From: Streptomyces sp. TRM68416
GTDB taxonomy: Bacteria > Actinomycetota > Actinomycetes > Streptomycetales > Streptomycetaceae
Length of the DNA: 64,000 bases
Assembly (NCBI RefSeq): GCF_014596915.1
Contig: NZ_JACVWU010000002.1
Coordinates: 124,001-188,000 of the forward strand
Direction of reading: 5' to 3'
The position numbers and the translations under genes were made by a program. The stretch's first letter is position 1. Each line of letters starts with the position of its first letter. The notes beneath the pieces are model-generated. The model was not told the origin of the DNA, made no database searches, and was given only the letters and a program-made list of their open reading frames with translations. This document shows, in pieces, positions 1-64,000 of this stretch.

Positions 1-507
1 GGTGGTGATGAAGAGCGGGACCTGGATCTGGTGGCCGGTCTCCAGCGTGGCGGGCTTGGTGCCGCCGGTGGAGCGGTCGCCCTGGACGCCCGGCTCGGTC
101 TCCTGGACGACGAGCTCGACGGCGGCCGGCAGCTCGACGAAGAGCACCTCGCCCTCGTGCTGCGCGACGGTGGCGGTGAAGCCCTCGATCAGGAAGTTGG
201 CGGCGTCGCCGACGGCCTTGCGGTCGACCATGAGCTGGTCGTAGGTCTCCATGTCCATGAAGACGAAGTACTCGCCGTCCATGTACGAGAACTGCATGTC
301 GCGCTTGTCGACAGTGGCCGTCTCGACCTTGACACCGGCGTTGAAGGTCTTGTCGACGACCTTGCCGGAGAGCACGTTCTTGAGCTTGGTGCGCACGAAG
401 GCCGGGCCCTTGCCGGGCTTGACGTGCTGGAACTCGACGACGGACCAGAGCTGGCCGCCTTCGAGCTTGAGCACCATGCCGTTCTTGAGGTCGTTCGTGG
501 AAGCCAC
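1..507 (-). CDS. efp: Elongation factor P (C-terminus cut by window edge)
   Basis: EF-P enters the ribosomal E site and relieves stalling at consecutive prolines. About 169 of the usual 188 residues are present; the C-terminal end of OB domain III lies beyond base 1. The GTG start at 507 gives the canonical N-terminus [10 protein letters not shown]. The loop that reaches the peptidyl-transferase centre reads KPGKGPAF, with the tip lysine near residue 33. Actinobacterial EF-Ps with this PGKGP loop are reported to work with an unmodified lysine, and no modification enzyme gene is seen here. It lies 51 bp downstream of the peptidase-like gene on the same strand and may share its transcript. Confidence 0.97.
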
Positions 508-558
508 GGTTGCGGAATCTCCTGGACTGACGTGGACGACCCCGGGGCACGCACCTGC

Positions 559-1665
559 CTAGAGTGCGAGCAGCTCCTTGGTCGTGATGGTGAGTAGCTC
601 GGGTCCGCCGTCCGCCTCGGGGCGAACGACGAGCGTGTCATCGATCCGGACACCGCCCCGGCCCGGGAGGTGGACCCCCGGTTCGACGGTGACCGGCACG
701 CAAGCGTCCAGTTTACCCATGGCCGCGGGGGCCAACTGCGGGTCCTCGTCGATTTCGAGCCCGACACCGTGCCCGGTGAGCGGTGGCAGGCCCTCCGTGT
801 ATCCCGCGGAGTCCAGTACGTGGCGTGCGGCACGGTCCACGTCACGGCAGGCGGCGCCGGGTGCGAGGGCCTCGCGGCCGGCGCGCTGGGCGGCGAAGAC
901 GAGGTCGTACAGCTCGATCTGCCAGTCGGCGGGGGACGTGCCGATGGCGAAGGTGCGGCCGATCTCGCAGCGGTAGCCGCGGTAGGTGGCGCCCAGGCAG
1001 ACGGAGAGGAAGTCGCCCTCCTCGACCCTGCGGTCGGTGGGGCGGTGGGCGCGGCGACCGGAGTGCGGGCCGGTGGCGACGGAGGTCGGGAAGGCCGGGC
1101 CGTCGGCGCCGTGGTCGACGAGGCGGCGCTCCAGCTCCAGGGCGAGATGCCGTTCGGTGCGGCCGACGAGGATGGATTCCAGGAGCTCGCCCAGGGCCTG
1201 GTCGGCGATCTCGGCGCCGATGCGCAGACAGGAGATCTCCTCCTCGTCCTTGACCACCCTGAGCTGCTCGACGGCTCCGCCCAGGTCGGCCAGGCGCAGG
1301 CGCGGCGCGACCGAGCGGATGGCGCGGTGGCGGGCCACGGTGACGTAGTGCTCCTCCAGGGCGAGGGAGTCGGCGTCCTGCGCGGCCGCGAGGTCGGCCG
1401 CCGCGACGGCGGGATCGCCGCCGATGCCGGGGAGGGTGTGCAGGCGCAGGGCCTCGTCCGGGCGCCCCTCGGCGGGACGGTCGTCCGGCGGGCCGGCGCA
1501 CACCAGGACGTCCTCGGTCCTGCCGACCAGCAGGACGGCGCCGCGCGGGGCCGCGCCTGCGAGGTAGCGGACGTTGGCGGGGCGGGTCACCAGGGCGGAC
1601 TGGCTGCCGCCGGCTTGGCAGCGGTCCCTGAGCCTGGCTCGGCGGGTGGCGTACACCTCTGACAT
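559..1665 (-). CDS. M24-family Xaa-Pro peptidase-like protein with altered metal ligands
   Basis: This 368-residue protein has a creatinase-like N-terminal domain (about 1-140) followed by a pita-bread M24 domain (about 140-368), the architecture of aminopeptidase P and prolidase. Two ligand positions are intact: His299 in TGHGVGLE and Glu328 in TVEPGVH. Three others differ from the family. The first Asp of the usual VDxG motif is Cys223 (SVCLGATY), the second Asp of the SDITRT-type motif is Glu234 (CEIGRTF), and the final Glu of the RxED motif is Asp342 (RIDDT). The family normally binds two divalent metals through D, D, H, E and E, so activity is doubtful. It sits between efp and a proline-rich protein gene. 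The fold assignment is firm; enzyme activity is not. Confidence 0.9.
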   Translation of the reverse strand: MSEVYATRRARLRDRCQAGGSQSALVTRPANVRYLAGAAPRGAVLLVGRTEDVLVCAGPPDDRPAEGRPDEALRLHTLPGIGGDPAVAAADLAAAQDADSLALEEHYVTVARHRAIRSVAPRLRLADLGGAVEQLRVVKDEEEISCLRIGAEIADQALGELLESILVGRTERHLALELERRLVDHGADGPAFPTSVATGPHSGRRAHRPTDRRVEEGDFLSVCLGATYRGYRCEIGRTFAIGTSPADWQIELYDLVFAAQRAGREALAPGAACRDVDRAARHVLDSAGYTEGLPPLTGHGVGLEIDEDPQLAPAAMGKLDACVPVTVEPGVHLPGRGGVRIDDTLVVRPEADGGPELLTITTKELLAL

Positions 1666-1763
1666 GTGTCGAGCGTAGGAGCGTTGTCTGTTTTGTGCCG
1701 GTTGGGAGGGCCGAGTGGGGGTTGCGGGGGTGGTGCGTCGGGTGCGGGCCGGTGGGGGTTTCT

Positions 1764-1783
1764 CGCGCAGTTCCCCGCGCCCC
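1764..1783. repeat. Dispersed 20-bp element, copy 1 of 3
   Basis: The 20-mer CGCGCAGTTCCCCGCGCCCC is found here, between the peptidase-like gene and the P-loop gene, and again at 59589-59608 and 59692-59711. All copies are intergenic. I remember similar strings as common in Streptomyces intergenic DNA but cannot verify this. Function unknown. Confidence 0.7.
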
Positions 1784-1821
1784 TTGAGTACGTCAGCTCC
1801 CCTGCGCCCGGAAGAACCGCG

Positions 1822-2925
1822 CTACCACTTCGGCGGGCTGGCGATCGAGCGTGCCAGTACGTCGTCCAGCACCTGTGCCGTCTGCGGTACGTCCAGCTGG
1901 GAGTTGTCGATGATCGGCAGGCCGGAGCCGTACCAGCCGGCCATACGGCCGTGGATGCGGGCGACCTCCTCGTCGGTGAGGCGGCGGTTGCCGGAGCGTT
2001 CGGCGTTGCGCTCCAGGACGATCTCCAGGCCCGGCAGGAGAACCACCGGCAGCAGCCCCGGACCCACATGGCGCTTCCAGCCGCCGAGGCCCACGACCGG
2101 GCGGTCGGGGAAGACGGCGTCGTCGAGGATGCAGGAGATGCCGTTGGCCAGGAAGTTGCGCGCGGCGAAACCGCAGGTGCGGCGGGCCAGGCGGTACTGC
2201 GCCTCGGAGTTGTCGTTCCAGCCCGTCTGGGGGTCGGCGAAGCCCGAGCGGACCCATTCGCGTACGTCGTCGAGGCTGATGTGGGCGGTGGGCACCCGGC
2301 GGTGGTCCGCCCAGTACTTGGCGACGCTGGTCTTGCCGGCCCCGGCCGGGCCGATGAGCAGCACCGCGATCGCCGCGATCGCCGTGGTCGCCGGGTCGTG
2401 CGCGGCGGTGGCCGGCGGCGGACTCGGCATGGCCACGGGGCCGCCGGGCGGCAGCGTGACGTGCCCCGTGGTGTCCGGGGCCGGCGGCGCCGGGACGTGA
2501 TGCGGAGCGGGCGGGACCGATCCCGGCGGGGGCGCGGTGAAGCCCGGCGCGGGGTGCGGCGGGGGGACGGGGGCCGATCCGTGGTACGGCGGAGGCACGG
2601 GTCCGGAGCCCTGGTGCGCCGGAGGGACCGAGCCGGAACCCTGATGCGCCGGAGGAACGGGGGCCGAGCCCTGATGCGGCGGAGGCACAGGAGCCGAGCC
2701 GCCCTGATGGGGCGGAGGAAGCGGGCCGGACGCCTGATGCGCCGGAGGGACAGGGGACGCCCCCGGATGCGCCGGAGCCGCGGGAGCGGATCCCTGGTGT
2801 GTGCCCGGGTGCGGTTGACCCGGGTCCTGTGCGGCCGGGGACCAGCCGACGGCCGGTCCGTGCCCCGGCTGGTGGGGCGGCGGCAGCGGAGAACCCACTG
2901 CGTGCTGCATCCGGTGCCACTCCAT
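1822..2925 (-). CDS. Proline-repeat P-loop (AAA_33/polynucleotide-kinase-like) protein
   Basis: A 367-residue protein in two parts. Residues 1-180 are low-complexity and Pro/His/Gly-rich, with about seven tandem decapeptides of the type PVPPxHQGSx between residues 57 and 125. Residues 185-367 form a P-loop kinase-like domain with Walker A GPAGAGKTS at 192-200 and a following LDD motif, resembling the AAA_33/zeta/polynucleotide-kinase group that phosphorylates small molecules or nucleic acid ends. Seven PPP triplets occur in the N-terminal half. No signal peptide or membrane segment is seen. It lies upstream of the peptidase-like gene and efp on the same strand. The substrate is unknown; the kinase fold is inferred from the P-loop and its context. 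Confidence 0.85.
   Translation of the reverse strand: MEWHRMQHAVGSPLPPPHQPGHGPAVGWSPAAQDPGQPHPGTHQGSAPAAPAHPGASPVPPAHQASGPLPPPHQGGSAPVPPPHQGSAPVPPAHQGSGSVPPAHQGSGPVPPPYHGSAPVPPPHPAPGFTAPPPGSVPPAPHHVPAPPAPDTTGHVTLPPGGPVAMPSPPPATAAHDPATTAIAAIAVLLIGPAGAGKTSVAKYWADHRRVPTAHISLDDVREWVRSGFADPQTGWNDNSEAQYRLARRTCGFAARNFLANGISCILDDAVFPDRPVVGLGGWKRHVGPGLLPVVLLPGLEIVLERNAERSGNRRLTDEEVARIHGRMAGWYGSGLPIIDNSQLDVPQTAQVLDDVLARSIASPPKW
2554..2757. repeat. 30-bp in-frame tandem repeat (decapeptide-encoding)
   Basis: About seven degenerate 30-bp units encode the PVPPxHQGSx decapeptides of the P-loop protein. The unit is a whole number of codons, so copies can be gained or lost without a frameshift. Confidence 0.85.
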
Positions 2926-2982
2926 CTCGTACGGGCCATGGGCGCTGGCAGCGAGGTACGACCCCGCTCCCTACCGAACGGT

Positions 2983-3022
2983 ACCGCCCCCGGCCACCGA
3001 TTGGTGAACGGCCGGGGGCGGT
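2983..3022. terminator. Hairpin terminator downstream of aroB
   Basis: A perfect 13-bp stem (ACCGCCCCCGGCC at 2983-2995 with GGCCGGGGGCGGT at 3010-3022) and a 14-nt loop, about 50 nt past the aroB stop and before the P-loop gene start. Like most Streptomyces hairpins it has no clear U-tract. Confidence 0.75.
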
Positions 3023-3074
3023 CCGAAGTGCCCGTGCCCGCAGGGTAAATCGGGCGTACGACGTGGCAGCGGAC

Positions 3075-5856
<2,782 letters not shown>

Positions 5857-6062
5857 CGGTGCTCCTCAGTGCTCGCGCCCTGGTACTGCCCTCGTACGCG
5901 CTTCCTCGCGTACGGCGATGGCGCGACCAGGTGCGCGGCCCCGGCCCGCCACCTCCGATCCTCCCACGCCCGGCGCCTGTTTCCGGCCGCCGGTCCATCA
6001 GACGGACGGGACAGTGTCAGGTTCCTGCTGGGCGGCGCTCGGACGGAACCGCTCTCCAAGCG

Positions 6063-6290
6063 CTACCGAGGAGCCCCGCGGCGATCGGAGTCGCCGCACT
6101 GCCGCCGCGGAACCCGCCCTGCCCTGCGTCGCGCCCGGTACCGGACGATCCTTCTGCGCAGCGCGAGGACCCAGCTCGCCAGGACGGCGACCGCGATCAG
6201 CCAGAGCGCGACGTCCATGACCCAGGTGGGCAGGAACCACAGCAGCTGCCGAAGCAGTTCGGCAGACGCCAGCGGCATGCCTGCGGACAC
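6063..6290 (-). CDS. Small single-span membrane protein, unknown function
   Basis: A 75-residue protein with one clear hydrophobic span (about residues 15-43: LWFLPTWVMDVALWLIAVAV and on) followed by an Arg-rich, positively charged C-terminal tail. The GTG start at 6290 is preceded by a good ribosome-binding site (GGGAGGGAAG, about 6-10 nt upstream). An in-frame ATG four codons later is an alternative. It fills the gap between aroE and aroC on the same strand. The charge pattern suggests a cytosolic C-terminus. I recognise no family, and the case for a gene rests on the Shine-Dalgarno sequence and the span. Confidence 0.55.
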   Translation of the reverse strand: MSAGMPLASAELLRQLLWFLPTWVMDVALWLIAVAVLASWVLALRRRIVRYRARRRAGRVPRRQCGDSDRRGAPR

Positions 6291-6335
6291 GAGACGCTTC
6301 CCTCCCGGCCCCGCACCCGCGGAACCAAGCGGATC

Positions 6336-7175
6336 CTAACGTTCCGCCAGCGCGTGCTCGCCCGCCTTCCGCATGGCGTCCAGCGGCGCGGGCGCGCGTC
6401 CCGTCATCTGCTCGACCTGGAGCACCGCCTGGTGCACCAGCAGGTCGAGGCCGCTGACCACGGCACCGCCGAACATCGACCAGCGGGCCGCGAGCTCGGT
6501 GGGCCACGGCTCGTAGAGCACGTCGAAGAGGGTGGCGGGCCGTTCCGGTACGGCGGTGGCCAGGGCGTCCGTCGTGCCGGCCGGCGTGGTCGCGATCACC
6601 AGCGGCGCGCGCAGCGCCCCGGCTGCGTCCGCCCAGTCCGCCGTACGCACCTCGACGTCCAGCCGCTCGCCCCACTGCCGCATCTCGGCGGCCCGGGCCT
6701 CGCTGCGGACGTAGGCGACGACCTCACCGGTGCAGACGCGGGCGAGGGCGGCCAGCGCGGAGGAGGCGGTGGCGCCGGCGCCGAGGATCGCCGCCGAGTC
6801 GACCTGCTCGATGCCGCGTTCCCGCAGGGCGGCGACCATGCCGGGGATGTCGGTGTTGTCGCCGACGCGGCGGCCGTCCTCGGTGAGGACGACCGTGTTG
6901 ACCGCCTCCACCGAGCGGGCCGTCTCACTGACCTCGTCCAGCAGCGGGATGACCGCCCGCTTCAACGGCATGGTCAGCGACAGCCCGGCCCACTCCGGCC
7001 CGAGCTCGGCGAAGAACCCGGGCAGCGCCGCCTCGTCCACCTCGAACCGGTCGTACGTCCAGCCGGTCAGCCCCAGTTCCTGGTACGCGGTGCGGTGCAG
7101 CACCGGGGAGAGGGAGTGGGCGATGGGCGAGCCGAGCACGGCGGCCCGACGGGCGTTGGCGGCCCGAGCTGTCAT
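6336..7175 (-). CDS. aroE: Shikimate 5-dehydrogenase
   Basis: Reduces 3-dehydroshikimate to shikimate with NADPH. The product has 279 residues. The substrate-binding SLSP serines are at 21-23, the catalytic lysine is Lys72 (TMPLK), the catalytic aspartate is Asp109 (GDNTD), and the NADP-binding loop GAGATASSA is at 132-140. The start at 7175 (MTARAANARR) lies 11 bp downstream of the mltG stop, so it is probably co-transcribed with mltG. The frame is open upstream through mltG in another register, which I discount. aroE is separated from aroC-K-B only by the small membrane protein gene. Confidence 0.95.
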   Translation of the reverse strand: MTARAANARRAAVLGSPIAHSLSPVLHRTAYQELGLTGWTYDRFEVDEAALPGFFAELGPEWAGLSLTMPLKRAVIPLLDEVSETARSVEAVNTVVLTEDGRRVGDNTDIPGMVAALRERGIEQVDSAAILGAGATASSALAALARVCTGEVVAYVRSEARAAEMRQWGERLDVEVRTADWADAAGALRAPLVIATTPAGTTDALATAVPERPATLFDVLYEPWPTELAARWSMFGGAVVSGLDLLVHQAVLQVEQMTGRAPAPLDAMRKAGEHALAER

Positions 7176-7186
7176 TGAACCTGTCC

Positions 7187-8872
7187 TCAGTCCTTGTTCC
7201 GCGAGGCGTTGAACTCCTGGACCAGCTTGTCGTGTTCGGCGAGCGTCCTGGTGAACTTGCTGGTCTTGCCGTCGAGGGAGATGAAGTAGTACCAGCCGTC
7301 GCTCGTCGGATCGAGCGCGCCCTTGAGCGCGTCGTTGCCGGGGTTGGAGATGGGTCCGGGCGGCAGCCCCTTCACGTAGTACGTGTTGTAGGGGTTGTTG
7401 TACTGCTTCAGCTCGGCGATCGTCAGATCGATCTTGCTCTGGTTCTTGATGTAGTTGTACGTGGAGTCGAACTCCAGGGCGCCGTACGTCTGCGGGTTGC
7501 CGGGCTTGAGGCGGTTGTAGACGACCTCGGCCATCTTGCGGAAGTCGTCGTGGCTCGTACCCTCGGCCTGCACCATGCTGGCCACGGTGAGCAGTTGCCA
7601 GGGATCGTCGAGGCCCAGGCCCTCGGCCTTCTTCTCCAGGCCGAGTTCCTCGTACGTCGCGGTGGCCCGGCCGACCATCTCCTTCAGGACGGTCTCCGGC
7701 TTCTGCCCCTTGGCGGCGGGATAGGTGCCCGGGTGGAGGAAGCCCTCCAGCGGGTCCTTGACGTCGCCGCCCTTCTCCGCCCAGTCCGGCAGTCCGAGGC
7801 TGCCGTAGTTCTTCTGCGCCGCCTTCTTGGTGGCGCCCGACTCCAGGTCGAGCTTCTCGTCGATCGCCTTGTAGATGCTGAAGTTGCGCTGCCCCGGTGT
7901 GACCATCAGGTTGTTCTGGCTCTTGGGGTCGAGCATCATCACGACGGCGCTCTTGGCGGACATCTCCTTCTTCAGGAGGTAGGCGCCGGCCTGGATCTTG
8001 TTCCCGTCGGGGTTCTGGGACTGCGCGGCGACGAACGCGTCGACGCTCTTGACGACCCCCGCCTCCTTGAGAAGACGGCCGATCTCGTAGCCGCCCGCGC
8101 CCTTGGGAATCTCGACGGACACCGTCGTGGACGTGCCGTCCCCGGCATAGTCCGGAGCCTCGGCGAAACGATCCTGATAGAACTGATACCCGAAATATCC
8201 GACACCGGCGATGCCGCCACCGAAGACCAGCAGCACCACCAGACAGGCACACCCGCTACGGCGCTTCTTCCCGCCCTTGCCACCCCGGCCCCGCCGCTCC
8301 CCGCGGCCGCGCCGGCTCCCCGGCTCGTCGGCGTCCACGTCGTCGTCGGCGTCGGTGTCCTCTCCGCCGCCCGCGAAGAAGGCGTGTTCACCCTGGTCGG
8401 GCCCCGGATCCCAGTCGGTTCGGGGCTCCGGTTCGGTGCTGCGCCGGTTCGGGGGCTCCGGCGGCGGATAGGCCTCGGGCGTGCCGTAGTAGTCCGGCTG
8501 CTGCCCCTCGTATCCGCCGGCCTGCTGGCCGTAGGGGTCCGCGGGGTCGGTGTACTGGACCTGCGGTTGGTGCGTGCCGGCACCCCAGCCGCCGTTGTCG
8601 TAGCCCTGCTGGTAGCCGTCCCCCTGCTGGTAGCCGTCTCCCGGGTACTGCTGCTGGTTGTACTGCTGCGCCTGACCGTATCCGGCCTGTTCGCCGGTGC
8701 CCCAGTCGCCGTACTGCGGCTGCTGCGGCTGCTCTGGATAGTGCTGCGGCTGGCCGCCGTAGGAGGACTGCTGGCCCATGTGGGCCTGCTGTCCTTCCCA
8801 TCCACCGTCCCCGTAGTACGGGTCCTCGGGATGCCACGGTTCGGAGCCCTGGCCCCGGCCATACTCAGTCAT
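7187..8872 (-). CDS. mltG: Endolytic peptidoglycan transglycosylase MltG (YceG family)
   Basis: MltG cleaves nascent glycan strands at the membrane and sets their length. The protein has 561 residues; the C-terminal 330 are the YceG-like domain with conserved stretches such as ASMVQAEG and EVVYNRLKPG. A membrane span lies at about 208-230, after a basic GKKRRS stop-transfer signal. The first 200 residues are predicted cytosolic and unusual: rich in Gln, Tyr and Gly with many YxxGQQ-like units, then an acidic stretch (EDTDADDDVDADE). MltG of model bacteria has only a short cytosolic segment. The gene lies between ruvX upstream and aroE downstream. Confidence 0.93.
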   Translation of the reverse strand: MTEYGRGQGSEPWHPEDPYYGDGGWEGQQAHMGQQSSYGGQPQHYPEQPQQPQYGDWGTGEQAGYGQAQQYNQQQYPGDGYQQGDGYQQGYDNGGWGAGTHQPQVQYTDPADPYGQQAGGYEGQQPDYYGTPEAYPPPEPPNRRSTEPEPRTDWDPGPDQGEHAFFAGGGEDTDADDDVDADEPGSRRGRGERRGRGGKGGKKRRSGCACLVVLLVFGGGIAGVGYFGYQFYQDRFAEAPDYAGDGTSTTVSVEIPKGAGGYEIGRLLKEAGVVKSVDAFVAAQSQNPDGNKIQAGAYLLKKEMSAKSAVVMMLDPKSQNNLMVTPGQRNFSIYKAIDEKLDLESGATKKAAQKNYGSLGLPDWAEKGGDVKDPLEGFLHPGTYPAAKGQKPETVLKEMVGRATATYEELGLEKKAEGLGLDDPWQLLTVASMVQAEGTSHDDFRKMAEVVYNRLKPGNPQTYGALEFDSTYNYIKNQSKIDLTIAELKQYNNPYNTYYVKGLPPGPISNPGNDALKGALDPTSDGWYYFISLDGKTSKFTRTLAEHDKLVQEFNASRNKD

Positions 8873-8993
8873 CGATCCCCTAGAGCCGCGAGGCGGCGGT
8901 CACGCGGCGTCGGGCCCGGCTTCCGATCCGCCTCTCTTTGTGCGGAGGCTGTTCGAACACCTCCGCATCGCGCGGAACGTTACCGTATCGCGA

Positions 8994-9458
8994 TCAGATG
9001 ACCACTTCGACGCCCTCGCCCGGCGCTTTGCCTGACACCCGTTCGGATTCCAGTGCCTGCTGGAGGATGATCACGGCGGCTGCCTGGTCGATGACCGATC
9101 TGCCCTTCTTGGACTTCACGCCCGAGGCGCGCAGCCCCTGACTGGCCGTCACCGTGGTCATGCGCTCGTCCACGAGTCTCACCGGAATCGGCGCGATCAT
9201 GCGGGCCAGTTCCTGGGCGAAGCCCCGCACCTTGACCGCGGCCGGGCCCTCGCCGCCCTTGAGGGAGCGCGGGAGCCCGACGACGACCTCGATCGGCTCG
9301 TACTCCTCGACCAGTTGCCTCAACCGGCGTTGAGCTGCGGGGATGTCCCGGCCGGGGACGGTCTCCACCGGGGTGGCGAGGATCCCGTCGGGGTCGCACG
9401 AGGCGACCCCGATGCGGGCGTCCCCGACGTCGATGGCGAGCCGACGTCCTCTGCGCAT
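8994..9458 (-). CDS. ruvX: Putative pre-16S rRNA nuclease / Holliday-junction resolvase fold (YqgF)
   Basis: A 154-residue RNase H-fold protein with the first catalytic aspartate in AIDVGDARIGVAS (about residue 10), a conserved VGLPRSLKG segment, and a later LVDERMTT motif. E. coli YqgF is implicated in maturing the 5' end of 16S rRNA, and resolvase activity is reported in some relatives. The start overlaps the alaS stop by one base (TAATG), a typical coupling in this cluster. It is followed 121 bp later by mltG. Confidence 0.94.
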   Translation of the reverse strand: MRRGRRLAIDVGDARIGVASCDPDGILATPVETVPGRDIPAAQRRLRQLVEEYEPIEVVVGLPRSLKGGEGPAAVKVRGFAQELARMIAPIPVRLVDERMTTVTASQGLRASGVKSKKGRSVIDQAAAVIILQQALESERVSGKAPGEGVEVVI

Positions 9459-12130
9459 TACTTGGCCGTCTCCTGGACGAGGCGCTCGACGGCGTCCACG
9501 GCCTCGCCGAGGGCGGCCGGGTTCTGGCCGCCGCCCTGGGCGACGTCCGGCTTGCCGCCACCGCCGCCGCCGAGGGTCTTGGCGGCCGTGCGGACCAGGT
9601 CACCGGCCTTCAGGCCGCGCTCGCGGGCGGCCTCGTTGGTGGCGATGACGGTCAGCGGCTTGCCGTTCGCCACGGTGAACAGGGCGACGACGGCGGCCCG
9701 TCCGCCCTGGATGCGGCCGCGCACGTCGAGCACGAGCTTGCGCAGGTCGTCGGCGGTGGTGCCGTCCGGGACCTGACCGGTCACCAGGGCGATCCCGCGT
9801 ACGTCCTTGGCGGACTCGGCGAGACCGGCGGCGGCCTGGAGCACCTTCTCGGCGCGGAACTTCTCGATCTCCTTCTCGGCGTCCTTCAGCTTGCCGAGCA
9901 TGGCGGAGACCTTCTCCGGGAGCTCCTCCGGACGCCCCTTGATCAGCTCCTGGAGCTGGGCGACGACCGTGTGCTCACGGGCGAGGAAGTTGTAGGCGTC
10001 AACACCCACGAGGGCCTCGATACGGCGTACGCCCGAGCCGATCGACGACTCGCCGAGCAGCTTCACCAGGCCCAGCTGGGCGGTGTTGTGGACGTGCGTG
10101 CCGCCGCACAGCTCCTTGGAGAAGTCACCGATGGTCACGACGCGGACCCGCTCGCCGTACTTCTCGCCGAACTCGGCGATGGCGCCCTGCTTCTTGGCCT
10201 CGTCGATGCCCATGACCTCGGCGTGCACGTCGAGGTCGCGGGCGAGCACCTCGTTGATCTTCTGCTCGACGTCGGTCATCACGGCCGTGGGAACGGCGGA
10301 CGGGGAACCGAAGTCGAAGCGGAAGCGGCCGGGCTGGTTCTCGGAACCGGCCTGGGCGGCCGTCGGGCCGAGGGCGTCGCGCAGGGCCTGGTGGGTGAGG
10401 TGGGTGGCCGAGTGGGCGCGGGCGATGGCCTTACGGCGGCGGTGGTCGATGGAGGCGTGGGCCTTGGCGCCGACGGTCACCTCGCCGACCTGGACGACGC
10501 CCTTGTGGACGTAGACGCCGGGGACCGGCTTTTGGCAGTCGCGGATCTCGATGACGGCACCGGAGTCGACCTTGATCTTGCCGGTGTCGCCGATCTGGCC
10601 GCCGCCCTCGGCGTAGAACGGGGTGCGGTCGAGGACGATCTCGACCTCGTCGCCCTCGGTGGCGGCCGGGGAGGAGGAGCCATCGACGAGGATGCCGACG
10701 ATCGTCGACTCGCCCTCGGTGTCGGAGTAGCCGATGAACTCGGTCTCGCCGGCGGAGTCGGCGATCTCCCGGTAGGCGCCCATGTCGGCGTGGCCGGTCT
10801 TCTTGGCCTGGGCGTCGGCCTTGGCGCGCTCCCGCTGCTCCTTCATCAGGCGGCGGAAGCCGTCCTCGTCCACGGACAGGCCCTGCTCGGCGGCCATCTC
10901 CAGGGTGAGGTCGATCGGGAAGCCCCAGGTGTCGTGGAGCAGGAAGGCCTTGTCGCCGGCGAGGACCGTGCCGCCGGCGGCCTTGGTCTCGGTCACGGCG
11001 GTGTCGAGGATGTTGGTGCCGGCCTTCAGCGTCTTGAGGAAGGCGTTCTCCTCGGCCAGGGCGACCTTCTCGATGCGCTCGCGATCGGTGACCAGCTCCG
11101 GGTACTGCTGGCCCATCATGGCGATCACGGTGTCCACGAGGTCCTTGACGACGGGGCCCGTGGCGCCGAGGAGGCGCATGTTGCGGATGGCGCGGCGCAT
11201 GATGCGGCGCAGGACGTAGCCGCGGCCCTCGTTGCCCGGGGTGACGCCGTCGCCGATGAGCATCACGGCGGTGCGCATGTGGTCGGTGACCACGCGCAGG
11301 GAGACGTCCGAGGCCTGGGCGTCGCCGTAGCGGACGCCGGTCAGCTCGGTGGCCTTGTTGATGACGGCCATGGAGGTGTCGATCTCGTACATGTTCTGCA
11401 CGCCCTGCAGAATCATGGCGAGGCGCTCCAGGCCGAGACCGGTGTCGATGTTCTTGCTCGGCAGGTCGCCGAGGATGTCGAAGCTCTCCTTGCCGGTGCC
11501 CTCGCCCCGCTCGTACTGCATGAAGACGAGGTTCCAGATCTCCACGTACCGCTCGTCGTTGACGGCCGGGCCGCCCTCGACGCCGAACTCGGGGCCGCGG
11601 TCGTAGTTGATCTCGGAGCAGGGGCCGCAGGGGCCGGGGACGCCCATGGACCAGAAGTTGTCCTTCATGCCCAGGCGCTGGATGCGCTCCATGGGCACGC
11701 CGACGACGTCGTGCCAGATGCGCTCGGCCTCGTCGTCGTCCTTGTAGACGGTGATCCACAGGCGCTCGGGGTCGAGGCCGTAGCCGCCCTTGTCCTGGGG
11801 GCTGGTGAGCAGCTCCCAGGCGAGCTTGATGGCGCCTTCCTTGAAGTAGTCGCCGAAGGAGAAGTTGCCGCACATCTGGAAGAACGTGCCGTGCCGGGTG
11901 GTCTTGCCGACCTCTTCGATGTCCGGCGTGCGCACGCACTTCTGCACGCTGGTGGCGCGGTCGAACGGCGGCTTGACCTCGCCCAGGAAGTAGGGCTTGA
12001 AGGGAACCATGCCGGCGGGGACGAGGAGCAGAGTCGGGTCGTCCGCGATGAGCGACGCCGAAGGGACGACGGTGTGCCCGCGCTCCTCGAAGAAGCTCAG
12101 CCAGCGGCGGCGGATCTCAGCCGACTCCAT
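9458..12130 (-). CDS. alaS: Alanyl-tRNA synthetase
   Basis: Charges tRNA-Ala. At 890 residues it is full length, with the class II catalytic domain first ([15 protein letters not shown] region), then the tRNA-recognition, editing and C-Ala domains. The editing-domain metal ligands are visible as HSATHLTHQ and CGGTHVHN. The C-terminus carries the Gly-rich segment [15 protein letters not shown] typical of AlaRS. The ATG at 12130 overlaps the stop of the upstream membrane protein gene (TGATG). No T-box-like leader is possible because the gene is embedded in an operon. Confidence 0.98.
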
Positions 12131-12480
12131 CAGTGGTCCTCATTCCGGTTGTACGAGTACGTCGTGCTGTCGATGACGTACGTCTTCGGCTTGTTGCGGT
12201 TCTCGATCGCGGCGTGGCGCCGCGGCGCGGGGAGTTCGGGGTCCGCGTTGAGGCCCAACGCGTCCTCCAGCTCGGCCTCCCGCCGGGCCATGTTGTCGCG
12301 GACGTCGAGGGCGAAGCCCACGGCCCGGTCCTTGAGGCGGTGGCCCGCGTCGAGCGCCTTGTTCGTCGCGGTGACGGCGAGGTGCTCGGGGGTCAGCTGC
12401 TTCAGCTTGCGGTTGACTTTGGTGGTGGCCCACACACCGGCGGCGACGCCCGTGGTGAACCAGAAGGTACGGCGGAACAT
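12130..12480 (-). CDS. Small membrane protein (DUF6167-like)
   Basis: A 116-residue protein with one N-terminal hydrophobic span (about 3-22: [18 protein letters not shown]) and a charged, probably cytosolic remainder with a helical central part. It matches what I remember as DUF6167, found next to alaS in streptomycetes. The stop overlaps the alaS start by one base, and the upstream DUF948 gene ends 9 bp before its start. No enzymatic motif is seen; function unknown. Confidence 0.85.
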
Positions 12481-12489
12481 CGCCTGGTC

Positions 12490-12930
12490 TCAGCCCTTCT
12501 TCCGCTTGTCCCGCCGTGCGGCCGGAACCGTGCGGCCCACGATGACGGTACGCCGGGGTGTCGTCCTCGCGGGCGCTTCGTCGTCCTTGCGGCCGGAGAT
12601 GGCCCGGCGCACGCCGTAGCCGAAGGCCGCGACCTTGACCAGGGGGCCGCCGAAGGTGGAGGCCACGGTGGTGGACAGGGCGGAGGCGTTGGAGGTGACC
12701 TCCTGGACGTCCGAGGCGATCGCGTCGACCCGGTCGATCTGGGTCTGCGCCGAGCGCACCGCGGAGGAGGCGTCCGCCAAGAGCGGTACGGCCTGGTCGG
12801 TCACGTCCGCGACCAGCTTGGTGGTCGCCCTGAGCGTCTGGGCCAGCCTCGCGAGAGCCACCGCGAGGAAGGAGACCAGGATCGCCCAGAAGACGGCCAC
12901 CAGCATCCCGGCAACCTCGCCTCCGGACAC
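12490..12930 (-). CDS. DUF948-family membrane protein
   Basis: A 146-residue protein with an N-terminal span (about 8-30) followed by a Thr/Ala/Asp-rich helical segment (about 35-100) like that of DUF948 proteins, and a basic C-terminus. I chose the GTG at 12930 (VSGGEVAG) because the hydrophobic segment then begins at the N-terminus, as in relatives. An AGGGAG sits 12 nt upstream, slightly long, and a second GTG at 12939 is possible. It is the first gene of the unit leading into alaS. Function unknown. Confidence 0.85.
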   Translation of the reverse strand: MSGGEVAGMLVAVFWAILVSFLAVALARLAQTLRATTKLVADVTDQAVPLLADASSAVRSAQTQIDRVDAIASDVQEVTSNASALSTTVASTFGGPLVKVAAFGYGVRRAISGRKDDEAPARTTPRRTVIVGRTVPAARRDKRKKG

Positions 12931-13059
12931 TGTGTGCACCCGCTCCCTGAAACGTGCAGTCAACTTCGGAACCTGAAGAAAACAGTAGGCCGAGCCTATC
13001 GCGCCGGGGGTGCGGCTCCGAACCGGATTACCGCCCCGCGCGGGCACCGGAATGCGGCA

Positions 13060-13102
13060 GCCCGCCGCCTCGCCCGCCCGGAAGGGCGGGGAGGCGGCGG
13101 GC
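13060..13102. terminator. Hairpin terminator downstream of rpsD
   Basis: The arms 13060-13079 and 13084-13102 pair over about 18 bp with a one-base bulge (CCCGCCGCCTC against GAGGCGGCGGG at the base). It lies about 35 nt past the rpsD stop and separates rpsD from the DUF948-alaS unit. Confidence 0.75.
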
Positions 13103-13135
13103 CGGGGCGCGGAGGGTGCTACGACCGCTGAAGGA

Positions 13136-13750
13136 TCAACGGGCGTAGTACTCGACGACGAGCTGCTCGTCGCAGATCACCGGGATCTCCTTGCGGTTCG
13201 GCTCACGGTCCAGGCGGAACGCCAGGGCCTTGAGGTTCACCTGGAGGTAGCGCGGGGTCTCGCCCTCGGGGGCGAAGCCGCCCTCACGGGCGATCGAGAA
13301 GAGGGTCTTCTCGCGGCTGCGCTCGCGGACCATCACGACGTCGTCGGGACGGACGCGGAACGACGGCTTGTCGACCTTCTGGCCGTTGACCTCGATGTGG
13401 CCGTGCACGACCATCTGACGGGCCTGGTAGATGGTGCGGGCGATGCCCGAACGCAGCACCAGGGCGTCGAGGCGACGCTCGAGCTCGATGATCAGGGCCT
13501 CACCGGTCTTGCCCTGGACCTTGGAGGCACGCTCGTAGGCGCGGACGAGCTGGCGCTCGGACACGTCGTACTGCGCACGCAGACGCTGCTTCTCCAGCAG
13601 ACGGACCTTGTAGTCCGAGTTCTGCTTGCGGCCGCGGCCGTGCTCACCCGGCGGGTAGGGACGGGCCTCGAAGTACTTGACGGCCTTCGGGGTCAGCGCG
13701 ATGCCGAGGGCACGCGACTTCTTGACCTTGGGGCGGGACTGGTTCGCCAC
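13136..13750 (-). CDS. rpsD: 30S ribosomal protein S4
   Basis: Primary 16S rRNA-binding protein that nucleates 30S body assembly. The 204-residue length is normal. The S4 RNA-binding domain covers about 92-155 ([23 protein letters not shown]). The N-terminal region ([16 protein letters not shown]) lacks the four zinc-binding cysteines found in some S4 proteins, so this is the zinc-independent type. It stands alone here rather than in the alpha operon with rpsM, rpsK and rpoA, and has a leader of more than 250 nt. Confidence 0.98.
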
Positions 13751-14036
13751 AATCTCTCATTTCCTGGTTTCGGCTTGTCAGGGTTGTGGGAGGTCGCATC
13801 CGCAGCCGGGGAAACCCGCCTCGGTCCCGAGGGACCTCGGTGGGCAGCCGCTCCCTGGTCTGGGCACATACGTGCAGCACGCGAGTGGCCCACCGACCGG
13901 TCCCGTCCTGCGACGAGTGGTGGTGGGCTGCCCGCGACACCTGTCGAACGGTGCGCGACGCTCCTGGGACCCACTGGGGGCCCCGGCTGACCGTCCCGTT
14001 CTGACTGCACGGGACACAGCACTTCGAGGGATTCTA
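13751..14036 (-). promoter_or_regulatory. Long structured leader of rpsD with mutually exclusive stems
   Basis: This 294-bp gap holds no credible gene. A TAGAAT -10-like hexamer reads on the minus strand at 14036-14031, implying a leader of about 270 nt; the -35 match is poor. In RNA order, segment A (13933-13922, GGGCAGCCCACC), segment B (13898-13887, GGTCGGTGGGCC) and segment C (13849-13839, GGCTGCCCACC) can pair A-B, B-C or A-C. A further palindrome (GGTCCC/GGGACC, 13823-13836) lies next to C. Competing stems upstream of a ribosomal protein gene suggest autoregulation, but this is inference. Confidence 0.45.
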
Positions 14037-14044
14037 CAGGGCGG

Positions 14045-15400
14045 TCAGGGCCGTCTGCGACCGAGGTGCTTGCGGGTCCACTCCACGGCGTCCGCGTACC
14101 GCGCCTCGGCGCCGTGCCGGGACGGCTCGTAGTACTCGCGGTCCTTGATCGCGTCCGGGGCGTACTGCTGCTCGGCGATGCCCTCGGCCAGGTCGTGCGG
14201 GTACACGTACCCCTGCGCGTGCCCGAGCTTGGCGGCGCCCTTGTAGTGCCCGTCGCGCAGGTGCGCCGGCACGGGCCCGGCCAGCCCTTTGCGTACGTCC
14301 TCCATGGCGGCGCCGATCGCGGTGGTGGCGGAGTTGGACTTCGGGGCCAGGGCGAGGGCGATGGTGGCGTGGCTGAGGGTGAGGGCGGCCTCGGGGAAGC
14401 CGATCATGGCGACGGCCTGGGCGGCGGCGACCGCGATGGGCAGGGCGTTCGGATCGGCCAGGCCGATGTCCTCGCTGGCGGAGATCATCAGGCGGCGGGC
14501 GATGAAGCGGGGGTCCTCGCCGGCCTCGATCATCCGGGCCAGGTAGTGCAGGGCGGCGTCGACGTCGGAGCCGCGGATGGACTTGATGAGGGCGCTGGCC
14601 ACGTCGTAGTGCTGGTCGCCGTCGCGGTCGTACTTCACGGCGGCCCGGTCGACCGTCTCCTCCAGCGTCTGCAGGCCTATCTCCCGCTCGCCCTTGTCGA
14701 GGGCGGCCCCGGCTGCGGCCTCCAGGGCGGTCAGGGCGCGTCGGGCGTCGCCGCCCGCGATGCGCAGCAGGTGGTCCTCGGTGTCCTCGGCGAGGGTGAC
14801 GGAGCCCTTGAGGCCGCGCTCGTCGGTCAGCGCGCGCCGGAGCAGGCCGCGCAGGTCGTCGTCGGTGAGGGGTTCGAGGGTCAGCAGCAGGGAGCGGGAG
14901 AGGAGGGGGGAGATGACGGAGAAGTACGGGTTCTCCGTCGTCGCCGCGATGAGCGTGACCCAGCGGTTCTCGACGGCGGGGAGCAGGGAGTCCTGCTGGG
15001 CCTTGCTGAAGCGGTGGATCTCGTCGAGGAAGAGGACGGTCTCCTTGCCGTAGCCGCCGGTGGCGCGGCGGGCGCCCTCGATGACCGCGCGGACCTCCTT
15101 GACGCCGGCGGTGATCGCGGACAGCTCCACGAAGCGCTTGTTGGTGGCCTTGGAGACGACGTACGCCAGGGTGGTCTTGCCGGTGCCGGGCGGGCCCCAC
15201 AGGATCACCGAGGAGGGGCCGGCGGGGCCGCCGCCGGAGGCGCCGACGAGTCTGCGCAGGGGTGAGCCCGGCTTGAGCAGGTGCTGCTGGCCCACCACCT
15301 CGTCGAGGGTGCGCGGGCGCATCCGTACGGCCAGGGGGCTGGCGGTCGGGTCCTTCTCCTGGCGGTCTTCCGCTGCGGCGGTGAACAGGTCGGGCTCCAC
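14045..15400 (-). CDS. rarA: Replication-associated recombination protein A (RarA/MgsA)
   Basis: A 451-residue clamp-loader-like AAA+ ATPase acting at stalled forks. Walker A is [10 protein letters not shown] near residue 70, Walker B is [10 protein letters not shown] near 120, and a sensor stretch [11 protein letters not shown]-like (LIAATTENP) follows. The C-terminal MgsA-type tetramerisation domain contains [18 protein letters not shown]. The start at 15400 ([17 protein letters not shown]) gives the short basic linker typical of the actinobacterial form. Upstream of rpsD on the same strand, but with its own spacing. Confidence 0.95.
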
Positions 15401-15443
15401 GCTGAAACCCTAAATCACCGCACTGACAATCCCGTCCGGACCG

Positions 15444-16100
15444 TCAGCCGGTCCAGAAGTCCCACCAGCGGGTCATGATCAGGATGCCGATGACGCCGAT
15501 GTGCAGCACCGGCAGCACCCAGGTGAACTCGCTGAAGAAGCCCTTCAGCCAGCGCGGGCCGGGAAGGAAGCCCTGACGCACGTTGAACGAGGTCACGTAC
15601 CAGAACATGATGATCGTCGCGACCCAGGCGAGGGAGCACCACAGGCACAGGGCGCCGATGCGGTACAGCGACTGGAACGTCAGCCAGGCGCAGAAGCTCA
15701 CGCCGAAGAGCGTGCCGGCGTTGAAGGTGAGCCAGTACCAGCGCGGGAAGCGGGCGCGGGCGAGCAGGCTCACGCCGACGCAGATGACGATGCCGTAGGC
15801 GACGAGGCCGAGCATCGGGTTGGGGAAGCCGAAGACCGAGGCCTGGTCGCTCTCCATGACGCTGCCGCAGGAGACGACGGGGTTCAGGCTGCAGCCGGGG
15901 ACGAAGGTCTTGCCCTCGACCTTGGCTTCGAGGAGCTTGAACTTGTCGATCGTGATGACCCACGCGGCGAGCAGTCCGGCCGCGCCCGTGATCACCAGCA
16001 TCAGCGCGAACGCGCGGCTGCCGCCCACCGTGCGCGGCGCCTCGGCGGCGCGCTCCGGCTCCGGCTCGGTGGAGACGTCTTTGACTGTCGTCTTGCTCAT
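15444..16100 (-). CDS. Vitamin K epoxide reductase family membrane protein
   Basis: A 218-residue polytopic protein with a cytosolic N-terminus (about 1-35), five or so membrane spans, the loop cysteine pair CSLNPVVSC, and the redox-active CxxC in LCLWCSLAW. Bacterial VKOR homologues reoxidise DsbA-like proteins using quinones, so this may support disulphide formation in secreted proteins; a DsbA-like protein is encoded at 60.8 kb. I chose the ATG at 16100 (MSKTTVKDV) because upstream codons lack the expected character. The neighbours hisS and rarA do not specify a role. Confidence 0.92.
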   Translation of the reverse strand: MSKTTVKDVSTEPEPERAAEAPRTVGGSRAFALMLVITGAAGLLAAWVITIDKFKLLEAKVEGKTFVPGCSLNPVVSCGSVMESDQASVFGFPNPMLGLVAYGIVICVGVSLLARARFPRWYWLTFNAGTLFGVSFCAWLTFQSLYRIGALCLWCSLAWVATIIMFWYVTSFNVRQGFLPGPRWLKGFFSEFTWVLPVLHIGVIGILIMTRWWDFWTG

Positions 16101-16223
16101 CACGCCGATTCCGTCACTTGAGAGTTGGACCTTCTCCGGACACGGGTCATTGTGCCGCAGACGGGTGCGTGCCCACCGTTCACTGGAGATAAGGAAACTC
16201 TTGCGAGGGACGGGTTCCGGACA

Positions 16224-16253
16224 ACGGGGCCCCGCCCTGCGGCGAAGCCCCGT
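16224..16253. terminator. Weak hairpin downstream of hisS
   Basis: ACGGGGC at 16224-16230 pairs with GCCCCGT at 16247-16253 around a GC-rich 16-nt loop, 6 nt past the hisS stop. Short but well placed. Confidence 0.4.
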
Positions 16254-16258
16254 CACCC

Positions 16259-17521
16259 TCAGCCCAGACGGGCCTCCAGCTCGGCGACGATCTCGTTCAC
16301 GCCGATCGCCGTCTGCTCGCCCGACTCCATGTCCTTGAGCTGGACGACGCCTTCGGCGAGGTCTCGCTCGCCCAGCACGAGGGCATAGCGTGCGCCGGAG
16401 CGGTTGGCCGCCTTCATCGCGGCCTTGAGGCCCTTGCCGCCGTACGAGAAGTCCGCGGCGATGCCGACCTTGCGCAGTTCGGTGACCTTCGCGAACAGTA
16501 CGCGGCGGGCCTCCTCGCCGAGCGGGACGGCGAAGACGCTGGTCGTGGAGGGGAGTTGGAGTTCGACGCCCTCCGCCTCCAGGGCGAGGACCGTGCGGTC
16601 GACGCCGAGGGCCCAGCCGACGGACGGCAGCGCGGGACCGCCGATCATCTCGGACAGGCCGTCGTAGCGGCCGCCGCCGCCCACCGCGGACTGGGAGCCC
16701 AGACCGTCGTGGACGAACTCGAACGTCGTCCGGGTGTAGTAGTCCAGGCCGCGGACCAGCTTGGGGTCGTCCTCGAAGGCGACGCCGGCGGCCGTGATCA
16801 GTTCGCGGACCTCCTCGTGGTACGCCTTGCAGGCGTCGCAGAGGTAGTCGCGCAGCAGCGGGGCGCCGGTGAGCTGCTTCTGGACCGCCTCGCGCTTGTC
16901 GTCCAGGACGCGCAGCGGGTTGATCTCCGCGCGGCGCAGGGTGTCCTCGTCGAGGTCGAGGCCGCGCAGGAAGTCCTGGAGGGCGGCCCGGTAGACCGGA
17001 CGGCACTCCTTGTCGCCCAGGCTGTTGAGCAGGATGCGGAAGTTGCTGAGGCCCAGGGAGCGGTACGCCTGGTCGGCCAGGATGATCAGCTCGGCGTCCA
17101 GCGCGGGGTCCTCGGCGCCGATCGCCTCGGCGCCGACCTGGGAGAAGTGGCGGTAGCGGCCCTTCTGGGGGCGCTCGTAGCGGTAGTACGAGCCGGAGTA
17201 CCAGAGCTTGACGGGGAGGTTGCCCGCCTTGTGCAGGTTGGCCTCGAGGGCGGCGCGCAGCACGGAGGCCGTGCCCTCGGGGCGCAGGGCGAGCCGGTCG
17301 CCGCCCTTGGTCTCGAAGGCGTACATCTCCTTGGTGACGATGTCGGTGGACTCGCCGACTCCGCGCGCGAACAGCTCGACGTTCTCGAAGCCGGGGGTCT
17401 CGATGTAGCCGTAGCCGGAGTTGCGCAGCGGGGCCGCGATCGCCTCGCGGACGGCCAGGTAGGTGGCGCTGTCCGGCGGGATCAGGTCGTAGGTGCCCTT
17501 GGGGGCCTTGAAGGTGCTCAC
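16259..17521 (-). CDS. hisS: Histidyl-tRNA synthetase
   Basis: Class II synthetase of 420 residues. The GTG at 17521 gives [16 protein letters not shown], the conserved N-terminus. Motif 2 ([20 protein letters not shown] region), the histidine-specific RGLDYYTRT and the motif 3-like GGGRYDGL are all present, followed by the anticodon-binding domain. The frame continues upstream to 17728, but that part overlaps the hydrolase gene in another frame. It lies 13 bp downstream of the hydrolase gene, so the two are probably co-transcribed. Confidence 0.97.
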
Positions 17522-17534
17522 GGAAGGTCTTTCG

Positions 17535-18254
17535 TCACATTCCTCGTCGGGGAGCCTGCTGGGGTGCGCCGCGACCTTGGCGGTCTGCGGCCACTTGCCG
17601 CAGATACGGGTTGGTGGCGCGCTCCTGGCCGATGGTCGTCTGGGGGCCGTGGCCGGACAGCACCACGGTCGAGTCGTCGAGCGGCAGGCACACGCGGGCC
17701 AGCGAGTCGAGGATCTCGGCCATGTCACCGCCGGGCAGGTCGGTGCGTCCGATGGAGCCGGCGAACAGCAGGTCGCCCGAGAACAGGATCGGCGGGATGT
17801 CCGCCGCCTCGGGCAGGCCGAAGGTCACCGACCCCTTGGTATGGCCCGGGGCGTGGGCGACGGACAGCTCCAGGCCCGCCAGCTCCAGCTTCGCGCCGTC
17901 GGTCAGCTCCTTGACGTCGTCGGGCTCCCCCACGGTCAGCTCGCCCATCAGCGGCATGCCGATGGAACGGCCGAGCGCCTTCTCGGGGTCGCTCATCATG
18001 TACCGGTCCTCGGGGTGGATCCAGGCCGGTACGTCGTGCGCGCCGCACACGGGGACGACCGAGGCCACGTGGTCGAGGTGGCCGTGGGTGAGGACGACGG
18101 CGACGGGCTTGAGGCGATGCTTTCGGATCGCTTCCTCGACACCTTCGGCGGCCTGGTGGCCGGGGTCGATGATCACGCACTCCTCACCGGCGGCGGGGGC
18201 GACGAGATAACAGTTCGTCCCCCAGGCCCCGGCGGGGAACCCGGCAATGAGCAC
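17535..18254 (-). CDS. Metallo-beta-lactamase-fold hydrolase (glyoxalase II-like)
   Basis: A 239-residue MBL-fold protein with the metal motif THGHLDHVA near residue 60-68, a later GHTKGSVTF histidine, an aspartate in [10 protein letters not shown], and a SGHGPQTT histidine. These are the ligands of hydroxyacylglutathione hydrolase-type enzymes. Actinomycetes lack glutathione, so a mycothiol thioester or another thioester is a likely substrate, which is inference. The GTG at 18254 is supported by GAAGGA five nucleotides upstream. It precedes hisS, an arrangement also seen in mycobacteria from memory. Confidence 0.92.
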
Positions 18255-18435
18255 GATCGTCCTTCGTTGTGTCGGTTCGGGTGGCAAGTTCGGTGGGCTG
18301 CGCCTTGCGGTCAGAGCCTACCGGCGCTGCCGATTCCACAGCGAACCCATATACGGTACGGGGCACACGCAGACGGTCGACCCGAAGGACGCACGCGTAC
18401 CGGTCGACGTACGAGACGCATGAGGAGACAACCCC

Positions 18436-19284
18436 GTGGTCAGCCAGGAACAGCGGCGGCGTCAGCTCGCCCGGGAGAAGTTCTTGCGGCAGCAGCAGCG
18501 GCGCACGGACGCGCGGCGCAAGGCCCGCACGCGCAACGCGGTGATCGCGTCGACGGTCGGCGTCGTCCTCATCGGCAGCCTCGGGCTGTACACGGCCGGC
18601 GCCTTCGAAGGGGACGACGGCAAGGCGAACGCCGGCGCGGAGGTCACGCCGAGCACCACGCCGACCAGCAAGGTGCCGGACCCGTGCGAGAAGCCCGCCA
18701 AGGGCAAGGTCGAGACCATGAGCTGGAAGAAGGAGCCGGCCATGACCATCGACAAGTCGGCGGACTACACGATGGAGCTGGAGACCACCTGCGGTGACAT
18801 CGACATCGCGCTGAAGGCCGAGGCGGCGCCGCGCACGGTCAACTCGTTCAACTTCCTCGCCGGCAAGGGCTACTTCGACCACACCAAGTGCCACCGGCTG
18901 GTCGACGGCGGCATCTTCGTGCTGCAGTGCGGGGACCCGACGGCCTCCGGCAGCGGCGGCCCCGGGTACACGATTCCGGACGAGAACCTCAAGGACAAGT
19001 CCCTCAAGGGCGACGTCTACCCGGCGGGCACGGTGGCGATGGCCAACCAGTACAACGCGCAGACCGGAGAGGGCCGCGACTCGGGCGGCAGCCAGTTCTT
19101 CCTGGTCTACCAGGACAGTCCGCTGCCGCCGAACTACACGCCGTTCGGCACGGTGTCGGAGTCGGGCATGAAGGTGCTCAAGAAGCTGGCCGCCGCGGGA
19201 GCGCAGGCCGCGGACCCCGCAACGGGCAACACGGCACCGAACGCGACCGTGGTGATCAACAAGGCGACCGTCACCAAATCCTGA
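18436..19284 (+). CDS. Membrane-anchored cyclophilin-type peptidyl-prolyl isomerase
   Basis: A 282-residue protein with a very basic cytosolic N-terminus (RRRQLAREKF and on), one span at about 36-57 (VIASTVGVVLIGSLGLYTAG), a Thr/Ser/Pro linker, and an extracytoplasmic cyclophilin domain from about residue 110 (TCGDIDIALKAEAAPRTVNS; later GGSQFFLVY). It would assist folding of secreted proteins outside the membrane. The GTG at 18436 follows GAGGAGA at about 7 nt spacing. Divergent from the MBL-hisS unit, with 181 bp between them for two promoters. Confidence 0.93.
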   Translation: MVSQEQRRRQLAREKFLRQQQRRTDARRKARTRNAVIASTVGVVLIGSLGLYTAGAFEGDDGKANAGAEVTPSTTPTSKVPDPCEKPAKGKVETMSWKKEPAMTIDKSADYTMELETTCGDIDIALKAEAAPRTVNSFNFLAGKGYFDHTKCHRLVDGGIFVLQCGDPTASGSGGPGYTIPDENLKDKSLKGDVYPAGTVAMANQYNAQTGEGRDSGGSQFFLVYQDSPLPPNYTPFGTVSESGMKVLKKLAAAGAQAADPATGNTAPNATVVINKATVTKS

Positions 19285-19420
19285 CCCCTCAAGTGCGAAA
19301 TTTCGGTCGCGCGGGATGCGGACAGGCAACCCGCCGGTCGCCTATGTTGGCCGTGACGAAACTGTGGACGATGCCCAGGGGCCCCGAGGCCCCTCGCAGG
19401 CATCATGTGGAGGAGGCGCT

Positions 19421-20650
19421 GTGAGCAGCGACCCGTGGGGCCGCGTCGACGAGACGGGGACCGTGTACGTGCGTACGGCCGACGGCGAGCAGGTCGTCGG
19501 TTCCTGGCAGGCAGGCTCCCCCGAGGAGGCGCTGGCCTACTTCGAGCGCAAGTACGAGGGCCTGGTTGTCGAGATCGGCCTCCTCGAGAAGCGAGTGAAG
19601 ACCACCGACCTGTCGGCGAAGGACGCGCAGACGGCGATCGACCACATCCGGGAGCAGGTTGACGCGCATCACGCGGTCGGCGACCTGGCCGCCCTGCGGG
19701 TCCGTCTTGACAAGCTGGTGGAGACCGTCGAGAAGCGGCGCGAGGAGCGCAAGGCCCAGCGGGCCAAGCAGTCCGACGAGGCGCGGCACGCCAAGGAGGC
19801 GCTGGTCGCCGAGGCGGAGGAGCTGGCCCAGTCCGACCAGTGGCGGGCCGCCGGTGAGCGGCTGCGGGCGCTGGTGGACACCTGGAAGGGTCTGCCGCGT
19901 CTGGACCGCAAGTCGGACGACGAGCTGTGGCACCGCTTCTCGCACGCCCGGTCGGCGTTCTCCAAGCGCCGCAAGGCGCACTTCGCGCAGCTGGACGCGC
20001 AGCGCGAGGAGGCCCGCAGGACCAAGGAGCGGCTGGTCGGCGAGGCCGAGGCGCTGTCCGGTTCGACGGACTGGGGTCCGACGGCGGCCCGCTACCGCGA
20101 GCTGATGGCGGAGTGGAAGGCCGCGGGCCGGGCCCAGCGCGAGCACGAGGACGACCTGTGGAACCGCTTCCGCGGCGCGCAGGACGTGTTCTTCGCCGCC
20201 CGCAGCTCGGTCTTCGCCGAGCGGGACGCCGAGCAGGCCGAGAACCTGAAGCTGAAGGAGGAGCTGGCCCAGGAGGCCGAGAAGATCCTCCCGGTCACGG
20301 ACCTGAAGGCGGCGCGTGCCGCGTTCCGTTCGATCAACGAGCGCTGGGAGGCCATCGGCCATGTGCCGCGGGACGCCCGGCCGAAGGTCGAGGGCCGGAT
20401 GCACGCCGTGGAGCGGGCCATCCAGGAGGCCGAGGAGGCCGAGTGGCGCCGGACGAACCCGGAGGCACGCGCGCGTGCCGAGGGTCTGACCGGTCAGCTC
20501 CAGGCCGCCGTGGACAAGCTGCGGGGCCAGATCGAGCAGGCGCGCGCCCAGGGCAACGACGCCAAGGCCGCCAAGCTGGAGCGTGAGCTGGAGGGCCGTC
20601 AGGCGCTGCTGGAGCAGGCACTGAAGGGTCTGCAGGAGTTCGGCGGCTGA
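19421..20650 (+). CDS. DUF349 repeat, coiled-coil protein
   Basis: A 409-residue, highly charged, mostly helical protein with several DUF349 repeats (W-containing units such as WRAAGERLRALVDTWKGL and WGPTAARYRELMAEWKAAGR) and a C-terminal coiled coil (LRGQIEQARAQGNDAKAAKL). No catalytic motif. The GTG at 19421 has an excellent GGAGGAGG site 5 nt upstream, which overrules the longer open frame from 19316. A small GC-rich hairpin (19377-19394) precedes the ribosome site and could end the cyclophilin transcript. Convergent with relA across a strong terminator. Function unknown; conserved next to relA in streptomycetes, from memory. Confidence 0.92.
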   Translation: MSSDPWGRVDETGTVYVRTADGEQVVGSWQAGSPEEALAYFERKYEGLVVEIGLLEKRVKTTDLSAKDAQTAIDHIREQVDAHHAVGDLAALRVRLDKLVETVEKRREERKAQRAKQSDEARHAKEALVAEAEELAQSDQWRAAGERLRALVDTWKGLPRLDRKSDDELWHRFSHARSAFSKRRKAHFAQLDAQREEARRTKERLVGEAEALSGSTDWGPTAARYRELMAEWKAAGRAQREHEDDLWNRFRGAQDVFFAARSSVFAERDAEQAENLKLKEELAQEAEKILPVTDLKAARAAFRSINERWEAIGHVPRDARPKVEGRMHAVERAIQEAEEAEWRRTNPEARARAEGLTGQLQAAVDKLRGQIEQARAQGNDAKAAKLERELEGRQALLEQALKGLQEFGG

Positions 20651-20669
20651 CGTCGGCCACGCGGACATG

Positions 20670-20699
20670 AGAGGGGGCTCCCCGCGGGGAGCCCCCTCT
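20670..20699. terminator. Bidirectional terminator between DUF349 gene and relA
   Basis: A perfect stem of 13-14 bp (AGAGGGGGCTCCCC with its complement) around a tiny loop at 20683-20686, between convergent genes whose stops are at 20650 and 20719. Confidence 0.88.
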
Positions 20700-20718
20700 G
20701 TCGTTGTCGTACGGGCGA

Positions 20719-23250
<2,532 letters not shown>

Positions 23251-23363
23251 GAGGACTCCTCGTGCGCGATCCGGGTCCCCCGGTCAGGCTCCGGAGACCC
23301 CATGGTAGCGATCCTGGGCCGCGGGATCGCCTTCAGGCCGTTGTGAGGGCCTTGTACGGGAGA

Positions 23364-23390
23364 AACGCGGGGGGCTGCCGCCGGATTCCC
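23364..23390 (-). promoter_or_regulatory. SigR-type promoter of relA (GGGAAT-N18-GTT)
   Basis: On the minus strand GGGAAT (23390-23385) is followed after exactly 18 nt by GTT (23366-23364), the published consensus of the disulphide-stress sigma factor SigR. Transcription would start near 23356, giving a leader of about 105 nt to the relA ATG. relA is reported as a SigR target in S. coelicolor, which fits. Confidence 0.8.
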
Positions 23391-23472
23391 GAGGGGGGTG
23401 CGGGGTGGGTGAGACCGTTGTCCGGTGCCCCGCCCGTCGCGGCTGGTAGCGCTGTTCCCCGCGCCCGTGCGT

Positions 23473-23521
23473 GGCACGCGAAACGGCCGCTCCCGTCGCC
23501 GGGGCGGCCGTTTCGTGTGCC
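23473..23521. terminator. Terminator after apt
   Basis: An 18-bp stem with a single G-T wobble (23473-23490 against 23504-23521; core AAACGGCCGC/GCGGCCGTTT) and a 13-nt loop, starting 8 nt past the apt stop. It closes the yajC-secD-secF-apt unit before the relA promoter. Confidence 0.85.
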
Positions 23522-23528
23522 ATGCGGG

Positions 23529-24077
23529 TCAGACCCTGAGCAGCGCTTCCAGCGGGGCGTCCGCGAGGGCCGGCTCCAGTCGGGCGCGGCCGCCCAGGAA
23601 GCCCAGTTCCATCAGGACCGCGAGGCCCGCGACCTCGGCGCCCGCCCGTCGGATCAGCTCGATGGAGGCCTCGGCGGTGCCGCCCGTGGCGAGGACGTCG
23701 TCCACGACGAGCACGCGGTCGCCGCTGGTCAGGTCCTCGGCGTGCACCTCGATCTCCGCCGAGCCGTACTCCAGGTCGTAGGCCTGGCTGAGGGTGGCTC
23801 CGGGGAGCTTGCCCGCCTTGCGTACGGGGATGAAGCCGAGGCCGGCGCGGACGGCGACCGGGGCGCCCAGGATGAAGCCCCGGGCCTCCAGGCCGACGAC
23901 CTTCGTGGCGTTGGTGCGCTCGGCGATGCCGGCGAGGGCGTCGGTGAGCGCGGTGAACGCGGAGGGGTCGGCCAGGAGCGGGGTGATGTCCTTGAACATC
24001 ACGCCCGGCTCCGGGTAGTCCGCCACGTCACGGATGCGGCTGAGCAGCAGCGTCGTGATGTCTGCGAGACCGGTCAT
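23529..24077 (-). CDS. apt: Adenine phosphoribosyltransferase
   Basis: Salvages adenine to AMP with PRPP. The 182-residue product carries the PRPP-binding motif VLVVDDVLATGGT near residue 120 and the family-typical FKDITPLLAD near residue 29. The start overlaps the secF stop by 4 bp (ATGA). The secDF-apt-relA order is widespread in actinobacteria, although the enzyme has no obvious role in secretion. Confidence 0.96.
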   Translation of the reverse strand: MTGLADITTLLLSRIRDVADYPEPGVMFKDITPLLADPSAFTALTDALAGIAERTNATKVVGLEARGFILGAPVAVRAGLGFIPVRKAGKLPGATLSQAYDLEYGSAEIEVHAEDLTSGDRVLVVDDVLATGGTAEASIELIRRAGAEVAGLAVLMELGFLGGRARLEPALADAPLEALLRV

Positions 24078-25186
24078 CGGCGCTTCCCCGAGGGTCGGCC
24101 GCGGCCCCGGCTACGGGACGCGGGCTGGTTGCGCGGGCCGACGACGGCAGCCGCGGCGTCCTCGGGGCCGTCGTCGAGCGCCTCCGCGAAGCCGTTGTCC
24201 AGGGACTCGCCCTTGGCGGCGGACTGGGCCCGCTTGGCGAGTACGCGCTTGCGCAGGGCCTTCATCTGCGGCTCGAGCTCCTTGAGGTCGGCGACGAGCG
24301 GCGTGGCGATGAAGATCGAGGAGTACGCACCGGCCGCGAGACCGACGAACAGCGACAGCGAGATGTCGTTGAGCATGCCCGCGCCGAGGAAGCCGCCGCC
24401 GATGAACAGCAGGCCCGCGACCGGCAGCAGCGCGACCACGGTGGTGTTGACGGACCGGACCAGGGTGCTGTTGATCGAGCGGTTGGCGATCTCGCTGTAG
24501 GTCCAGCGGGTCTGTTTGGTGATGTCCTTCGTCTGCTCCTTGAGGCTGTCGAAGACGACGACCGTGTCGTAGAGCGAGTAACCGAGGATGGTCAGCAGAC
24601 CGATCACCGTGCCCGGGGTGACCTCGAAGCCCACCAGGGCGTAGATGCCGACCGTGATGGTGATGTCGTGGATGAGGGCGACGAACGCGGCGACGGCCAT
24701 ACGCCACTCGAACGCGATCGCCAGATAGATCACCACCAGGACCAGGAAGATCCCGAGTCCCTGCCAGGCCTTGTTGGCGATCTGCTCGCCCCAGCTGGGG
24801 CCGACCAGCTCGCCGGTGACGTCGCTCTCGTCGACCTTCAGGTGCATGGCCAGTTCCGCGGAGACCCGGTCGGCCTCCTTGGTCTCGATGCCCGAGACCT
24901 GGATACGGAGCTTGCCGTCGCCGAGCTTCTGGACGATCGCGTCGTGGCCGGAGGCGTCTTCCGCGTATTCCCGGGCCTGGGCGACGGAGACGGATGTCTT
25001 CGGGGTGGTGAAGACCGCTCCGCCCTGGAACTCGATGCCCATGTTCAGGCCGCGCACCGCCAGGCCGACGATGGCCGTGATGGTGATCAGGATCGAGATG
25101 CCGTACCAGATCTTGCGGTTCTTGACGAAGTCGTAGCCGATCTCGCCACGGTGCAGTCGGGCGCCGAGGTTGCCGAGCTTGGACAT
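24074..25186 (-). CDS. secF: Protein translocase subunit SecF
   Basis: Works with SecD to pull exported proteins across the membrane using the proton gradient. The 370-residue protein has six spans: the first near residue 30-48 (ISILITITAIVGLAVRG), then five after the extracytoplasmic domain, with family motifs such as GYSLYDTVVVFD and TLVRSVNTTVVALLPV. A charged, Arg-rich C-terminal tail of about 70 residues extends past the last span. It starts one base after the secD stop and overlaps apt by 4 bp. Confidence 0.96.
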   Translation of the reverse strand: MSKLGNLGARLHRGEIGYDFVKNRKIWYGISILITITAIVGLAVRGLNMGIEFQGGAVFTTPKTSVSVAQAREYAEDASGHDAIVQKLGDGKLRIQVSGIETKEADRVSAELAMHLKVDESDVTGELVGPSWGEQIANKAWQGLGIFLVLVVIYLAIAFEWRMAVAAFVALIHDITITVGIYALVGFEVTPGTVIGLLTILGYSLYDTVVVFDSLKEQTKDITKQTRWTYSEIANRSINSTLVRSVNTTVVALLPVAGLLFIGGGFLGAGMLNDISLSLFVGLAAGAYSSIFIATPLVADLKELEPQMKALRKRVLAKRAQSAAKGESLDNGFAEALDDGPEDAAAAVVGPRNQPASRSRGRGRPSGKRR

Positions 25187-25187
25187 C

Positions 25188-26963
25188 TCACGCCTCCTTG
25201 GTCTCGACGGGGCCCGCGGCAGGACCGACGGGACGGCGGGTACGGCGGAGCGGCGGCTTGGCCCCCAGTCGCTCGGGGTCGAGGCCGGACCACTTGTGGC
25301 CGTTCGCGAAGAACTTCTTGCGCGCCATGATGGTCAGGAGCGGCTTGGTGAACAGGAACACGACCACCACGTCGAGCACGGTGGTCAGGCCGAGCGTGAA
25401 CGCGAAGCCCTGGACCTTGCCGACCGTGACGACGAACAGCACGGCGGCGGCGAGGAACGACACGAAGTCCGAGACCAGGATGGTGCGCCGGGCGCGCGGC
25501 CAGGCCCGCTCCACGGCCGGGCGCAGGGTGCGGCCCTCGCGGATCTCGTCCCGGACGCGTTCGAAGTACACGATGAACGAGTCCGCGGTGATGCCGATGG
25601 CGACGATGGCGCCGCAGACGGCCGGCAGGTTCAGCGCGAAGCCGATGGCCGGGCCGAGCAGCGACATGATCACGTAGGTGAGCGCGGCGGAGACCAGCAG
25701 CGAGGCGACGGCGATGAACGACAGGCCCCGGTAGTAGATCACCAGGTAGAGGACGACCAGGACGAGACCGATCGCACCGGCGATCAGACCGGCCCGCAGC
25801 TGCTCGCCGCCGAGCGCGGCGGTCACCGTGGTGACGCTGTCCTCGCTGAAGGACAGCGGCAGAGCGCCGTACGACAGCATGTTGGCGAGGCTCTGCGCCG
25901 ACTCCTGGTCGAAGTTGCCGGAGATCTCGGCGTTGCCGCCGGTCAGCGCCTGGCGGACGGACGGGTCGGAGACGACCTCGTTGTCCAGGACGATGGCGAA
26001 CTGGTTCTGCGGGGGCTGGTTCTGGGCGAGCTTGCCGGTGATCTCACCGAACTTCTTGCGGCCCTCGCTGTTGAACTCCATGGTGACGGTCCAGCCGGCG
26101 GCGGTCGTCGTGTTGAAGACCGCGTCGGCCTCCTTGACGTCCGTGCCGTCGACCTCGGCCGGGCCCAGGATGTACTTCTGCCACTGGCCGCCGGAGTTCA
26201 GGCCGCAGGCGACGGTGGGGTCCTCGGGCTTGACTCCGTCGCCGGCCTTGGCGCGGGCGGCCTCGTCGGTGCAGTCGAGCGCGGCGTACTGCTCTTCGAG
26301 CTTGCTGCTGTCGGCGCTGCCGGAGGGGCTGGCGCTGGCCGACGGGGAGGCGCTGGGGCTCGCGCTGTCCGACGGGGTGGGGTCGGCCTTCAGGGCGTCG
26401 CTGGCCGCGCGGCCCTGGGTGGTGGAGGTCGCCGACGGCGTGGTCGAGGCCGAGGGGGACGAGGAGGAGGTCGCCTTGTCGGTCGCCTTGTCCGAGGCGT
26501 CCTCCGAGGGGCTGCCGGAGCCGCTCGGGGACGGGCTGGTCGTCGCGGCGGCGCCGGAGACCTCGGTGGCGATGACCGGGCGGAAGTACAGCTTGGCGGT
26601 GGTGCCGACCTGTTCCCGGGCTTCCTTGGAGTTCGTGCCCTTGGGGATGTTGACGATGATGTTGCGATCGCCCTGGGTCTGCACCTCGGCTTCCTGGACA
26701 CCAAGACCGTTGACGCGGCGTTCCATGATCGACACCGCGGTGTCCATGTTGGTCTTGTTGATCGCGGATTCCTGGCCGGGCTCGGCCTCCGCCCGGAGCG
26801 TGATGCTCGTACCGCCGGCAAGGTCGATGCCGAGACGCGGGGTGGTGTCGCCCGAGAGGAACATTCCCCCGGTGAGCGCCACCATGGCGATCAGAATCAG
26901 GGCCAGCGAGCGCCCTGGCTTGCTCTGGGCACTCGCGCTCCGGCCCTTCTTAGGTGCTGCCAC
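25188..26963 (-). CDS. secD: Protein translocase subunit SecD
   Basis: A 591-residue partner of SecF. One span near residues 16-36 (LALILIAMVALTGGMF), a large extracytoplasmic P1 region starting with RLGIDLAGGTSITLRAE, then five C-terminal spans with RAGLIAGAIGLVLVVLYLV and the family motif FIVYFERVRDEIREG. P1 contains an 80-residue Ser/Pro/Ala/Asp/Thr-rich insert (about residues 145-230) not present in well-studied SecD proteins. The GTG at 26963 (VAAPKKGRSASAQ) follows GAGGGAG; the longer frame to 27023 lacks such support. It ends one base before secF begins. Confidence 0.95.
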   Translation of the reverse strand: MAAPKKGRSASAQSKPGRSLALILIAMVALTGGMFLSGDTTPRLGIDLAGGTSITLRAEAEPGQESAINKTNMDTAVSIMERRVNGLGVQEAEVQTQGDRNIIVNIPKGTNSKEAREQVGTTAKLYFRPVIATEVSGAAATTSPSPSGSGSPSEDASDKATDKATSSSSPSASTTPSATSTTQGRAASDALKADPTPSDSASPSASPSASASPSGSADSSKLEEQYAALDCTDEAARAKAGDGVKPEDPTVACGLNSGGQWQKYILGPAEVDGTDVKEADAVFNTTTAAGWTVTMEFNSEGRKKFGEITGKLAQNQPPQNQFAIVLDNEVVSDPSVRQALTGGNAEISGNFDQESAQSLANMLSYGALPLSFSEDSVTTVTAALGGEQLRAGLIAGAIGLVLVVLYLVIYYRGLSFIAVASLLVSAALTYVIMSLLGPAIGFALNLPAVCGAIVAIGITADSFIVYFERVRDEIREGRTLRPAVERAWPRARRTILVSDFVSFLAAAVLFVVTVGKVQGFAFTLGLTTVLDVVVVFLFTKPLLTIMARKKFFANGHKWSGLDPERLGAKPPLRRTRRPVGPAAGPVETKEA

Positions 26964-27098
26964 CTTCTCGTACTCCCTCTCGGGCCGCCGCACGCCGGGT
27001 CGGCGGGCGGGCGGCCATGACATGGTGTCGGGGTCCCCGTGCGGGAGCCGCGCGTGTCCCGGTACGCGCGGGCGGTGCCCGCGCGTACCGGGAAGCGA

Positions 27099-27578
27099 CT
27101 ACTTCGCGTCGGAGTCGCCGTCGGTCTTCTTCGGCTCGGCGTCGGCCTTCGGCTCCTCGTCCGTGTCCTCGTCCTTCTTCCCGAGGTCGACGGGCTTCTC
27201 GTCGGAGGCGGCGGCAGCGTCGGCGGACTCGTCGGAGTCGGTGAGGGAGGAGGCGTCGTCCGGGACGACGTCGGTGTCGGTCTTCAGGTCGTGCTCGATG
27301 CCGTGGACGATGCGGTTGTACTCGTCGTCCGAGAGGACGGCACCGATGGCGTTCTTCGCGAAGAGCAGTTCCACACCCGGGCCGGCGTCAACGAGGACGG
27401 TGTCGTCGTTGACCTCCTTGACCGTGGCGTACATGCCCCCGATCGTGCGGACGCCGGAACCGGGCTGCATCTGGTTCCGCATGTCGGCAGCCTGCTGCTG
27501 CTTCTTCTTGGCCGACCGAGTCATCAGGAACATGGCCCCGATGAGCACGATGAACGGGAGGAGGGTCACGAGACTCAC
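27099..27578 (-). CDS. yajC: Preprotein translocase accessory subunit YajC
   Basis: A 159-residue protein that associates with SecDF. An N-terminal span (LVTLLPFIVLIGAMFLMTRS) is followed by the QQAADMRNQMQPGSGVRTIGG segment typical of the family (residues about 30-50). The last 70 residues form a strongly acidic, Asp/Glu/Ser/Lys-rich tail with no predicted fold. GTG start at 27578. First gene of the yajC-secD-secF-apt unit, 135 bp upstream of secD. Confidence 0.94.
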   Translation of the reverse strand: MSLVTLLPFIVLIGAMFLMTRSAKKKQQQAADMRNQMQPGSGVRTIGGMYATVKEVNDDTVLVDAGPGVELLFAKNAIGAVLSDDEYNRIVHGIEHDLKTDTDVVPDDASSLTDSDESADAAAASDEKPVDLGKKDEDTDEEPKADAEPKKTDGDSDAK

Positions 27579-27753
27579 GGGTCGGAACTTCCTTCACACG
27601 ACCGCGATGGGGAGCGGCCTGATGGTTGGGGGTATGTGTGCCGCCGACAACGGCGGCATCGGCGGAGTCTAAGCGAGTCCGCGCGCATGGAACAACGCTC
27701 AGCATGGCACCCGGGTTCCTTACCCTGCCAATGCCCGCGCCGTCACGAAGCCG

Positions 27754-28824
27754 TCACGCCCCGAACAGGTCCTGTTGTCCGTTTCCGGCCGTACGCGGCT
27801 GGGGCGGGGTGAGGCCGAGATGCGCCCATGCGGCGGGCGTGGCCACCCGGCCGCGCGGGGTACGGGCGAGCAGACCCTCTCTGACCAGGAAGGGCTCGGC
27901 GACCTCCTCCACCGTCTCGCGCTCCTCCCCCACCGCCACCGCGAGGGTGGACAGGCCGACGGGACCGCCGCCGAACAGCTTGAGCAGCGCCTCCAGGACC
28001 GCCCGGTCCAGGCGGTCCAGGCCGCGGGAGTCGACCTCGTAGACCGCGAGGGCCGCCGCCGCGATGTCCTTGGTGACCACGCCGTCGGCCTTGACCTGCG
28101 CGTAGTCGCGGACGCGACGCAGCAGGCGGTTGGCGATACGGGGTGTGCCGCGGGAGCGGCCGGCGATCTCCGCGGCGCCCTCGGTACCGATCTCGACGTC
28201 GAGGAGGTGTGCCGAGCGGTGGATGACCCGCTCCAGCTCGGCGGGCTCGTAGAACTCCATGTGGGCGGTGAAGCCGAAGCGGTCGCGCAGGGGGGGCGGC
28301 AGCAGGCCCGCGCGCGTGGTGGCGCCGACCAGGGTGAAGGGGGGCAGTTCGAGGGGGATGGCGGTGGCGCCGGGGCCCTTGCCGACGATGACGTCGACGC
28401 GGAAGTCCTCCATCGCCATGTAGAGCATCTCCTCGGCGGGCCGGGACATGCGGTGGATCTCGTCGAGGAAGAGGACCTCGCCCTCCTGGAGCGAGGAGAG
28501 GATCGCCGCGAGGTCGCCGGCGTGCTGGATGGCGGGCCCGCTGGTGATACGGATCGGGGCGCCCATCTCGGCGGCGATGATCATCGAGAGGGTGGTCTTG
28601 CCGAGGCCGGGGGCGCCGGAGAGCAGGACGTGGTCGGCGGTGGCGCCGCGCGCGCGTGCGGCGCGCAGCACCAGGTCGAGCTGTTCACGCACCTTTTCCT
28701 GGCCGATGAACTCGTCCAGGTCCTTGGGGCGCAGGGCCGCCTCTACGGCCTGGTCCTCGCGGTCGGCTGACGCGCCGACGAGCCGCTCGGCGGCGGAGGT
28801 GTCGGTCGTGTCGTCCCAGTTCAC
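27754..28824 (-). CDS. ruvB: Holliday junction ATP-dependent DNA helicase RuvB
   Basis: Hexameric AAA+ motor that drives branch migration with RuvA. The 356-residue protein has Walker [11 protein letters not shown] near residue 68, Walker [10 protein letters not shown] near 120, sensor GATTRAGLL, and the C-terminal winged helix. It follows ruvA with a gap of 22 bp and is the last gene of ruvC-ruvA-ruvB. Confidence 0.98.
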
Positions 28825-28846
28825 TGAAGTTCTCCTCGGGTGCGGG

Positions 28847-29452
28847 CTAGCGGGCGCGGTTCAGCGTCTGGAGTGCCGCCTTCAGCAGTTGGCCCACCTG
28901 GGGCGTGCCCTCGGCGGCCTCGGCCTGGGGGGCGACCGCGGTGACGGCCTCGTCCGCCTCGCGAGTGGCGTAGCCGAGGCCGATGAGGGCGGCGTGCAGC
29001 TGGTCGCGCCAGCCCTGGGAGACCGGTGCGCCGACCGCGGGGGCGCCGATCGGCTCGCCGAGGCGGTCCTTGAGCTCCAGCAGCAGCTTCTGCGCGCCCT
29101 TCTTGCCGATGCCGGGGACGGCGGTGAGCGCCTTCTCGTCGCCGGTGGCGACCGCGCGGCGCAGCGCGTCCGGCGTGTGCACGGCGAGCATCGCCTGGGC
29201 GAGGCGGGGGCCGACACCGCTCGCGGTCTGGAGCAGCTCGAAGACCTGGCGTTCGTCGTCGTCCACGAAGCCGTACAGGGTCAGCGAGTCCTCGCGGACG
29301 ACGAGGGAGGTGGCGAGCTTGGCCGGCTGGCCGAGGCGGAGGGTGGACAGCGTGTTGGGCGTGCATTGCACGGCCATGCCGACGCCGCCCACTTCGACCA
29401 CCGCGGTGTCGGGGGCGAGGGCGGCGACCGTGCCGCTCACGAAGGCGATCAT
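28847..29452 (-). CDS. ruvA: Holliday junction DNA helicase subunit RuvA
   Basis: Tetrameric junction-binding protein of 201 residues. The OB-fold N-terminus ([20 protein letters not shown]), two helix-hairpin-helix motifs ([12 protein letters not shown] and [18 protein letters not shown]), an acidic linker and the C-terminal RuvB-binding three-helix domain are all visible. The ATG at 29452 overlaps the ruvC stop by 4 bp. Confidence 0.98.
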
Positions 29453-29988
29453 GCCGTACGGCCTTTCGGTGCTTTGGCTGAATGCAGGGCCACGGCCTGC
29501 TGGAGTCGGTTCTGGGCGGGGGCCCGCCAGATGTGGCAGATGGCGAGGGCGAGGGCGTCGGCGGCGTCGGCGGGTTTGGGGGGTGCGCCGAGCCGCAGCA
29601 GGCGGGTGACCATGGCGCCGACCTGTGCCTTGTCGGCGCGGCCGGTGCCGGTGACGGCCGCCTTGACCTCGCTGGGGGTGTGCAGGGCGACGGGGATGCC
29701 GCGGCGGGCGGCGCAGAGCATGGCGACGGCGCTGGCCTGGGCCGTACCCATGACGGTACGGACGTTGTGCTGGCTGAAGACCCGCTCCACGGCGACGTAT
29801 TCGGGCCGGTGTTCGTCCAGCCACTCCTCGATGCCCTGCTCGATGGCGACGAGCCGGTGGCCCAACTCCGCGTCCGCGGGCGTGCGTACGACGCCCACGC
29901 CGAGCATGGTGAGCGGACGGCCCGCGACGCCCTCGACGACACCGACACCGCACCGGGTCAGTCCGGGGTCCACCCCCAGTACACGCAC
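29449..29988 (-). CDS. ruvC: Crossover junction endonuclease RuvC
   Basis: Resolves Holliday junctions by paired nicks. The 179-residue RNase H-fold protein has the first catalytic Asp at residue 6-7 ([14 protein letters not shown]), the Glu in [13 protein letters not shown], and the C-terminal Asp cluster ([13 protein letters not shown]). First gene of the ruvCAB unit, about 120 bp after the yebC stop and separated from it by a terminator. Confidence 0.97.
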
Positions 29989-30058
29989 CGCGCCCCCCTT
30001 CTTTCGATCGCCTGTTTGTGCAGGCTATCGGGTGCCACCGACAAAGCCCGACAACGCG

Positions 30059-30089
30059 ACGGGCCGACGGGGGTGTCCCGTCGGCCCGT
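30059..30089. terminator. Terminator after yebC
   Basis: A perfect 13-bp stem (ACGGGCCGACGGG with its complement) with a 5-nt loop, 19 nt past the yebC stop and before ruvC. It ends the pdxS-pdxT-yebC unit. Confidence 0.88.
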
Positions 30090-30107
30090 TCGAGCGTGAG
30101 CGTCGGC

Positions 30108-30860
30108 TCAGGCGTCTACCTTCTCCATGATCTCGTCGCTGACGTCGAAGTTGGCGAAGACGTTCTGCACGTCGTCGCTGTCCTCCAGCGCGTCGATCAG
30201 CTTGAAGATCTTCTTGGCGCCCTCTTCGTCCAGTTCGACCTGGACGGACGGCACGAAGCTGGAGTCGGCCGAGTCGTAGTCGATGCCGGCCTCCTGGAGG
30301 GCGGTGCGGACCGCGACGAGGTCGGTGGCCTCGCTGATGACCTCGAAGGACTCGCCGAGGTCGTTGACCTCCTCGGCACCGGCGTCCAGGACGGCGGTGA
30401 GGACGTCGTCCTCGGTCAGCTCGCCCTTGGGCACGATGACGACGCCCTTGCGGCTGAACATGTACGACACCGAGCCCGGGTCGGCCATCGAGCCGCCGTT
30501 GCGGGTCATGGCGACGCGGACGTCGGAGGCCGCGCGGTTGCGGTTGTCGGTGAGGCACTCGATGAGCACCGCGACGCCGTTCGGGCCGTAACCCTCGTAC
30601 ATGATCGTCTCGTAGTCGGCGCCACCGGCCTCGAGACCGCCACCGCGCTTGATCGCGGAGTCGATGTTCTTGTTCGGCACCGACTGCTTCTTCGCCTTCT
30701 GGACGGCGTCGTAGAGCGTCGGGTTTCCGTCGAGGTCGACGCCGCCCATGCGCGCCGCGACCTCGATGTTCTTGATCAGCTTCGCGAAGAGCTTGCCGCG
30801 CTTGGCGTCGATCACGGCCTTCTTGTGCTTCGTCGTAGCCCATTTAGAGTGGCCGGACAT
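30108..30860 (-). CDS. yebC: YebC/PmpR family regulatory protein
   Basis: A 250-residue TACO1-type protein beginning [20 protein letters not shown], the near-invariant family N-terminus. The three-domain fold is recognisable from [15 protein letters not shown] and the acidic C-terminal domain. Family members act as transcription regulators of neighbouring genes in some bacteria and, more recently, as translation factors at polyproline stretches, so a functional link to EF-P at the left end is possible. It lies 48 bp downstream of pdxT. Confidence 0.96.
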
Positions 30861-30908
30861 CTGCCTGTCTCCTTCGCGTAACCATCTACCTAACGAACCC
30901 CAGAGATC

Positions 30909-31514
30909 CTACAAGGACTCCGCCGTCCGGTTCGCGTGCACCATCTCGACGAACAGGGAGTGCACGCGGTGGTCGCCGGTCAGTTCCGGGTGGAACGACG
31001 TGGCGAGCGCGTTGCCCTGGCGGACGGCGACGATGTGGCCGTCGTGCTCGGCGAGCACCTCGGTCTCGGCGCCGACGGACTCCACCCAGGGGGCGCGGAT
31101 GAAGACGCCCTCCACAGGATCGCCCGCGATGCCCTTCACGTCGAGGGCCGCTTCGAAGGACTCGTTCTGACGTCCGAAGGCGTTGCGGCGCACGATCATG
31201 TCGATGCCGCCGACCGTCTCCTGGCCCGAGCGCGGGTCGAGGATCTTGTCGGCCAGCATGATCATGCCCGCGCAGGTGCCGTAGACGGGCATGCCGTCCC
31301 GCACGCGCGCGCGAAGGGGCTCCATCAGGCCGAAGAGAACGGCGAGCTTGGAGATGGTGGTCGACTCACCGCCGGGGACGACCAGGCCGTCCACCTCGGC
31401 GAGTTCCTCGGGGCGCCGCACCGGCCTGGCCACGGCGTCGGCCGCGGCCAGGGCGATGAGGTGCTCCCGTACGTCGCCCTGGAGTGCGAGCACTCCGACT
31501 ACGGGAGCGGTCAT
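30909..31514 (-). CDS. pdxT: Pyridoxal 5'-phosphate synthase glutaminase subunit PdxT
   Basis: Releases ammonia from glutamine for PdxS. The 201-residue class I-like glutaminase has the GGESTTI oxyanion segment near 53-59, the nucleophile Cys in YGTCAGMIM near 85, and the His-Glu pair in SFHPELTGD near the C-terminus. The ATG at 31514 shares one base with the pdxS stop (TAATG), coupling the two subunits. Confidence 0.97.
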
Positions 31515-32425
31515 TACCAGCCCCGGTTCGCGTAGCGCTCGGCCTCGGGGAGGGTGTCGCAGTTGATGCCCACCATGGCCTCGCCCAGGTTGCGGGAGGC
31601 GTCGGCGATGATCTTCGGGTCGTCGTAGAAGGTGGTGGCCTTCACGATGGCGGCGGCCCGCTTGGCCGGGTCGCCGGACTTGAAGATGCCGGAGCCGACG
31701 AAGACGCCCTCGGCGCCGAGCTGGCGCATCAGCGCGGCGTCGGCCGGGGTGGCCACACCGCCGGCGGAGAACAGCACGACCGGGAGCTTGCCCAGCTCGG
31801 CGACCTCCTTGACCAGCTCGAAGGGGGCGCGCAGCTCCTTGGCGGCGGCGTAGATCTCGTTGTTGTCGCAGCCGCGCAGCTTGGCGATCTCGCCCTTGAT
31901 CTGGCGCAGGTGGCGGACGGCCTCGACGACGTTGCCGGTGCCGGCCTCGCCCTTGGAGCGGATCATCGCGGCGCCCTCGGCGATACGGCGCAGGGCCTCG
32001 CCCAGGTTGGTGGCACCGCAGACGAAGGGGGTGGTGAACGCCCACTTGTCGGAGTGGTTGACCTCGTCGGCCGGGGTGAGGACCTCGGACTCGTCGATGT
32101 AGTCGACGCCGAGGGACTGCAGGACCTGGGCCTCGACGAAGTGGCCGATGCGGGACTTGGCCATGACCGGGATGGAGACGGCCTCGATGATGCCCTCGAT
32201 CATGTCCGGGTCGGACATACGGGCCACGCCGCCGTCCTTGCGGATGTCGGCCGGGACCCGCTCCAGGGCCATGACGGCGACGGCGCCCGCGTCCTCGGCG
32301 ATCTTGGCCTGTTCCGGGGTGACGACGTCCATGATCACGCCGCCCTTGAGCTGCTCGGCCATGCCGCGCTTCACGCGGGCGGTGCCGGTCTCGGGGGCCT
32401 GGTTGTCGGAGTGCGTGCTGGACAC
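31514..32425 (-). CDS. pdxS: Pyridoxal 5'-phosphate synthase subunit PdxS
   Basis: TIM-barrel synthase that builds PLP from ribose 5-phosphate, glyceraldehyde 3-phosphate and ammonia, forming a 12+12 complex with PdxT. The 303-residue protein includes [38 protein letters not shown], and the catalytic-lysine segments of the family. The GTG at 32425 (VSSTHSDNQ) has GAGG 8 nt upstream; the frame is open further upstream without support. Confidence 0.97.
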
Positions 32426-32538
32426 GGATGACCTCACTGAAGTGAAAGAGGGTTTGTGCAGCACCGAGGAAACGTGAGGGGACCAGGCCACAGCAAGGGC
32501 CAATGGTGAGGCGGTGGCTCGTTTTCCGGCCGTCGGCT

Positions 32539-33090
32539 TCAGGCCGAACGCTCGGCGAGGGCTGCCGGCGGCTCGTCGTCCATCTCGAACGCCAGGGGGA
32601 ACGGGGCGTGTCCCGCCAGTCGGAACCAGCGCACCTTGCGGTGCCGGCGCAGGGCCCGCGCCGCGCGCACGGCGTCGTTGTGGAAGCGGCGGGCCATCGG
32701 CACCCGCAGCACGGCCTCGGTCAGCTCGCGGGCGGCCTCCTCTCCCCCGGGCGCCTCCCGGACCGCCTCCACCTGCTGGCTCTCCGCGAACACGGCCCGC
32801 AGCGCCTGGCTCAGTTCGCTCTCGGCCACCTCCCGCTGCTCCTCCTCGGCCTGCCGGGCGGCGTGGGCCGCCTCGTACAGGACGATCGAGGCCGCCGGGT
32901 CGAGCACCCCGGAGGTCGCCAGCTCCTGGGTCACCGAGGCCCGCCGCAGCAACTGCGCGTCGAGCCCGGCGCGGGTCGCGTCGATCCGGGCGTGCAGCCG
33001 GTCCAGCCGGCCCGCCGTCCAGCTCAGGTAGAGGCCGATCGCGACGACGGCGACAAGGATCCAGATGAGGGTTGCGGTCACGGGCGGCAA
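32539..33090 (-). CDS. Single-span membrane protein, weakly LemA-like
   Basis: A 183-residue protein with an N-terminal span ([18 protein letters not shown], about 7-25) followed by a long helical, charged region. The segment after the span ([23 protein letters not shown]) recalls LemA proteins, whose helical bundle follows a single N-terminal helix, but this is only a resemblance. No catalytic motif is seen. It lies between pdxS (113 bp downstream) and the minisatellite that separates it from pimA. Function unknown. Confidence 0.85.
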
Positions 33091-33123
33091 GGTTACCGAG
33101 GCACGAGCCCAGCGCTACGGGAC

Positions 33124-33625
33124 CCCACGCCAGGAAGCAGCCTGGCAGAGGCCCACTCCAGGAACCGGCCCGGCGCGCCAGGGGCCCGCACCAGGACGCG
33201 GCCCGGCACAACAGAAGCCCACGCCAGGAAGCTGCCCGGCGCGCCAGCGGCCCGCGCCAGGACGCGGCCCCGGCTCAGCAGGGCGCCCACGCCAGAACAC
33301 GACCGGGCTCGCAGGGATGCCCGCACCACAAAACGGGCGGGCTCGCGAGGATGCCCGCACCACAAGACGGCCCAGCTCGCGGGATGCACGCCAGAACACC
33401 ACCTGGCTCGCAGGACACCCGCGCCAGAACACCGCCAGCCGGCGACGCCCAACGCCCGAACGCGCCCCGCCCCAGCGGGCCCCACCAAAACGCGCCCCCG
33501 CGCAGCAGCCCCCACCACCCACGCGCGGCCCCCACTCGGCAACACGCCACGCCTCAACGCGCCCCGGTGCGGCAACGCCCCCACAGAACGCGCCTCAGCC
33601 CAGCAGCCCCCGCGCCCACGCGCGG
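33124..33625. repeat. Degenerate minisatellite of about 33-bp units, about 16 copies
   Basis: The 541-bp gap between the pimA stop and the membrane protein start is filled by about 16 head-to-tail copies of a degenerate 30-35 bp unit. It begins CCCRCRCCAGRACRCGGCCC and usually ends GGCTCGCAGGR. Examples start near 33124, 33152, 33185, 33218, 33251, 33286, 33320 and 33354; units degrade and become C-rich toward 33625. Because the unit is near a multiple of three, it opens long spurious frames on both strands. No start with a ribosome site, and the translated repeats match nothing I know, so I call it non-coding. Confidence 0.8.
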
Positions 33626-33631
33626 GACGGC

Positions 33632-34795
33632 TCAGTCCCGAGCCAGTCCCAGCCGTGCCCGTAGGCCCGTGGTCCGCTCGTCGGCGGCGACCGCTGCCGC
33701 GCCGGCGGTCACCGTCTCGTACACCGAGAGGATGTCCGCGCCGACCGTCGACCAGTCGAAGCGCCGTACGTGTGCGGAGCCGCGCTCGCGGAGTTCGGTG
33801 AGGCGGGCGGGGTCCTCCAGGAGCCGTACGGCCGCCTCGGCGAGCGCGTCCGCGTCCTCGTTGGCGAAGAGTTCGCCCGCGGCCCCGTTGTCGAGCACCT
33901 GCGCGAAGGCGTCCAGGTCGGAGGCGAGGACCGGGGCGCCGGCCGACATCGCCTCGACGAGGATGATCCCGAAGCTCTCGCCGCCGGTGTTGGGAGCGAC
34001 GTAGAGGTCGACGCTCCGCAGCAGGCGTGCCTTGTCCTCGTCGCTGATCATGCCGAGGAACTCCACGCGCGCACGCAGCTCCTCGGGCAGGTTCTCCACG
34101 GCCTCCTCCTCGTCGCCGCGGCCCGCGACCAGCAGCCTGGTCTGCGGCCGGGCGGCGAGGATCTTCGGCAGTGCCTGCATCAGCACCGGCAATCCCTTGC
34201 GGGGCTCGTCGATCCGGCCGATGAAACCGATCGTGTCGCCCTGCCACTCGGCCTTCGGCTCGGCCTTGGCGAAGAAGTCGACGTCGACACCGTTGGGGAT
34301 GACGACCGCGTCGCCGCCCAGGTGCTCGACCAGGGTGCGGCGGGCGTACTCGCTCACCGCGATCCGTGCGCTGATCTTCTCCAGGGCGGCCTGGAGGATC
34401 GAGTACGCGGCGATCATGGCCTTGGAGCGCGGGTTGGAGGTGTGGAAGGTGGCCACGAGCGGCCCCTGCGCGGCCCAGCAGGTCAGCAGGCCGAGGGAGG
34501 GCGAGGACGGCTCGTGGATGTGCACGACGTCGAACTCGCCGTCGTGCAGCCAGCGCCGTACCCGGGCCGCCGACAGGAAGCCGAAGTTCAGCCGGGCCAC
34601 CGAGCCGTTGTACGGCACCGGGACCGCGCGGCCGGCCGAGACGACGTACGGCGGCAGCGGGGTGTCGTCGTCGGCCGGGGCGAGCACGGACACGTCGTGG
34701 CCGAGGCGGATGAAGTACTCGGCCAGGTCCCGGATGTGGAACTGGACGCCGCCCGGCACGTCCCAGGAGTACGGGCAGACGATGCCGATCCTCAC
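33632..34795 (-). CDS. pimA: Phosphatidylinositol alpha-mannosyltransferase (PimA-type GT4)
   Basis: Transfers mannose from GDP-mannose to phosphatidylinositol, the first step of PIM lipid synthesis, at the inner face of the membrane. The 387-residue GT-B protein has the N-terminal MRIGIVCPYSWDVPGGVQ-type start, the conserved YNGSVARL segment, GRIDEPRKGLPVL, and the EX7E motif in GESFGIILVEAMSAG. The GTG at 34795 overlaps the stop of the upstream acyltransferase gene (GTGA) and replaces a longer open frame. With patA and pgsA it forms the classic actinobacterial PIM cluster. Confidence 0.95.
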   Translation of the reverse strand: MRIGIVCPYSWDVPGGVQFHIRDLAEYFIRLGHDVSVLAPADDDTPLPPYVVSAGRAVPVPYNGSVARLNFGFLSAARVRRWLHDGEFDVVHIHEPSSPSLGLLTCWAAQGPLVATFHTSNPRSKAMIAAYSILQAALEKISARIAVSEYARRTLVEHLGGDAVVIPNGVDVDFFAKAEPKAEWQGDTIGFIGRIDEPRKGLPVLMQALPKILAARPQTRLLVAGRGDEEEAVENLPEELRARVEFLGMISDEDKARLLRSVDLYVAPNTGGESFGIILVEAMSAGAPVLASDLDAFAQVLDNGAAGELFANEDADALAEAAVRLLEDPARLTELRERGSAHVRRFDWSTVGADILSVYETVTAGAAAVAADERTTGLRARLGLARD

Positions 34796-35700
34796 GACGG
34801 GCCCTTCCCGGGGTCGAGGTCGGCGACCCACAAGCGCTGCAGCATGTGCCAGTCCTCCGGATGCTCGGCGATCCCCGTGGCGAAGGCGTCGGCCAGCGCC
34901 TGTGTCATGACAGACGTCTTTTCGACCCGGGTGCCTGTCTCCGGCACCTCGACCGGCGGATGCACGCGTCCTCGCATCACGGGCGAGTCGTCGTACCAGA
35001 GCGTCACCGGCAGCAGCAGCGCGCCGGTCTGCTGGGCGAGCAGGGCCGGTCCGGCCGGCATCCGGGCCGTCTCGCCGAAGAACTTCACCTCGACGCCGGA
35101 GGCGGACAGGTCACGGTCGGCGACCAGGCAGACCAGGCCGCCGTCGCGCAGCCGCCGGGCCAGCGTGCCGAAGGCCGAGCCGCCGCTGTGCGGCAGCACC
35201 TCCATGCCGAGGCCCTCGCGGTAGGCGACGAAGCGGTCGTAGAGGGTCTCCGGCTTCAGGCGTTCGGCGACCGTCGTGAAGGGGGTCTTCAGCTCGGTGG
35301 TGACCCAGGCGCCCGCCAGGTCCCAGTTGGCCAGGTGGGGCAGGGCCAGGACGACGCCCTTGCCGGCGGCCAGGCCCTCGGTCAGGTAGTGCACGTCCTT
35401 GGGGTCGAAGCCGGTCCTGACGCGTTCGGCGCTCCAGGCGGGGAGCCGGAAGGACTCCATCCAGTAGCGCAGGTACGAGCGCATGCCCGCGCGCGAGAGC
35501 TCGGCGAGCCGCTGCGGGCTCGCGTCGGGCACCACGCGCGCGTAGTTGCTCTCCAGCCGCTGCACCCCCTTGCCGCGCCGCTTCCAGGCGGCGTCGGCGA
35601 TGGTGCGGCCGAGCCGGACCGCGACCGGCTCGGGGAGCTTCTTGACGGTGCTCCAGCCGAGGCCGTACAGCGCGTCCGTCACCCGCTCCTGGGTGCTCAT
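34792..35700 (-). CDS. Phosphatidylinositol mannoside acyltransferase (PatA/LpxL-like)
   Basis: A 302-residue member of the LpxL/HtrB acyltransferase family. In mycobacteria the protein encoded between pgsA and pimA (PatA) acylates the mannose of PIM1/PIM2. The catalytic HxxxxD motif is intact in LPHLANWDLAG near residue 120, and a basic amphipathic N-terminal half suggests membrane association. It overlaps pgsA upstream (ATGA) and pimA downstream (GTGA) by 4 bp each, fixing the biochemical context. Confidence 0.93.
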   Translation of the reverse strand: MSTQERVTDALYGLGWSTVKKLPEPVAVRLGRTIADAAWKRRGKGVQRLESNYARVVPDASPQRLAELSRAGMRSYLRYWMESFRLPAWSAERVRTGFDPKDVHYLTEGLAAGKGVVLALPHLANWDLAGAWVTTELKTPFTTVAERLKPETLYDRFVAYREGLGMEVLPHSGGSAFGTLARRLRDGGLVCLVADRDLSASGVEVKFFGETARMPAGPALLAQQTGALLLPVTLWYDDSPVMRGRVHPPVEVPETGTRVEKTSVMTQALADAFATGIAEHPEDWHMLQRLWVADLDPGKGPS

Positions 35701-36401
35701 TTCGCGGCCTCACTCCCTTGGGCGGCGTTCTGCTCGGCGTTCTCCTCGGCGTTTTCCTCGGCGGCGGCCGCCGCGTCCGCCTCGGCGGCTTCCCGGCGCA
35801 CCGTGACGACCCGTTGGATCAGGGTGACCAGGCTGCCCACGGCGACGATCCACAGCGCGACGGGCAGCAGGTACTGGATGCCGGGTACCCCGAACGCGTG
35901 CATGCCGGCCAGACCGGCCGCGACCAGCGAGATCACCAGGCGCTCGGCACGCTCCACGAGGCCGTTGACGGCGACCGGCAGGCCGATCGACTCGCCGCGG
36001 GCCTTGGTGTACGACACCACCTGGCCGCTGGCCAGGCAGAAGATCGAGACGGCGCACAGGACGAGGTCGTCGCCGCCACCGGCGTACCACAGGGCGAAGC
36101 CGCCGAAGATCGCGCCGTCGGCGACTCGGTCGAGCGTGGAGTCCAGGAAGGCTCCCCAGCGGCTGGAGCGGCCCAGCTGGCGGGCCATGTTGCCGTCGAC
36201 GAGGTCGGAGAACACGAACAGCGTGATCACGACCGTGCCCCAGAAGAACTCGCCCTGCGGGTAGAACACCAGCGCGCCCGCCATCACGCCGGCGGTGCCG
36301 ATCAGCGTGACCGTGTCGGGGCTGACGCCCCGACGGATCAGAAACGCGGCAAACGGTGTGAGGACACGCGTGAAGAATGCACGCGCGTACTTGTTCAGCA
36401 T
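35697..36401 (-). CDS. pgsA: Phosphatidylinositol phosphate synthase (CDP-alcohol phosphatidyltransferase)
   Basis: Joins CDP-diacylglycerol and inositol phosphate to make phosphatidylinositol phosphate. The 234-residue polytopic protein contains the full family signature D-G-x2-A-R-x8-G-x3-D-x3-D, from DGNMAR to DSTLD at about residues 66-88. The last 30 residues are Glu/Ala-rich and probably cytosolic. The ATG at 36401 (MLNKYARAFF) marks the usual N-terminus. First gene of pgsA-patA-pimA, divergent from the EF-G-like gene across 262 bp. Confidence 0.95.
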   Translation of the reverse strand: MLNKYARAFFTRVLTPFAAFLIRRGVSPDTVTLIGTAGVMAGALVFYPQGEFFWGTVVITLFVFSDLVDGNMARQLGRSSRWGAFLDSTLDRVADGAIFGGFALWYAGGGDDLVLCAVSIFCLASGQVVSYTKARGESIGLPVAVNGLVERAERLVISLVAAGLAGMHAFGVPGIQYLLPVALWIVAVGSLVTLIQRVVTVRREAAEADAAAAAEENAEENAEQNAAQGSEAAK

Positions 36402-36663
36402 GGCCTTCCCGAGGGTCGGTGTGGCCGCGCGGCCCCTGCTGGCCACCGGCTGGCCCATCGTAGCCACGCGCGCGGGCGGGCGACGGCCGGGCGCCTCCTG
36501 ACGGAAACGAGCGGAACGCACTGGCGCGATCACGTCCACCGTATGGACGCACCGTGACGGGAGTGGAAAGCTCGAAGCACCGCGGGCGTCACCGGAGCCG
36601 CACCGCACGCGGGTCCGCATGTCCGCGCCCACAATGACCTCACCGTGCACGGGAGGCAAGGCC

Positions 36664-38862
36664 ATGGGCGACAAGGCGAACGCACACCCCGGGGCCGCCG
36701 GCAGGGCAACAGCGGCCGACCACCCCGCGTCCGTACGGAATGTGGTGCTGGTCGGCCACAGCGGATCGGGCAAGACAACACTGGTGGAAGCCCTCGCGCT
36801 GACAGCGGGGGCGGTGAACCGGGCGGGCCGCGTGGAGGACGGCGGCACCGTCTCCGACTACGACGACATCGAGCACCGGCAGCAGCGGTCGGTACAGCTC
36901 TCCCTGGTGCCCGTCGCATGGGACGGCATCAAGATCAATCTTCTCGACACCCCCGGGTACGCCGACTTCGTCGGAGAGCTGAGGGCCGGTCTGCGAGCGG
37001 CGGACGCGGCCCTCTTCGTCGTCTCGGCCTCCGACGGGGTGGACGGGTCGACCCGCATGGTGTGGGAGGAGTGCGCGGCCGTCGGCATGCCGCGCGCCAT
37101 CGTGATCACGCACCTGGAGTCCGCGCGCGCGGACTACGAGGAGATGACGCGGATCTGCGCGGAGGCCTTCGGCGCCGACGACCCCGACGCGGTCCTGCCG
37201 CTCTACCTGCCGCTGCACGGCCCACAGGGGCCCGACGGGCACGCGCCCGTGACGGGGCTGACCGGACTGCTGTCGCAGAAGCTGTACGACTACGCCTCCG
37301 GCGAGCGCAAGGAGTCCGAGCCCGGCGAGGAGCTGCTGCCGCGGATCGAGCAGGCCCGCAACCGGCTGATCGAGGGCATCATCGCCGAGAGCGAGGACGA
37401 GACCCTCATGGACCGCTATCTCGGCGGCGAGCAGGTCGACGTCAAGACGCTGATCGAGGACCTGGAGCGGGCGGTCGCGCGCGGGGTCTTCTTCCCCGTC
37501 CTGGCCGCCGCCCCCGCCGCAGAGGGCGCCCGGCAGGGACTCGGCACGGTCGAGCTGCTCGAACTCATCACGCGCGGGTTCCCGACGCCGTTCGAGCACC
37601 CCACGCCGGGCGTCACCACCGTCGACGGCAAACCGCGCGAGATCAAACCCTGCGACACCGAAGGACCGCTGGTCGCGGAGGTCGTGAAGACCTCCTCCGA
37701 CCCCTACGTCGGGCGGGTCTCCCTGGTCCGGATCTTCTCCGGCACCCTGCGCCCCGACGAGACGGTCCACGTCTCCGGGCACGGGCTCGCCGACCGCGGG
37801 CACGAGGACCACGATGTCGACGAACGTGTCGGCACCCTGTCCACCCCCTTCGGCAAGCAGCAGCGCCCGGTGACGCACGCCATCGCGGGCGACCTGGTCT
37901 GCGTGGCGAAGCTGAACCGCGCGGAGACCGGCGACACGATCTCCGCCAAGGACGACCCGCTCCTGATGGAGCCCTGGCAGATGCCCGACCCACTGCTGCC
38001 GCTCGCCATCCGCGCACACAGCAAGGCGGACGAGGACAAGCTCTCCCAGGGCCTGTCCCGGCTGGTCGCCGAGGACCCGACCATGCGCCTGGAACAGAAC
38101 CAGGACACCCACCAGGTCGTGCTCTGGTGCCTGGGCGAGGCCCACGCCGACGTCGCGCTGGAACGGCTGCGCAGCCGCTACGGCGTCCAGGTCGACGTCA
38201 TCCCGCACAAGGTCTCCCTCCGGGAGACGTTCGCGGGGAAGTCCGGCGGCCGCGGACGGCATGTGAAGCAGTCCGGCGGGCACGGGCAGTACGCCATCTG
38301 CGAGATCGAGGTCGAGCCGCTGCCCGGCGGATCGGGCATCGAGTTCGTGGACAAGGTGGTCGGCGGCGCGGTGCCGCGGCAGTTCATCCCGTCCGTGGAG
38401 AAGGGCGTCAGGGCCCAGGCGGCCAAGGGAGTCGCGGCCGGCTATCCGCTCATCGACGTACGGGTCACCCTCCTCGACGGCAAGGCGCACTCGGTGGACT
38501 CCTCCGACGCCGCCTTCCAGACGGCCGGGGCGCTGGCGCTGCGGGAGGCGGCGGCCGACGCGAAGATCCATCTGCTCGAACCGGTGGCCGAGGTGACCGT
38601 GCTGGTCGGCGACGCGTACGTGGGCGCCGTGATGAGCGACCTGTCGGGGCGGCGCGGCCGGGTGCTGGGCACGGAACAGACCCCGGGCAACCGCACGCTG
38701 GTGCGGGCCGAGGTGCCGGAGATCGAGATCGGCCGCTACGCCGTCGACCTGCGTTCGCTGTCGCACGGCACCGCACGCTTCAGCCGCTCCTACGCGCGGC
38801 ACGAGCCGATGCCGCCGCAGATCGCCGAAAGGATCCGTCAAGACACCAGCGATTCCGCGTAG
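36664..38862 (+). CDS. EF-G-like protein (EF-G2 type) with non-canonical GTPase motifs
   Basis: A 732-residue protein with the five-domain layout of elongation factor G. G1 is intact (GHSGSGKT, 31-38). Three other sites deviate: the switch I RGIT motif reads RSVQ (about 75-78), DTPGH reads DTPGY (Tyr99 where translational GTPases carry the catalytic His), and G4 NKxD reads THLE (149-152). Domain IV keeps GGHGQYAICEIEVEPL. A mycobacterial EF-G2 is reported to lack ribosome-dependent GTPase activity, in line with these changes. The ATG at 36664 has GGAGG 7 nt upstream. Role unknown; not the main translocase. Confidence 0.93.
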   Translation: MGDKANAHPGAAGRATAADHPASVRNVVLVGHSGSGKTTLVEALALTAGAVNRAGRVEDGGTVSDYDDIEHRQQRSVQLSLVPVAWDGIKINLLDTPGYADFVGELRAGLRAADAALFVVSASDGVDGSTRMVWEECAAVGMPRAIVITHLESARADYEEMTRICAEAFGADDPDAVLPLYLPLHGPQGPDGHAPVTGLTGLLSQKLYDYASGERKESEPGEELLPRIEQARNRLIEGIIAESEDETLMDRYLGGEQVDVKTLIEDLERAVARGVFFPVLAAAPAAEGARQGLGTVELLELITRGFPTPFEHPTPGVTTVDGKPREIKPCDTEGPLVAEVVKTSSDPYVGRVSLVRIFSGTLRPDETVHVSGHGLADRGHEDHDVDERVGTLSTPFGKQQRPVTHAIAGDLVCVAKLNRAETGDTISAKDDPLLMEPWQMPDPLLPLAIRAHSKADEDKLSQGLSRLVAEDPTMRLEQNQDTHQVVLWCLGEAHADVALERLRSRYGVQVDVIPHKVSLRETFAGKSGGRGRHVKQSGGHGQYAICEIEVEPLPGGSGIEFVDKVVGGAVPRQFIPSVEKGVRAQAAKGVAAGYPLIDVRVTLLDGKAHSVDSSDAAFQTAGALALREAAADAKIHLLEPVAEVTVLVGDAYVGAVMSDLSGRRGRVLGTEQTPGNRTLVRAEVPEIEIGRYAVDLRSLSHGTARFSRSYARHEPMPPQIAERIRQDTSDSA

Positions 38863-39071
38863 TTGGCGGCGGGCACACCACAGGAGGAGGCCTACGGGCC
38901 CCGGACGAACGACCTTTGTGGAACGCTCCCCTCCGAGTCGGCGGGCGGCTTCGGCCGTCCGCCGACGAATGTCGGTGGCTGCGGATACGCTGATGACCTG
39001 ATCAACAGGTGTGCGGGGCAGGCAAGTCGGGAAGGCCGCAGAGGCGAGACCGGCTGCGTTGGGGGGCGGGA

Positions 39072-40733
39072 ATGACCGTAGGGATTGAGAACGTCTTCGG
39101 ACCGCAGGTTCCCCTCACGGGCGACGACGGCCAGACGGCGACCTTCGCCCTCGCCTCCGCCGCCTACCGGGACAACCCGGTCGAGGACATCACCAAGGCC
39201 AACAACGAATGGCACAAGACGACCGTCAAGGGCGGCCAGAAGTGGGCCGGCAAGCTCTTCAGGCCGAACCTGGGCGAGGCGTACTCCCGGGCGGTGATCG
39301 AGCGCATGCTCGGCACCGGGCGCAAGGGACTGATCCAGTCCTTCGGCGCCGAACCCCAGGTCGTCGTCGACCACTGTCTGGCCGCCTACCGGCTGCGCCG
39401 GGACCGCGACAAGCAGTTGTCCGCCGTCATGGTGGTGTGCGGTCTGCTGTTCCTGCCCGGGCTGCTGGTCTGGCTCCTGGTCTTCCAGCTCCGCACCGGC
39501 ATCGACAAGACCACCAACAAGCGGGCCTCCGCCCTCGCCACGGCCCTCCTCGTCGCCGTCGGCGCGCTCGCCGTCCTCTTCCTGGTCCGGATGCCGTTCT
39601 CCGGCTTCTGGGGCTGGTACGCGCGCGCGTGCGTGGTCGTCCCCGTCCTGGGCTGGTTCTGGGCCAAGCAGATCTGCGAGCGCTCGACGAGGGACCTGCG
39701 CGCGCGGTGGGACGGCCTGCTGGCGGGCTCCAGCGTCGGCGCCCAGGTCCCCGAGGCGGTGCCGAGCAGCCCCAGCGAGGCCCGGGCCGAGCAACTGCGC
39801 CAGTCCCTGGCCCGGCTGAGCGCCGAACAGCAGTCCAACATCGTCTTCTACGCCGGGCCCAAGGGCATCCTGGGCATGGGCACCCGCTGGGGCAGCTGGC
39901 AGCTCGCCGAGGACCTCACGCCGGCCGACCCGAGCCGTGAGATCAACCCCTTCCGCAGTTGGGACGTCATCCGCGCGATCCACGACAGACTGCGCATGCT
40001 GGAGCGGAACACGATCAACACCGGCGGCTTCCCGAAGGCCTCCGTACGGCACTGGATCGTCACGCCGATCGGGGAGAACGCCACGGCGGTGTCCCGCACC
40101 GAGCAGTCGGGGGACGTGGAGGCGTTCCAGCACAAGTCCCACTCGATACAGGACATCTGCAACAAGCAGCAGTTCGGCAGCGGGGACCGGCACTACCTCG
40201 GCGTGCAGTGGACCCTGTGGGACGGCCAGTTGATCCTCACCATGATGATCACCGTCACCGTGCTGCACGAGACCCTGCGCATCGAGGTGACGGGACACGC
40301 ACTGGGTCCGGTCAACCCCCTCTTCATGGGCAAGCCCGAGGACCCCACCAAGGACGTCCCCAAGTCCTTCAAGCCGTGGGAGACCCGCAAGGTGAAACTC
40401 CCCCTGGTCCCCACCAACGAGGTGGTGCGCCTCGCCGTCCGCGCGCCCCTGTCCTGGTACCCGCCGCTGCTCAACTGGCTCGGCGGCACGATATCCCTGC
40501 CCGAGCCCTTCGGCCTGCGGCACGTCTGGGCGGACAAGCCCTGGCGCCACCGCTTCATGGCCGACGACGCGATGCGCGCCGCCACGCCCGTGCTGCGCGT
40601 GGTGCACGCGGCGGCCATCAAGGTCCTTGAGGACAACGGCGTCGACACGGACAAGTTCGGCACGCGGTCGGCGTTCCTGAGCACGGCCGTGCAGGACCCG
40701 TCCCCCAGGAAGGCCGACCTCTACGACGCCTGA
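39072..40733 (+). CDS. Uncharacterised 553-residue membrane protein
   Basis: Starts MTVGIENVFGPQVPL at the ATG at 39072. Residues about 1-110 are soluble; three hydrophobic spans cluster at about 120-215 (VCGLLFLPGLLVWLLVF, ALATALLVAVGALAVLFLV, ARACVVVPVLGWFW); the remaining 340 residues appear soluble, with a further hydrophobic stretch near 395 (LILTMMITVTVLHETL). I recognise no domain. It lies on the same strand as the EF-G-like gene, 209 bp downstream. It ends at a strong convergent terminator. Function unknown. Confidence 0.9.
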   Translation: MTVGIENVFGPQVPLTGDDGQTATFALASAAYRDNPVEDITKANNEWHKTTVKGGQKWAGKLFRPNLGEAYSRAVIERMLGTGRKGLIQSFGAEPQVVVDHCLAAYRLRRDRDKQLSAVMVVCGLLFLPGLLVWLLVFQLRTGIDKTTNKRASALATALLVAVGALAVLFLVRMPFSGFWGWYARACVVVPVLGWFWAKQICERSTRDLRARWDGLLAGSSVGAQVPEAVPSSPSEARAEQLRQSLARLSAEQQSNIVFYAGPKGILGMGTRWGSWQLAEDLTPADPSREINPFRSWDVIRAIHDRLRMLERNTINTGGFPKASVRHWIVTPIGENATAVSRTEQSGDVEAFQHKSHSIQDICNKQQFGSGDRHYLGVQWTLWDGQLILTMMITVTVLHETLRIEVTGHALGPVNPLFMGKPEDPTKDVPKSFKPWETRKVKLPLVPTNEVVRLAVRAPLSWYPPLLNWLGGTISLPEPFGLRHVWADKPWRHRFMADDAMRAATPVLRVVHAAAIKVLEDNGVDTDKFGTRSAFLSTAVQDPSPRKADLYDA

Positions 40734-40738
40734 CGGCT

Positions 40739-40808
40739 GGGCCTGTCCGGCGGATCAGGTCGCAGGAAAGCGGCGGTGGCTCACCGGCATGATCCGCCGG
40801 ACAGGCCC
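40739..40808. terminator. Bidirectional terminator: perfect 19-bp inverted repeat
   Basis: The 19-mer GGGCCTGTCCGGCGGATCA at 40739-40757 is repeated exactly in reverse complement at 40790-40808, with a 32-nt spacer. It lies between the convergent 553-aa and HIT genes; the right arm touches the HIT stop codon. The length and perfection exceed a simple terminator need. Confidence 0.85.
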
Positions 40809-41353
40809 TAGGCCGGCCAGGCCTCCGCGAGCATCTTGCGGGTGTCCGCGAGCAGTTGCGGCAGGACCTTCGTGTGGCCGACGACCGGCATGAAGTTCGT
40901 GTCGCCGCCCCAGCGCGGGACGATGTGCTGGTGGAGGTGGGCGGCGATGCCGGCGCCGGCGACCGTGCCCTGGTTCATGCCGATGTTGAAGCCGTGCGCG
41001 CCGGACGCGGCGCGCAGGGCCGTCATCGCCTGCTTGGTGAGCGCCGCCAGCTCGACCGTCTCGGGCTCGGTGAGGTCGGTGTAGTCCGCGACATGGCGGT
41101 AGGGCACGACCATCAGGTGACCGCCGTTGTACGGGTACAGGTTGAGCACCGCGTACACCAGCTCACCGCGCTGGACCACCAGCCCGTCCTCGTCGGACTT
41201 GGCCGGAATCGAGCAGAAGGGACACCCGTCGTCGGCCCCCGGGCCGGTCGGCTTGTTCTCGCCCTGGATGTAGGCCATCCGATGGGGTGTCCACAGGCGC
41301 TGGAACGCGTCCTGCGTCCCCACTCCCCACTGCTGCTCCGGCTCACTCGTCAT
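40808..41353 (-). CDS. HIT-domain nucleotide hydrolase/phosphorylase-like protein
   Basis: A 181-residue histidine-triad protein; the active-site motif reads HLHQHIVPRW near residue 140, and the start of the HIT fold has CPFCSIPAK, a likely zinc-binding pair. The mycobacterial homologue in the same pgsA-pimA neighbourhood (Rv2613c type) is an AP4A phosphorylase, so a diadenosine-polyphosphate role is plausible. I chose MTSEPEQQWG (41353); the ATG four codons earlier (MLHC) is equally possible. Upstream of it the frame is open without support. Confidence 0.92.
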   Translation of the reverse strand: MTSEPEQQWGVGTQDAFQRLWTPHRMAYIQGENKPTGPGADDGCPFCSIPAKSDEDGLVVQRGELVYAVLNLYPYNGGHLMVVPYRHVADYTDLTEPETVELAALTKQAMTALRAASGAHGFNIGMNQGTVAGAGIAAHLHQHIVPRWGGDTNFMPVVGHTKVLPQLLADTRKMLAEAWPA

Positions 41354-41432
41354 GCAGTGCAGCATATGGCTTCGCCCGTTCGGGGCGTGTCGCCGGGGCC
41401 GCGGGAAAAGGCTCCCGCGCGAAGCTGTGCGG

Positions 41433-42089
41433 ATGGACGACGACAGCCGCACGGCTCGCTGGGAGCAACGCCTGGAGATGCCCCTCGCCGTGGCATCCCT
41501 GGCCTACCTCACCTCGTACGCGGTCCGGGTCCTCGCCCGTGACCTGCCGGAGTCCTGGCGCGCACTGTGCCTGGCCACGACGCTCACCGCCTGGGCGGTG
41601 TTCGTCGTCGACTACGCGGTGCGCTGGCGCCTGAGCGGACAACGCCTGCGCTTCATTCGCAGCCACCCGATCGACACCGTGGTCCTGCTGCTGCCCCTGC
41701 TGCGGCCGCTCCGGATCGTGAAGGTCTACGAGGCGGTGCAGCACCGGCACGGCCGCCCCCGCCTCCCCCTGCACGGCCGCGTGATCGCCTACGCCGGGAT
41801 CGCCACCGTACTCCTCGGCTTCGCCGGCGCCCTCGCCGTCTACCAGCAGGAACGGGACGCCGCGGGCACCACCATGCGCTCCTTCGGCGACGCCGTGTGG
41901 TGGACGTGCTCCACCCTGACGACCGTCGGCTACGGCGACATCGCCCCGGTGACCCCGCTGGGGCGCGTGATCGCGGCCGGGATGATGGCCTGCGGCCTGG
42001 CGCTGCTGGGGGCTGTGACCGGGTCGTTCTCGTCCTGGCTGCTCCAGACCTTCGCCCGCGAGGACGACGAAAGGCCCCCGGGGAGCTGA
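41433..42089 (+). CDS. Voltage-gated-type potassium channel
   Basis: A 218-residue membrane protein with about six hydrophobic segments and the potassium selectivity filter TLTTVGYGD at 161-169, flanked by a pore helix (AVWWTCST) and the inner helix (MMACGLALLGAVTGSF). The fourth segment carries spaced arginines and a lysine (PLLRPLRIVKVY), suggesting a voltage sensor, although shorter than in KvAP. No RCK or cyclic-nucleotide domain follows. The ATG at 41433 has only a weak ribosome site, and a GTG two codons earlier is possible. Divergent from the HIT gene (79 bp), convergent with thrS. Confidence 0.93.
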   Translation: MDDDSRTARWEQRLEMPLAVASLAYLTSYAVRVLARDLPESWRALCLATTLTAWAVFVVDYAVRWRLSGQRLRFIRSHPIDTVVLLLPLLRPLRIVKVYEAVQHRHGRPRLPLHGRVIAYAGIATVLLGFAGALAVYQQERDAAGTTMRSFGDAVWWTCSTLTTVGYGDIAPVTPLGRVIAAGMMACGLALLGAVTGSFSSWLLQTFAREDDERPPGS

Positions 42090-42104
42090 ACTCCCCGGGG
42101 GCCT
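42072..42104. terminator. Bidirectional terminator between channel gene and thrS
   Basis: A perfect 14-bp stem (AGGCCCCCGGGGAG with its complement) and a 5-nt loop that includes part of the channel stop codon; the thrS stop is 17 nt away. Confidence 0.88.
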
Positions 42105-42120
42105 CGCGTACGGCGTCGGA

Positions 42121-44097
42121 TCAGACCTGTGTCCGCTCCTCGACGACCTTCGCGATCTTCGCGATGGCCTCGTCGAACGGGATGCCGTTCTCCTGCGAGC
42201 CGTCGCGGTAGCGGAAGGAGACGGCGTTGTTGGCCATGTCCTCGTCGCCCGCGATGACCATGAAGGGCACCTTCTGCTTCTGGGCGTTCCTGATCTTCTT
42301 CTGCATGCGGTCCGAGGAGGAGTCCACCTCGACCCGCAGGCCCTTGCGCTTGGCGGCCGAGGCGAACTTCGCCAGGTAGTCCACGTGCGCGTCGCCGATC
42401 GGGATGCCGATCGCCTGCACCGGCGCGAGCCACGCCGGGAACGCGCCCGCGTAGTGCTCCAGGAGCACCGCGAAGAACCGCTCGATGGAGCCGAACAGTG
42501 CGCGGTGGATCATGACCGGGCGCTGCTTGGCGCCGTCCGCGCCGGTGTACTCCAGGTCGAACCGCTCGGGCAGGTTGAAGTCGAGCTGGATGGTCGACAT
42601 CTGCCAGGTGCGGCCGATGGCGTCCTTGGTCTGGACGGAGATCTTCGGGCCGTAGAAGGCGGCGCCGCCCGGGTCCGGGACCAGCGGCAGGCCCTGCTTC
42701 TCGGCGACCTGGCGCAGCGTCTCGGTCGCCTCCTCCCAGACCTCGTCGGAGCCGACGAACTTCTCCGGGTCCTTGGTGGACAGCTCCAGGTAGAAGTCGG
42801 TCAGACCGTAGTCGCGCAGCAGGCCGAGGACGAAGGTGAGCGTCTTGTCGAGCTCCTCCGACATCTGCTCACGGGTGCAGTAGATGTGCGCGTCGTCCTG
42901 CGTGAAGCCGCGCGCGCGTGTGAGGCCGTGCACCACGCCGGACTTCTCGTACCGGTACACGGTCCCGAACTCGAAGAGGCGCAGCGGCAGTTCACGGTAG
43001 GACCGCCCGCGCGCGTCGAAGATCAGGTTGTGCATCGGGCAGTTCATGGGCTTGAGGTAGTAGTCCACGCCCTCGTCGAGCTGCATGGGCGGGTACATGC
43101 CGTCGGCGTACCAGTCCAGGTGGCCCGAGGTCTCGAAGAGCTTCCCCTTCGTCGCGTGCGGGGTGTAGACGAACTCGTAGCCCTCTTCCTCGTGGCGGCG
43201 CCGCGAGTAGTCCTCCATCACACGGCGGACGACGCCGCCCTTGGGGTGGAAGACGGCGAGGCCGGAGCCGATCTGCTCCGGGATGGAGAAGAGGTCCAGC
43301 TCGGAGCCGAGCTTGCGGTGGTCGCGCTTCTCGGCCTCGGCGAGGAAGTCGAGGTAGCCCTTCAGCTCGTCCTTGGACGGCCAGGCGGTGCCGTAGATGC
43401 GCTGGAGCATGGGGTTCTTCTCGCTGCCGCGCCAGTAGGCGGCCGCGTTGCGCATCAGCTTGAACGCCGGGATGAGGCGGGTGGAGGGCAGGTGGGGACC
43501 GCGGCAGAGGTCCTTCCAGCACAGCTCGCCGGTCTTGGCGTCCAGGTTGTCGTAGATCGTCAGCTCACCGGCGCCGACTTCGACGTCCGCGCCGTCGTCG
43601 GAGGAGGCGGAGCCCTTGAGGCCGATCAGCTCCAGCTTGTAGGGCTCGTCGGCGAGCTCCTCACGGGCGGCCTCGTCGGTGACCACGCGGCGGGCGAACT
43701 TCTGCCCCCGCTTCTGGATCTCCTGCATCTTCTTCTCGATGGCCTTGAGATCCTCGGGCGTGAACGGCTTCTCGACGTCGAAGTCGTAGTAGAAGCCGTC
43801 CTTGACCGGCGGGCCGATGCCCAGCTTGGCCTCGGGGAAGAGTTCCTGCACGGCCTGGGCCATGACGTGCGCGGTGGAGTGGCGCAGGATGTTCAGACCG
43901 TCCTCGGAGGAGATCTCCACACCCTCGACGGTCTCGCCGTCGGCGAGGACGTAGGCGAGGTCCTTCAGCTCACCACCCACGCGCGCGGCGATGATCGAGC
44001 GCTCGCCGGCGAAGAGGTCGGCCGCCGTAGTGCCCGTCGTCACCACGCGCTCTTCCCGCTCGGAATCGCGTTGGATGATCACACGGACGTCTGACAC
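42121..44097 (-). CDS. thrS: Threonyl-tRNA synthetase
   Basis: At 658 residues it is full length: N-terminal TGS domain, editing domain with the [10 protein letters not shown] histidines, class II catalytic core (motif 2 region [20 protein letters not shown]-like), zinc-binding Cys in KPMNCPMHN, and the anticodon-binding domain. The GTG at 44097 ([11 protein letters not shown]) is supported by AGGAGAG 4-6 nt upstream, ruling out the longer open frame. Confidence 0.97.
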
Positions 44098-44351
44098 CGG
44101 TCTCTCCTGACTGCAGGTGGGGTGCGGCGCCATACCGGGAGCGCGCGCAAGAGGGAATCGTACCGACCCACCCCCTCCGACCGCGAAACGGATAATGTCC
44201 ACACCCGCCGCCACCGACCGCCCAGCCCCCGCCGCAGGTCCCCGCTCAGCCCCGACTCAGGCCGCCACTCAGCACCGCCGCAGGCCCCCGCCGCCCACTC
44301 CCTGCGGCAAGCCCCCACCCAGCCCCAGCCCCACCCCCGCCCGCCCACCGC

Positions 44352-45563
44352 TCACTCCCCGCCGCAGGCCTCCTCGAAGAAGTCGAGGTTCTCCTGCAGC
44401 GACTTCATCAGCCGGTCCCGTTCCGCCTCGTCGACCTGGACGGGTACGACGCAGGAGGCGCCGGTGAGCCTGCGGAACCCGCCGCGGCTCTCCAGCCGTC
44501 CGTGCACGCGCACGGGCAGGCCCACCAGGTGGGCGTGGCCGGCGATGCGATAGGCCTCTTCGTCCAGGGTCAGCCGGACGTGCGGGATCTCGGCCCCGGC
44601 CAGCACCCGCAGCCGTACGGCGCCCTCCCCGCGCGGCCCCGATCTGCGCATCCGGACCACCGTGCCGGTGATGCGGACGGCCACGGACGGCTCCTCGCGC
44701 AGATAGCGGGCCCCGGCCTCGCGCAGTGCCGGCAGGTCGCCGGGCGAGAACTCGACGGCCTCGGCGTGCGCCGCGCAGCCGTCCGGGACCCCCGCGCCGG
44801 GCGCCCACTCGACGGCGACCCGCGCGCCCTCGGTGCCCCGGACGAGGGCGATCAACGCCTCGGTGAGCTCACGGCTCACCCCTGCCGTCACGGCACCGTC
44901 GAAGGCGTCCATGCCGCCGGTGGCCCGCTGGTAGTCGATGGCCTCGCGGGCGGCGTACAGGGCCTGGTGCAGGCGTACGGCAAGAGGGCGGGCGGTGGCG
45001 ACGGGGGCGAAGGCGGTCAGGTGGCCGCCGACCGGGGAGCCGACGAGGACGTCCTCCAGCAGCGCGGCAGCGGGGCGGCGGTGCCGGGCGCCGTAGTAGC
45101 CGGCCCGCGCGCGTGTGGCGAGGGCGGCGGCCAGGAGCATCTGGCGGGCGGCGGCGCGCAGTTGCTCCTCGACGGTCCAGGGCACGGTGCCGGCCGGGCC
45201 GGCGGGGGCGTCGCGCCACCAGCGGATCTCGTCGCTGGGGACGACGAGGGAGACGAGCACCTCGCGCGCGGAGGGCGTGCCGCTGCGGGACAGGGCGACG
45301 AGCGCCTCGCCGAGCAGGTCCTCGCTGTCGGGGAAGGCGCGGCTCTCGGGCACCAGCAGGCTCGTCCCGCCGCCGCCCGGGCCGGGCGGGGTCCAGCGGC
45401 CGTAGCGTCCGGCGGCGCCCCCGCGGCGCTGCCAGCCGTGCCGGCGCAGCAGGGCGCCGAGGACGGCGGGGTCCACCTGGCCTGGCTCGGGGGGCCGGTG
45501 CCAGGTGTCGGCGGGGTGCGGCCGGACCGGCCGCAGGGGTTCCTCGGTGGGGCGGTGCGTCAT
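44352..45563 (-). CDS. Uncharacterised protein with OB-like C-terminal domain, coupled to a DUF4365 gene
   Basis: A 403-residue soluble protein. Residues about 30-72 form a small module (LLRRHGWQRRGGAAGRYGRW) that faintly recalls the HicA-type dsRBD fold. A helical middle region follows (about 130-245). Residues 293-375 look like a five-stranded OB fold (VAVRITGTVVRMRRSG; VGLPVRVHGRLESRGG). The start overlaps the DUF4365 stop by 4 bp (ATGA), so the two are co-translated. I do not recognise the full-length family; domain guesses are inference. No signal peptide or membrane span. Confidence 0.85.
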   Translation of the reverse strand: MTHRPTEEPLRPVRPHPADTWHRPPEPGQVDPAVLGALLRRHGWQRRGGAAGRYGRWTPPGPGGGGTSLLVPESRAFPDSEDLLGEALVALSRSGTPSAREVLVSLVVPSDEIRWWRDAPAGPAGTVPWTVEEQLRAAARQMLLAAALATRARAGYYGARHRRPAAALLEDVLVGSPVGGHLTAFAPVATARPLAVRLHQALYAAREAIDYQRATGGMDAFDGAVTAGVSRELTEALIALVRGTEGARVAVEWAPGAGVPDGCAAHAEAVEFSPGDLPALREAGARYLREEPSVAVRITGTVVRMRRSGPRGEGAVRLRVLAGAEIPHVRLTLDEEAYRIAGHAHLVGLPVRVHGRLESRGGFRRLTGASCVVPVQVDEAERDRLMKSLQENLDFFEEACGGE

Positions 45564-46126
45564 GGTCTGCCTCCCGTCCCGACCCGCGTCATGATCTCGC
45601 ACAGCGCCCGGTCGTCGAAGACGCGTGCGGTCGGTATGCGCACGGTGGTCCGGGTCCGGCCGGTGACCGGGTGGCCGGCGAGGTTGACCCAGTAGCAGCA
45701 GTGTCTGAGGTCGAGCCGGTCGTGGCTGGCGCGCAGCCAGTCGTCCTGGGACCGGGGCACGAGCATCACGACGAGGATCTTGTGCACGGAGACCGGGGTG
45801 CGGGCGAGCTTGCGCAGGTGGTCGTTGTCCAGCGTGAAGGAGAAGGAGCGGCCCGGCGGGTTGGGCGGGACCTGGTAGGTGGCCTTGAGCTGGACCTTGA
45901 TGGTGACCTCGTCGTCGACGGTGTGCCCGGGTGAGCCGTGGCTGACGTGCCAGTCGATGCCGTTGTCGGGGAACGGCTGGGACAGCGAGCAGCCGGCGGC
46001 TGCGGCCACCGCGTGCAAGTAGCCCACCTGCAGTGTCTCCATGCAGGCGGTGGTGGCGAGTGTGCCGCGATGGGGGCCCGTACGTTCGGGCAGCAGCCCG
46101 CCCCGCTCGGGCTGCGCTATCGCCAT
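45560..46126 (-). CDS. DUF4365-domain protein, PD-(D/E)xK nuclease-like
   Basis: A 188-residue soluble protein. The core matches DUF4365: METLQVGYLHAVAAAAG (Glu30), NGIDWHV (Asp58) and VTIKVQLKAT (Gln79, Lys81). This spacing of E, D and QxK is that of a PD-(D/E)xK nuclease fold in which the second acid is Gln, as in several restriction-like families. DUF4365 domains occur in defence-associated genes, but no nuclease activity can be proved from sequence. The start is the ATG at 46126 (MAIAQPERGG); another lies two codons upstream. It is translationally coupled to the following 403-residue gene and diverges from a DnaQ-like exonuclease gene. Confidence 0.85.
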   Translation of the reverse strand: MAIAQPERGGLLPERTGPHRGTLATTACMETLQVGYLHAVAAAAGCSLSQPFPDNGIDWHVSHGSPGHTVDDEVTIKVQLKATYQVPPNPPGRSFSFTLDNDHLRKLARTPVSVHKILVVMLVPRSQDDWLRASHDRLDLRHCCYWVNLAGHPVTGRTRTTVRIPTARVFDDRALCEIMTRVGTGGRP

Positions 46127-46305
46127 GACCAACAGCCTTCCCAGCCAAGTGAATTGCGTGATTCCGCGCGAACGGGCTCGCTGAACTGCAAAGACCCGTA
46201 CCTCTGTTGTCTCCTTCCGGCGTACGGCGCAAACAGCCCGGGTATCACCAAACGGGCAGAAGACGGTGCGTCAGCTGCCGTGGGTGAACGAGGGGTTGTG
46301 CAGAT

Positions 46306-47031
46306 ATGGGGTGCTGGTACGAAGGCCCGCTGGCGGCATTCGACACAGAGACGACAGGCGTGGACGTCGAGACCGACCGAATCGTTTCGGCGGCGGTCGT
46401 CGTCCAGGACGCCCCGGGCACCCGGCCGCGGGTGACCCGGTGGCTGGTGAACCCGGGTGTGCCGGTGCCGGAGGCGGCGACGGCGGTGCACGGGCTGACG
46501 GAGGACCATCTGCACCGCAACGGCCGCTGGCCGGCGCCGGTGATGCAGGAGATAGCCGAGGTACTGGCCGAACAGGCGCTCGCGGGCCGCCCGCTGGTGG
46601 TGATGAACGCGCCGTTCGACCTGACGATGCTGGACCGCGAGCTGCGCCGCCATCGCGCGTCGTCGCTCGACCACTGGTTCCAGACGAGTCCGCTGCTGGT
46701 GCTCGATCCGCGGGTGCTCGACAAGCACCTGGACCGCTACCGCAAGGGCCGCCGCACGCTCACCGACCTGTGCGGGCACTACGGCGTCACCCTGGACGGC
46801 GCGCACGAGGCGGGCGCCGACGCGCTGGCCGCCATGGAGGTCGTACGGGCGGTGGGGCGCCGGTTCGCGGCGCGGCTCGAGCGTCTCTCCCCCGCCGAAC
46901 TGCACACGTTGCAGGCGGTGTGGCACGCGGCGCAGGCACGTGGCCTTCAGGCGTGGTTCGCGCGCAGCGGCAGCGAGGAGGCGGTGGACCCGGCGTGGCC
47001 GCTGCGTCCGGATCTGCCGGCGGCGGCATGA
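46306..47031 (+). CDS. DnaQ-like DEDDh 3'-5' exonuclease
   Basis: A 241-residue protein with the DEDDh motifs in order: ExoI FDTETTG (Asp13, Glu15), ExoII NAPFDLTML near residue 105, and ExoIII HEAGADALA near 168. It is a free-standing exonuclease, not attached to a polymerase; relatives include the epsilon proofreading subunit and RNase T-like enzymes. The C-terminal 70 residues are helical and lack a known domain. The ATG at 46306 follows GAGGGG. It diverges from the DUF4365 unit over 179 bp and ends at a terminator shared with tRNA-Val. Confidence 0.93.
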   Translation: MGCWYEGPLAAFDTETTGVDVETDRIVSAAVVVQDAPGTRPRVTRWLVNPGVPVPEAATAVHGLTEDHLHRNGRWPAPVMQEIAEVLAEQALAGRPLVVMNAPFDLTMLDRELRRHRASSLDHWFQTSPLLVLDPRVLDKHLDRYRKGRRTLTDLCGHYGVTLDGAHEAGADALAAMEVVRAVGRRFAARLERLSPAELHTLQAVWHAAQARGLQAWFARSGSEEAVDPAWPLRPDLPAAA

Positions 47032-47033
47032 AG

Positions 47034-47065
47034 AAGGCCGGTCCGCGTTGCTGCGGACCGGCCTT
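47034..47065. terminator. Bidirectional terminator between exonuclease gene and tRNA-Val
   Basis: A perfect 13-bp stem (AAGGCCGGTCCGC with its complement), 6-nt loop and a short T run on the plus strand; immediately downstream of both the exonuclease stop and the 3' end of the minus-strand tRNA. Confidence 0.88.
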
Positions 47066-47071
47066 TCCCGG

Positions 47072-47143
47072 TGGGCGATACTGGGTTCGAACCAGTGACC
47101 TCTTCGGTGTGAACGAAGCGCTCTCCCACTGAGCTAATCGCCC
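47072..47143 (-). tRNA. tRNA-Val (anticodon CAC), copy 1
   Basis: A 72-nt cloverleaf on the minus strand: acceptor GGGCGAT/ATCGCCC, D arm GCTC/GAGC, anticodon stem CTTCG/CGAAG with loop TTCACAC (anticodon CAC), T arm ACTGG/CCAGT with TTCGAAC, discriminator A. The CCA end is not encoded. Reads GUG codons. Identical to the gene at 57427-57498. Confidence 0.97.
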
Positions 47144-47182
47144 GGGAACGCACTGAACAATACAGGTCTCCGCGGCTTTCCT

Positions 47183-47629
47183 TCAAACCGCTTCCAAGTG
47201 CGCGGCCAGGCCACGCCGTCCGGCCCGCATCATCAGCCGGTGGTTGGCGCGGAAGACGGGCCGTCCCGGCACGGCGAGTCGGCGCAGGAGCGGCTTGTGC
47301 ACGTCGACGACCTGGTCGTAGCGGACGCGGGTGCCGGTGCCGTCCGGGGTAAGAGTCCAGCGTGCCCAGCCCTCCAGGTCGCCGGTCATGGCGATCTCCA
47401 GGACCCCGGCGGCCGCGTCGCGCCGCACCTCACGAGCGGTGAAGGTCAGCTCGTAGGGCAGGAGGGCGCGAATCCGGACCAGGCCGCTGGTGTCGTCGAG
47501 GCGGTGCACCTCGCGGACCTGGGGCCACCAGCGGGGGTAGTCCTCGGCGTGTTCCAGGACGTCGTAGACGACGGCCGGGGGTGCGGGCAGGGTCCACACG
47601 GTGCGGAAGCGGTAATGGGACCAGTCCAT
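47183..47629 (-). CDS. SRPBCC (polyketide cyclase/dehydrase fold) protein
   Basis: A 148-residue START-like protein: FRTVWTLPAPPAVVYDVLEHAEDYPRWWP is the typical first strand and helix of the family, followed by GWARWTLTPDGTGTRVRYDQ and a long C-terminal helix that closes a hydrophobic cavity. Such proteins bind lipids or aromatic ligands; here no ligand can be named. The start MDWSHYRF at 47629 is the first ATG with normal family spacing. Divergent from the large membrane protein gene (84 bp). Confidence 0.9.
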   Translation of the reverse strand: MDWSHYRFRTVWTLPAPPAVVYDVLEHAEDYPRWWPQVREVHRLDDTSGLVRIRALLPYELTFTAREVRRDAAAGVLEIAMTGDLEGWARWTLTPDGTGTRVRYDQVVDVHKPLLRRLAVPGRPVFRANHRLMMRAGRRGLAAHLEAV

Positions 47630-47713
47630 GGACTGAGTGTGGCACCGGATCTGAGTACGTTCTGAGTATCCGCGCTCATGTCCGGCGGGGTGACGCGGAC
47701 CACACTTCGACCC

Positions 47714-50362
47714 ATGACGCACAACCCGTCCCCGGTCGAGGAGTTGCGGCTCCTCGACACCGAGCTGTGGCAACTGGACGCACGCCGCGCCCAGTTGCTG
47801 GCCCGTCGCGTCCGGCTGGTCGCCGCGCTCGACGCGGCCCGCCCGGCGCAGCCCTTCGCGGCGCCCTCCGCGCTCCCGCGCCCCGAGGCCTCGGGGCCCC
47901 GGGTGCAGAACGTGCTGCTGGCCCTCGGCGGAGTCCTGCTCGCCATCGCCGCGACGGCGTTCACGCTGGTCAGCTGGGGCCACCTGGGCATCGCCGGGCG
48001 GGCCATGGTGCTGGGTGCGGTCACGGCGGCGGCGCTGTGCGCGCCGGTGGTGCTGCTGCGGCGCGGGCTGCGGTCGACGGCCGAGGCGGTGGCCGGCCTC
48101 GGGCTGGCACTGACGGTCCTGGACGCCTACGCGCTGCACGAGGTGGCGCTCGCCGGGGTGGACGGCGTCGGGTACACGGCGGGTGCGGCGGCGGCACTGG
48201 CGGCCCTGTGGACGGCGTACGGTCTGCTGCCGCGCGCGCGTGAGCTGCGTCTGCCGTGGCCCGCCGCGCTGGCCGCGGCTCAACTCCCGCTGCTGCTCTG
48301 GGCGGTGGCGGCGGATGCCGGACCGTATCTGCTGGCCGCCGCGCTGCTCGTGACGGCCGGGTTCGACACAGGAGTGGCGCTCCGGGTGCCGGTCCGTTCC
48401 GTACGTCTCGCCGCGACCGTCGGCGCGTACGGCTCGGGCGCCTGGGGTGTGCTGGCGGCCGGAGGTCTGTCGTGGACGGCCGCCGGTCCGAGCGCCGCCG
48501 CCCGTGCGGCGGCGCTCCTCGTCCTCGCCGCGGCGATCGCGCTCACCGCCGCCCGGCTCACGGCGCACCCCGGCACCTCGGCGCTGACCGCGCCGGCCGG
48601 CGGGCTGCTGCTGGTGGCGGCGTTCGGCGGCGTACTGCGGGTGGCCCTGCCGGACGCGTGGACGGTGCCCGCGTATCTGGCGTGCGGTGTCGCGCTGTTG
48701 GCGGCGGCGCGGCTGCCGGAGCCGGTGGGCGCGGGGATGCTGCGGGCCTGTGCCGGGGTTCTGGCGCTCGCGGTCCTGTGGGCCGTACCGCTGGTCGTCC
48801 TCACCCTGCTGGGCCCGGTCGCGTGGGTCGGCCGGGCCTGGTCCGGGGCGCCGTCGGACCTGCGCGCCGCGGTGGCCGTGGACGCGCCCTGGCCCGCGCA
48901 GACGGAGACGGTTCCGCTCGTTCTGGCCGCGGTGGCCGCCGTACTGGCCCTGGCGGTGCGGGACGCGACGTGGCGTCCTCGGGCGCTGACCGGTGCCCTG
49001 ACCCTGACCTGGGCGGCGCTGCTCACCCTGCCGGCGGTGCTGGAACTGCCGTACGCCGTCGGCCTGTCGGCCCTGGGCATCACGACGGCGGCCGTCCTCG
49101 CGACGGCGGGGAGGCTACGGCCGTCCCGGCCCGTCGGCGAGAGCGCGAGCGCCGAGGCGGCCGAAGCCGCCGACGCTGCCGACGCGGGGAGCAGCGCCGC
49201 GGCTTGCGATGCCGAGCCGCCCGCTGCCACGCCGACCGGGCGGGACTCGACCAGGCCAGGCACCACCGGAGCACCCAAGCCCGCCGCAGCCCCGGCCTCC
49301 CCCGGCACTCAGCCGACCGCCCCGCCCACTGCCACCCCGACCAGGCCCGACTGGACCAGGCCAGGCGCCAGCGGGGGACCCAAGCCCGCCGCGGCGCCCG
49401 CCTTCCCCGACGCTCGGCCGGTCGCCCTCGTCCTCGCCCTCCTCTCCTCCCTCGTTCTCGCGGCCCTCTCGCTCGCCTCGCAGCCCGCGACCCTGTCCGT
49501 GCTGGGTGCGCTGACGGTTCTGTTCGCGGCGGCCTCCTGGCACCAGCACCTCGCCCCCGTCACCGCCCCGGCCGCGCTCGCGTACGCCACCGCGCTGGCC
49601 TGCGCGGTGGGCGCCGCGGCGCACTGGCCGCCGCAGCACACCGCGCTGCTGGTCCTCGCCGTCCCGGTGGCCGCCGCGCTGCTCGCCGCCAGGCTCGGCG
49701 GCGGTTCCCCCGCGACGCTCCCGATCGAGACGACGGGCGCCGCGGCGGGCCTGCTCGCCCTCGGGCTCGCGGTCACCGACCCGCCGCTGCTCGCCCTCGT
49801 CCTCGCCCTGTGCGGTGTGATCACCGCGGGCACGGCGCTACGAGCGGACCGTCGTCCCGTCGCCCACGCCTCCGCCGCCCTCTTCGCGCTGGCCACCTGG
49901 GTCCGGCTGGCGGCCTGGGGAGTGACCGCCCCGGAGGCGTACACGCTGCCGGTGACCGTGCCCGCCTTGGTCGTCGGCGTCCTGCTCCGGCGCCGCGATC
50001 CGCAGGCCTCGTCCTGGAGGGCGTACGGCCCCGGCCTCGCCGCGACCTTCGTGCCGAGCCTGGTCGCCGCCTGGGGCGACCCGGGCTGGACGCGCCCCCT
50101 GCTGCTGGGCCTCGCGGCGCTCGCGGTCACCCTGCTGGGCGCCCGCCACCACCTTCAGGCGCCGCTGCTGCTGGGCGGCGCGGTCCTCGCCGTGGACGCC
50201 CTGCACGAACTGGCCCCGTACCTGATCCAGATCGCCGGCGCACTCCCCCGCTGGGTGCCTCCGGCCCTGGCCGGCCTCCTCCTGCTGGCCCTCGGCGCGA
50301 CCTACGAGCAGCGCATCCGGGACGCCCACCGGGTGCGGGACATGCTGGGCCGGCTGCACTGA
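47714..50362 (+). CDS. Very hydrophobic polytopic membrane protein (SCO7613-like)
   Basis: An 882-residue protein starting MTHNPSPVEELRLLD. A short coiled coil (about 10-50: LRLLDTELWQLDARRAQLLARR) is followed by more than 20 hydrophobic segments of Ala/Leu/Val. A hydrophilic loop at about 480-570 contains two copies of a 35-residue Pro/Thr-rich segment (RPGTTGAPKPAAAPA and RPGASGGPKPAAAPA). The architecture is that of the SCO7613 C-terminal-domain family as I remember it. No transport or enzyme motif is seen. The start was chosen at 47714; the longer frame to 47678 adds atypical residues. Function unknown. Confidence 0.88.
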   Translation: MTHNPSPVEELRLLDTELWQLDARRAQLLARRVRLVAALDAARPAQPFAAPSALPRPEASGPRVQNVLLALGGVLLAIAATAFTLVSWGHLGIAGRAMVLGAVTAAALCAPVVLLRRGLRSTAEAVAGLGLALTVLDAYALHEVALAGVDGVGYTAGAAAALAALWTAYGLLPRARELRLPWPAALAAAQLPLLLWAVAADAGPYLLAAALLVTAGFDTGVALRVPVRSVRLAATVGAYGSGAWGVLAAGGLSWTAAGPSAAARAAALLVLAAAIALTAARLTAHPGTSALTAPAGGLLLVAAFGGVLRVALPDAWTVPAYLACGVALLAAARLPEPVGAGMLRACAGVLALAVLWAVPLVVLTLLGPVAWVGRAWSGAPSDLRAAVAVDAPWPAQTETVPLVLAAVAAVLALAVRDATWRPRALTGALTLTWAALLTLPAVLELPYAVGLSALGITTAAVLATAGRLRPSRPVGESASAEAAEAADAADAGSSAAACDAEPPAATPTGRDSTRPGTTGAPKPAAAPASPGTQPTAPPTATPTRPDWTRPGASGGPKPAAAPAFPDARPVALVLALLSSLVLAALSLASQPATLSVLGALTVLFAAASWHQHLAPVTAPAALAYATALACAVGAAAHWPPQHTALLVLAVPVAAALLAARLGGGSPATLPIETTGAAAGLLALGLAVTDPPLLALVLALCGVITAGTALRADRRPVAHASAALFALATWVRLAAWGVTAPEAYTLPVTVPALVVGVLLRRRDPQASSWRAYGPGLAATFVPSLVAAWGDPGWTRPLLLGLAALAVTLLGARHHLQAPLLLGGAVLAVDALHELAPYLIQIAGALPRWVPPALAGLLLLALGATYEQRIRDAHRVRDMLGRLH
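49226..49440. repeat. In-frame 105-bp tandem duplication in the polytopic protein gene
   Basis: GCCACGCCGACCGGGCGG at 49226 and GCCACCCCGACCAGGCCC at 49331 begin two tandem, imperfect copies that encode the duplicated Pro/Thr-rich 35-residue loop segment. Period 105 bp. Confidence 0.75.
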
Positions 50363-50378
50363 GGCGCGCGCCCCAAGG

Positions 50379-50405
50379 GGGGCGCGGGGTGACTCCCCGC
50401 GCCCC
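50379..50405. terminator. Bidirectional terminator between polytopic protein gene and lyase gene
   Basis: A perfect 11-bp stem (GGGGCGCGGGG with its complement) and 5-nt loop between two convergent genes whose stops lie at 50362 and 50415. Confidence 0.85.
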
Positions 50406-50414
50406 AGCGGAACG

Positions 50415-53156
50415 TCACGGCATCTTGTCCCCGACCAGCGCCAGGTTCTGGATCGCCGCAAGCCCGTACAGCGCGGTCGCGTTCGTGGACACCCACGCGG
50501 CCTCGCTGCCGCCGACGAGGGCCGTCGGCCCCTCGATCTTCTTCGTGGACCAGTCGGTCGACTCCTTGTAGTCCCACGTGTCGCGGCTGCGGTAGAACTG
50601 CTGCCAGGCCCGCGCGGCCAGCCCGTCGTCACCCAACTGGACGGCGGCGTAGGCGTCCTGACGCGAGTGGCCCTGGAACAGCAGCAGCGTGCCGAAGTTC
50701 GAGCCGTACCGGGCGGCCTGTTCGGCCTTGCTGGCGTTGTAGTAGCGGCAGTAGTCCAGCCATGCCTCCTTGAACTTCGGCATGTCGACCTGGTCGATCA
50801 GCTCGGCGCACAGCTCGACCAGGCCGAACATCGCCGACAGGTGCGAGACGCCGACCTTGGGCTCCTCGTCGATCGCGAACTTCCCGGTGTCGAGGTCGTA
50901 GAGGGCGCTGCCCTGGACGAAGCCGTTGGGCTGGGCGGCGATGGTCTCCATGGTGGAGAGCACCCGGGCCTTGGCCTTCTTCCACTTGGGCCCGCGCCGT
51001 TCCCACTCGGTGAGCCAGGCGGAGACCAGCCCGGACCAGTCGGTGCCGAAGCCGATCGAGAGGGCGTTGCGGTCCGGCTCGTAGGGTTCGGTGCGGATCT
51101 TGCGGATGGGGTCGAGGACGAGGAACGTCTCGTCGGAGTCGACGTTGGCGTGCATGAGGTCGCCGACGCGTTCGTCCGCGGTGAGGAAGTAGTAGTAGCG
51201 GCGGTAGGTGGTGTTGGCGATGCGCTGCTGCTTGGCGCTGTCGGCGTAGTGCTGGACGCCGTGCCGGGTGCCGAGCCCCGCCCACTTGCCGATGTGGTAG
51301 ACGTCCACCTCACCGGTGTGCCGGGTCATGGCCTCCGCGAAGCGGAAGATGTCGGCGCGGCCGGAGCGCATGTACGCGAACCACAGCCAGAGGTCGGGCG
51401 ACAGCTCGGAGTTGTCCCAGGCGTAGCCTCCGACGTCGTAGCACCACTGGTGGCGGCTGGGGTCGTAGCTGTGCATGATGTCGCCGTAGTCCCAGAAGCC
51501 GTACCAACGGCGCATCTCCACCTGGTCCTTGTAGTAGGTGAAGAGGAAGTCGAGGTGGTCCTCGATCTTCGACTTGGCGTCGGTGGAGCGGTCCGGCTCG
51601 GAGAACAGCCCGCCGAACACGCCGGCCTTGATGAGTTGCTGGGGCGGTGCGGCGAGCTGGGGCGGGGTGCGGACGGCCTCGACCTGCCGGGCCATGGTCT
51701 CGGCGTCGGGCGTGGACTCGTGGGCCCAGAAGAGGAGTTCGCTGGTGCGGGCGATTCCGTAGGGGGTGCCGAAGCCGGGTTCGTAGTCCTCGTAGGTGAT
51801 GTTGAGGCCTTCGAGCTGTTCGGGGTAGGTGTCCTGGCCCATGCCGTCGTGGTAGAAGCGCAGGTCCATGGGCTGGGCCTCGGGCGACCAGAGCCAGAGG
51901 GTGACCTGGGCCTCGTCGGTCTGGGCGTCGCGGATGTCGAGCTGGGCGGGGTGCTTCTCCCAGAAGTCCCTGATGCCGAAGGCGAAGCCGCCGCTCGCGC
52001 CGCCGACGTATCCGAAGCCGCTGGCCCGTCGGCCGCCGCCCGCGGGGATCCAGCCGTGGCCCTTCTTGGTGCGCTTGCGTACGGCGAAGCCGTCGGCGGA
52101 GAGCTGGGAGAGGGTGTAGTCGCCCCACTCCGGGATGTACTGGAGGCGGGTGGTGACGCGCTGGTCCCAGGTTGAGGGGTCCGGCAGCTTCCTGCCCTCG
52201 AACTGCGCCTCCCGTACGACGGCTCCCGGGTCGCGGCGCAGTCCGGTGATGCCCTTGACCGCCTCGCGCAGCAGGCCGGTGCCCTCGCCGCCGATGCGGA
52301 TGTGGCGGTCGTAGGACTCGTCCCGCAGGGGGACGGTGAAGCGGACGCCGAGTCCGCGGATGAAGTCGCCGCTCGCCTTGCCGGGTTCCTGGGTGCCGTC
52401 GTAGGTGATGGTGTGCATCATGCGGAAGGACTCGGCGCCGGCGTAGAAGTAGAGCCGGATCGAGAAGGGCAGCCAACTGCGTGTGCCCTTGCGGTGTTTG
52501 CCGTCGATGCGGACGACCGCGCGGACGGGGCCGTCCTGTTCGACCTCGACCTCGCCGATGACGCTGTCGAACCGTTCGACCTTGGTGGCCGTCTGGTCGC
52601 CGTCCTCGATCTCGGGCTGGCGCAGGAGGACCAGCCGGCCGTCCTTGGCGATCTCGGTGCCGCCGCGGCGCACGGACTTGACGAGGACGGAGCCGCTCTT
52701 GCCGATCTTGGCGGTGATGACGCCGGTCGACACGTCGATGGTGCCGCCGCGCTTGTCGACGGTGACCTTCTTGGCGGGGGCCGCGGGCGTGCCGGGGGCG
52801 AGGGTGAGCTTGCCGGAGCCCGAGCCGACCGCGTGCGCGGTCCACTTCAGGGAGCCGTCGGGCCAGTAGGCGATCGGCCAGGACTGGACGGGGACGTCCT
52901 TGCCGTCGGCGTCCGTCAGCGCGAACGTCTGGTCCTTGTCGTAGGCGCCCTTGGGCCAGGGCACGCCCACGGTGGAGCCGGGAGCGGCGCCGAGGCCGCC
53001 CTTCTCCAGCCAGTCCAGGGTCACCGGTTCGGCGTCCGCTGCCGCAGCCGCGGGCGCGGCCTGCGCGCTCGACGTGCCGAGCGCCCAGCTGAACTGCGCG
53101 GCGGCTCCGGTGACGGCGGCCGTCTTGAGGAGGGATCTGCGGTCGATGGGGGACAT
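50415..53156 (-). CDS. Tat-exported exo-rhamnogalacturonan lyase-like protein (PL26/YetA type)
   Basis: A 913-residue secreted protein. Start MSPIDRRSLLKTAAVTG is a twin-arginine signal, with likely cleavage after SAQA near residue 33. The N-terminal RIFT-barrel signature follows (VPWPKGAYDKDQ; VPVQSWPIAYWPDGSLKW), then a central beta-sandwich (about 140-420) and a C-terminal alpha/alpha toroid with Trp/Tyr-rich motifs (RRWYGFWDYGDIMHSYD; GGYAWDNSELSPDLWLWF). This three-domain layout is that of PcRGLX/YetA-like proteins, which cleave rhamnogalacturonan from pectin. It ends the minus-strand operon with the ABC transporter and YesL-like genes. Specific substrate inferred, not proven. Confidence 0.88.
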   Translation of the reverse strand: MSPIDRRSLLKTAAVTGAAAQFSWALGTSSAQAAPAAAAADAEPVTLDWLEKGGLGAAPGSTVGVPWPKGAYDKDQTFALTDADGKDVPVQSWPIAYWPDGSLKWTAHAVGSGSGKLTLAPGTPAAPAKKVTVDKRGGTIDVSTGVITAKIGKSGSVLVKSVRRGGTEIAKDGRLVLLRQPEIEDGDQTATKVERFDSVIGEVEVEQDGPVRAVVRIDGKHRKGTRSWLPFSIRLYFYAGAESFRMMHTITYDGTQEPGKASGDFIRGLGVRFTVPLRDESYDRHIRIGGEGTGLLREAVKGITGLRRDPGAVVREAQFEGRKLPDPSTWDQRVTTRLQYIPEWGDYTLSQLSADGFAVRKRTKKGHGWIPAGGGRRASGFGYVGGASGGFAFGIRDFWEKHPAQLDIRDAQTDEAQVTLWLWSPEAQPMDLRFYHDGMGQDTYPEQLEGLNITYEDYEPGFGTPYGIARTSELLFWAHESTPDAETMARQVEAVRTPPQLAAPPQQLIKAGVFGGLFSEPDRSTDAKSKIEDHLDFLFTYYKDQVEMRRWYGFWDYGDIMHSYDPSRHQWCYDVGGYAWDNSELSPDLWLWFAYMRSGRADIFRFAEAMTRHTGEVDVYHIGKWAGLGTRHGVQHYADSAKQQRIANTTYRRYYYFLTADERVGDLMHANVDSDETFLVLDPIRKIRTEPYEPDRNALSIGFGTDWSGLVSAWLTEWERRGPKWKKAKARVLSTMETIAAQPNGFVQGSALYDLDTGKFAIDEEPKVGVSHLSAMFGLVELCAELIDQVDMPKFKEAWLDYCRYYNASKAEQAARYGSNFGTLLLFQGHSRQDAYAAVQLGDDGLAARAWQQFYRSRDTWDYKESTDWSTKKIEGPTALVGGSEAAWVSTNATALYGLAAIQNLALVGDKMP

Positions 53157-53270
53157 CGCCTTTCCTTTCCGTGCGGGTGGATCGGGGCAGGGCAAAGGTG
53201 TGCGGTCAGGGGCATGACAGAGAGAGGTACGGCGCCCAGGGCGCCGACCCGGTGGCGAGGGCGCCGCCGG

Positions 53271-53861
53271 TCAGCGGCGCCGGTACCGCTCCTCGACGGC
53301 GACGGCCGCCGCGGCGACGGCCCCGAGGACGGGGACCGCCAGGGGGGTGACGAAGGCACCGGACAGGGCTACGACGGCCAGGCCGCCGACGATCAGGAAG
53401 GACCCGGCGGGGTCGAGCACGGTCCGGCGCACGGCGGCCGGGAGCAGCGCCCGCCAGGACGCGTCCGGCGTCCAGACGGCAGCCGCCCGCAGCAGCGCCA
53501 CGGTCAGCCCGATCAGTGCGAACAGACCGACGGCCCCGACGAACCGCCCGCCGGGCAGGCCGGCCCGGGCGGCCAGGACGTCCACCCAGACCGCGGCGGC
53601 CACCGCCCAGCCGGCGAGCCCGGCGGCCCACCCGCCGCGCACGGCCGCCCGGAAGTCCGCGACGAACTCCCGCCACCCGCCGCCCTCGTGGCCGATGCGG
53701 CGCCGCAGGTGCCGGGCGCCGGCCGCGAAGGCGGCGGGATACGTGACGACTCCGAGGCAGCCCACGGCGATCCACACCCCGGTGAGCAGCGTCTCGGCGA
53801 AGACGGAGAACCGCTCGCCGAACACGGACTCCTTGCGTGCCTTCACGCGTGCCTGCGCCAT
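53271..53861 (-). CDS. YesL/DUF624-like membrane protein
   Basis: A 196-residue protein with four or five hydrophobic segments and the YesL-type stretch LGVVTYPAAFAAGARHLRRR in the first loop. In Bacillus subtilis YesL is encoded next to a rhamnogalacturonan transporter and lyase genes; the same association occurs here. The biochemical role of YesL proteins is unsettled. It lies between the second permease gene (27 bp) and the lyase gene (114 bp). Confidence 0.85.
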   Translation of the reverse strand: MAQARVKARKESVFGERFSVFAETLLTGVWIAVGCLGVVTYPAAFAAGARHLRRRIGHEGGGWREFVADFRAAVRGGWAAGLAGWAVAAAVWVDVLAARAGLPGGRFVGAVGLFALIGLTVALLRAAAVWTPDASWRALLPAAVRRTVLDPAGSFLIVGGLAVVALSGAFVTPLAVPVLGAVAAAAVAVEERYRRR

Positions 53862-53888
53862 GGTGAACGCCTCAGCCCTTTCGCTCGC

Positions 53889-54761
53889 CTACTTGAGTCC
53901 GGAGGTCGCCATGCCGTCGATGAGATAGCGCTGGAAGGCCATGAAGAAGGCGATGACCGGGATCAACGCCACCAGCGACATCGCGATCATGCTGCCGTAG
54001 TTGGAGATGCCCTCCTGGTCGCGGAACATCATCAGGCCGAGCGAGACGGTGTACTTCTCGGGGGTGTTGAGGTAGATCAACGGCCCCATGAAGTCGTTCC
54101 AGGCGTTGATGAAGGTGAAGATCGCGCTGGTGATGAGGGCGGGACGGGCCAGCGGCAGCACGATGGACCAGTAGGTCCTGAAGTGTCCGCAGCCGTCGAG
54201 CTTGGCGGCCTCGTCCAGCTCGCGCGGCAGCCCGCGCATGAACTGCACCATCAGGAAGACGAAGAACGCCTCCGTGGCCAGGAACTTGCCCGCGACGAGC
54301 GGCACCAGGGTGTCGGTGAGCTCCAGGTTCCGGAAGAGCACGTACTGCGGGATGAGCAGAACGTGGTACGGCAGCAGCAGCGTGCCGATCATCAGGGTGA
54401 ACAGCAGGTTCCGCCCGGCGAACCGGATCTTGGCGAAGGCGTACGCGGTCAGCGAGCTGGACAGCACGACACCGGCCACGGCGAGGACCGCGTACATCAG
54501 CGAGTTCCAGAAGAAGCTGCTGATGGAGATGCCGGAGATGCCGTCGGCGAGTCCGGAGAAGTTCTCCCAGACCGGGTCGGTGGGCAGCAGGTCGAGGCTG
54601 GCGATGATGTCCTTGCTCGGCTTGAACGAGGCACCGACCACCCAGACCACGGGGTACAGGACGACCGCGAGGACCAGGAGCGCGCCCACGTGCCAGGCGA
54701 TCGATCCGGTGCGCCGCCGCTCGTTCGCGGTGCGCCGGGCGGGCGTGGTGGCAGTGGTCAC
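53889..54761 (-). CDS. Carbohydrate ABC transporter permease (MalG-type)
   Basis: A 290-residue permease with six spans and the MalG-type EAA loop ELDEAAKLDGCGHFRTYWSI, ending in ILP-like VLPLARPAL, near residue 190. The C-terminus DGMATSGLK is typical of the family. The GTG at 54761 overlaps the stop of the first permease gene (GTGA). No ATPase gene is present in the operon, so a shared MsiK-type ATPase encoded elsewhere probably powers it, as is common in streptomycetes. Confidence 0.95.
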   Translation of the reverse strand: MTTATTPARRTANERRRTGSIAWHVGALLVLAVVLYPVVWVVGASFKPSKDIIASLDLLPTDPVWENFSGLADGISGISISSFFWNSLMYAVLAVAGVVLSSSLTAYAFAKIRFAGRNLLFTLMIGTLLLPYHVLLIPQYVLFRNLELTDTLVPLVAGKFLATEAFFVFLMVQFMRGLPRELDEAAKLDGCGHFRTYWSIVLPLARPALITSAIFTFINAWNDFMGPLIYLNTPEKYTVSLGLMMFRDQEGISNYGSMIAMSLVALIPVIAFFMAFQRYLIDGMATSGLK

Positions 54762-55714
54762 TTGGCGGCCTCCTCGTAGTGCACCCACTTCTTCTGCGAC
54801 CAGAACAGGACCGCCGTGACGAGCGCCACCGCGACCACCAGCGTCCAGGCCATCGCGGAGGCGAAGCCCATCTGGGCCTCCTTGAAGCCCTTCTGGTACA
54901 GGTAGCAGGTGTAGACGAGCGTGGCGTCGGCGGGCCCGCACCGGGTGTCGGAGACGACGTAGGCCGAGCCGAACACCTGGAACGCGTGGATGGACTCCAG
55001 CAGTACGTTGAAGAAGAGCACCGGGGAGATCATCGGCAGCGTGATGTTCCAGAACCGCCGCAGGGGACCGGCCCCGTCCACCTCGGCGGCCTCGTACAGC
55101 TCGCGCGGGACCTGCTTGAGGCCGGCGAGGAAGATGACCATCGGGGCGCCGAACTGCCAGATGCTCAGGGCCACCAGGGCGTAGAGGACATAGTCCGGGT
55201 TGCCGATCCAGCCGCCGACCTCGACGCCGAAGATCTTCTGTGAACGGTCCACGATCGCGTCGTCCGAGAACAGCGCCCGCCATACGAAGCCCACGGAGAC
55301 GCTGGCGCCGATGAGCGAGGGCATGTAGAACGCGGCCCGGTACAGGCCCTGTCCGCGCCGGCTCTGCGCGAGCAGCAGGGCGACGCCGAGGGCGAGCAGC
55401 AGCTTCAGCGGGGTGGCCACGACGACGTACTTGAGCGTGACCTCGACCGACCTCTGCCAGCGCGGGTCCTGGAACATCGTCGTGAAGTTGTCCAGACCGA
55501 CCCACTGGGGCGGCGTGAACAGGTTGTAGCTGGTGAACGCGTAGTACAGCGACGCGATCATCGGCCCCGCCGTGAGCAGCAGGAACCCCGCGATCCACGG
55601 CGACATGAAGAGGTAGCCGGCGAGGTTCTCGCGGCGCCGCCCGCGCCGCCCGGCACCGGGAGCGGCGGACCGCTTCCCGGCCAGGCGCACGGGCGCTTCC
55701 TTGACGAGCGTCAT
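54758..55714 (-). CDS. Carbohydrate ABC transporter permease (MalF-type)
   Basis: A 318-residue permease with six spans. The first begins LAGYLFMSPWIAGFLLLTAGP, a hallmark of MalF/LacF-type sugar permeases, and the EAA loop reads ELYEAAEVDGAGPLRRFWNI. It partners the following MalG-type permease; its stop overlaps that start by 4 bp. It begins 14 bp after the binding-protein stop. Confidence 0.95.
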   Translation of the reverse strand: MTLVKEAPVRLAGKRSAAPGAGRRGRRRENLAGYLFMSPWIAGFLLLTAGPMIASLYYAFTSYNLFTPPQWVGLDNFTTMFQDPRWQRSVEVTLKYVVVATPLKLLLALGVALLLAQSRRGQGLYRAAFYMPSLIGASVSVGFVWRALFSDDAIVDRSQKIFGVEVGGWIGNPDYVLYALVALSIWQFGAPMVIFLAGLKQVPRELYEAAEVDGAGPLRRFWNITLPMISPVLFFNVLLESIHAFQVFGSAYVVSDTRCGPADATLVYTCYLYQKGFKEAQMGFASAMAWTLVVAVALVTAVLFWSQKKWVHYEEAAK

Positions 55715-55728
55715 GGTGGTACGTCCCC

Positions 55729-57018
55729 TCAGCCCGCGAACGCGGCCTTGGCTTCGTTGAACAGCGCCTTGGCGGCGTCGGCCGGCTTGGTCTTGCCCTG
55801 GGCGATCTCACCGCCGAGGCGCAGGAACGCCGCCTCGATGACGTCGGCGCCGGACGGGTGCGGGGTGATCTTCCCGAGCACTCCGGCCGCGGCGACCTCC
55901 TCCTCGTACGCCTTGACGCCCTTGTTGTTGTCGTCGGTGGGCGTGAACGCCTCGTACTGCTCGGTCGTGGCGAGGATGCCGCGGTCGTAGCCCATGATCC
56001 TGCCGACCTCGGGGTCGTGGACCATGAAGTCGATGAACTGGGCTACCTCCTTGGGGTGCTTGGTCCCGGAGAAGCCGCTGAGCATCAGCGAACCGAGGTA
56101 CTGGCCCGTCTCCTTGCCGTCCGTGGTGGGGATCGGCGCGAGCCCGTAGTCCGACTCGCCCTCGCCCTCGTAGCGGATGGAGAAGTTGTCCCAGGTGAAC
56201 TCGGAGGCGGCGAGGCCGGCCGAGAGACCGGACTTGGGCGCGACCTGCTCGATCTTCTTGGGGTCGGCGACGAGCCCGGAGCGCACGCGCTTGTAGCCGT
56301 CCTCCCACCACTGCGTCAGATCGTCCTCGGTGAAGCCGAGATCGGAGTCGGTGAAGAACGCCTTGCCGTTCTGACGGAGATACAGGTCGTAGAGGTACAT
56401 GATGCCGAAGTAGCCGGTGTCACCGGCGATCTTCAGCTTGTCCTGGATCGTCTGGAGCGCGTCGAAGTACTCGTCCCAGGTCCAGCCCATCTTCGGCTCG
56501 ACGCCCGCCTTCTTGAAGGCCTTGAGGTCGATGACGAGGGCCATGGTGTTGGCGCCGACCGGGATGCCGAGCTGCTTGCCGTCGACCTGACCGTTCGCCA
56601 GAACGCCGTTGCGGAAGTTCTCCAGGCTCAGATTCCCCGCGTCCGCCTGGGTCTTGAGATCCAGCAGAACACCACGCTTGTCGTACTTGCGCAGGAAGCC
56701 GACCGCATTCTGGAAAACGTCCGGCGGATTACCGCCGGAGGCCTGCGTCTGGAACTTCTCCCAGAACGCGGCATAGTCGGTGAATTCCGGCTTGATCTTG
56801 ATCTTCGGATACTTCTTCTCGAAGAGGTCGATCGTCTTCTTGATGGCGATGGTGCGCGGCTCGCCACCCCACCACGCGTAACGGAGTGTCACCGTCCCGT
56901 TTCCGGAACCGCTGCCGTCGCCGCCGCACCCCGTCGTCGCGGCCAGCCCCAGCGTGGCCGCCGATGCGCCGGCCACCTTCAGGATCGTTCGCCTCTCAAC
57001 ATTCCTGCTGGTTCCCAT
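55729..57018 (-). CDS. Sugar-binding lipoprotein of an ABC importer
   Basis: A 429-residue family 1 extracellular binding protein. The N-terminus combines a twin-arginine motif (ERRTILK, Arg9-Arg10) with a lipobox ending TTGC (Cys31), so it is probably a Tat-exported lipoprotein. The mature part shows LRYAWWGGEPRT, FEKKYPKIKIK and the ligand-cleft segment IPVGANTMALV. The start MGTSRNVERR at 57018 has GGGAGG 10 nt upstream. A longer open frame reaches 57087 but would run through the LacI-type operators. First gene of the rhamnogalacturonan-type operon. Confidence 0.95.
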   Translation of the reverse strand: MGTSRNVERRTILKVAGASAATLGLAATTGCGGDGSGSGNGTVTLRYAWWGGEPRTIAIKKTIDLFEKKYPKIKIKPEFTDYAAFWEKFQTQASGGNPPDVFQNAVGFLRKYDKRGVLLDLKTQADAGNLSLENFRNGVLANGQVDGKQLGIPVGANTMALVIDLKAFKKAGVEPKMGWTWDEYFDALQTIQDKLKIAGDTGYFGIMYLYDLYLRQNGKAFFTDSDLGFTEDDLTQWWEDGYKRVRSGLVADPKKIEQVAPKSGLSAGLAASEFTWDNFSIRYEGEGESDYGLAPIPTTDGKETGQYLGSLMLSGFSGTKHPKEVAQFIDFMVHDPEVGRIMGYDRGILATTEQYEAFTPTDDNNKGVKAYEEEVAAAGVLGKITPHPSGADVIEAAFLRLGGEIAQGKTKPADAAKALFNEAKAAFAG

Positions 57019-57056
57019 GGTTGGGCCGCCTCCCCGCAGCGTCATCGCCGCCTGCA

Positions 57057-57081
57057 TGAATCGTTTCAAGTAAGCGCTTGC
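57057..57081. promoter_or_regulatory. Two adjacent LacI-family operators
   Basis: TGAATCGTTTCA (57057-57068, 10 of 12 symmetric) and GTAAGCGCTTGC (57070-57081, 10 of 12 symmetric, core AAGCGCTT) have the central CG palindromes bound by LacI/GalR repressors. Their centres are 13 bp apart. They lie 39-63 bp upstream of the binding-protein start. No LacI-family gene is encoded in the window, so the regulator is elsewhere. The interval 57082-57382 shows no gene or other feature I can support. Confidence 0.75.
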
Positions 57082-57382
57082 TGGCACAAGTTACGGAGGG
57101 GCTCGTGGTGCGTCAATGATTCGGACAGGAATTTCTTGGAGACCGCCCCGGCGCGCCGGTGCCACCGAGGAACCGGGGAGCACCCCCGGCGGGACGGCTT
57201 CGCAGGTGGGAGGCTTGGGGCCGACTGCCCGAACAGGGCGGAAGGGGGCGCACGGCGGGGCGGGTCGGCCGAAAGTCGCCCACGGGGCCGCCGCCTGACG
57301 GGACGACGGATCACGCCGACCAGGGCGGGGTGGCGCGCCCGTCCGCCGGGACCGCGCGCGTCGAGATCGTGGCCACGAACGA

Positions 57383-57418
57383 CGGCGGCCCGTCTGCAGT
57401 GATGCAGACGGGCCGCCG
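57383..57418. terminator. Terminator downstream of tRNA-Val copy 2
   Basis: A perfect 16-bp stem (CGGCGGCCCGTCTGCA with its complement) and 4-nt loop, 8 nt past the 3' end of the minus-strand tRNA. Confidence 0.88.
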
Positions 57419-57426
57419 ACTCCGGG

Positions 57427-57498
57427 TGGGCGATACTGGGTTCGAACCAGTGACCTCTTCGGTGTGAACGAAGCGCTCTCCCACTGAGCTAATCGCCC
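57427..57498 (-). tRNA. tRNA-Val (anticodon CAC), copy 2
   Basis: All 72 nt are identical to the gene at 47072-47143, with anticodon loop TTCACAC and no encoded CCA. Flanking identity stops within about three bases on either side, so it is a gene-sized duplicate rather than a long segmental one. Confidence 0.97.
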
Positions 57499-57586
57499 GG
57501 GCGCAGGAAGAACATTACCCCATGTCAGGGGGTGCCTGTGACCAGCACGGACGAGCACCGGCCGGCACCCGCACCCCCGTCACGGA

Positions 57587-58036
57587 TCACTGGTTCTTGA
57601 TCTTCCAGGGCATCTCGAAACCGAACTTCCACAGGTACACGCCGACGATGACGGCCACGATCACGAGGCCGATCGACGTCAGGATGATGTTCCGGCGCCT
57701 GACCTTGGGGTCGAGGGCACGCTGTGCCGCCTCGGTGACCTTGCGCTTGGTCCAGCGCAGCACCAGCTGGGCCCAGACGAACTCGGTTGCCCAGATCGCC
57801 ATGCCGCCGAAGATCACGACCCAGCCGGGTCCGGGCAGCGGCAGCATGATGATGCCGGTGATCACGACGGCGAGGCCGATGATGAAGACGCCCACCTGCC
57901 AGCTCAGATGCAGAAGACGGCGCGCCTTGACGAATTCGGGTGCTCTGGAGCCGAGCGGCTGCTCCTTCACACCGTCCACTTCGATCCTGTTCGAGGCCAT
58001 GGCCACCTCGCCACCCTCGTCACTCCCCGTGTTCAT
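57587..58036 (-). CDS. PGPGW-motif transmembrane protein (TIGR02611-like)
   Basis: A 149-residue protein with three spans. The first pair encloses the diagnostic LPLPGPGWVVIFGGMAIWA segment (PGPGW family) and the third lies near the C-terminus (IILTSIGLVIVAVIVGVYLW). A basic linker (RWTKRKVTEAAQRALDPKVRRR) connects them. The start MNTGSDEGG at 58036 fits family length; MASNRIEVDG 12 codons later is possible. It is upstream of, and divergent from, ssgB. Function unknown. Confidence 0.88.
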   Translation of the reverse strand: MNTGSDEGGEVAMASNRIEVDGVKEQPLGSRAPEFVKARRLLHLSWQVGVFIIGLAVVITGIIMLPLPGPGWVVIFGGMAIWATEFVWAQLVLRWTKRKVTEAAQRALDPKVRRRNIILTSIGLVIVAVIVGVYLWKFGFEMPWKIKNQ

Positions 58037-58227
58037 ACGGCCAAACCCTACCCGAGAGAAACCGGTCACCGAAATGGTCGTACCTCGCGAACGGCGTCTC
58101 GGCCGGAAGAGTTACGTAAAGACACGCAAAACACTCAGAGGGGTTTACAACGGCACCGTAGGTGGCATGTCGATTTCGCCGACGTGCGAATCCCCGAGCG
58201 CACACTGAGCGAAAGGCCCTGGCGCTT

Positions 58228-58641
58228 ATGAACACCACGGTCAGCTGCGAGCTGCACCTGCGCCTCGTTGTGTCGAGCGAGTCCTCCCTGCCTGTCCCCG
58301 CAGGCCTGCGGTACGACACGGCCGACCCCTACGCCGTGCACGCCACCTTCCACACCGGAGCCGAGGAGACCGTCGAGTGGGTGTTCGCCCGCGACCTCCT
58401 CGCCGAGGGCCTCCACCGGCCCACCGGGACCGGCGACGTCCGTGTCTGGCCGTCACGCAGCCACGGTCAGGGAGTCGTCTGCATCGCCCTGAGCTCCCCG
58501 GAGGGCGAAGCCCTGCTGGAGGCCCCGGCGCGAGCCCTGGAGTCCTTCCTGAAGCGAACGGACGCCGCCGTGCCGCCCGGCACGGAGCACCGGCACTTCG
58601 ATCTCGACCAGGAGCTCTCCCACATCCTGGCGGAGAGCTAG
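58228..58641 (+). CDS. ssgB: Sporulation-specific cell division regulator SsgB
   Basis: A 137-residue SALP-family protein (MNTTVSCELHLRLVVSSES) that recruits FtsZ to septation sites in aerial hyphae. The sequence is nearly invariant among streptomycetes, and this one looks complete, ending HILAES. Start at 58228 gives the canonical length. In S. coelicolor ssgB is reported to depend on the stress sigma factor SigH. A GTTT-N14-GGTGGC pair at 58143-58166 is a weak candidate for such a promoter. Confidence 0.98.
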   Translation: MNTTVSCELHLRLVVSSESSLPVPAGLRYDTADPYAVHATFHTGAEETVEWVFARDLLAEGLHRPTGTGDVRVWPSRSHGQGVVCIALSSPEGEALLEAPARALESFLKRTDAAVPPGTEHRHFDLDQELSHILAES

Positions 58642-58717
58642 GCGGGGCGCCCACGAAGCCGCCCGGCGCCGTCCACTCGGGGAGACGGCTCGGGCCACGA
58701 CAACCGCATACGGTATG

Positions 58718-58760
58718 CACCGACGCCGTCACGCGAGGCTCTCGCGTGACGGCGTCGGTG
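58718..58760. terminator. Very strong 20-bp hairpin after ssgB
   Basis: A perfect 20-bp stem (CACCGACGCCGTCACGCGAG with its complement) around GCT, followed by TCTTT, 77 nt past the ssgB stop. It isolates ssgB from the next plus-strand gene. Confidence 0.92.
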
Positions 58761-58923
58761 TCTTTCGTCCGTGGGACCGCGACCCTGACAGCACCACTCG
58801 CAGCGCCACTCGGTTGCTCTCGGCTACCACTGGCACCTCGGGGCCGACCGAGTTGCCGTGGAGCCACTACCATCGGCCAGCATCGGCGGGCGTCCGCCCG
58901 ACCCTCATGCCAGGGAGCGAAAC

Positions 58924-59484
58924 GTGCTGATCACCCACGACACCCGGTGCGCCCTCGACGCCGTCGTGGATCTGGTGAACACCGCGCCGGAGGACGACGC
59001 GACGCCGGAGGGGCTGCCGGACGTGCCGGCCCTCGCCGATTTCGTGCGCAGGCACGAGATCAGCGACGTCGGCGTGCTCTCGGAGTTCGACCTGTCCGCG
59101 GTACGCAAGATCCGCGGCAGGTTCGCCGGGATCTTCGCGGCCCCGGACGCCAGGGCCGCCGCGGTCCTGATCAACGAGCTGGTCGCCGCCGCGGGCACGA
59201 CTCCGCGGCTCACCGATCACGACGGCTACGACTGGCACGTGCACTACTTCGCACCGGGCGCCTCGGTCGCCGACCACCTCGCGGCCGACTGCGGGATGGC
59301 GCTGGCCTTCTTCGTGGTCGCCGGGGAGCAGGAGCGGCTGCGGCGGTGCGAGGCCCCCGACTGTCGGCGCGCCTTCGTCGACCTCTCCCGCAATCGCTCG
59401 CGCCGCTATTGCGACAGCCGTACCTGCGGCAACCGGCTCCATGTGGCCGCGTACCGGGCGCGGCGCAAGGAGGCGGCGGGGTAG
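58924..59484 (+). CDS. CGNR zinc-finger / ABATE-domain regulator
   Basis: A 186-residue putative transcription factor. The N-terminal ABATE (ligand-sensing-like) domain covers about 1-135; the C-terminal CGNR zinc finger has Cys142, Cys147, Cys163 and Cys168 with the diagnostic C168-G-N-R171 and a basic tail (AAYRARRKE). Such proteins are predicted stress-responsive DNA-binding regulators. The GTG at 58924 (VLITHDTRC) has GGGAG 6 nt upstream. Monocistronic, after the ssgB terminator. Confidence 0.93.
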   Translation: MLITHDTRCALDAVVDLVNTAPEDDATPEGLPDVPALADFVRRHEISDVGVLSEFDLSAVRKIRGRFAGIFAAPDARAAAVLINELVAAAGTTPRLTDHDGYDWHVHYFAPGASVADHLAADCGMALAFFVVAGEQERLRRCEAPDCRRAFVDLSRNRSRRYCDSRTCGNRLHVAAYRARRKEAAG

Positions 59485-59549
59485 GGGGCGGTGGCTGCGG
59501 GGTGCGGGGTGCGCGGTGCGCGGCCGCGGGGTATGCGGTCGCGGGGGGC

Positions 59550-59720
59550 GCTGGGCCGTCGGGCGCGTGCGGTGGCGTCGTGGCTGGGCGCGCAGTTCCC
59601 CGCGCCCCTATGGGGCGCTTATGGGTACCGGTGTCCCCCCGCGGGGGGGTGCGCTGGGCCGTCGGGCAAGTGCGGCGGTGGCGTGGTTGGGCGCGCAGTT
59701 CCCCGCGCCCCTGCAGGGGG
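59550..59720. repeat. Direct repeat, period 103 bp, containing two dispersed 20-bp elements
   Basis: The gap 59485-59793 (309 bp) contains no credible gene. GCTGGGCCGTCGGGC occurs at 59550 and 59653, and each copy leads, 39 bp later, into the 20-mer CGCGCAGTTCCCCGCGCCCC (59589-59608 and 59692-59711). The same 20-mer is at 1764-1783. The start of the gap is a G-rich run of GCGGGGTGC units. Confidence 0.8.
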
Positions 59721-59793
59721 CGGGTGGTGCGGTGTTTTGGGGTGTTCGTCGGCGCGGGCCCCGGCGGGTGGCGCCGGGGGCCGCGGGTACGGC

Positions 59794-59946
59794 TCAGAGC
59801 AGCAGCAGGTCGTGCAGCGCAGCCATGAGCAGCAGAGACCCGATCACCGCAAGGAAGATCATCAGCGGTGGCTGGGAAAGGGCGAAGAGGCATCCGCGCG
59901 GCTCGTCCTGCGGCGGCGCGGCCTCGCTCTGTGTCGTGTCCAGCAT
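59794..59946 (-). CDS. 50-residue single-span membrane protein
   Basis: A short frame that reads MLDTTQSEAAPPQDEP, then GCLFALSQPPLMIFLAVIG and a leucine-rich end ...HDLLLL, stop. Residues 1-18 are polar and Pro/Glu-rich; 25-50 form one hydrophobic helix running to the C-terminus, a tail-anchored layout. Codons keep the strong third-position GC bias of the genome. The ribosome site (GGCGCGAG directly before ATG) is poor, so it may be leaderless or mis-started. No homologue recognised. It lies alone between the repeat region and the next minus-strand gene. Confidence 0.6.
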   Translation of the reverse strand: MLDTTQSEAAPPQDEPRGCLFALSQPPLMIFLAVIGSLLLMAALHDLLLL

Positions 59947-60101
59947 CTCGCGCCGAATGATGGCGCAGCGAACGGCCCCGTGGCGATCAACACGCCCGGA
60001 GAGAGCGGGAGTTCGTCGGAATCCGTGACGTCCGGTACAGGTCGTGATCGATTACGAGCGTGGGTGGACCCACTGTGTCGTTTCAGGCCGGCCTGCGGAC
60101 G

Positions 60102-60536
60102 TCATATGCCGTGCTTCTTGAGGATGGCCTCGATGTCGCTGAAGTCCTCCTCGGCCCGGGGTGCCGCCGCGGGCTTGGTCGCCGGGCGGGAGGCGGCGCC
60201 CAGGGAGGGCGCCGAGGCCGCCGGCGCCACCGCCTCGCGCTGCCCGGACCGGGCCGCCTTGCGCTCCTTGCGGGTGATGCCGCGGCGACGCTCCACCACG
60301 CGGGTGCTCGCAAACAGCAGCCAGGCCGCGCCCAGCACGCCGAAGCCGGCCCACGCGGTCGGACTGAACGCGGTGTCCGCCATCCACTCGACGATCCCGG
60401 TCATCACCAGACCGATGGGAACGAGCGAATACGCGGCGATACGGGCGGCGGACAGGAAACGCTTGCGGTACGCCGTGACCGCCGCGATGCCCAGGCCGGC
60501 CGCGGAGACGGCGGAACAGACGGTCTCGGCAATCAT
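60102..60536 (-). CDS. Small membrane protein with basic/Ala-rich tail
   Basis: A 144-residue protein with two to three spans (about 5-23, 31-50 and 60-80; AGFGVLGAAWLLFAS), then a basic stretch (RVVERRRGITRKERKAARSG) and a Pro/Ala linker. It ends in a short acidic helix FSDIEAILKKHGI, which resembles a protein-binding peptide. The ATG at 60536 has a strong GGAGG 5 nt upstream. Divergent from the DsbA-like gene. No family recognised. Confidence 0.8.
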   Translation of the reverse strand: MIAETVCSAVSAAGLGIAAVTAYRKRFLSAARIAAYSLVPIGLVMTGIVEWMADTAFSPTAWAGFGVLGAAWLLFASTRVVERRRGITRKERKAARSGQREAVAPAASAPSLGAASRPATKPAAAPRAEEDFSDIEAILKKHGI

Positions 60537-60775
60537 CCGGTCCTCCAGACGGGATTCGGTCGGGCGCAGCCCTTTCGTCCCTTCCATCCTGCACCTATCG
60601 GGCCCCGCCGGGCCATGCCCCGACCCGAGATCAGGGACATCTCCGGGTCGGCTCCTCCGCAGGTGCCGGTCCGGTCGTACGCGGTCCGTGGCACGCACCT
60701 GCCGCGACGGGCCGCGTACGTCCCGTCCGGGCGGTCCGGTTGGGAGCGGTCGGCGGGGGCTGGGAGACTGTGCGC

Positions 60776-61309
60776 ATGAGCGACTCCTCCCCCGTCCGTC
60801 CCATCGCCCCCGCCGTCGTCCTCGACGTGTGGTGCGAACTCCAGTGCCCGGACTGCCGTGACGCCCTCGACGACCTGCGCGCCCTGCGCGCCCGCTACGG
60901 CGACCGGCTGGATCTGCGGCTGCGGCACTTCCCGCTGGAGAAGCACAAGCACTCCTTCGCGGCCGCCCAGGCCGTCGAGGAGGCCGTGGAGCAGGGGCAG
61001 GGCTGGCCGTACGCGGAGGCGGTCCTGGAGCGGGTCGAGGAGCTGGACCGCAAGGGCGAACGCCTCCTGGTCGAGGTGGCCCGGGAACTCGGCCTGGACG
61101 CCGAGGAGTTCGACACCGCGCTGATCGACGGCCGGCACATCCTGATCGTGGACGCCGACCAGGCCGAGGGCAAGGCGATCGGGGTGACCGGCACCCCGAC
61201 GTACGTGATCGGCGGCGAGCGGCTCGACGGCGGCAAGAGCCAGGAGGGGCTGCGCGAGCGCGTCGAGGAGATCGCGGACCGGCTGCTGGCCGAGGCCGGA
61301 CAGGGCTGA
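60776..61309 (+). CDS. DsbA-like thioredoxin-fold oxidoreductase
   Basis: A 177-residue DsbA-family protein with the redox motif Cys24-Pro-Asp-Cys27 (ELQCPDCRD), the helical insertion, and the cis-proline loop GVTGTPTYVIGG near residue 140. No signal peptide is visible, so it is predicted cytosolic, unlike periplasmic DsbA. A role as a reductase or in thiol stress is plausible. Start at 60776 (MSDSSPVRP) with GGGAG 9 nt upstream. Convergent with the GNAT gene; the stops are two bases apart. Confidence 0.92.
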   Translation: MSDSSPVRPIAPAVVLDVWCELQCPDCRDALDDLRALRARYGDRLDLRLRHFPLEKHKHSFAAAQAVEEAVEQGQGWPYAEAVLERVEELDRKGERLLVEVARELGLDAEEFDTALIDGRHILIVDADQAEGKAIGVTGTPTYVIGGERLDGGKSQEGLRERVEEIADRLLAEAGQG

Positions 61310-61311
61310 GC

Positions 61312-62136
61312 TCAGAGCAGGTCCTTGTACATCACGTAGCTCTCCGGCTCGTACCCCAGCGACTCGTACAGCCGCTCGGCCGGTGTGTTGCCCGCGAAGA
61401 CGTTGAGGCCGATGTCCCTTTGGCCGGCGGCCAGCGCCTGGACCTCGGCCAGCAGCATCAGGGAGCGGCCGTGGCCCCGGCCGCGGAACCGTTCGTCGGC
61501 CTCGACGTCGAACACGTACGCCCGCTCCCCCTCCACCGACAGCCACAGGGTGCCGACCGCGGTGCCCTCGTGCTCCAGGACGCTGATCAGCGTGTTCTCG
61601 GTGGCCAGGCCCTGCGGCAGCAGCCTGGCGTGGTCGCTCTCCGACTTGGTCCTCGCCTGGTCCTCGGGCACCCCGCGGTCGATCCAGCTCTGCGCGTAGT
61701 GCGCCTTGCCGTATTCCAGCCACGGCCCGAACTCCGCCTCCGTCATGGGGCGGCCGCGGCTGCCGGCGGGCAGCTCGGGCGGTGTCGCGGGCAGCCGCTT
61801 CCGCAGGCGGCGGTTGCGGTGGACGTACCCCAGGGCCGTGGCCAGCCGCAAGGCGGGCTCGGCGTCGCCGGGCACCGTGAGCTCGATGCGCTTGCAGCCC
61901 CAGCCGCGGGCCACCTCCTCGGCGGCGAGCGCGGCGACCGTGCCCCGGCCGCGCCTGCGGTCCGGCTCCTCGATCCGCAGGTCGAGGATGTCGGCGACGG
62001 TCGGCCCGAAGACGGGGTGGGTCGCGAGGTGTACCGCGCCGACGGGACGGCTGTTCACGCACACCTGGAAGTGGCGGGACAGCACCCCGTCGGCGGCACG
62101 CTGAAGCGGCTCGGTCGGCCGCAGGGTCGTGGTCAT
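61312..62136 (-). CDS. Tandem GNAT acetyltransferase
   Basis: A 274-residue protein with two GNAT-like halves. The first (about 20-110) has the acetyl-CoA loop RRRGRGTVAALAAEE and the second (about 150-274) has RFRGRGHGRSLMLLAE and the C-terminal NTPAERLYESLGYEPESY. Mycothiol synthase (MshD) also has two GNAT domains, but I cannot say whether this is that enzyme or a relative. The start MTTTLRPTEP at 62136 excludes a repeat-containing upstream extension. Confidence 0.9.
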   Translation of the reverse strand: MTTTLRPTEPLQRAADGVLSRHFQVCVNSRPVGAVHLATHPVFGPTVADILDLRIEEPDRRRGRGTVAALAAEEVARGWGCKRIELTVPGDAEPALRLATALGYVHRNRRLRKRLPATPPELPAGSRGRPMTEAEFGPWLEYGKAHYAQSWIDRGVPEDQARTKSESDHARLLPQGLATENTLISVLEHEGTAVGTLWLSVEGERAYVFDVEADERFRGRGHGRSLMLLAEVQALAAGQRDIGLNVFAGNTPAERLYESLGYEPESYVMYKDLL

Positions 62137-62179
62137 CAGGGGTGTTCTACCCGCGGTGGAGGCCCGCGTCAGCTTCTTT

Positions 62180-62295
62180 TCCGCGGCGGTCACGGAACCT
62201 GACCCCACTTCCACGTCCGCGGCCGTCACGGATCCTGCTTCCACATCCGCGGCCGTGACGAATCCCGCGTCCGCACCCGCGACGGTCAGGGATCC
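62180..62295. repeat. Four degenerate 30-36 bp tandem repeats upstream of the GNAT gene
   Basis: Units starting TCCGCGGCCGTCACGG-like at about 62180, 62216, 62246 and 62276 (spacing 36, 30, 30) fill the gap between the GNAT start and the end of pabC; the last copy runs into the pabC C-terminus. In the GNAT frame they would encode VTAADVEAGS repeats, but that frame lacks a start with a ribosome site. Confidence 0.7.
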
Positions 62296-63107
62296 TGGTC
62301 GTGCCCGGACCGCTCGTCGAAGACGCGCATGGCCTTCGCGGTCACCGGGCCCGGCGCGCCCGGCAGTTCGCGGTCGTCGACCCGGTGCACGGCCTGCACG
62401 TCGCGCAGCGTCGAGGTGAGGAAGATCTCGTCGGCACGGTCCAGGACGTCCAGCGGCAGGTCGGTCTCCCTGGCGCCGGTCCACTCCACGGCCAGCGCGC
62501 GCGTGATGCCGGGCAGGCAGCCGGAGGTGACCGGCGGGGTGTGGATCTCGCCGTCCAGGACGACGAAGACGTTCGACCCGGTGCCCTCGCAGAGTTGGCC
62601 GACCGTGTTGCCGAACAGGGCCTCGGAGGCGCCGTGTTGGTGGGCGCGGGCGAGGGCGACGACGTTCTCGGCGTACGAGGTCGTCTTCAGGCCGGTGAGC
62701 GCGCCGCGTTCGTTGCGGGTCCAGGGGACCGTGATCACGGCGGTGGAGTCGGGACGGCGGGTGGTCTCGCCGAGGGCGACCACGAGGGTCGGGCCGTGCT
62801 CGCCGCGGTCGGAGCCGAGGGGGCCGTGGCCGCCGGTGTAGGTGATGCGCAGCCGGCCCAGCGGCATCGGGTTGGCGGCCAGAACGGCGGCGCAGGCGCG
62901 CCGGATCTCGTCGTGGTCCGGGTCGGGCAGGCCGAGGCCCCGCGCGGAGCGGGTCAGCCGGTCCAGGTGCCGGGTGAGCGCGAACGGCTTGCCGTCGGTC
63001 GCCTTCACCGTCTCGAAGATGCCGTCGCCCACGGTCAGCCCGTGGTCGAAGACCGAGACGCGGGCGGACTCGATGTCCTGGAGTCCGCCGTCGAGCCAGA
63101 TCTTCAC
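62286..63107 (-). CDS. pabC: Aminodeoxychorismate lyase (class IV aminotransferase)
   Basis: Releases p-aminobenzoate and pyruvate from aminodeoxychorismate for folate synthesis. The 273-residue PLP enzyme has the fold-type IV start VKIWLDGGLQDIESARVS, the PLP lysine in GLKTTSYAEN near residue 140, and EGTGSNVFVV near 175. The GTG at 63107 overlaps the pabB stop by 4 bp (GTGA). Branched-chain and D-amino acid transaminases share the fold, but the coupling to pabB supports the PABA role. Confidence 0.9.
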   Translation of the reverse strand: MKIWLDGGLQDIESARVSVFDHGLTVGDGIFETVKATDGKPFALTRHLDRLTRSARGLGLPDPDHDEIRRACAAVLAANPMPLGRLRITYTGGHGPLGSDRGEHGPTLVVALGETTRRPDSTAVITVPWTRNERGALTGLKTTSYAENVVALARAHQHGASEALFGNTVGQLCEGTGSNVFVVLDGEIHTPPVTSGCLPGITRALAVEWTGARETDLPLDVLDRADEIFLTSTLRDVQAVHRVDDRELPGAPGPVTAKAMRVFDERSGHDQDP

Positions 63108-64000
63108 GTGCTCAGTCCCTCTCCACTCACGTCGTACTCTCCCGACGCTACCGCGAGCAGCCGGGACGCCTTCAGTTCGGTCTCCCGCCACTCCCCCTCG
63201 GGGTCGGAGCCCCAGGTGATGCCGGCGCCGGTGCCGAAGCGCAGCACGCCTTCCGTGCGGTCGATCCAGAACGTGCGGATCCCGACCGCCAGCTCGCCGG
63301 TGCCGCGGTCGGCGTCGACCCAGCCGACGCCGCCGCAGTACGGCCCCCTGGGTGCGGTCTCCAGCGCGTCGATGATCCGCAGGGCGCTGGACTTGGGCGC
63401 GCCGGTGACCGAGCCGGGCGGGAAGGCCGCGGCGAACAGCTCGGGCCAGCCGGCGTCCTCGCGCAGCTCGCCGCGGACGGTGGAGACGAGGTGCACCAGG
63501 CCCGGGTGCTTCTCCACGGCGCACAGGTCGGGGACGGTGACGGAGCCGGTGGCGCAGACCCGCCCGATGTCGTTGCGGACCAGGTCCACGATCATCACGT
63601 TCTCGGCGTAGTCCTTGTCCAGGAGGTCCGCCTCGGTGCGTCCGGTGCCCTTGATCGGCCCGGACTCGACGACCCGACCGTCCCGGCGCAGGAACAGCTC
63701 CGGAGAAGCGGTGGCGATCTCCACGCCGTACCCGGGCAGGCGGATCGTTCCTGCGTACGGTGCCGGGTTGCCGCGTGCCAGCAGGGCGGTGAGGGCGTCC
63801 ACGTCGGCATCGGGCGCGACCGGCGCCGAGAGGACCCGGCAGAGGTTCGCCTGGTAGACCTCGCCGGCCGCGATGTGCTCGCGGATCCGGCGGACCCCGG
63901 CCGTGTATCCGGCGTGGTCGAGGGAGGAGGTCCAGTCCCCGGCTGCCGGTCCCCGCCAGGCGCCCGGCACCGGGGCGGGCACGGGTGCCCGTGTCACGTC
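63104..64000 (-). CDS. pabB: Aminodeoxychorismate synthase component I (N-terminus beyond window)
   Basis: The last 298 or so codons of a chorismate-using enzyme; the frame is open through the right edge. It shows PIKGTGRTEAD (the Lys of PIKGT is the PabB hallmark that separates it from TrpE), ENVMIVDLVRNDIGRV and the chorismate/Mg motif PPGSVTGAPK. It makes 4-amino-4-deoxychorismate, which pabC then cleaves. Whether a glutaminase domain is fused at the N-terminus cannot be seen. Confidence 0.93.
   Translation of the reverse strand, partial: DVTRAPVPAPVPGAWRGPAAGDWTSSLDHAGYTAGVRRIREHIAAGEVYQANLCRVLSAPVAPDADVDALTALLARGNPAPYAGTIRLPGYGVEIATASPELFLRRDGRVVESGPIKGTGRTEADLLDKDYAENVMIVDLVRNDIGRVCATGSVTVPDLCAVEKHPGLVHLVSTVRGELREDAGWPELFAAAFPPGSVTGAPKSSALRIIDALETAPRGPYCGGVGWVDADRGTGELAVGIRTFWIDRTEGVLRFGTGAGITWGSDPEGEWRETELKASRLLAVASGEYDVSGEGLST

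What the first reader, a model, noticed from the sequence alone, without database searches (positions are those of the whole stretch)
44352..47031. Coupled DUF4365 nuclease-like protein and OB-domain partner, facing a DnaQ-like exonuclease: a possible undescribed nucleic-acid system
Seen: a 188-aa protein with E30, D58 and Q79xK81 in a PD-(D/E)xK-like arrangement is fused by an ATGA overlap to a 403-aa protein with an OB-like C-terminal domain and a small HicA-like N-terminal module; 179 bp away a free-standing DEDDh exonuclease gene diverges. Known: DUF4365 occurs in defence contexts. Inference: nuclease plus nucleic-acid-binding partner plus exonuclease form one DNA/RNA processing or defence module. 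The pair may instead be a conserved streptomycete housekeeping unit, which would be just as undescribed.
Basis: partly seen in the sequence, partly recalled or inferred. Interest (0 to 1): 0.62.

Follow-up and report, generated by a model that had tools for sequence, protein, structure and literature searches.

The report
Fixed candidate phage-defence nuclease pair
Two overlapping genes encode a DNA-cutting-enzyme-like protein and a nucleic-acid-binding-like partner; the pair is already catalogued as a candidate virus-defence system that elsewhere rides on plasmids and beside defence genes, but in this bacterial family it sits at one fixed chromosomal spot as an inherited, sometimes lost, gene pair.

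Summary
In detail: gene A (45560-46126, minus, 188 aa, DUF4365) overlaps gene B (44352-45563, minus, 403 aa) by ATGA, and a DnaQ-like exonuclease diverges 179 bp away. Predicted folds support A as a PD-(D/E)xK nuclease: the nearest solved fold is the SPARDA nuclease domain, and A has the same D/Q/K triad (D58, Q79, K81). B's C-terminal domain is an OB fold. The HicA claim is inconclusive. The pair is not undescribed: A and B match PADLOC's candidate defence system PDC-M02 (1.6e-94, 3e-185). Distant copies lie elsewhere in Streptomyces genomes (some beside DISARM genes), on plasmids of several phyla and in prophages; A was found upstream of B in 20 of 22 such regions. The exonuclease is not part of it: no relative lies near those copies, and it stays beside thrS in 9 of 20 genomes without the pair. 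What I found no report of is that this copy is fixed between thrS and dnaQ across Streptomycetaceae (11 of 17 genera sampled), under purifying selection, outside any recognisable defence island, and repeatedly deleted. Best reading: an Argonaute-free, SPARDA-like effector (A) gated by an OB-fold sensor (B), captured once and retained. Antiphage activity is untested.

The parts
45560..46126 (-). Gene A: DUF4365 / PDC-M02A protein, 188 aa, predicted PD-(D/E)xK nuclease (D58, Q79, K81)
   Evidence: Pfam PF14280 78.5 bits; PADLOC PDC-M02A 312.8 bits; model pLDDT 83.9, best solved match SPARDA nuclease domain Z 12.9, 138 aligned, rmsd 3.4; D58 38/38, Q79 37/38 of aligned relatives
44352..45563 (-). 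Gene B: PDC-M02B protein, 403 aa; alpha-beta N-terminus, helical middle, OB-fold C-terminus (about residues 291-376)
   Evidence: PADLOC PDC-M02B 613.7 bits; no Pfam family at E<=1; model pLDDT 86.8; OB matches Z 8-9.9 in the top 20 rows, residues 291-387
45560..45563 (-). ATGA stop/start overlap of A and B
   Evidence: the same 4-base overlap in 35 of 59 core entries measured (the window's own counted twice) and in most other loci listed there

Best explanation
A and B form one two-component nucleic-acid-triggered nuclease system of the PDC-M02 kind. B, through its OB fold and its other domains, senses an abnormal nucleic acid (single-stranded DNA or RNA of an invader is the likeliest ligand) and holds A; on sensing it brings A molecules together and switches on A's D58/Q79/K81 active site, which then degrades DNA, as the similar nuclease domain of SPARDA does when Argonaute filaments bring it together. 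In Streptomycetaceae one lineage of this originally mobile defence pair was captured once between thrS and dnaQ and is now inherited vertically. Shown here: gene structure, families, folds, triad conservation, linkage, mobile and DISARM-associated relatives, fixed locus, purifying selection, repeated loss. Inferred: ligand, complex formation, activation by clustering, DNA degradation, antiphage role and single capture.
For: PADLOC matches A 1.6e-94 and B 3e-185; 38 of 38 aligned A proteins match PDC-M02A. Fold of A closest to SPARDA nuclease domains, Z 10.9-12.9, whose published catalytic residues D41, Q60, K62 (passages of PMC12205087) and Q62/K64 in TmuRE (passages of PMC10810196) have the same order and QxK spacing as D58, Q79, K81. 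There the isolated domain was monomeric without detectable activity and became active on tetramerisation. OB fold in B. A lies upstream of B in 10 of 10 distant Streptomyces loci and in 10 of 12 plasmid/prophage regions fetched (the other two: record edge, and an IS6-type reading frame in A's place). Defence context of relatives: between a GmrSD-like enzyme and DrmD (L047), near DrmMI (L051), beside DrmA and DrmB (L050); CRISPR I-E; three DUF262 genes and an Abi gene. Core copies: thrS-B-A-dnaQ in 30 of 30 near loci, thrS-B-A in 20 of 20 other-genus loci; dN/dS of A 0.05-0.16 in 8 chosen pairs; no mobile sequence falls among the core sequences in trees of A and of B.
Against: I found no functional test of any PDC-M02 member. 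This copy lies among housekeeping-type genes, with no clear defence gene among 10 neighbours scanned, and is fixed rather than mobile, which is unusual for defence. Some distant loci also show no PADLOC hit in the large neighbour scanned (L043, L049). Seven of 150 genomes keep a B reading frame after losing A; in one sister pair even a truncated B looks constrained (dN/dS 0.13), though in two other A-less pairs it is 0.31 and 0.49, so B may act without A or be decaying. Frames of B are broken beside an intact A in 3 of 150 genus genomes, so A is not clearly poisonous without B. One family member has lost the QxK motif (L087). No complex could be modelled.
Confidence: 0.5

Rival explanations
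1. Domesticated housekeeping nuclease: the fixed copy no longer serves defence but a chromosomal task of streptomycetes such as repair, recombination or programmed DNA breakdown in development.
For: B match in 76 of 121 family genomes and 11 of 17 genera; purifying selection on A stronger than in mobile or DISARM-associated copies (0.05-0.16 in 8 chosen pairs, against 0.15-0.31 in 5 chosen pairs; B overlaps, 0.05-0.34 against 0.15-0.29); no defence island recognised around it; A and B distances follow those of DnaQ (Mantel rho 0.69 and 0.80, 34 loci).
Against: No B match in 22 of 150 genus genomes (a few of them incomplete), so not essential; relatives with a telling context are in mobile or defence settings.
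Confidence: 0.27
2. Toxin-antitoxin-like addiction pair: A is a toxic nuclease held inactive by B.
For: Coupled gene order and overlap; carriage on plasmids and at a prophage end; A is lost while a B reading frame stays in 7 of 150 genomes, whereas core A with no core B match at all was seen in 0 of 116.
Against: B broken into frames beside intact A in 3 of 150 genus genomes (G070, G101, G119) and split or interrupted B in four family genomes (G522, G524, G552, G575; A checked only in G524); sequencing error is not excluded. B is larger and more complex than usual antitoxins.
Confidence: 0.13
3. Three-gene module with the divergent DnaQ-like exonuclease.
For: dnaQ is next to the pair in 30 of 30 near loci and 19 of 20 other-genus loci; of 20 genomes without the pair, 9 return no dnaQ match at the thrS locus and one has a broken one.
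Against: No DnaQ relative in 28 distant or mobile loci; dnaQ stays next to thrS in 9 of 20 genomes without the pair, one with a scrap of A and one with a scrap of B in the gap; joint absence can be one deletion of neighbouring genes; the gene is a PRK07942 member.
Confidence: 0.04

Closest known systems
PDC-M02 (PADLOC-DB 2.0.0 models PDC-M02A and PDC-M02B; the PDC series is credited in PMC12988326 to a 'guilt-by-embedding' preprint, 10.1101/2024.01.29.577857, which is not held and of which I saw nothing)
   Same: Both proteins match over full length, same order and linkage; some relatives lie beside DISARM genes
   Different: This copy is not in or near a recognised defence system; it is fixed at one chromosomal locus of a family
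SPARDA (short Argonaute plus DREN-APAZ; DUF4365 nuclease)
   Same: Nuclease fold and D/Q/K triad
   Different: A has no room for an APAZ part, B shows no sequence match to Argonaute, and an OB-fold protein stands in the partner's place
DISARM
   Same: Distant A-B pairs lie beside or between drm genes
   Different: No drm gene among the window neighbours scanned; A and B match PDC-M02 models, not drm models, in the rows shown
Leptospira phage LE1 protein Q6NE06
   Same: The one whole-length fold match to B in the viral library (E 1.3e-15, TM 0.50/0.53, 12% identity)
   Different: Uncharacterised; whether an A gene lies beside it was not checked

Membership tests
PDC-M02 | A protein matches PDC-M02A models | tested here: met
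   1.6e-94, 312.8 bits, residues 1-188
PDC-M02 | B protein matches PDC-M02B models | tested here: met
   3e-185, 613.7 bits, residues 1-401
PDC-M02 | A and B adjacent, co-directional | tested here: met
   ATGA overlap
PDC-M02 | antiphage activity | not testable with these tools
   needs phage challenge; passages of PMC12988326 say validation is pending for most prevalent PDCs and the text does not name M02
PD-(D/E)xK nuclease of DUF4365 type | Pfam DUF4365 match and PD-(D/E)xK fold | tested here: met
   78.5 bits; SPARDA Z 12.9, Hjc Z about 10
PD-(D/E)xK nuclease of DUF4365 type | D...QxK active site | tested here: met
   D58, Q79, K81; 38/38, 37/38, 33/38
PD-(D/E)xK nuclease of DUF4365 type | nuclease activity | not testable with these tools
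   no assay
SPARDA | short Argonaute subunit | tested here: not met
   no Piwi/Argonaute Pfam match in any of 59 B proteins at E<=1; none among 10 window neighbours in the PADLOC scan; a fold comparison cannot exclude a distant likeness of B's middle part
SPARDA | APAZ domain fused to the nuclease | tested here: not met
   A is 188 aa and DUF4365 fills residues 34-181
OB-fold protein (B, C-terminus) | OB fold | tested here: met
   strand order and PDB matches such as SilF, SSB, PriB, RecO, Z 8-9.9, about 70-90 residues; nucleic-acid binding itself untested
HicA-like module (B, N-terminus) | HicA fold or family match | tested here: inconclusive
   helix, three strands, helix predicted; no HicA Pfam match in 59 proteins; region not folded and searched alone
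PRK07942 DnaQ-like exonuclease | NCBIfam NF005927 over cut-off | tested here: met
   302.9 bits, cut-off 186

The most novel reading that the evidence does not exclude
PDC-M02 is an Argonaute-free counterpart of SPARDA, in which an OB-fold sensor rather than a guided Argonaute assembles DREN-type nucleases into an active form, and Streptomycetaceae have turned one copy into a permanent, vertically inherited innate immune or self-destruct nuclease encoded outside any defence island.
Probability: 0.2. Interest if true: 0.75.

Novelty: new member of a known kind. Interest (0 to 1): 0.45.

Why it matters
Defence systems are usually mobile and patchy; a candidate defence pair that became a near-core gene pair of the antibiotic-producing streptomycetes and has been kept under purifying selection would be a clear case of capture of an immune module, and its active site is defined enough to test at once. 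It also offers a simple two-protein system in which to ask how a SPARDA-type nuclease is switched on without Argonaute.

Tried and rejected
Three-gene module with dnaQ: rejected as main reading. HicA module: no sequence support, left inconclusive. B as an Argonaute or APAZ protein: no sequence match; a fold comparison cannot exclude it, because the OB domain filled the lists. Weak MthK profile hits to B (E 0.05 and up) and the TIGR03399 hit to B (17.3 bits against cut-off 250) are taken as chance. Searches of viral contigs with five B queries gave one partial relative. Phylum-wide searches found B only in the genus (7 of 296; 7 of 346), but at most 5-6 candidates per genome were scored in the rows shown, so distant copies can be missed. 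My recalled S. coelicolor gene numbers for this locus gave nothing on it, so expression data were not recovered. Promoter and terminator scan: none found. The Fisher test printed is not used: its sample was not independent and it counted dnaQ presence by another rule than the report does. In the trees the reported support on the core node itself is low (0.07 for B, 0.19 for A; labels may shift on rerooting); the node that joins the core to L042-L045 has 0.999 for B, and the corresponding nodes for A have 0.90 and 0.98. Z-scores near 8, as for most OB matches, can be common arrangements (note).

Full report
OBSERVATION. A is DUF4365 (78.5 bits, cut-off 24.3); B has no Pfam family at E<=1. The only DUF4365 match in the window's own genome is A.

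FAMILY. PADLOC-DB names A PDC-M02A (1.6e-94) and B PDC-M02B (3e-185); the DnaQ-like protein gets a DEDDh model, PDC-S48 and a weak effector model. All 38 aligned A proteins match PDC-M02A, and 31 of 59 B proteins match phage family phrog_27927 of unknown function. Passages of PMC12988326 describe PDCs as candidates found by guilt-by-embedding, with validation pending for most of the prevalent ones; M02 does not occur in that main text. A full-text search for PDC-M02 gave 0 papers; one for DUF4365 gave 10, several of them on short Argonautes (listing). A paper on actinobacterial defence arsenals has no occurrence of PDC, PADLOC or DUF4365 in its main text (PMC10482375, term search).

STRUCTURE. 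The A model (pLDDT 83.9, pTM 0.78) matches SPARDA nuclease domains best (Foldseek E 7.3e-6; VIA-align Z 12.9 over 138 residues, rmsd 3.4), then Hjc-type resolvases (Z about 9-10.7) and the homing enzyme I-Ssp6803I (Z 9.8). Passages of PMC12205087 give the SPARDA triad D41, Q60, K62: D41A and Q60A abolished and K62A impaired activity, and the isolated domain was monomeric without detectable activity and became active on tetramerisation. Passages of PMC10810196 give Q62 and K64 as potential active-site residues in TmuRE. Here D58, Q79 and K81 are kept in 38, 37 and 33 of 38 aligned proteins; four of the other five at K81 have a gap-shifted QVK, and L087 reads RLT. The B model (pLDDT 86.8, pTM 0.79) has an OB fold near residues 291-376 (PDB matches SilF, SSB, PriB, RecO, Z 8-9.9 in the top 20 rows); Foldseek itself gave no PDB match to B at E<=0.001 (best 3.6e-3). 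The one match at E<=0.001 in the viral library, over 385 columns, is a Leptospira phage LE1 protein. B's N-terminus and middle were not tested alone.

DISTANT AND MOBILE RELATIVES. In 150 genomes of the window's genus, 11 carry a distant B (28-35% identity) elsewhere. Ten distant loci were fetched (L042-L051) and all 10 have A upstream of B. Neighbours: L047 has a GmrSD-like protein (Orf5/HEC-06 models) before A-B and DrmD after it; L051 has DrmMI further on; L050 has DrmA and DrmB; L048 has a GmrSD-like protein and PDC-M07A; L044 a DEAD-box helicase; the large neighbours scanned in L043 and L049 gave no PADLOC hit (10 proteins picked from the 96 ORFs scanned as a batch, whose table is capped). 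Plasmids: a B query from L047 hits 14 records in Actinomycetota, Alpha- and Betaproteobacteria, Bdellovibrionota and Spirochaetota, the window's B only 1. Two M. abscessus prophages match; in the one fetched, A and B are genes 1 and 2. Of 12 plasmid/prophage regions fetched, A is found near full length upstream in 10; in L064 it is cut by the record edge; in L062 the upstream stretch reads as an IS6-type transposase with no A match. No DnaQ relative was found in L042-L051 and L059-L076 (28 loci, three of them second copies of the same places; one chance hit E 0.44; the window-type locus L002 as control gave 4e-165).

FIXED COPY. B matches in 128 of 150 genus genomes and A in 122 of 150. Dropping genomes with only distant or scrap hits (G044 and G145 for B; G032, G044, G047, G105, G131 and G145 for A), I count core-type B in 126 (G032 and G149 mere fragments) and core-type A in 116 (two of them incomplete or in pieces). 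In the family, 76 of 121 genomes and 11 of 17 genera have a B match (G515, G556 and G581 are distant or fragment hits only). The order thrS-B-A-dnaQ holds in 30 of 30 loci L002-L031 (the best-scoring ones, so biased to near relatives). thrS-B-A holds in 20 of 20 other-genus loci, with dnaQ in 19 of 20 (L090 has a gap in A, L103 a split B). In 59 core entries with both ORFs measured (the window's own counted twice; starts picked by script), 35 have the 4-base overlap, 11 a 1-base overlap, 3 a longer one and 10 a gap of 12-102 bases. A and B patristic distances follow each other (Mantel rho 0.80) and DnaQ (0.69, 0.80), less ThrS (0.31, 0.23), but ThrS also disagrees with DnaQ (0.26) (34 loci with all four genes). 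Core sequences have no mobile sequence among them in either tree. dN/dS in 8 core pairs that I chose: A 0.05-0.16, B 0.05-0.34, DnaQ 0.07-0.29; in 5 chosen distant pairs A 0.15-0.31 and, in the 4 computable, B 0.15-0.29. Of 10 window neighbours only the HIT protein gave a (generic) PADLOC hit.

LOSS. Ten of the 126 genomes with core B lack core A: G002, G047 and G105 keep near full-length B (G047 and G105 with a scrap of A); G073, G088, G089 and G138 a B without its N-terminus; G149 has a broken B; G032 and G046 are contig ends and say nothing. No genome with core A lacks a core B match altogether, but B is broken into frames beside an intact A in G070, G101 and G119. B has no match in 22 of 150 genomes. 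Of the 20 of these that were listed and searched again, 9 have dnaQ right beside thrS with the pair gone, one with a scrap of A (L126) and one with a scrap of B (L128); one is a contig edge, one has a broken dnaQ, and 9 return none there (two of these genomes are under 80% complete). So the pair is dispensable, its remnants differ from genome to genome, and dnaQ does not depend on it. In pairs of A-less genomes dN/dS of B is 0.31 (L032/L034), 0.13 (L035/L036) and 0.49 (L039/L106, where DnaQ is also 0.49): a role of B alone is possible but not shown.

MECHANISM. Shown: families, folds, triad, linkage, contexts, locus history. Inferred: B binds nucleic acid through the OB fold, contacts A, and turns A on by bringing copies together, as Argonaute does for a similar nuclease in SPARDA. 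The rivals (domesticated housekeeping nuclease; toxin-antitoxin pair; three-gene module) are weighed in their sections. I put about even odds on the defence sensor-effector reading, because I found no test of a PDC-M02 member and this copy sits outside any recognised defence context.

NOVELTY. As a gene pair it is a new member of a catalogued candidate (PDC-M02). I found no report of its fixation at thrS in Streptomycetaceae; the searches behind that are (listings), with term searches inside papers, all in one open-licence library without preprints.

Noticed in passing
47070-47143 and 57425-57498: Two tRNA-Val(CAC) genes on the same strand about 10 kb apart; whether they are copies flanking a mobile stretch was not examined.
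   Followed up: no
42121-44097 (thrS) and relatives: ThrS distances disagree with those of the neighbouring dnaQ, A and B (Mantel 0.23-0.31), as if thrS had been replaced repeatedly at a fixed locus.
   Followed up: partly
L035, L036, L039, L106: B lacking its N-terminal domain is kept after A is gone; dN/dS is 0.13 in L035/L036 but 0.49 in L039/L106, so a function of the OB half alone is only a hint.
   Followed up: partly
L087:7076-7639: An A protein (63% identical) with the QxK motif replaced by RLT, in a locus with no dnaQ hit: perhaps a catalytically dead A kept beside an intact B.
   Followed up: no
L062:6642-8098 (Pigmentibacter ruber plasmid): An IS6-type transposase reading frame stands where A should be, directly before an intact B (the frame is named from its look and the annotated IS6 gene nearby).
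   Followed up: partly
L047, L050, L051: PDC-M02 pairs lie beside GmrSD-like and DISARM genes in Streptomyces, a recurring arrangement worth its own survey.
   Followed up: partly
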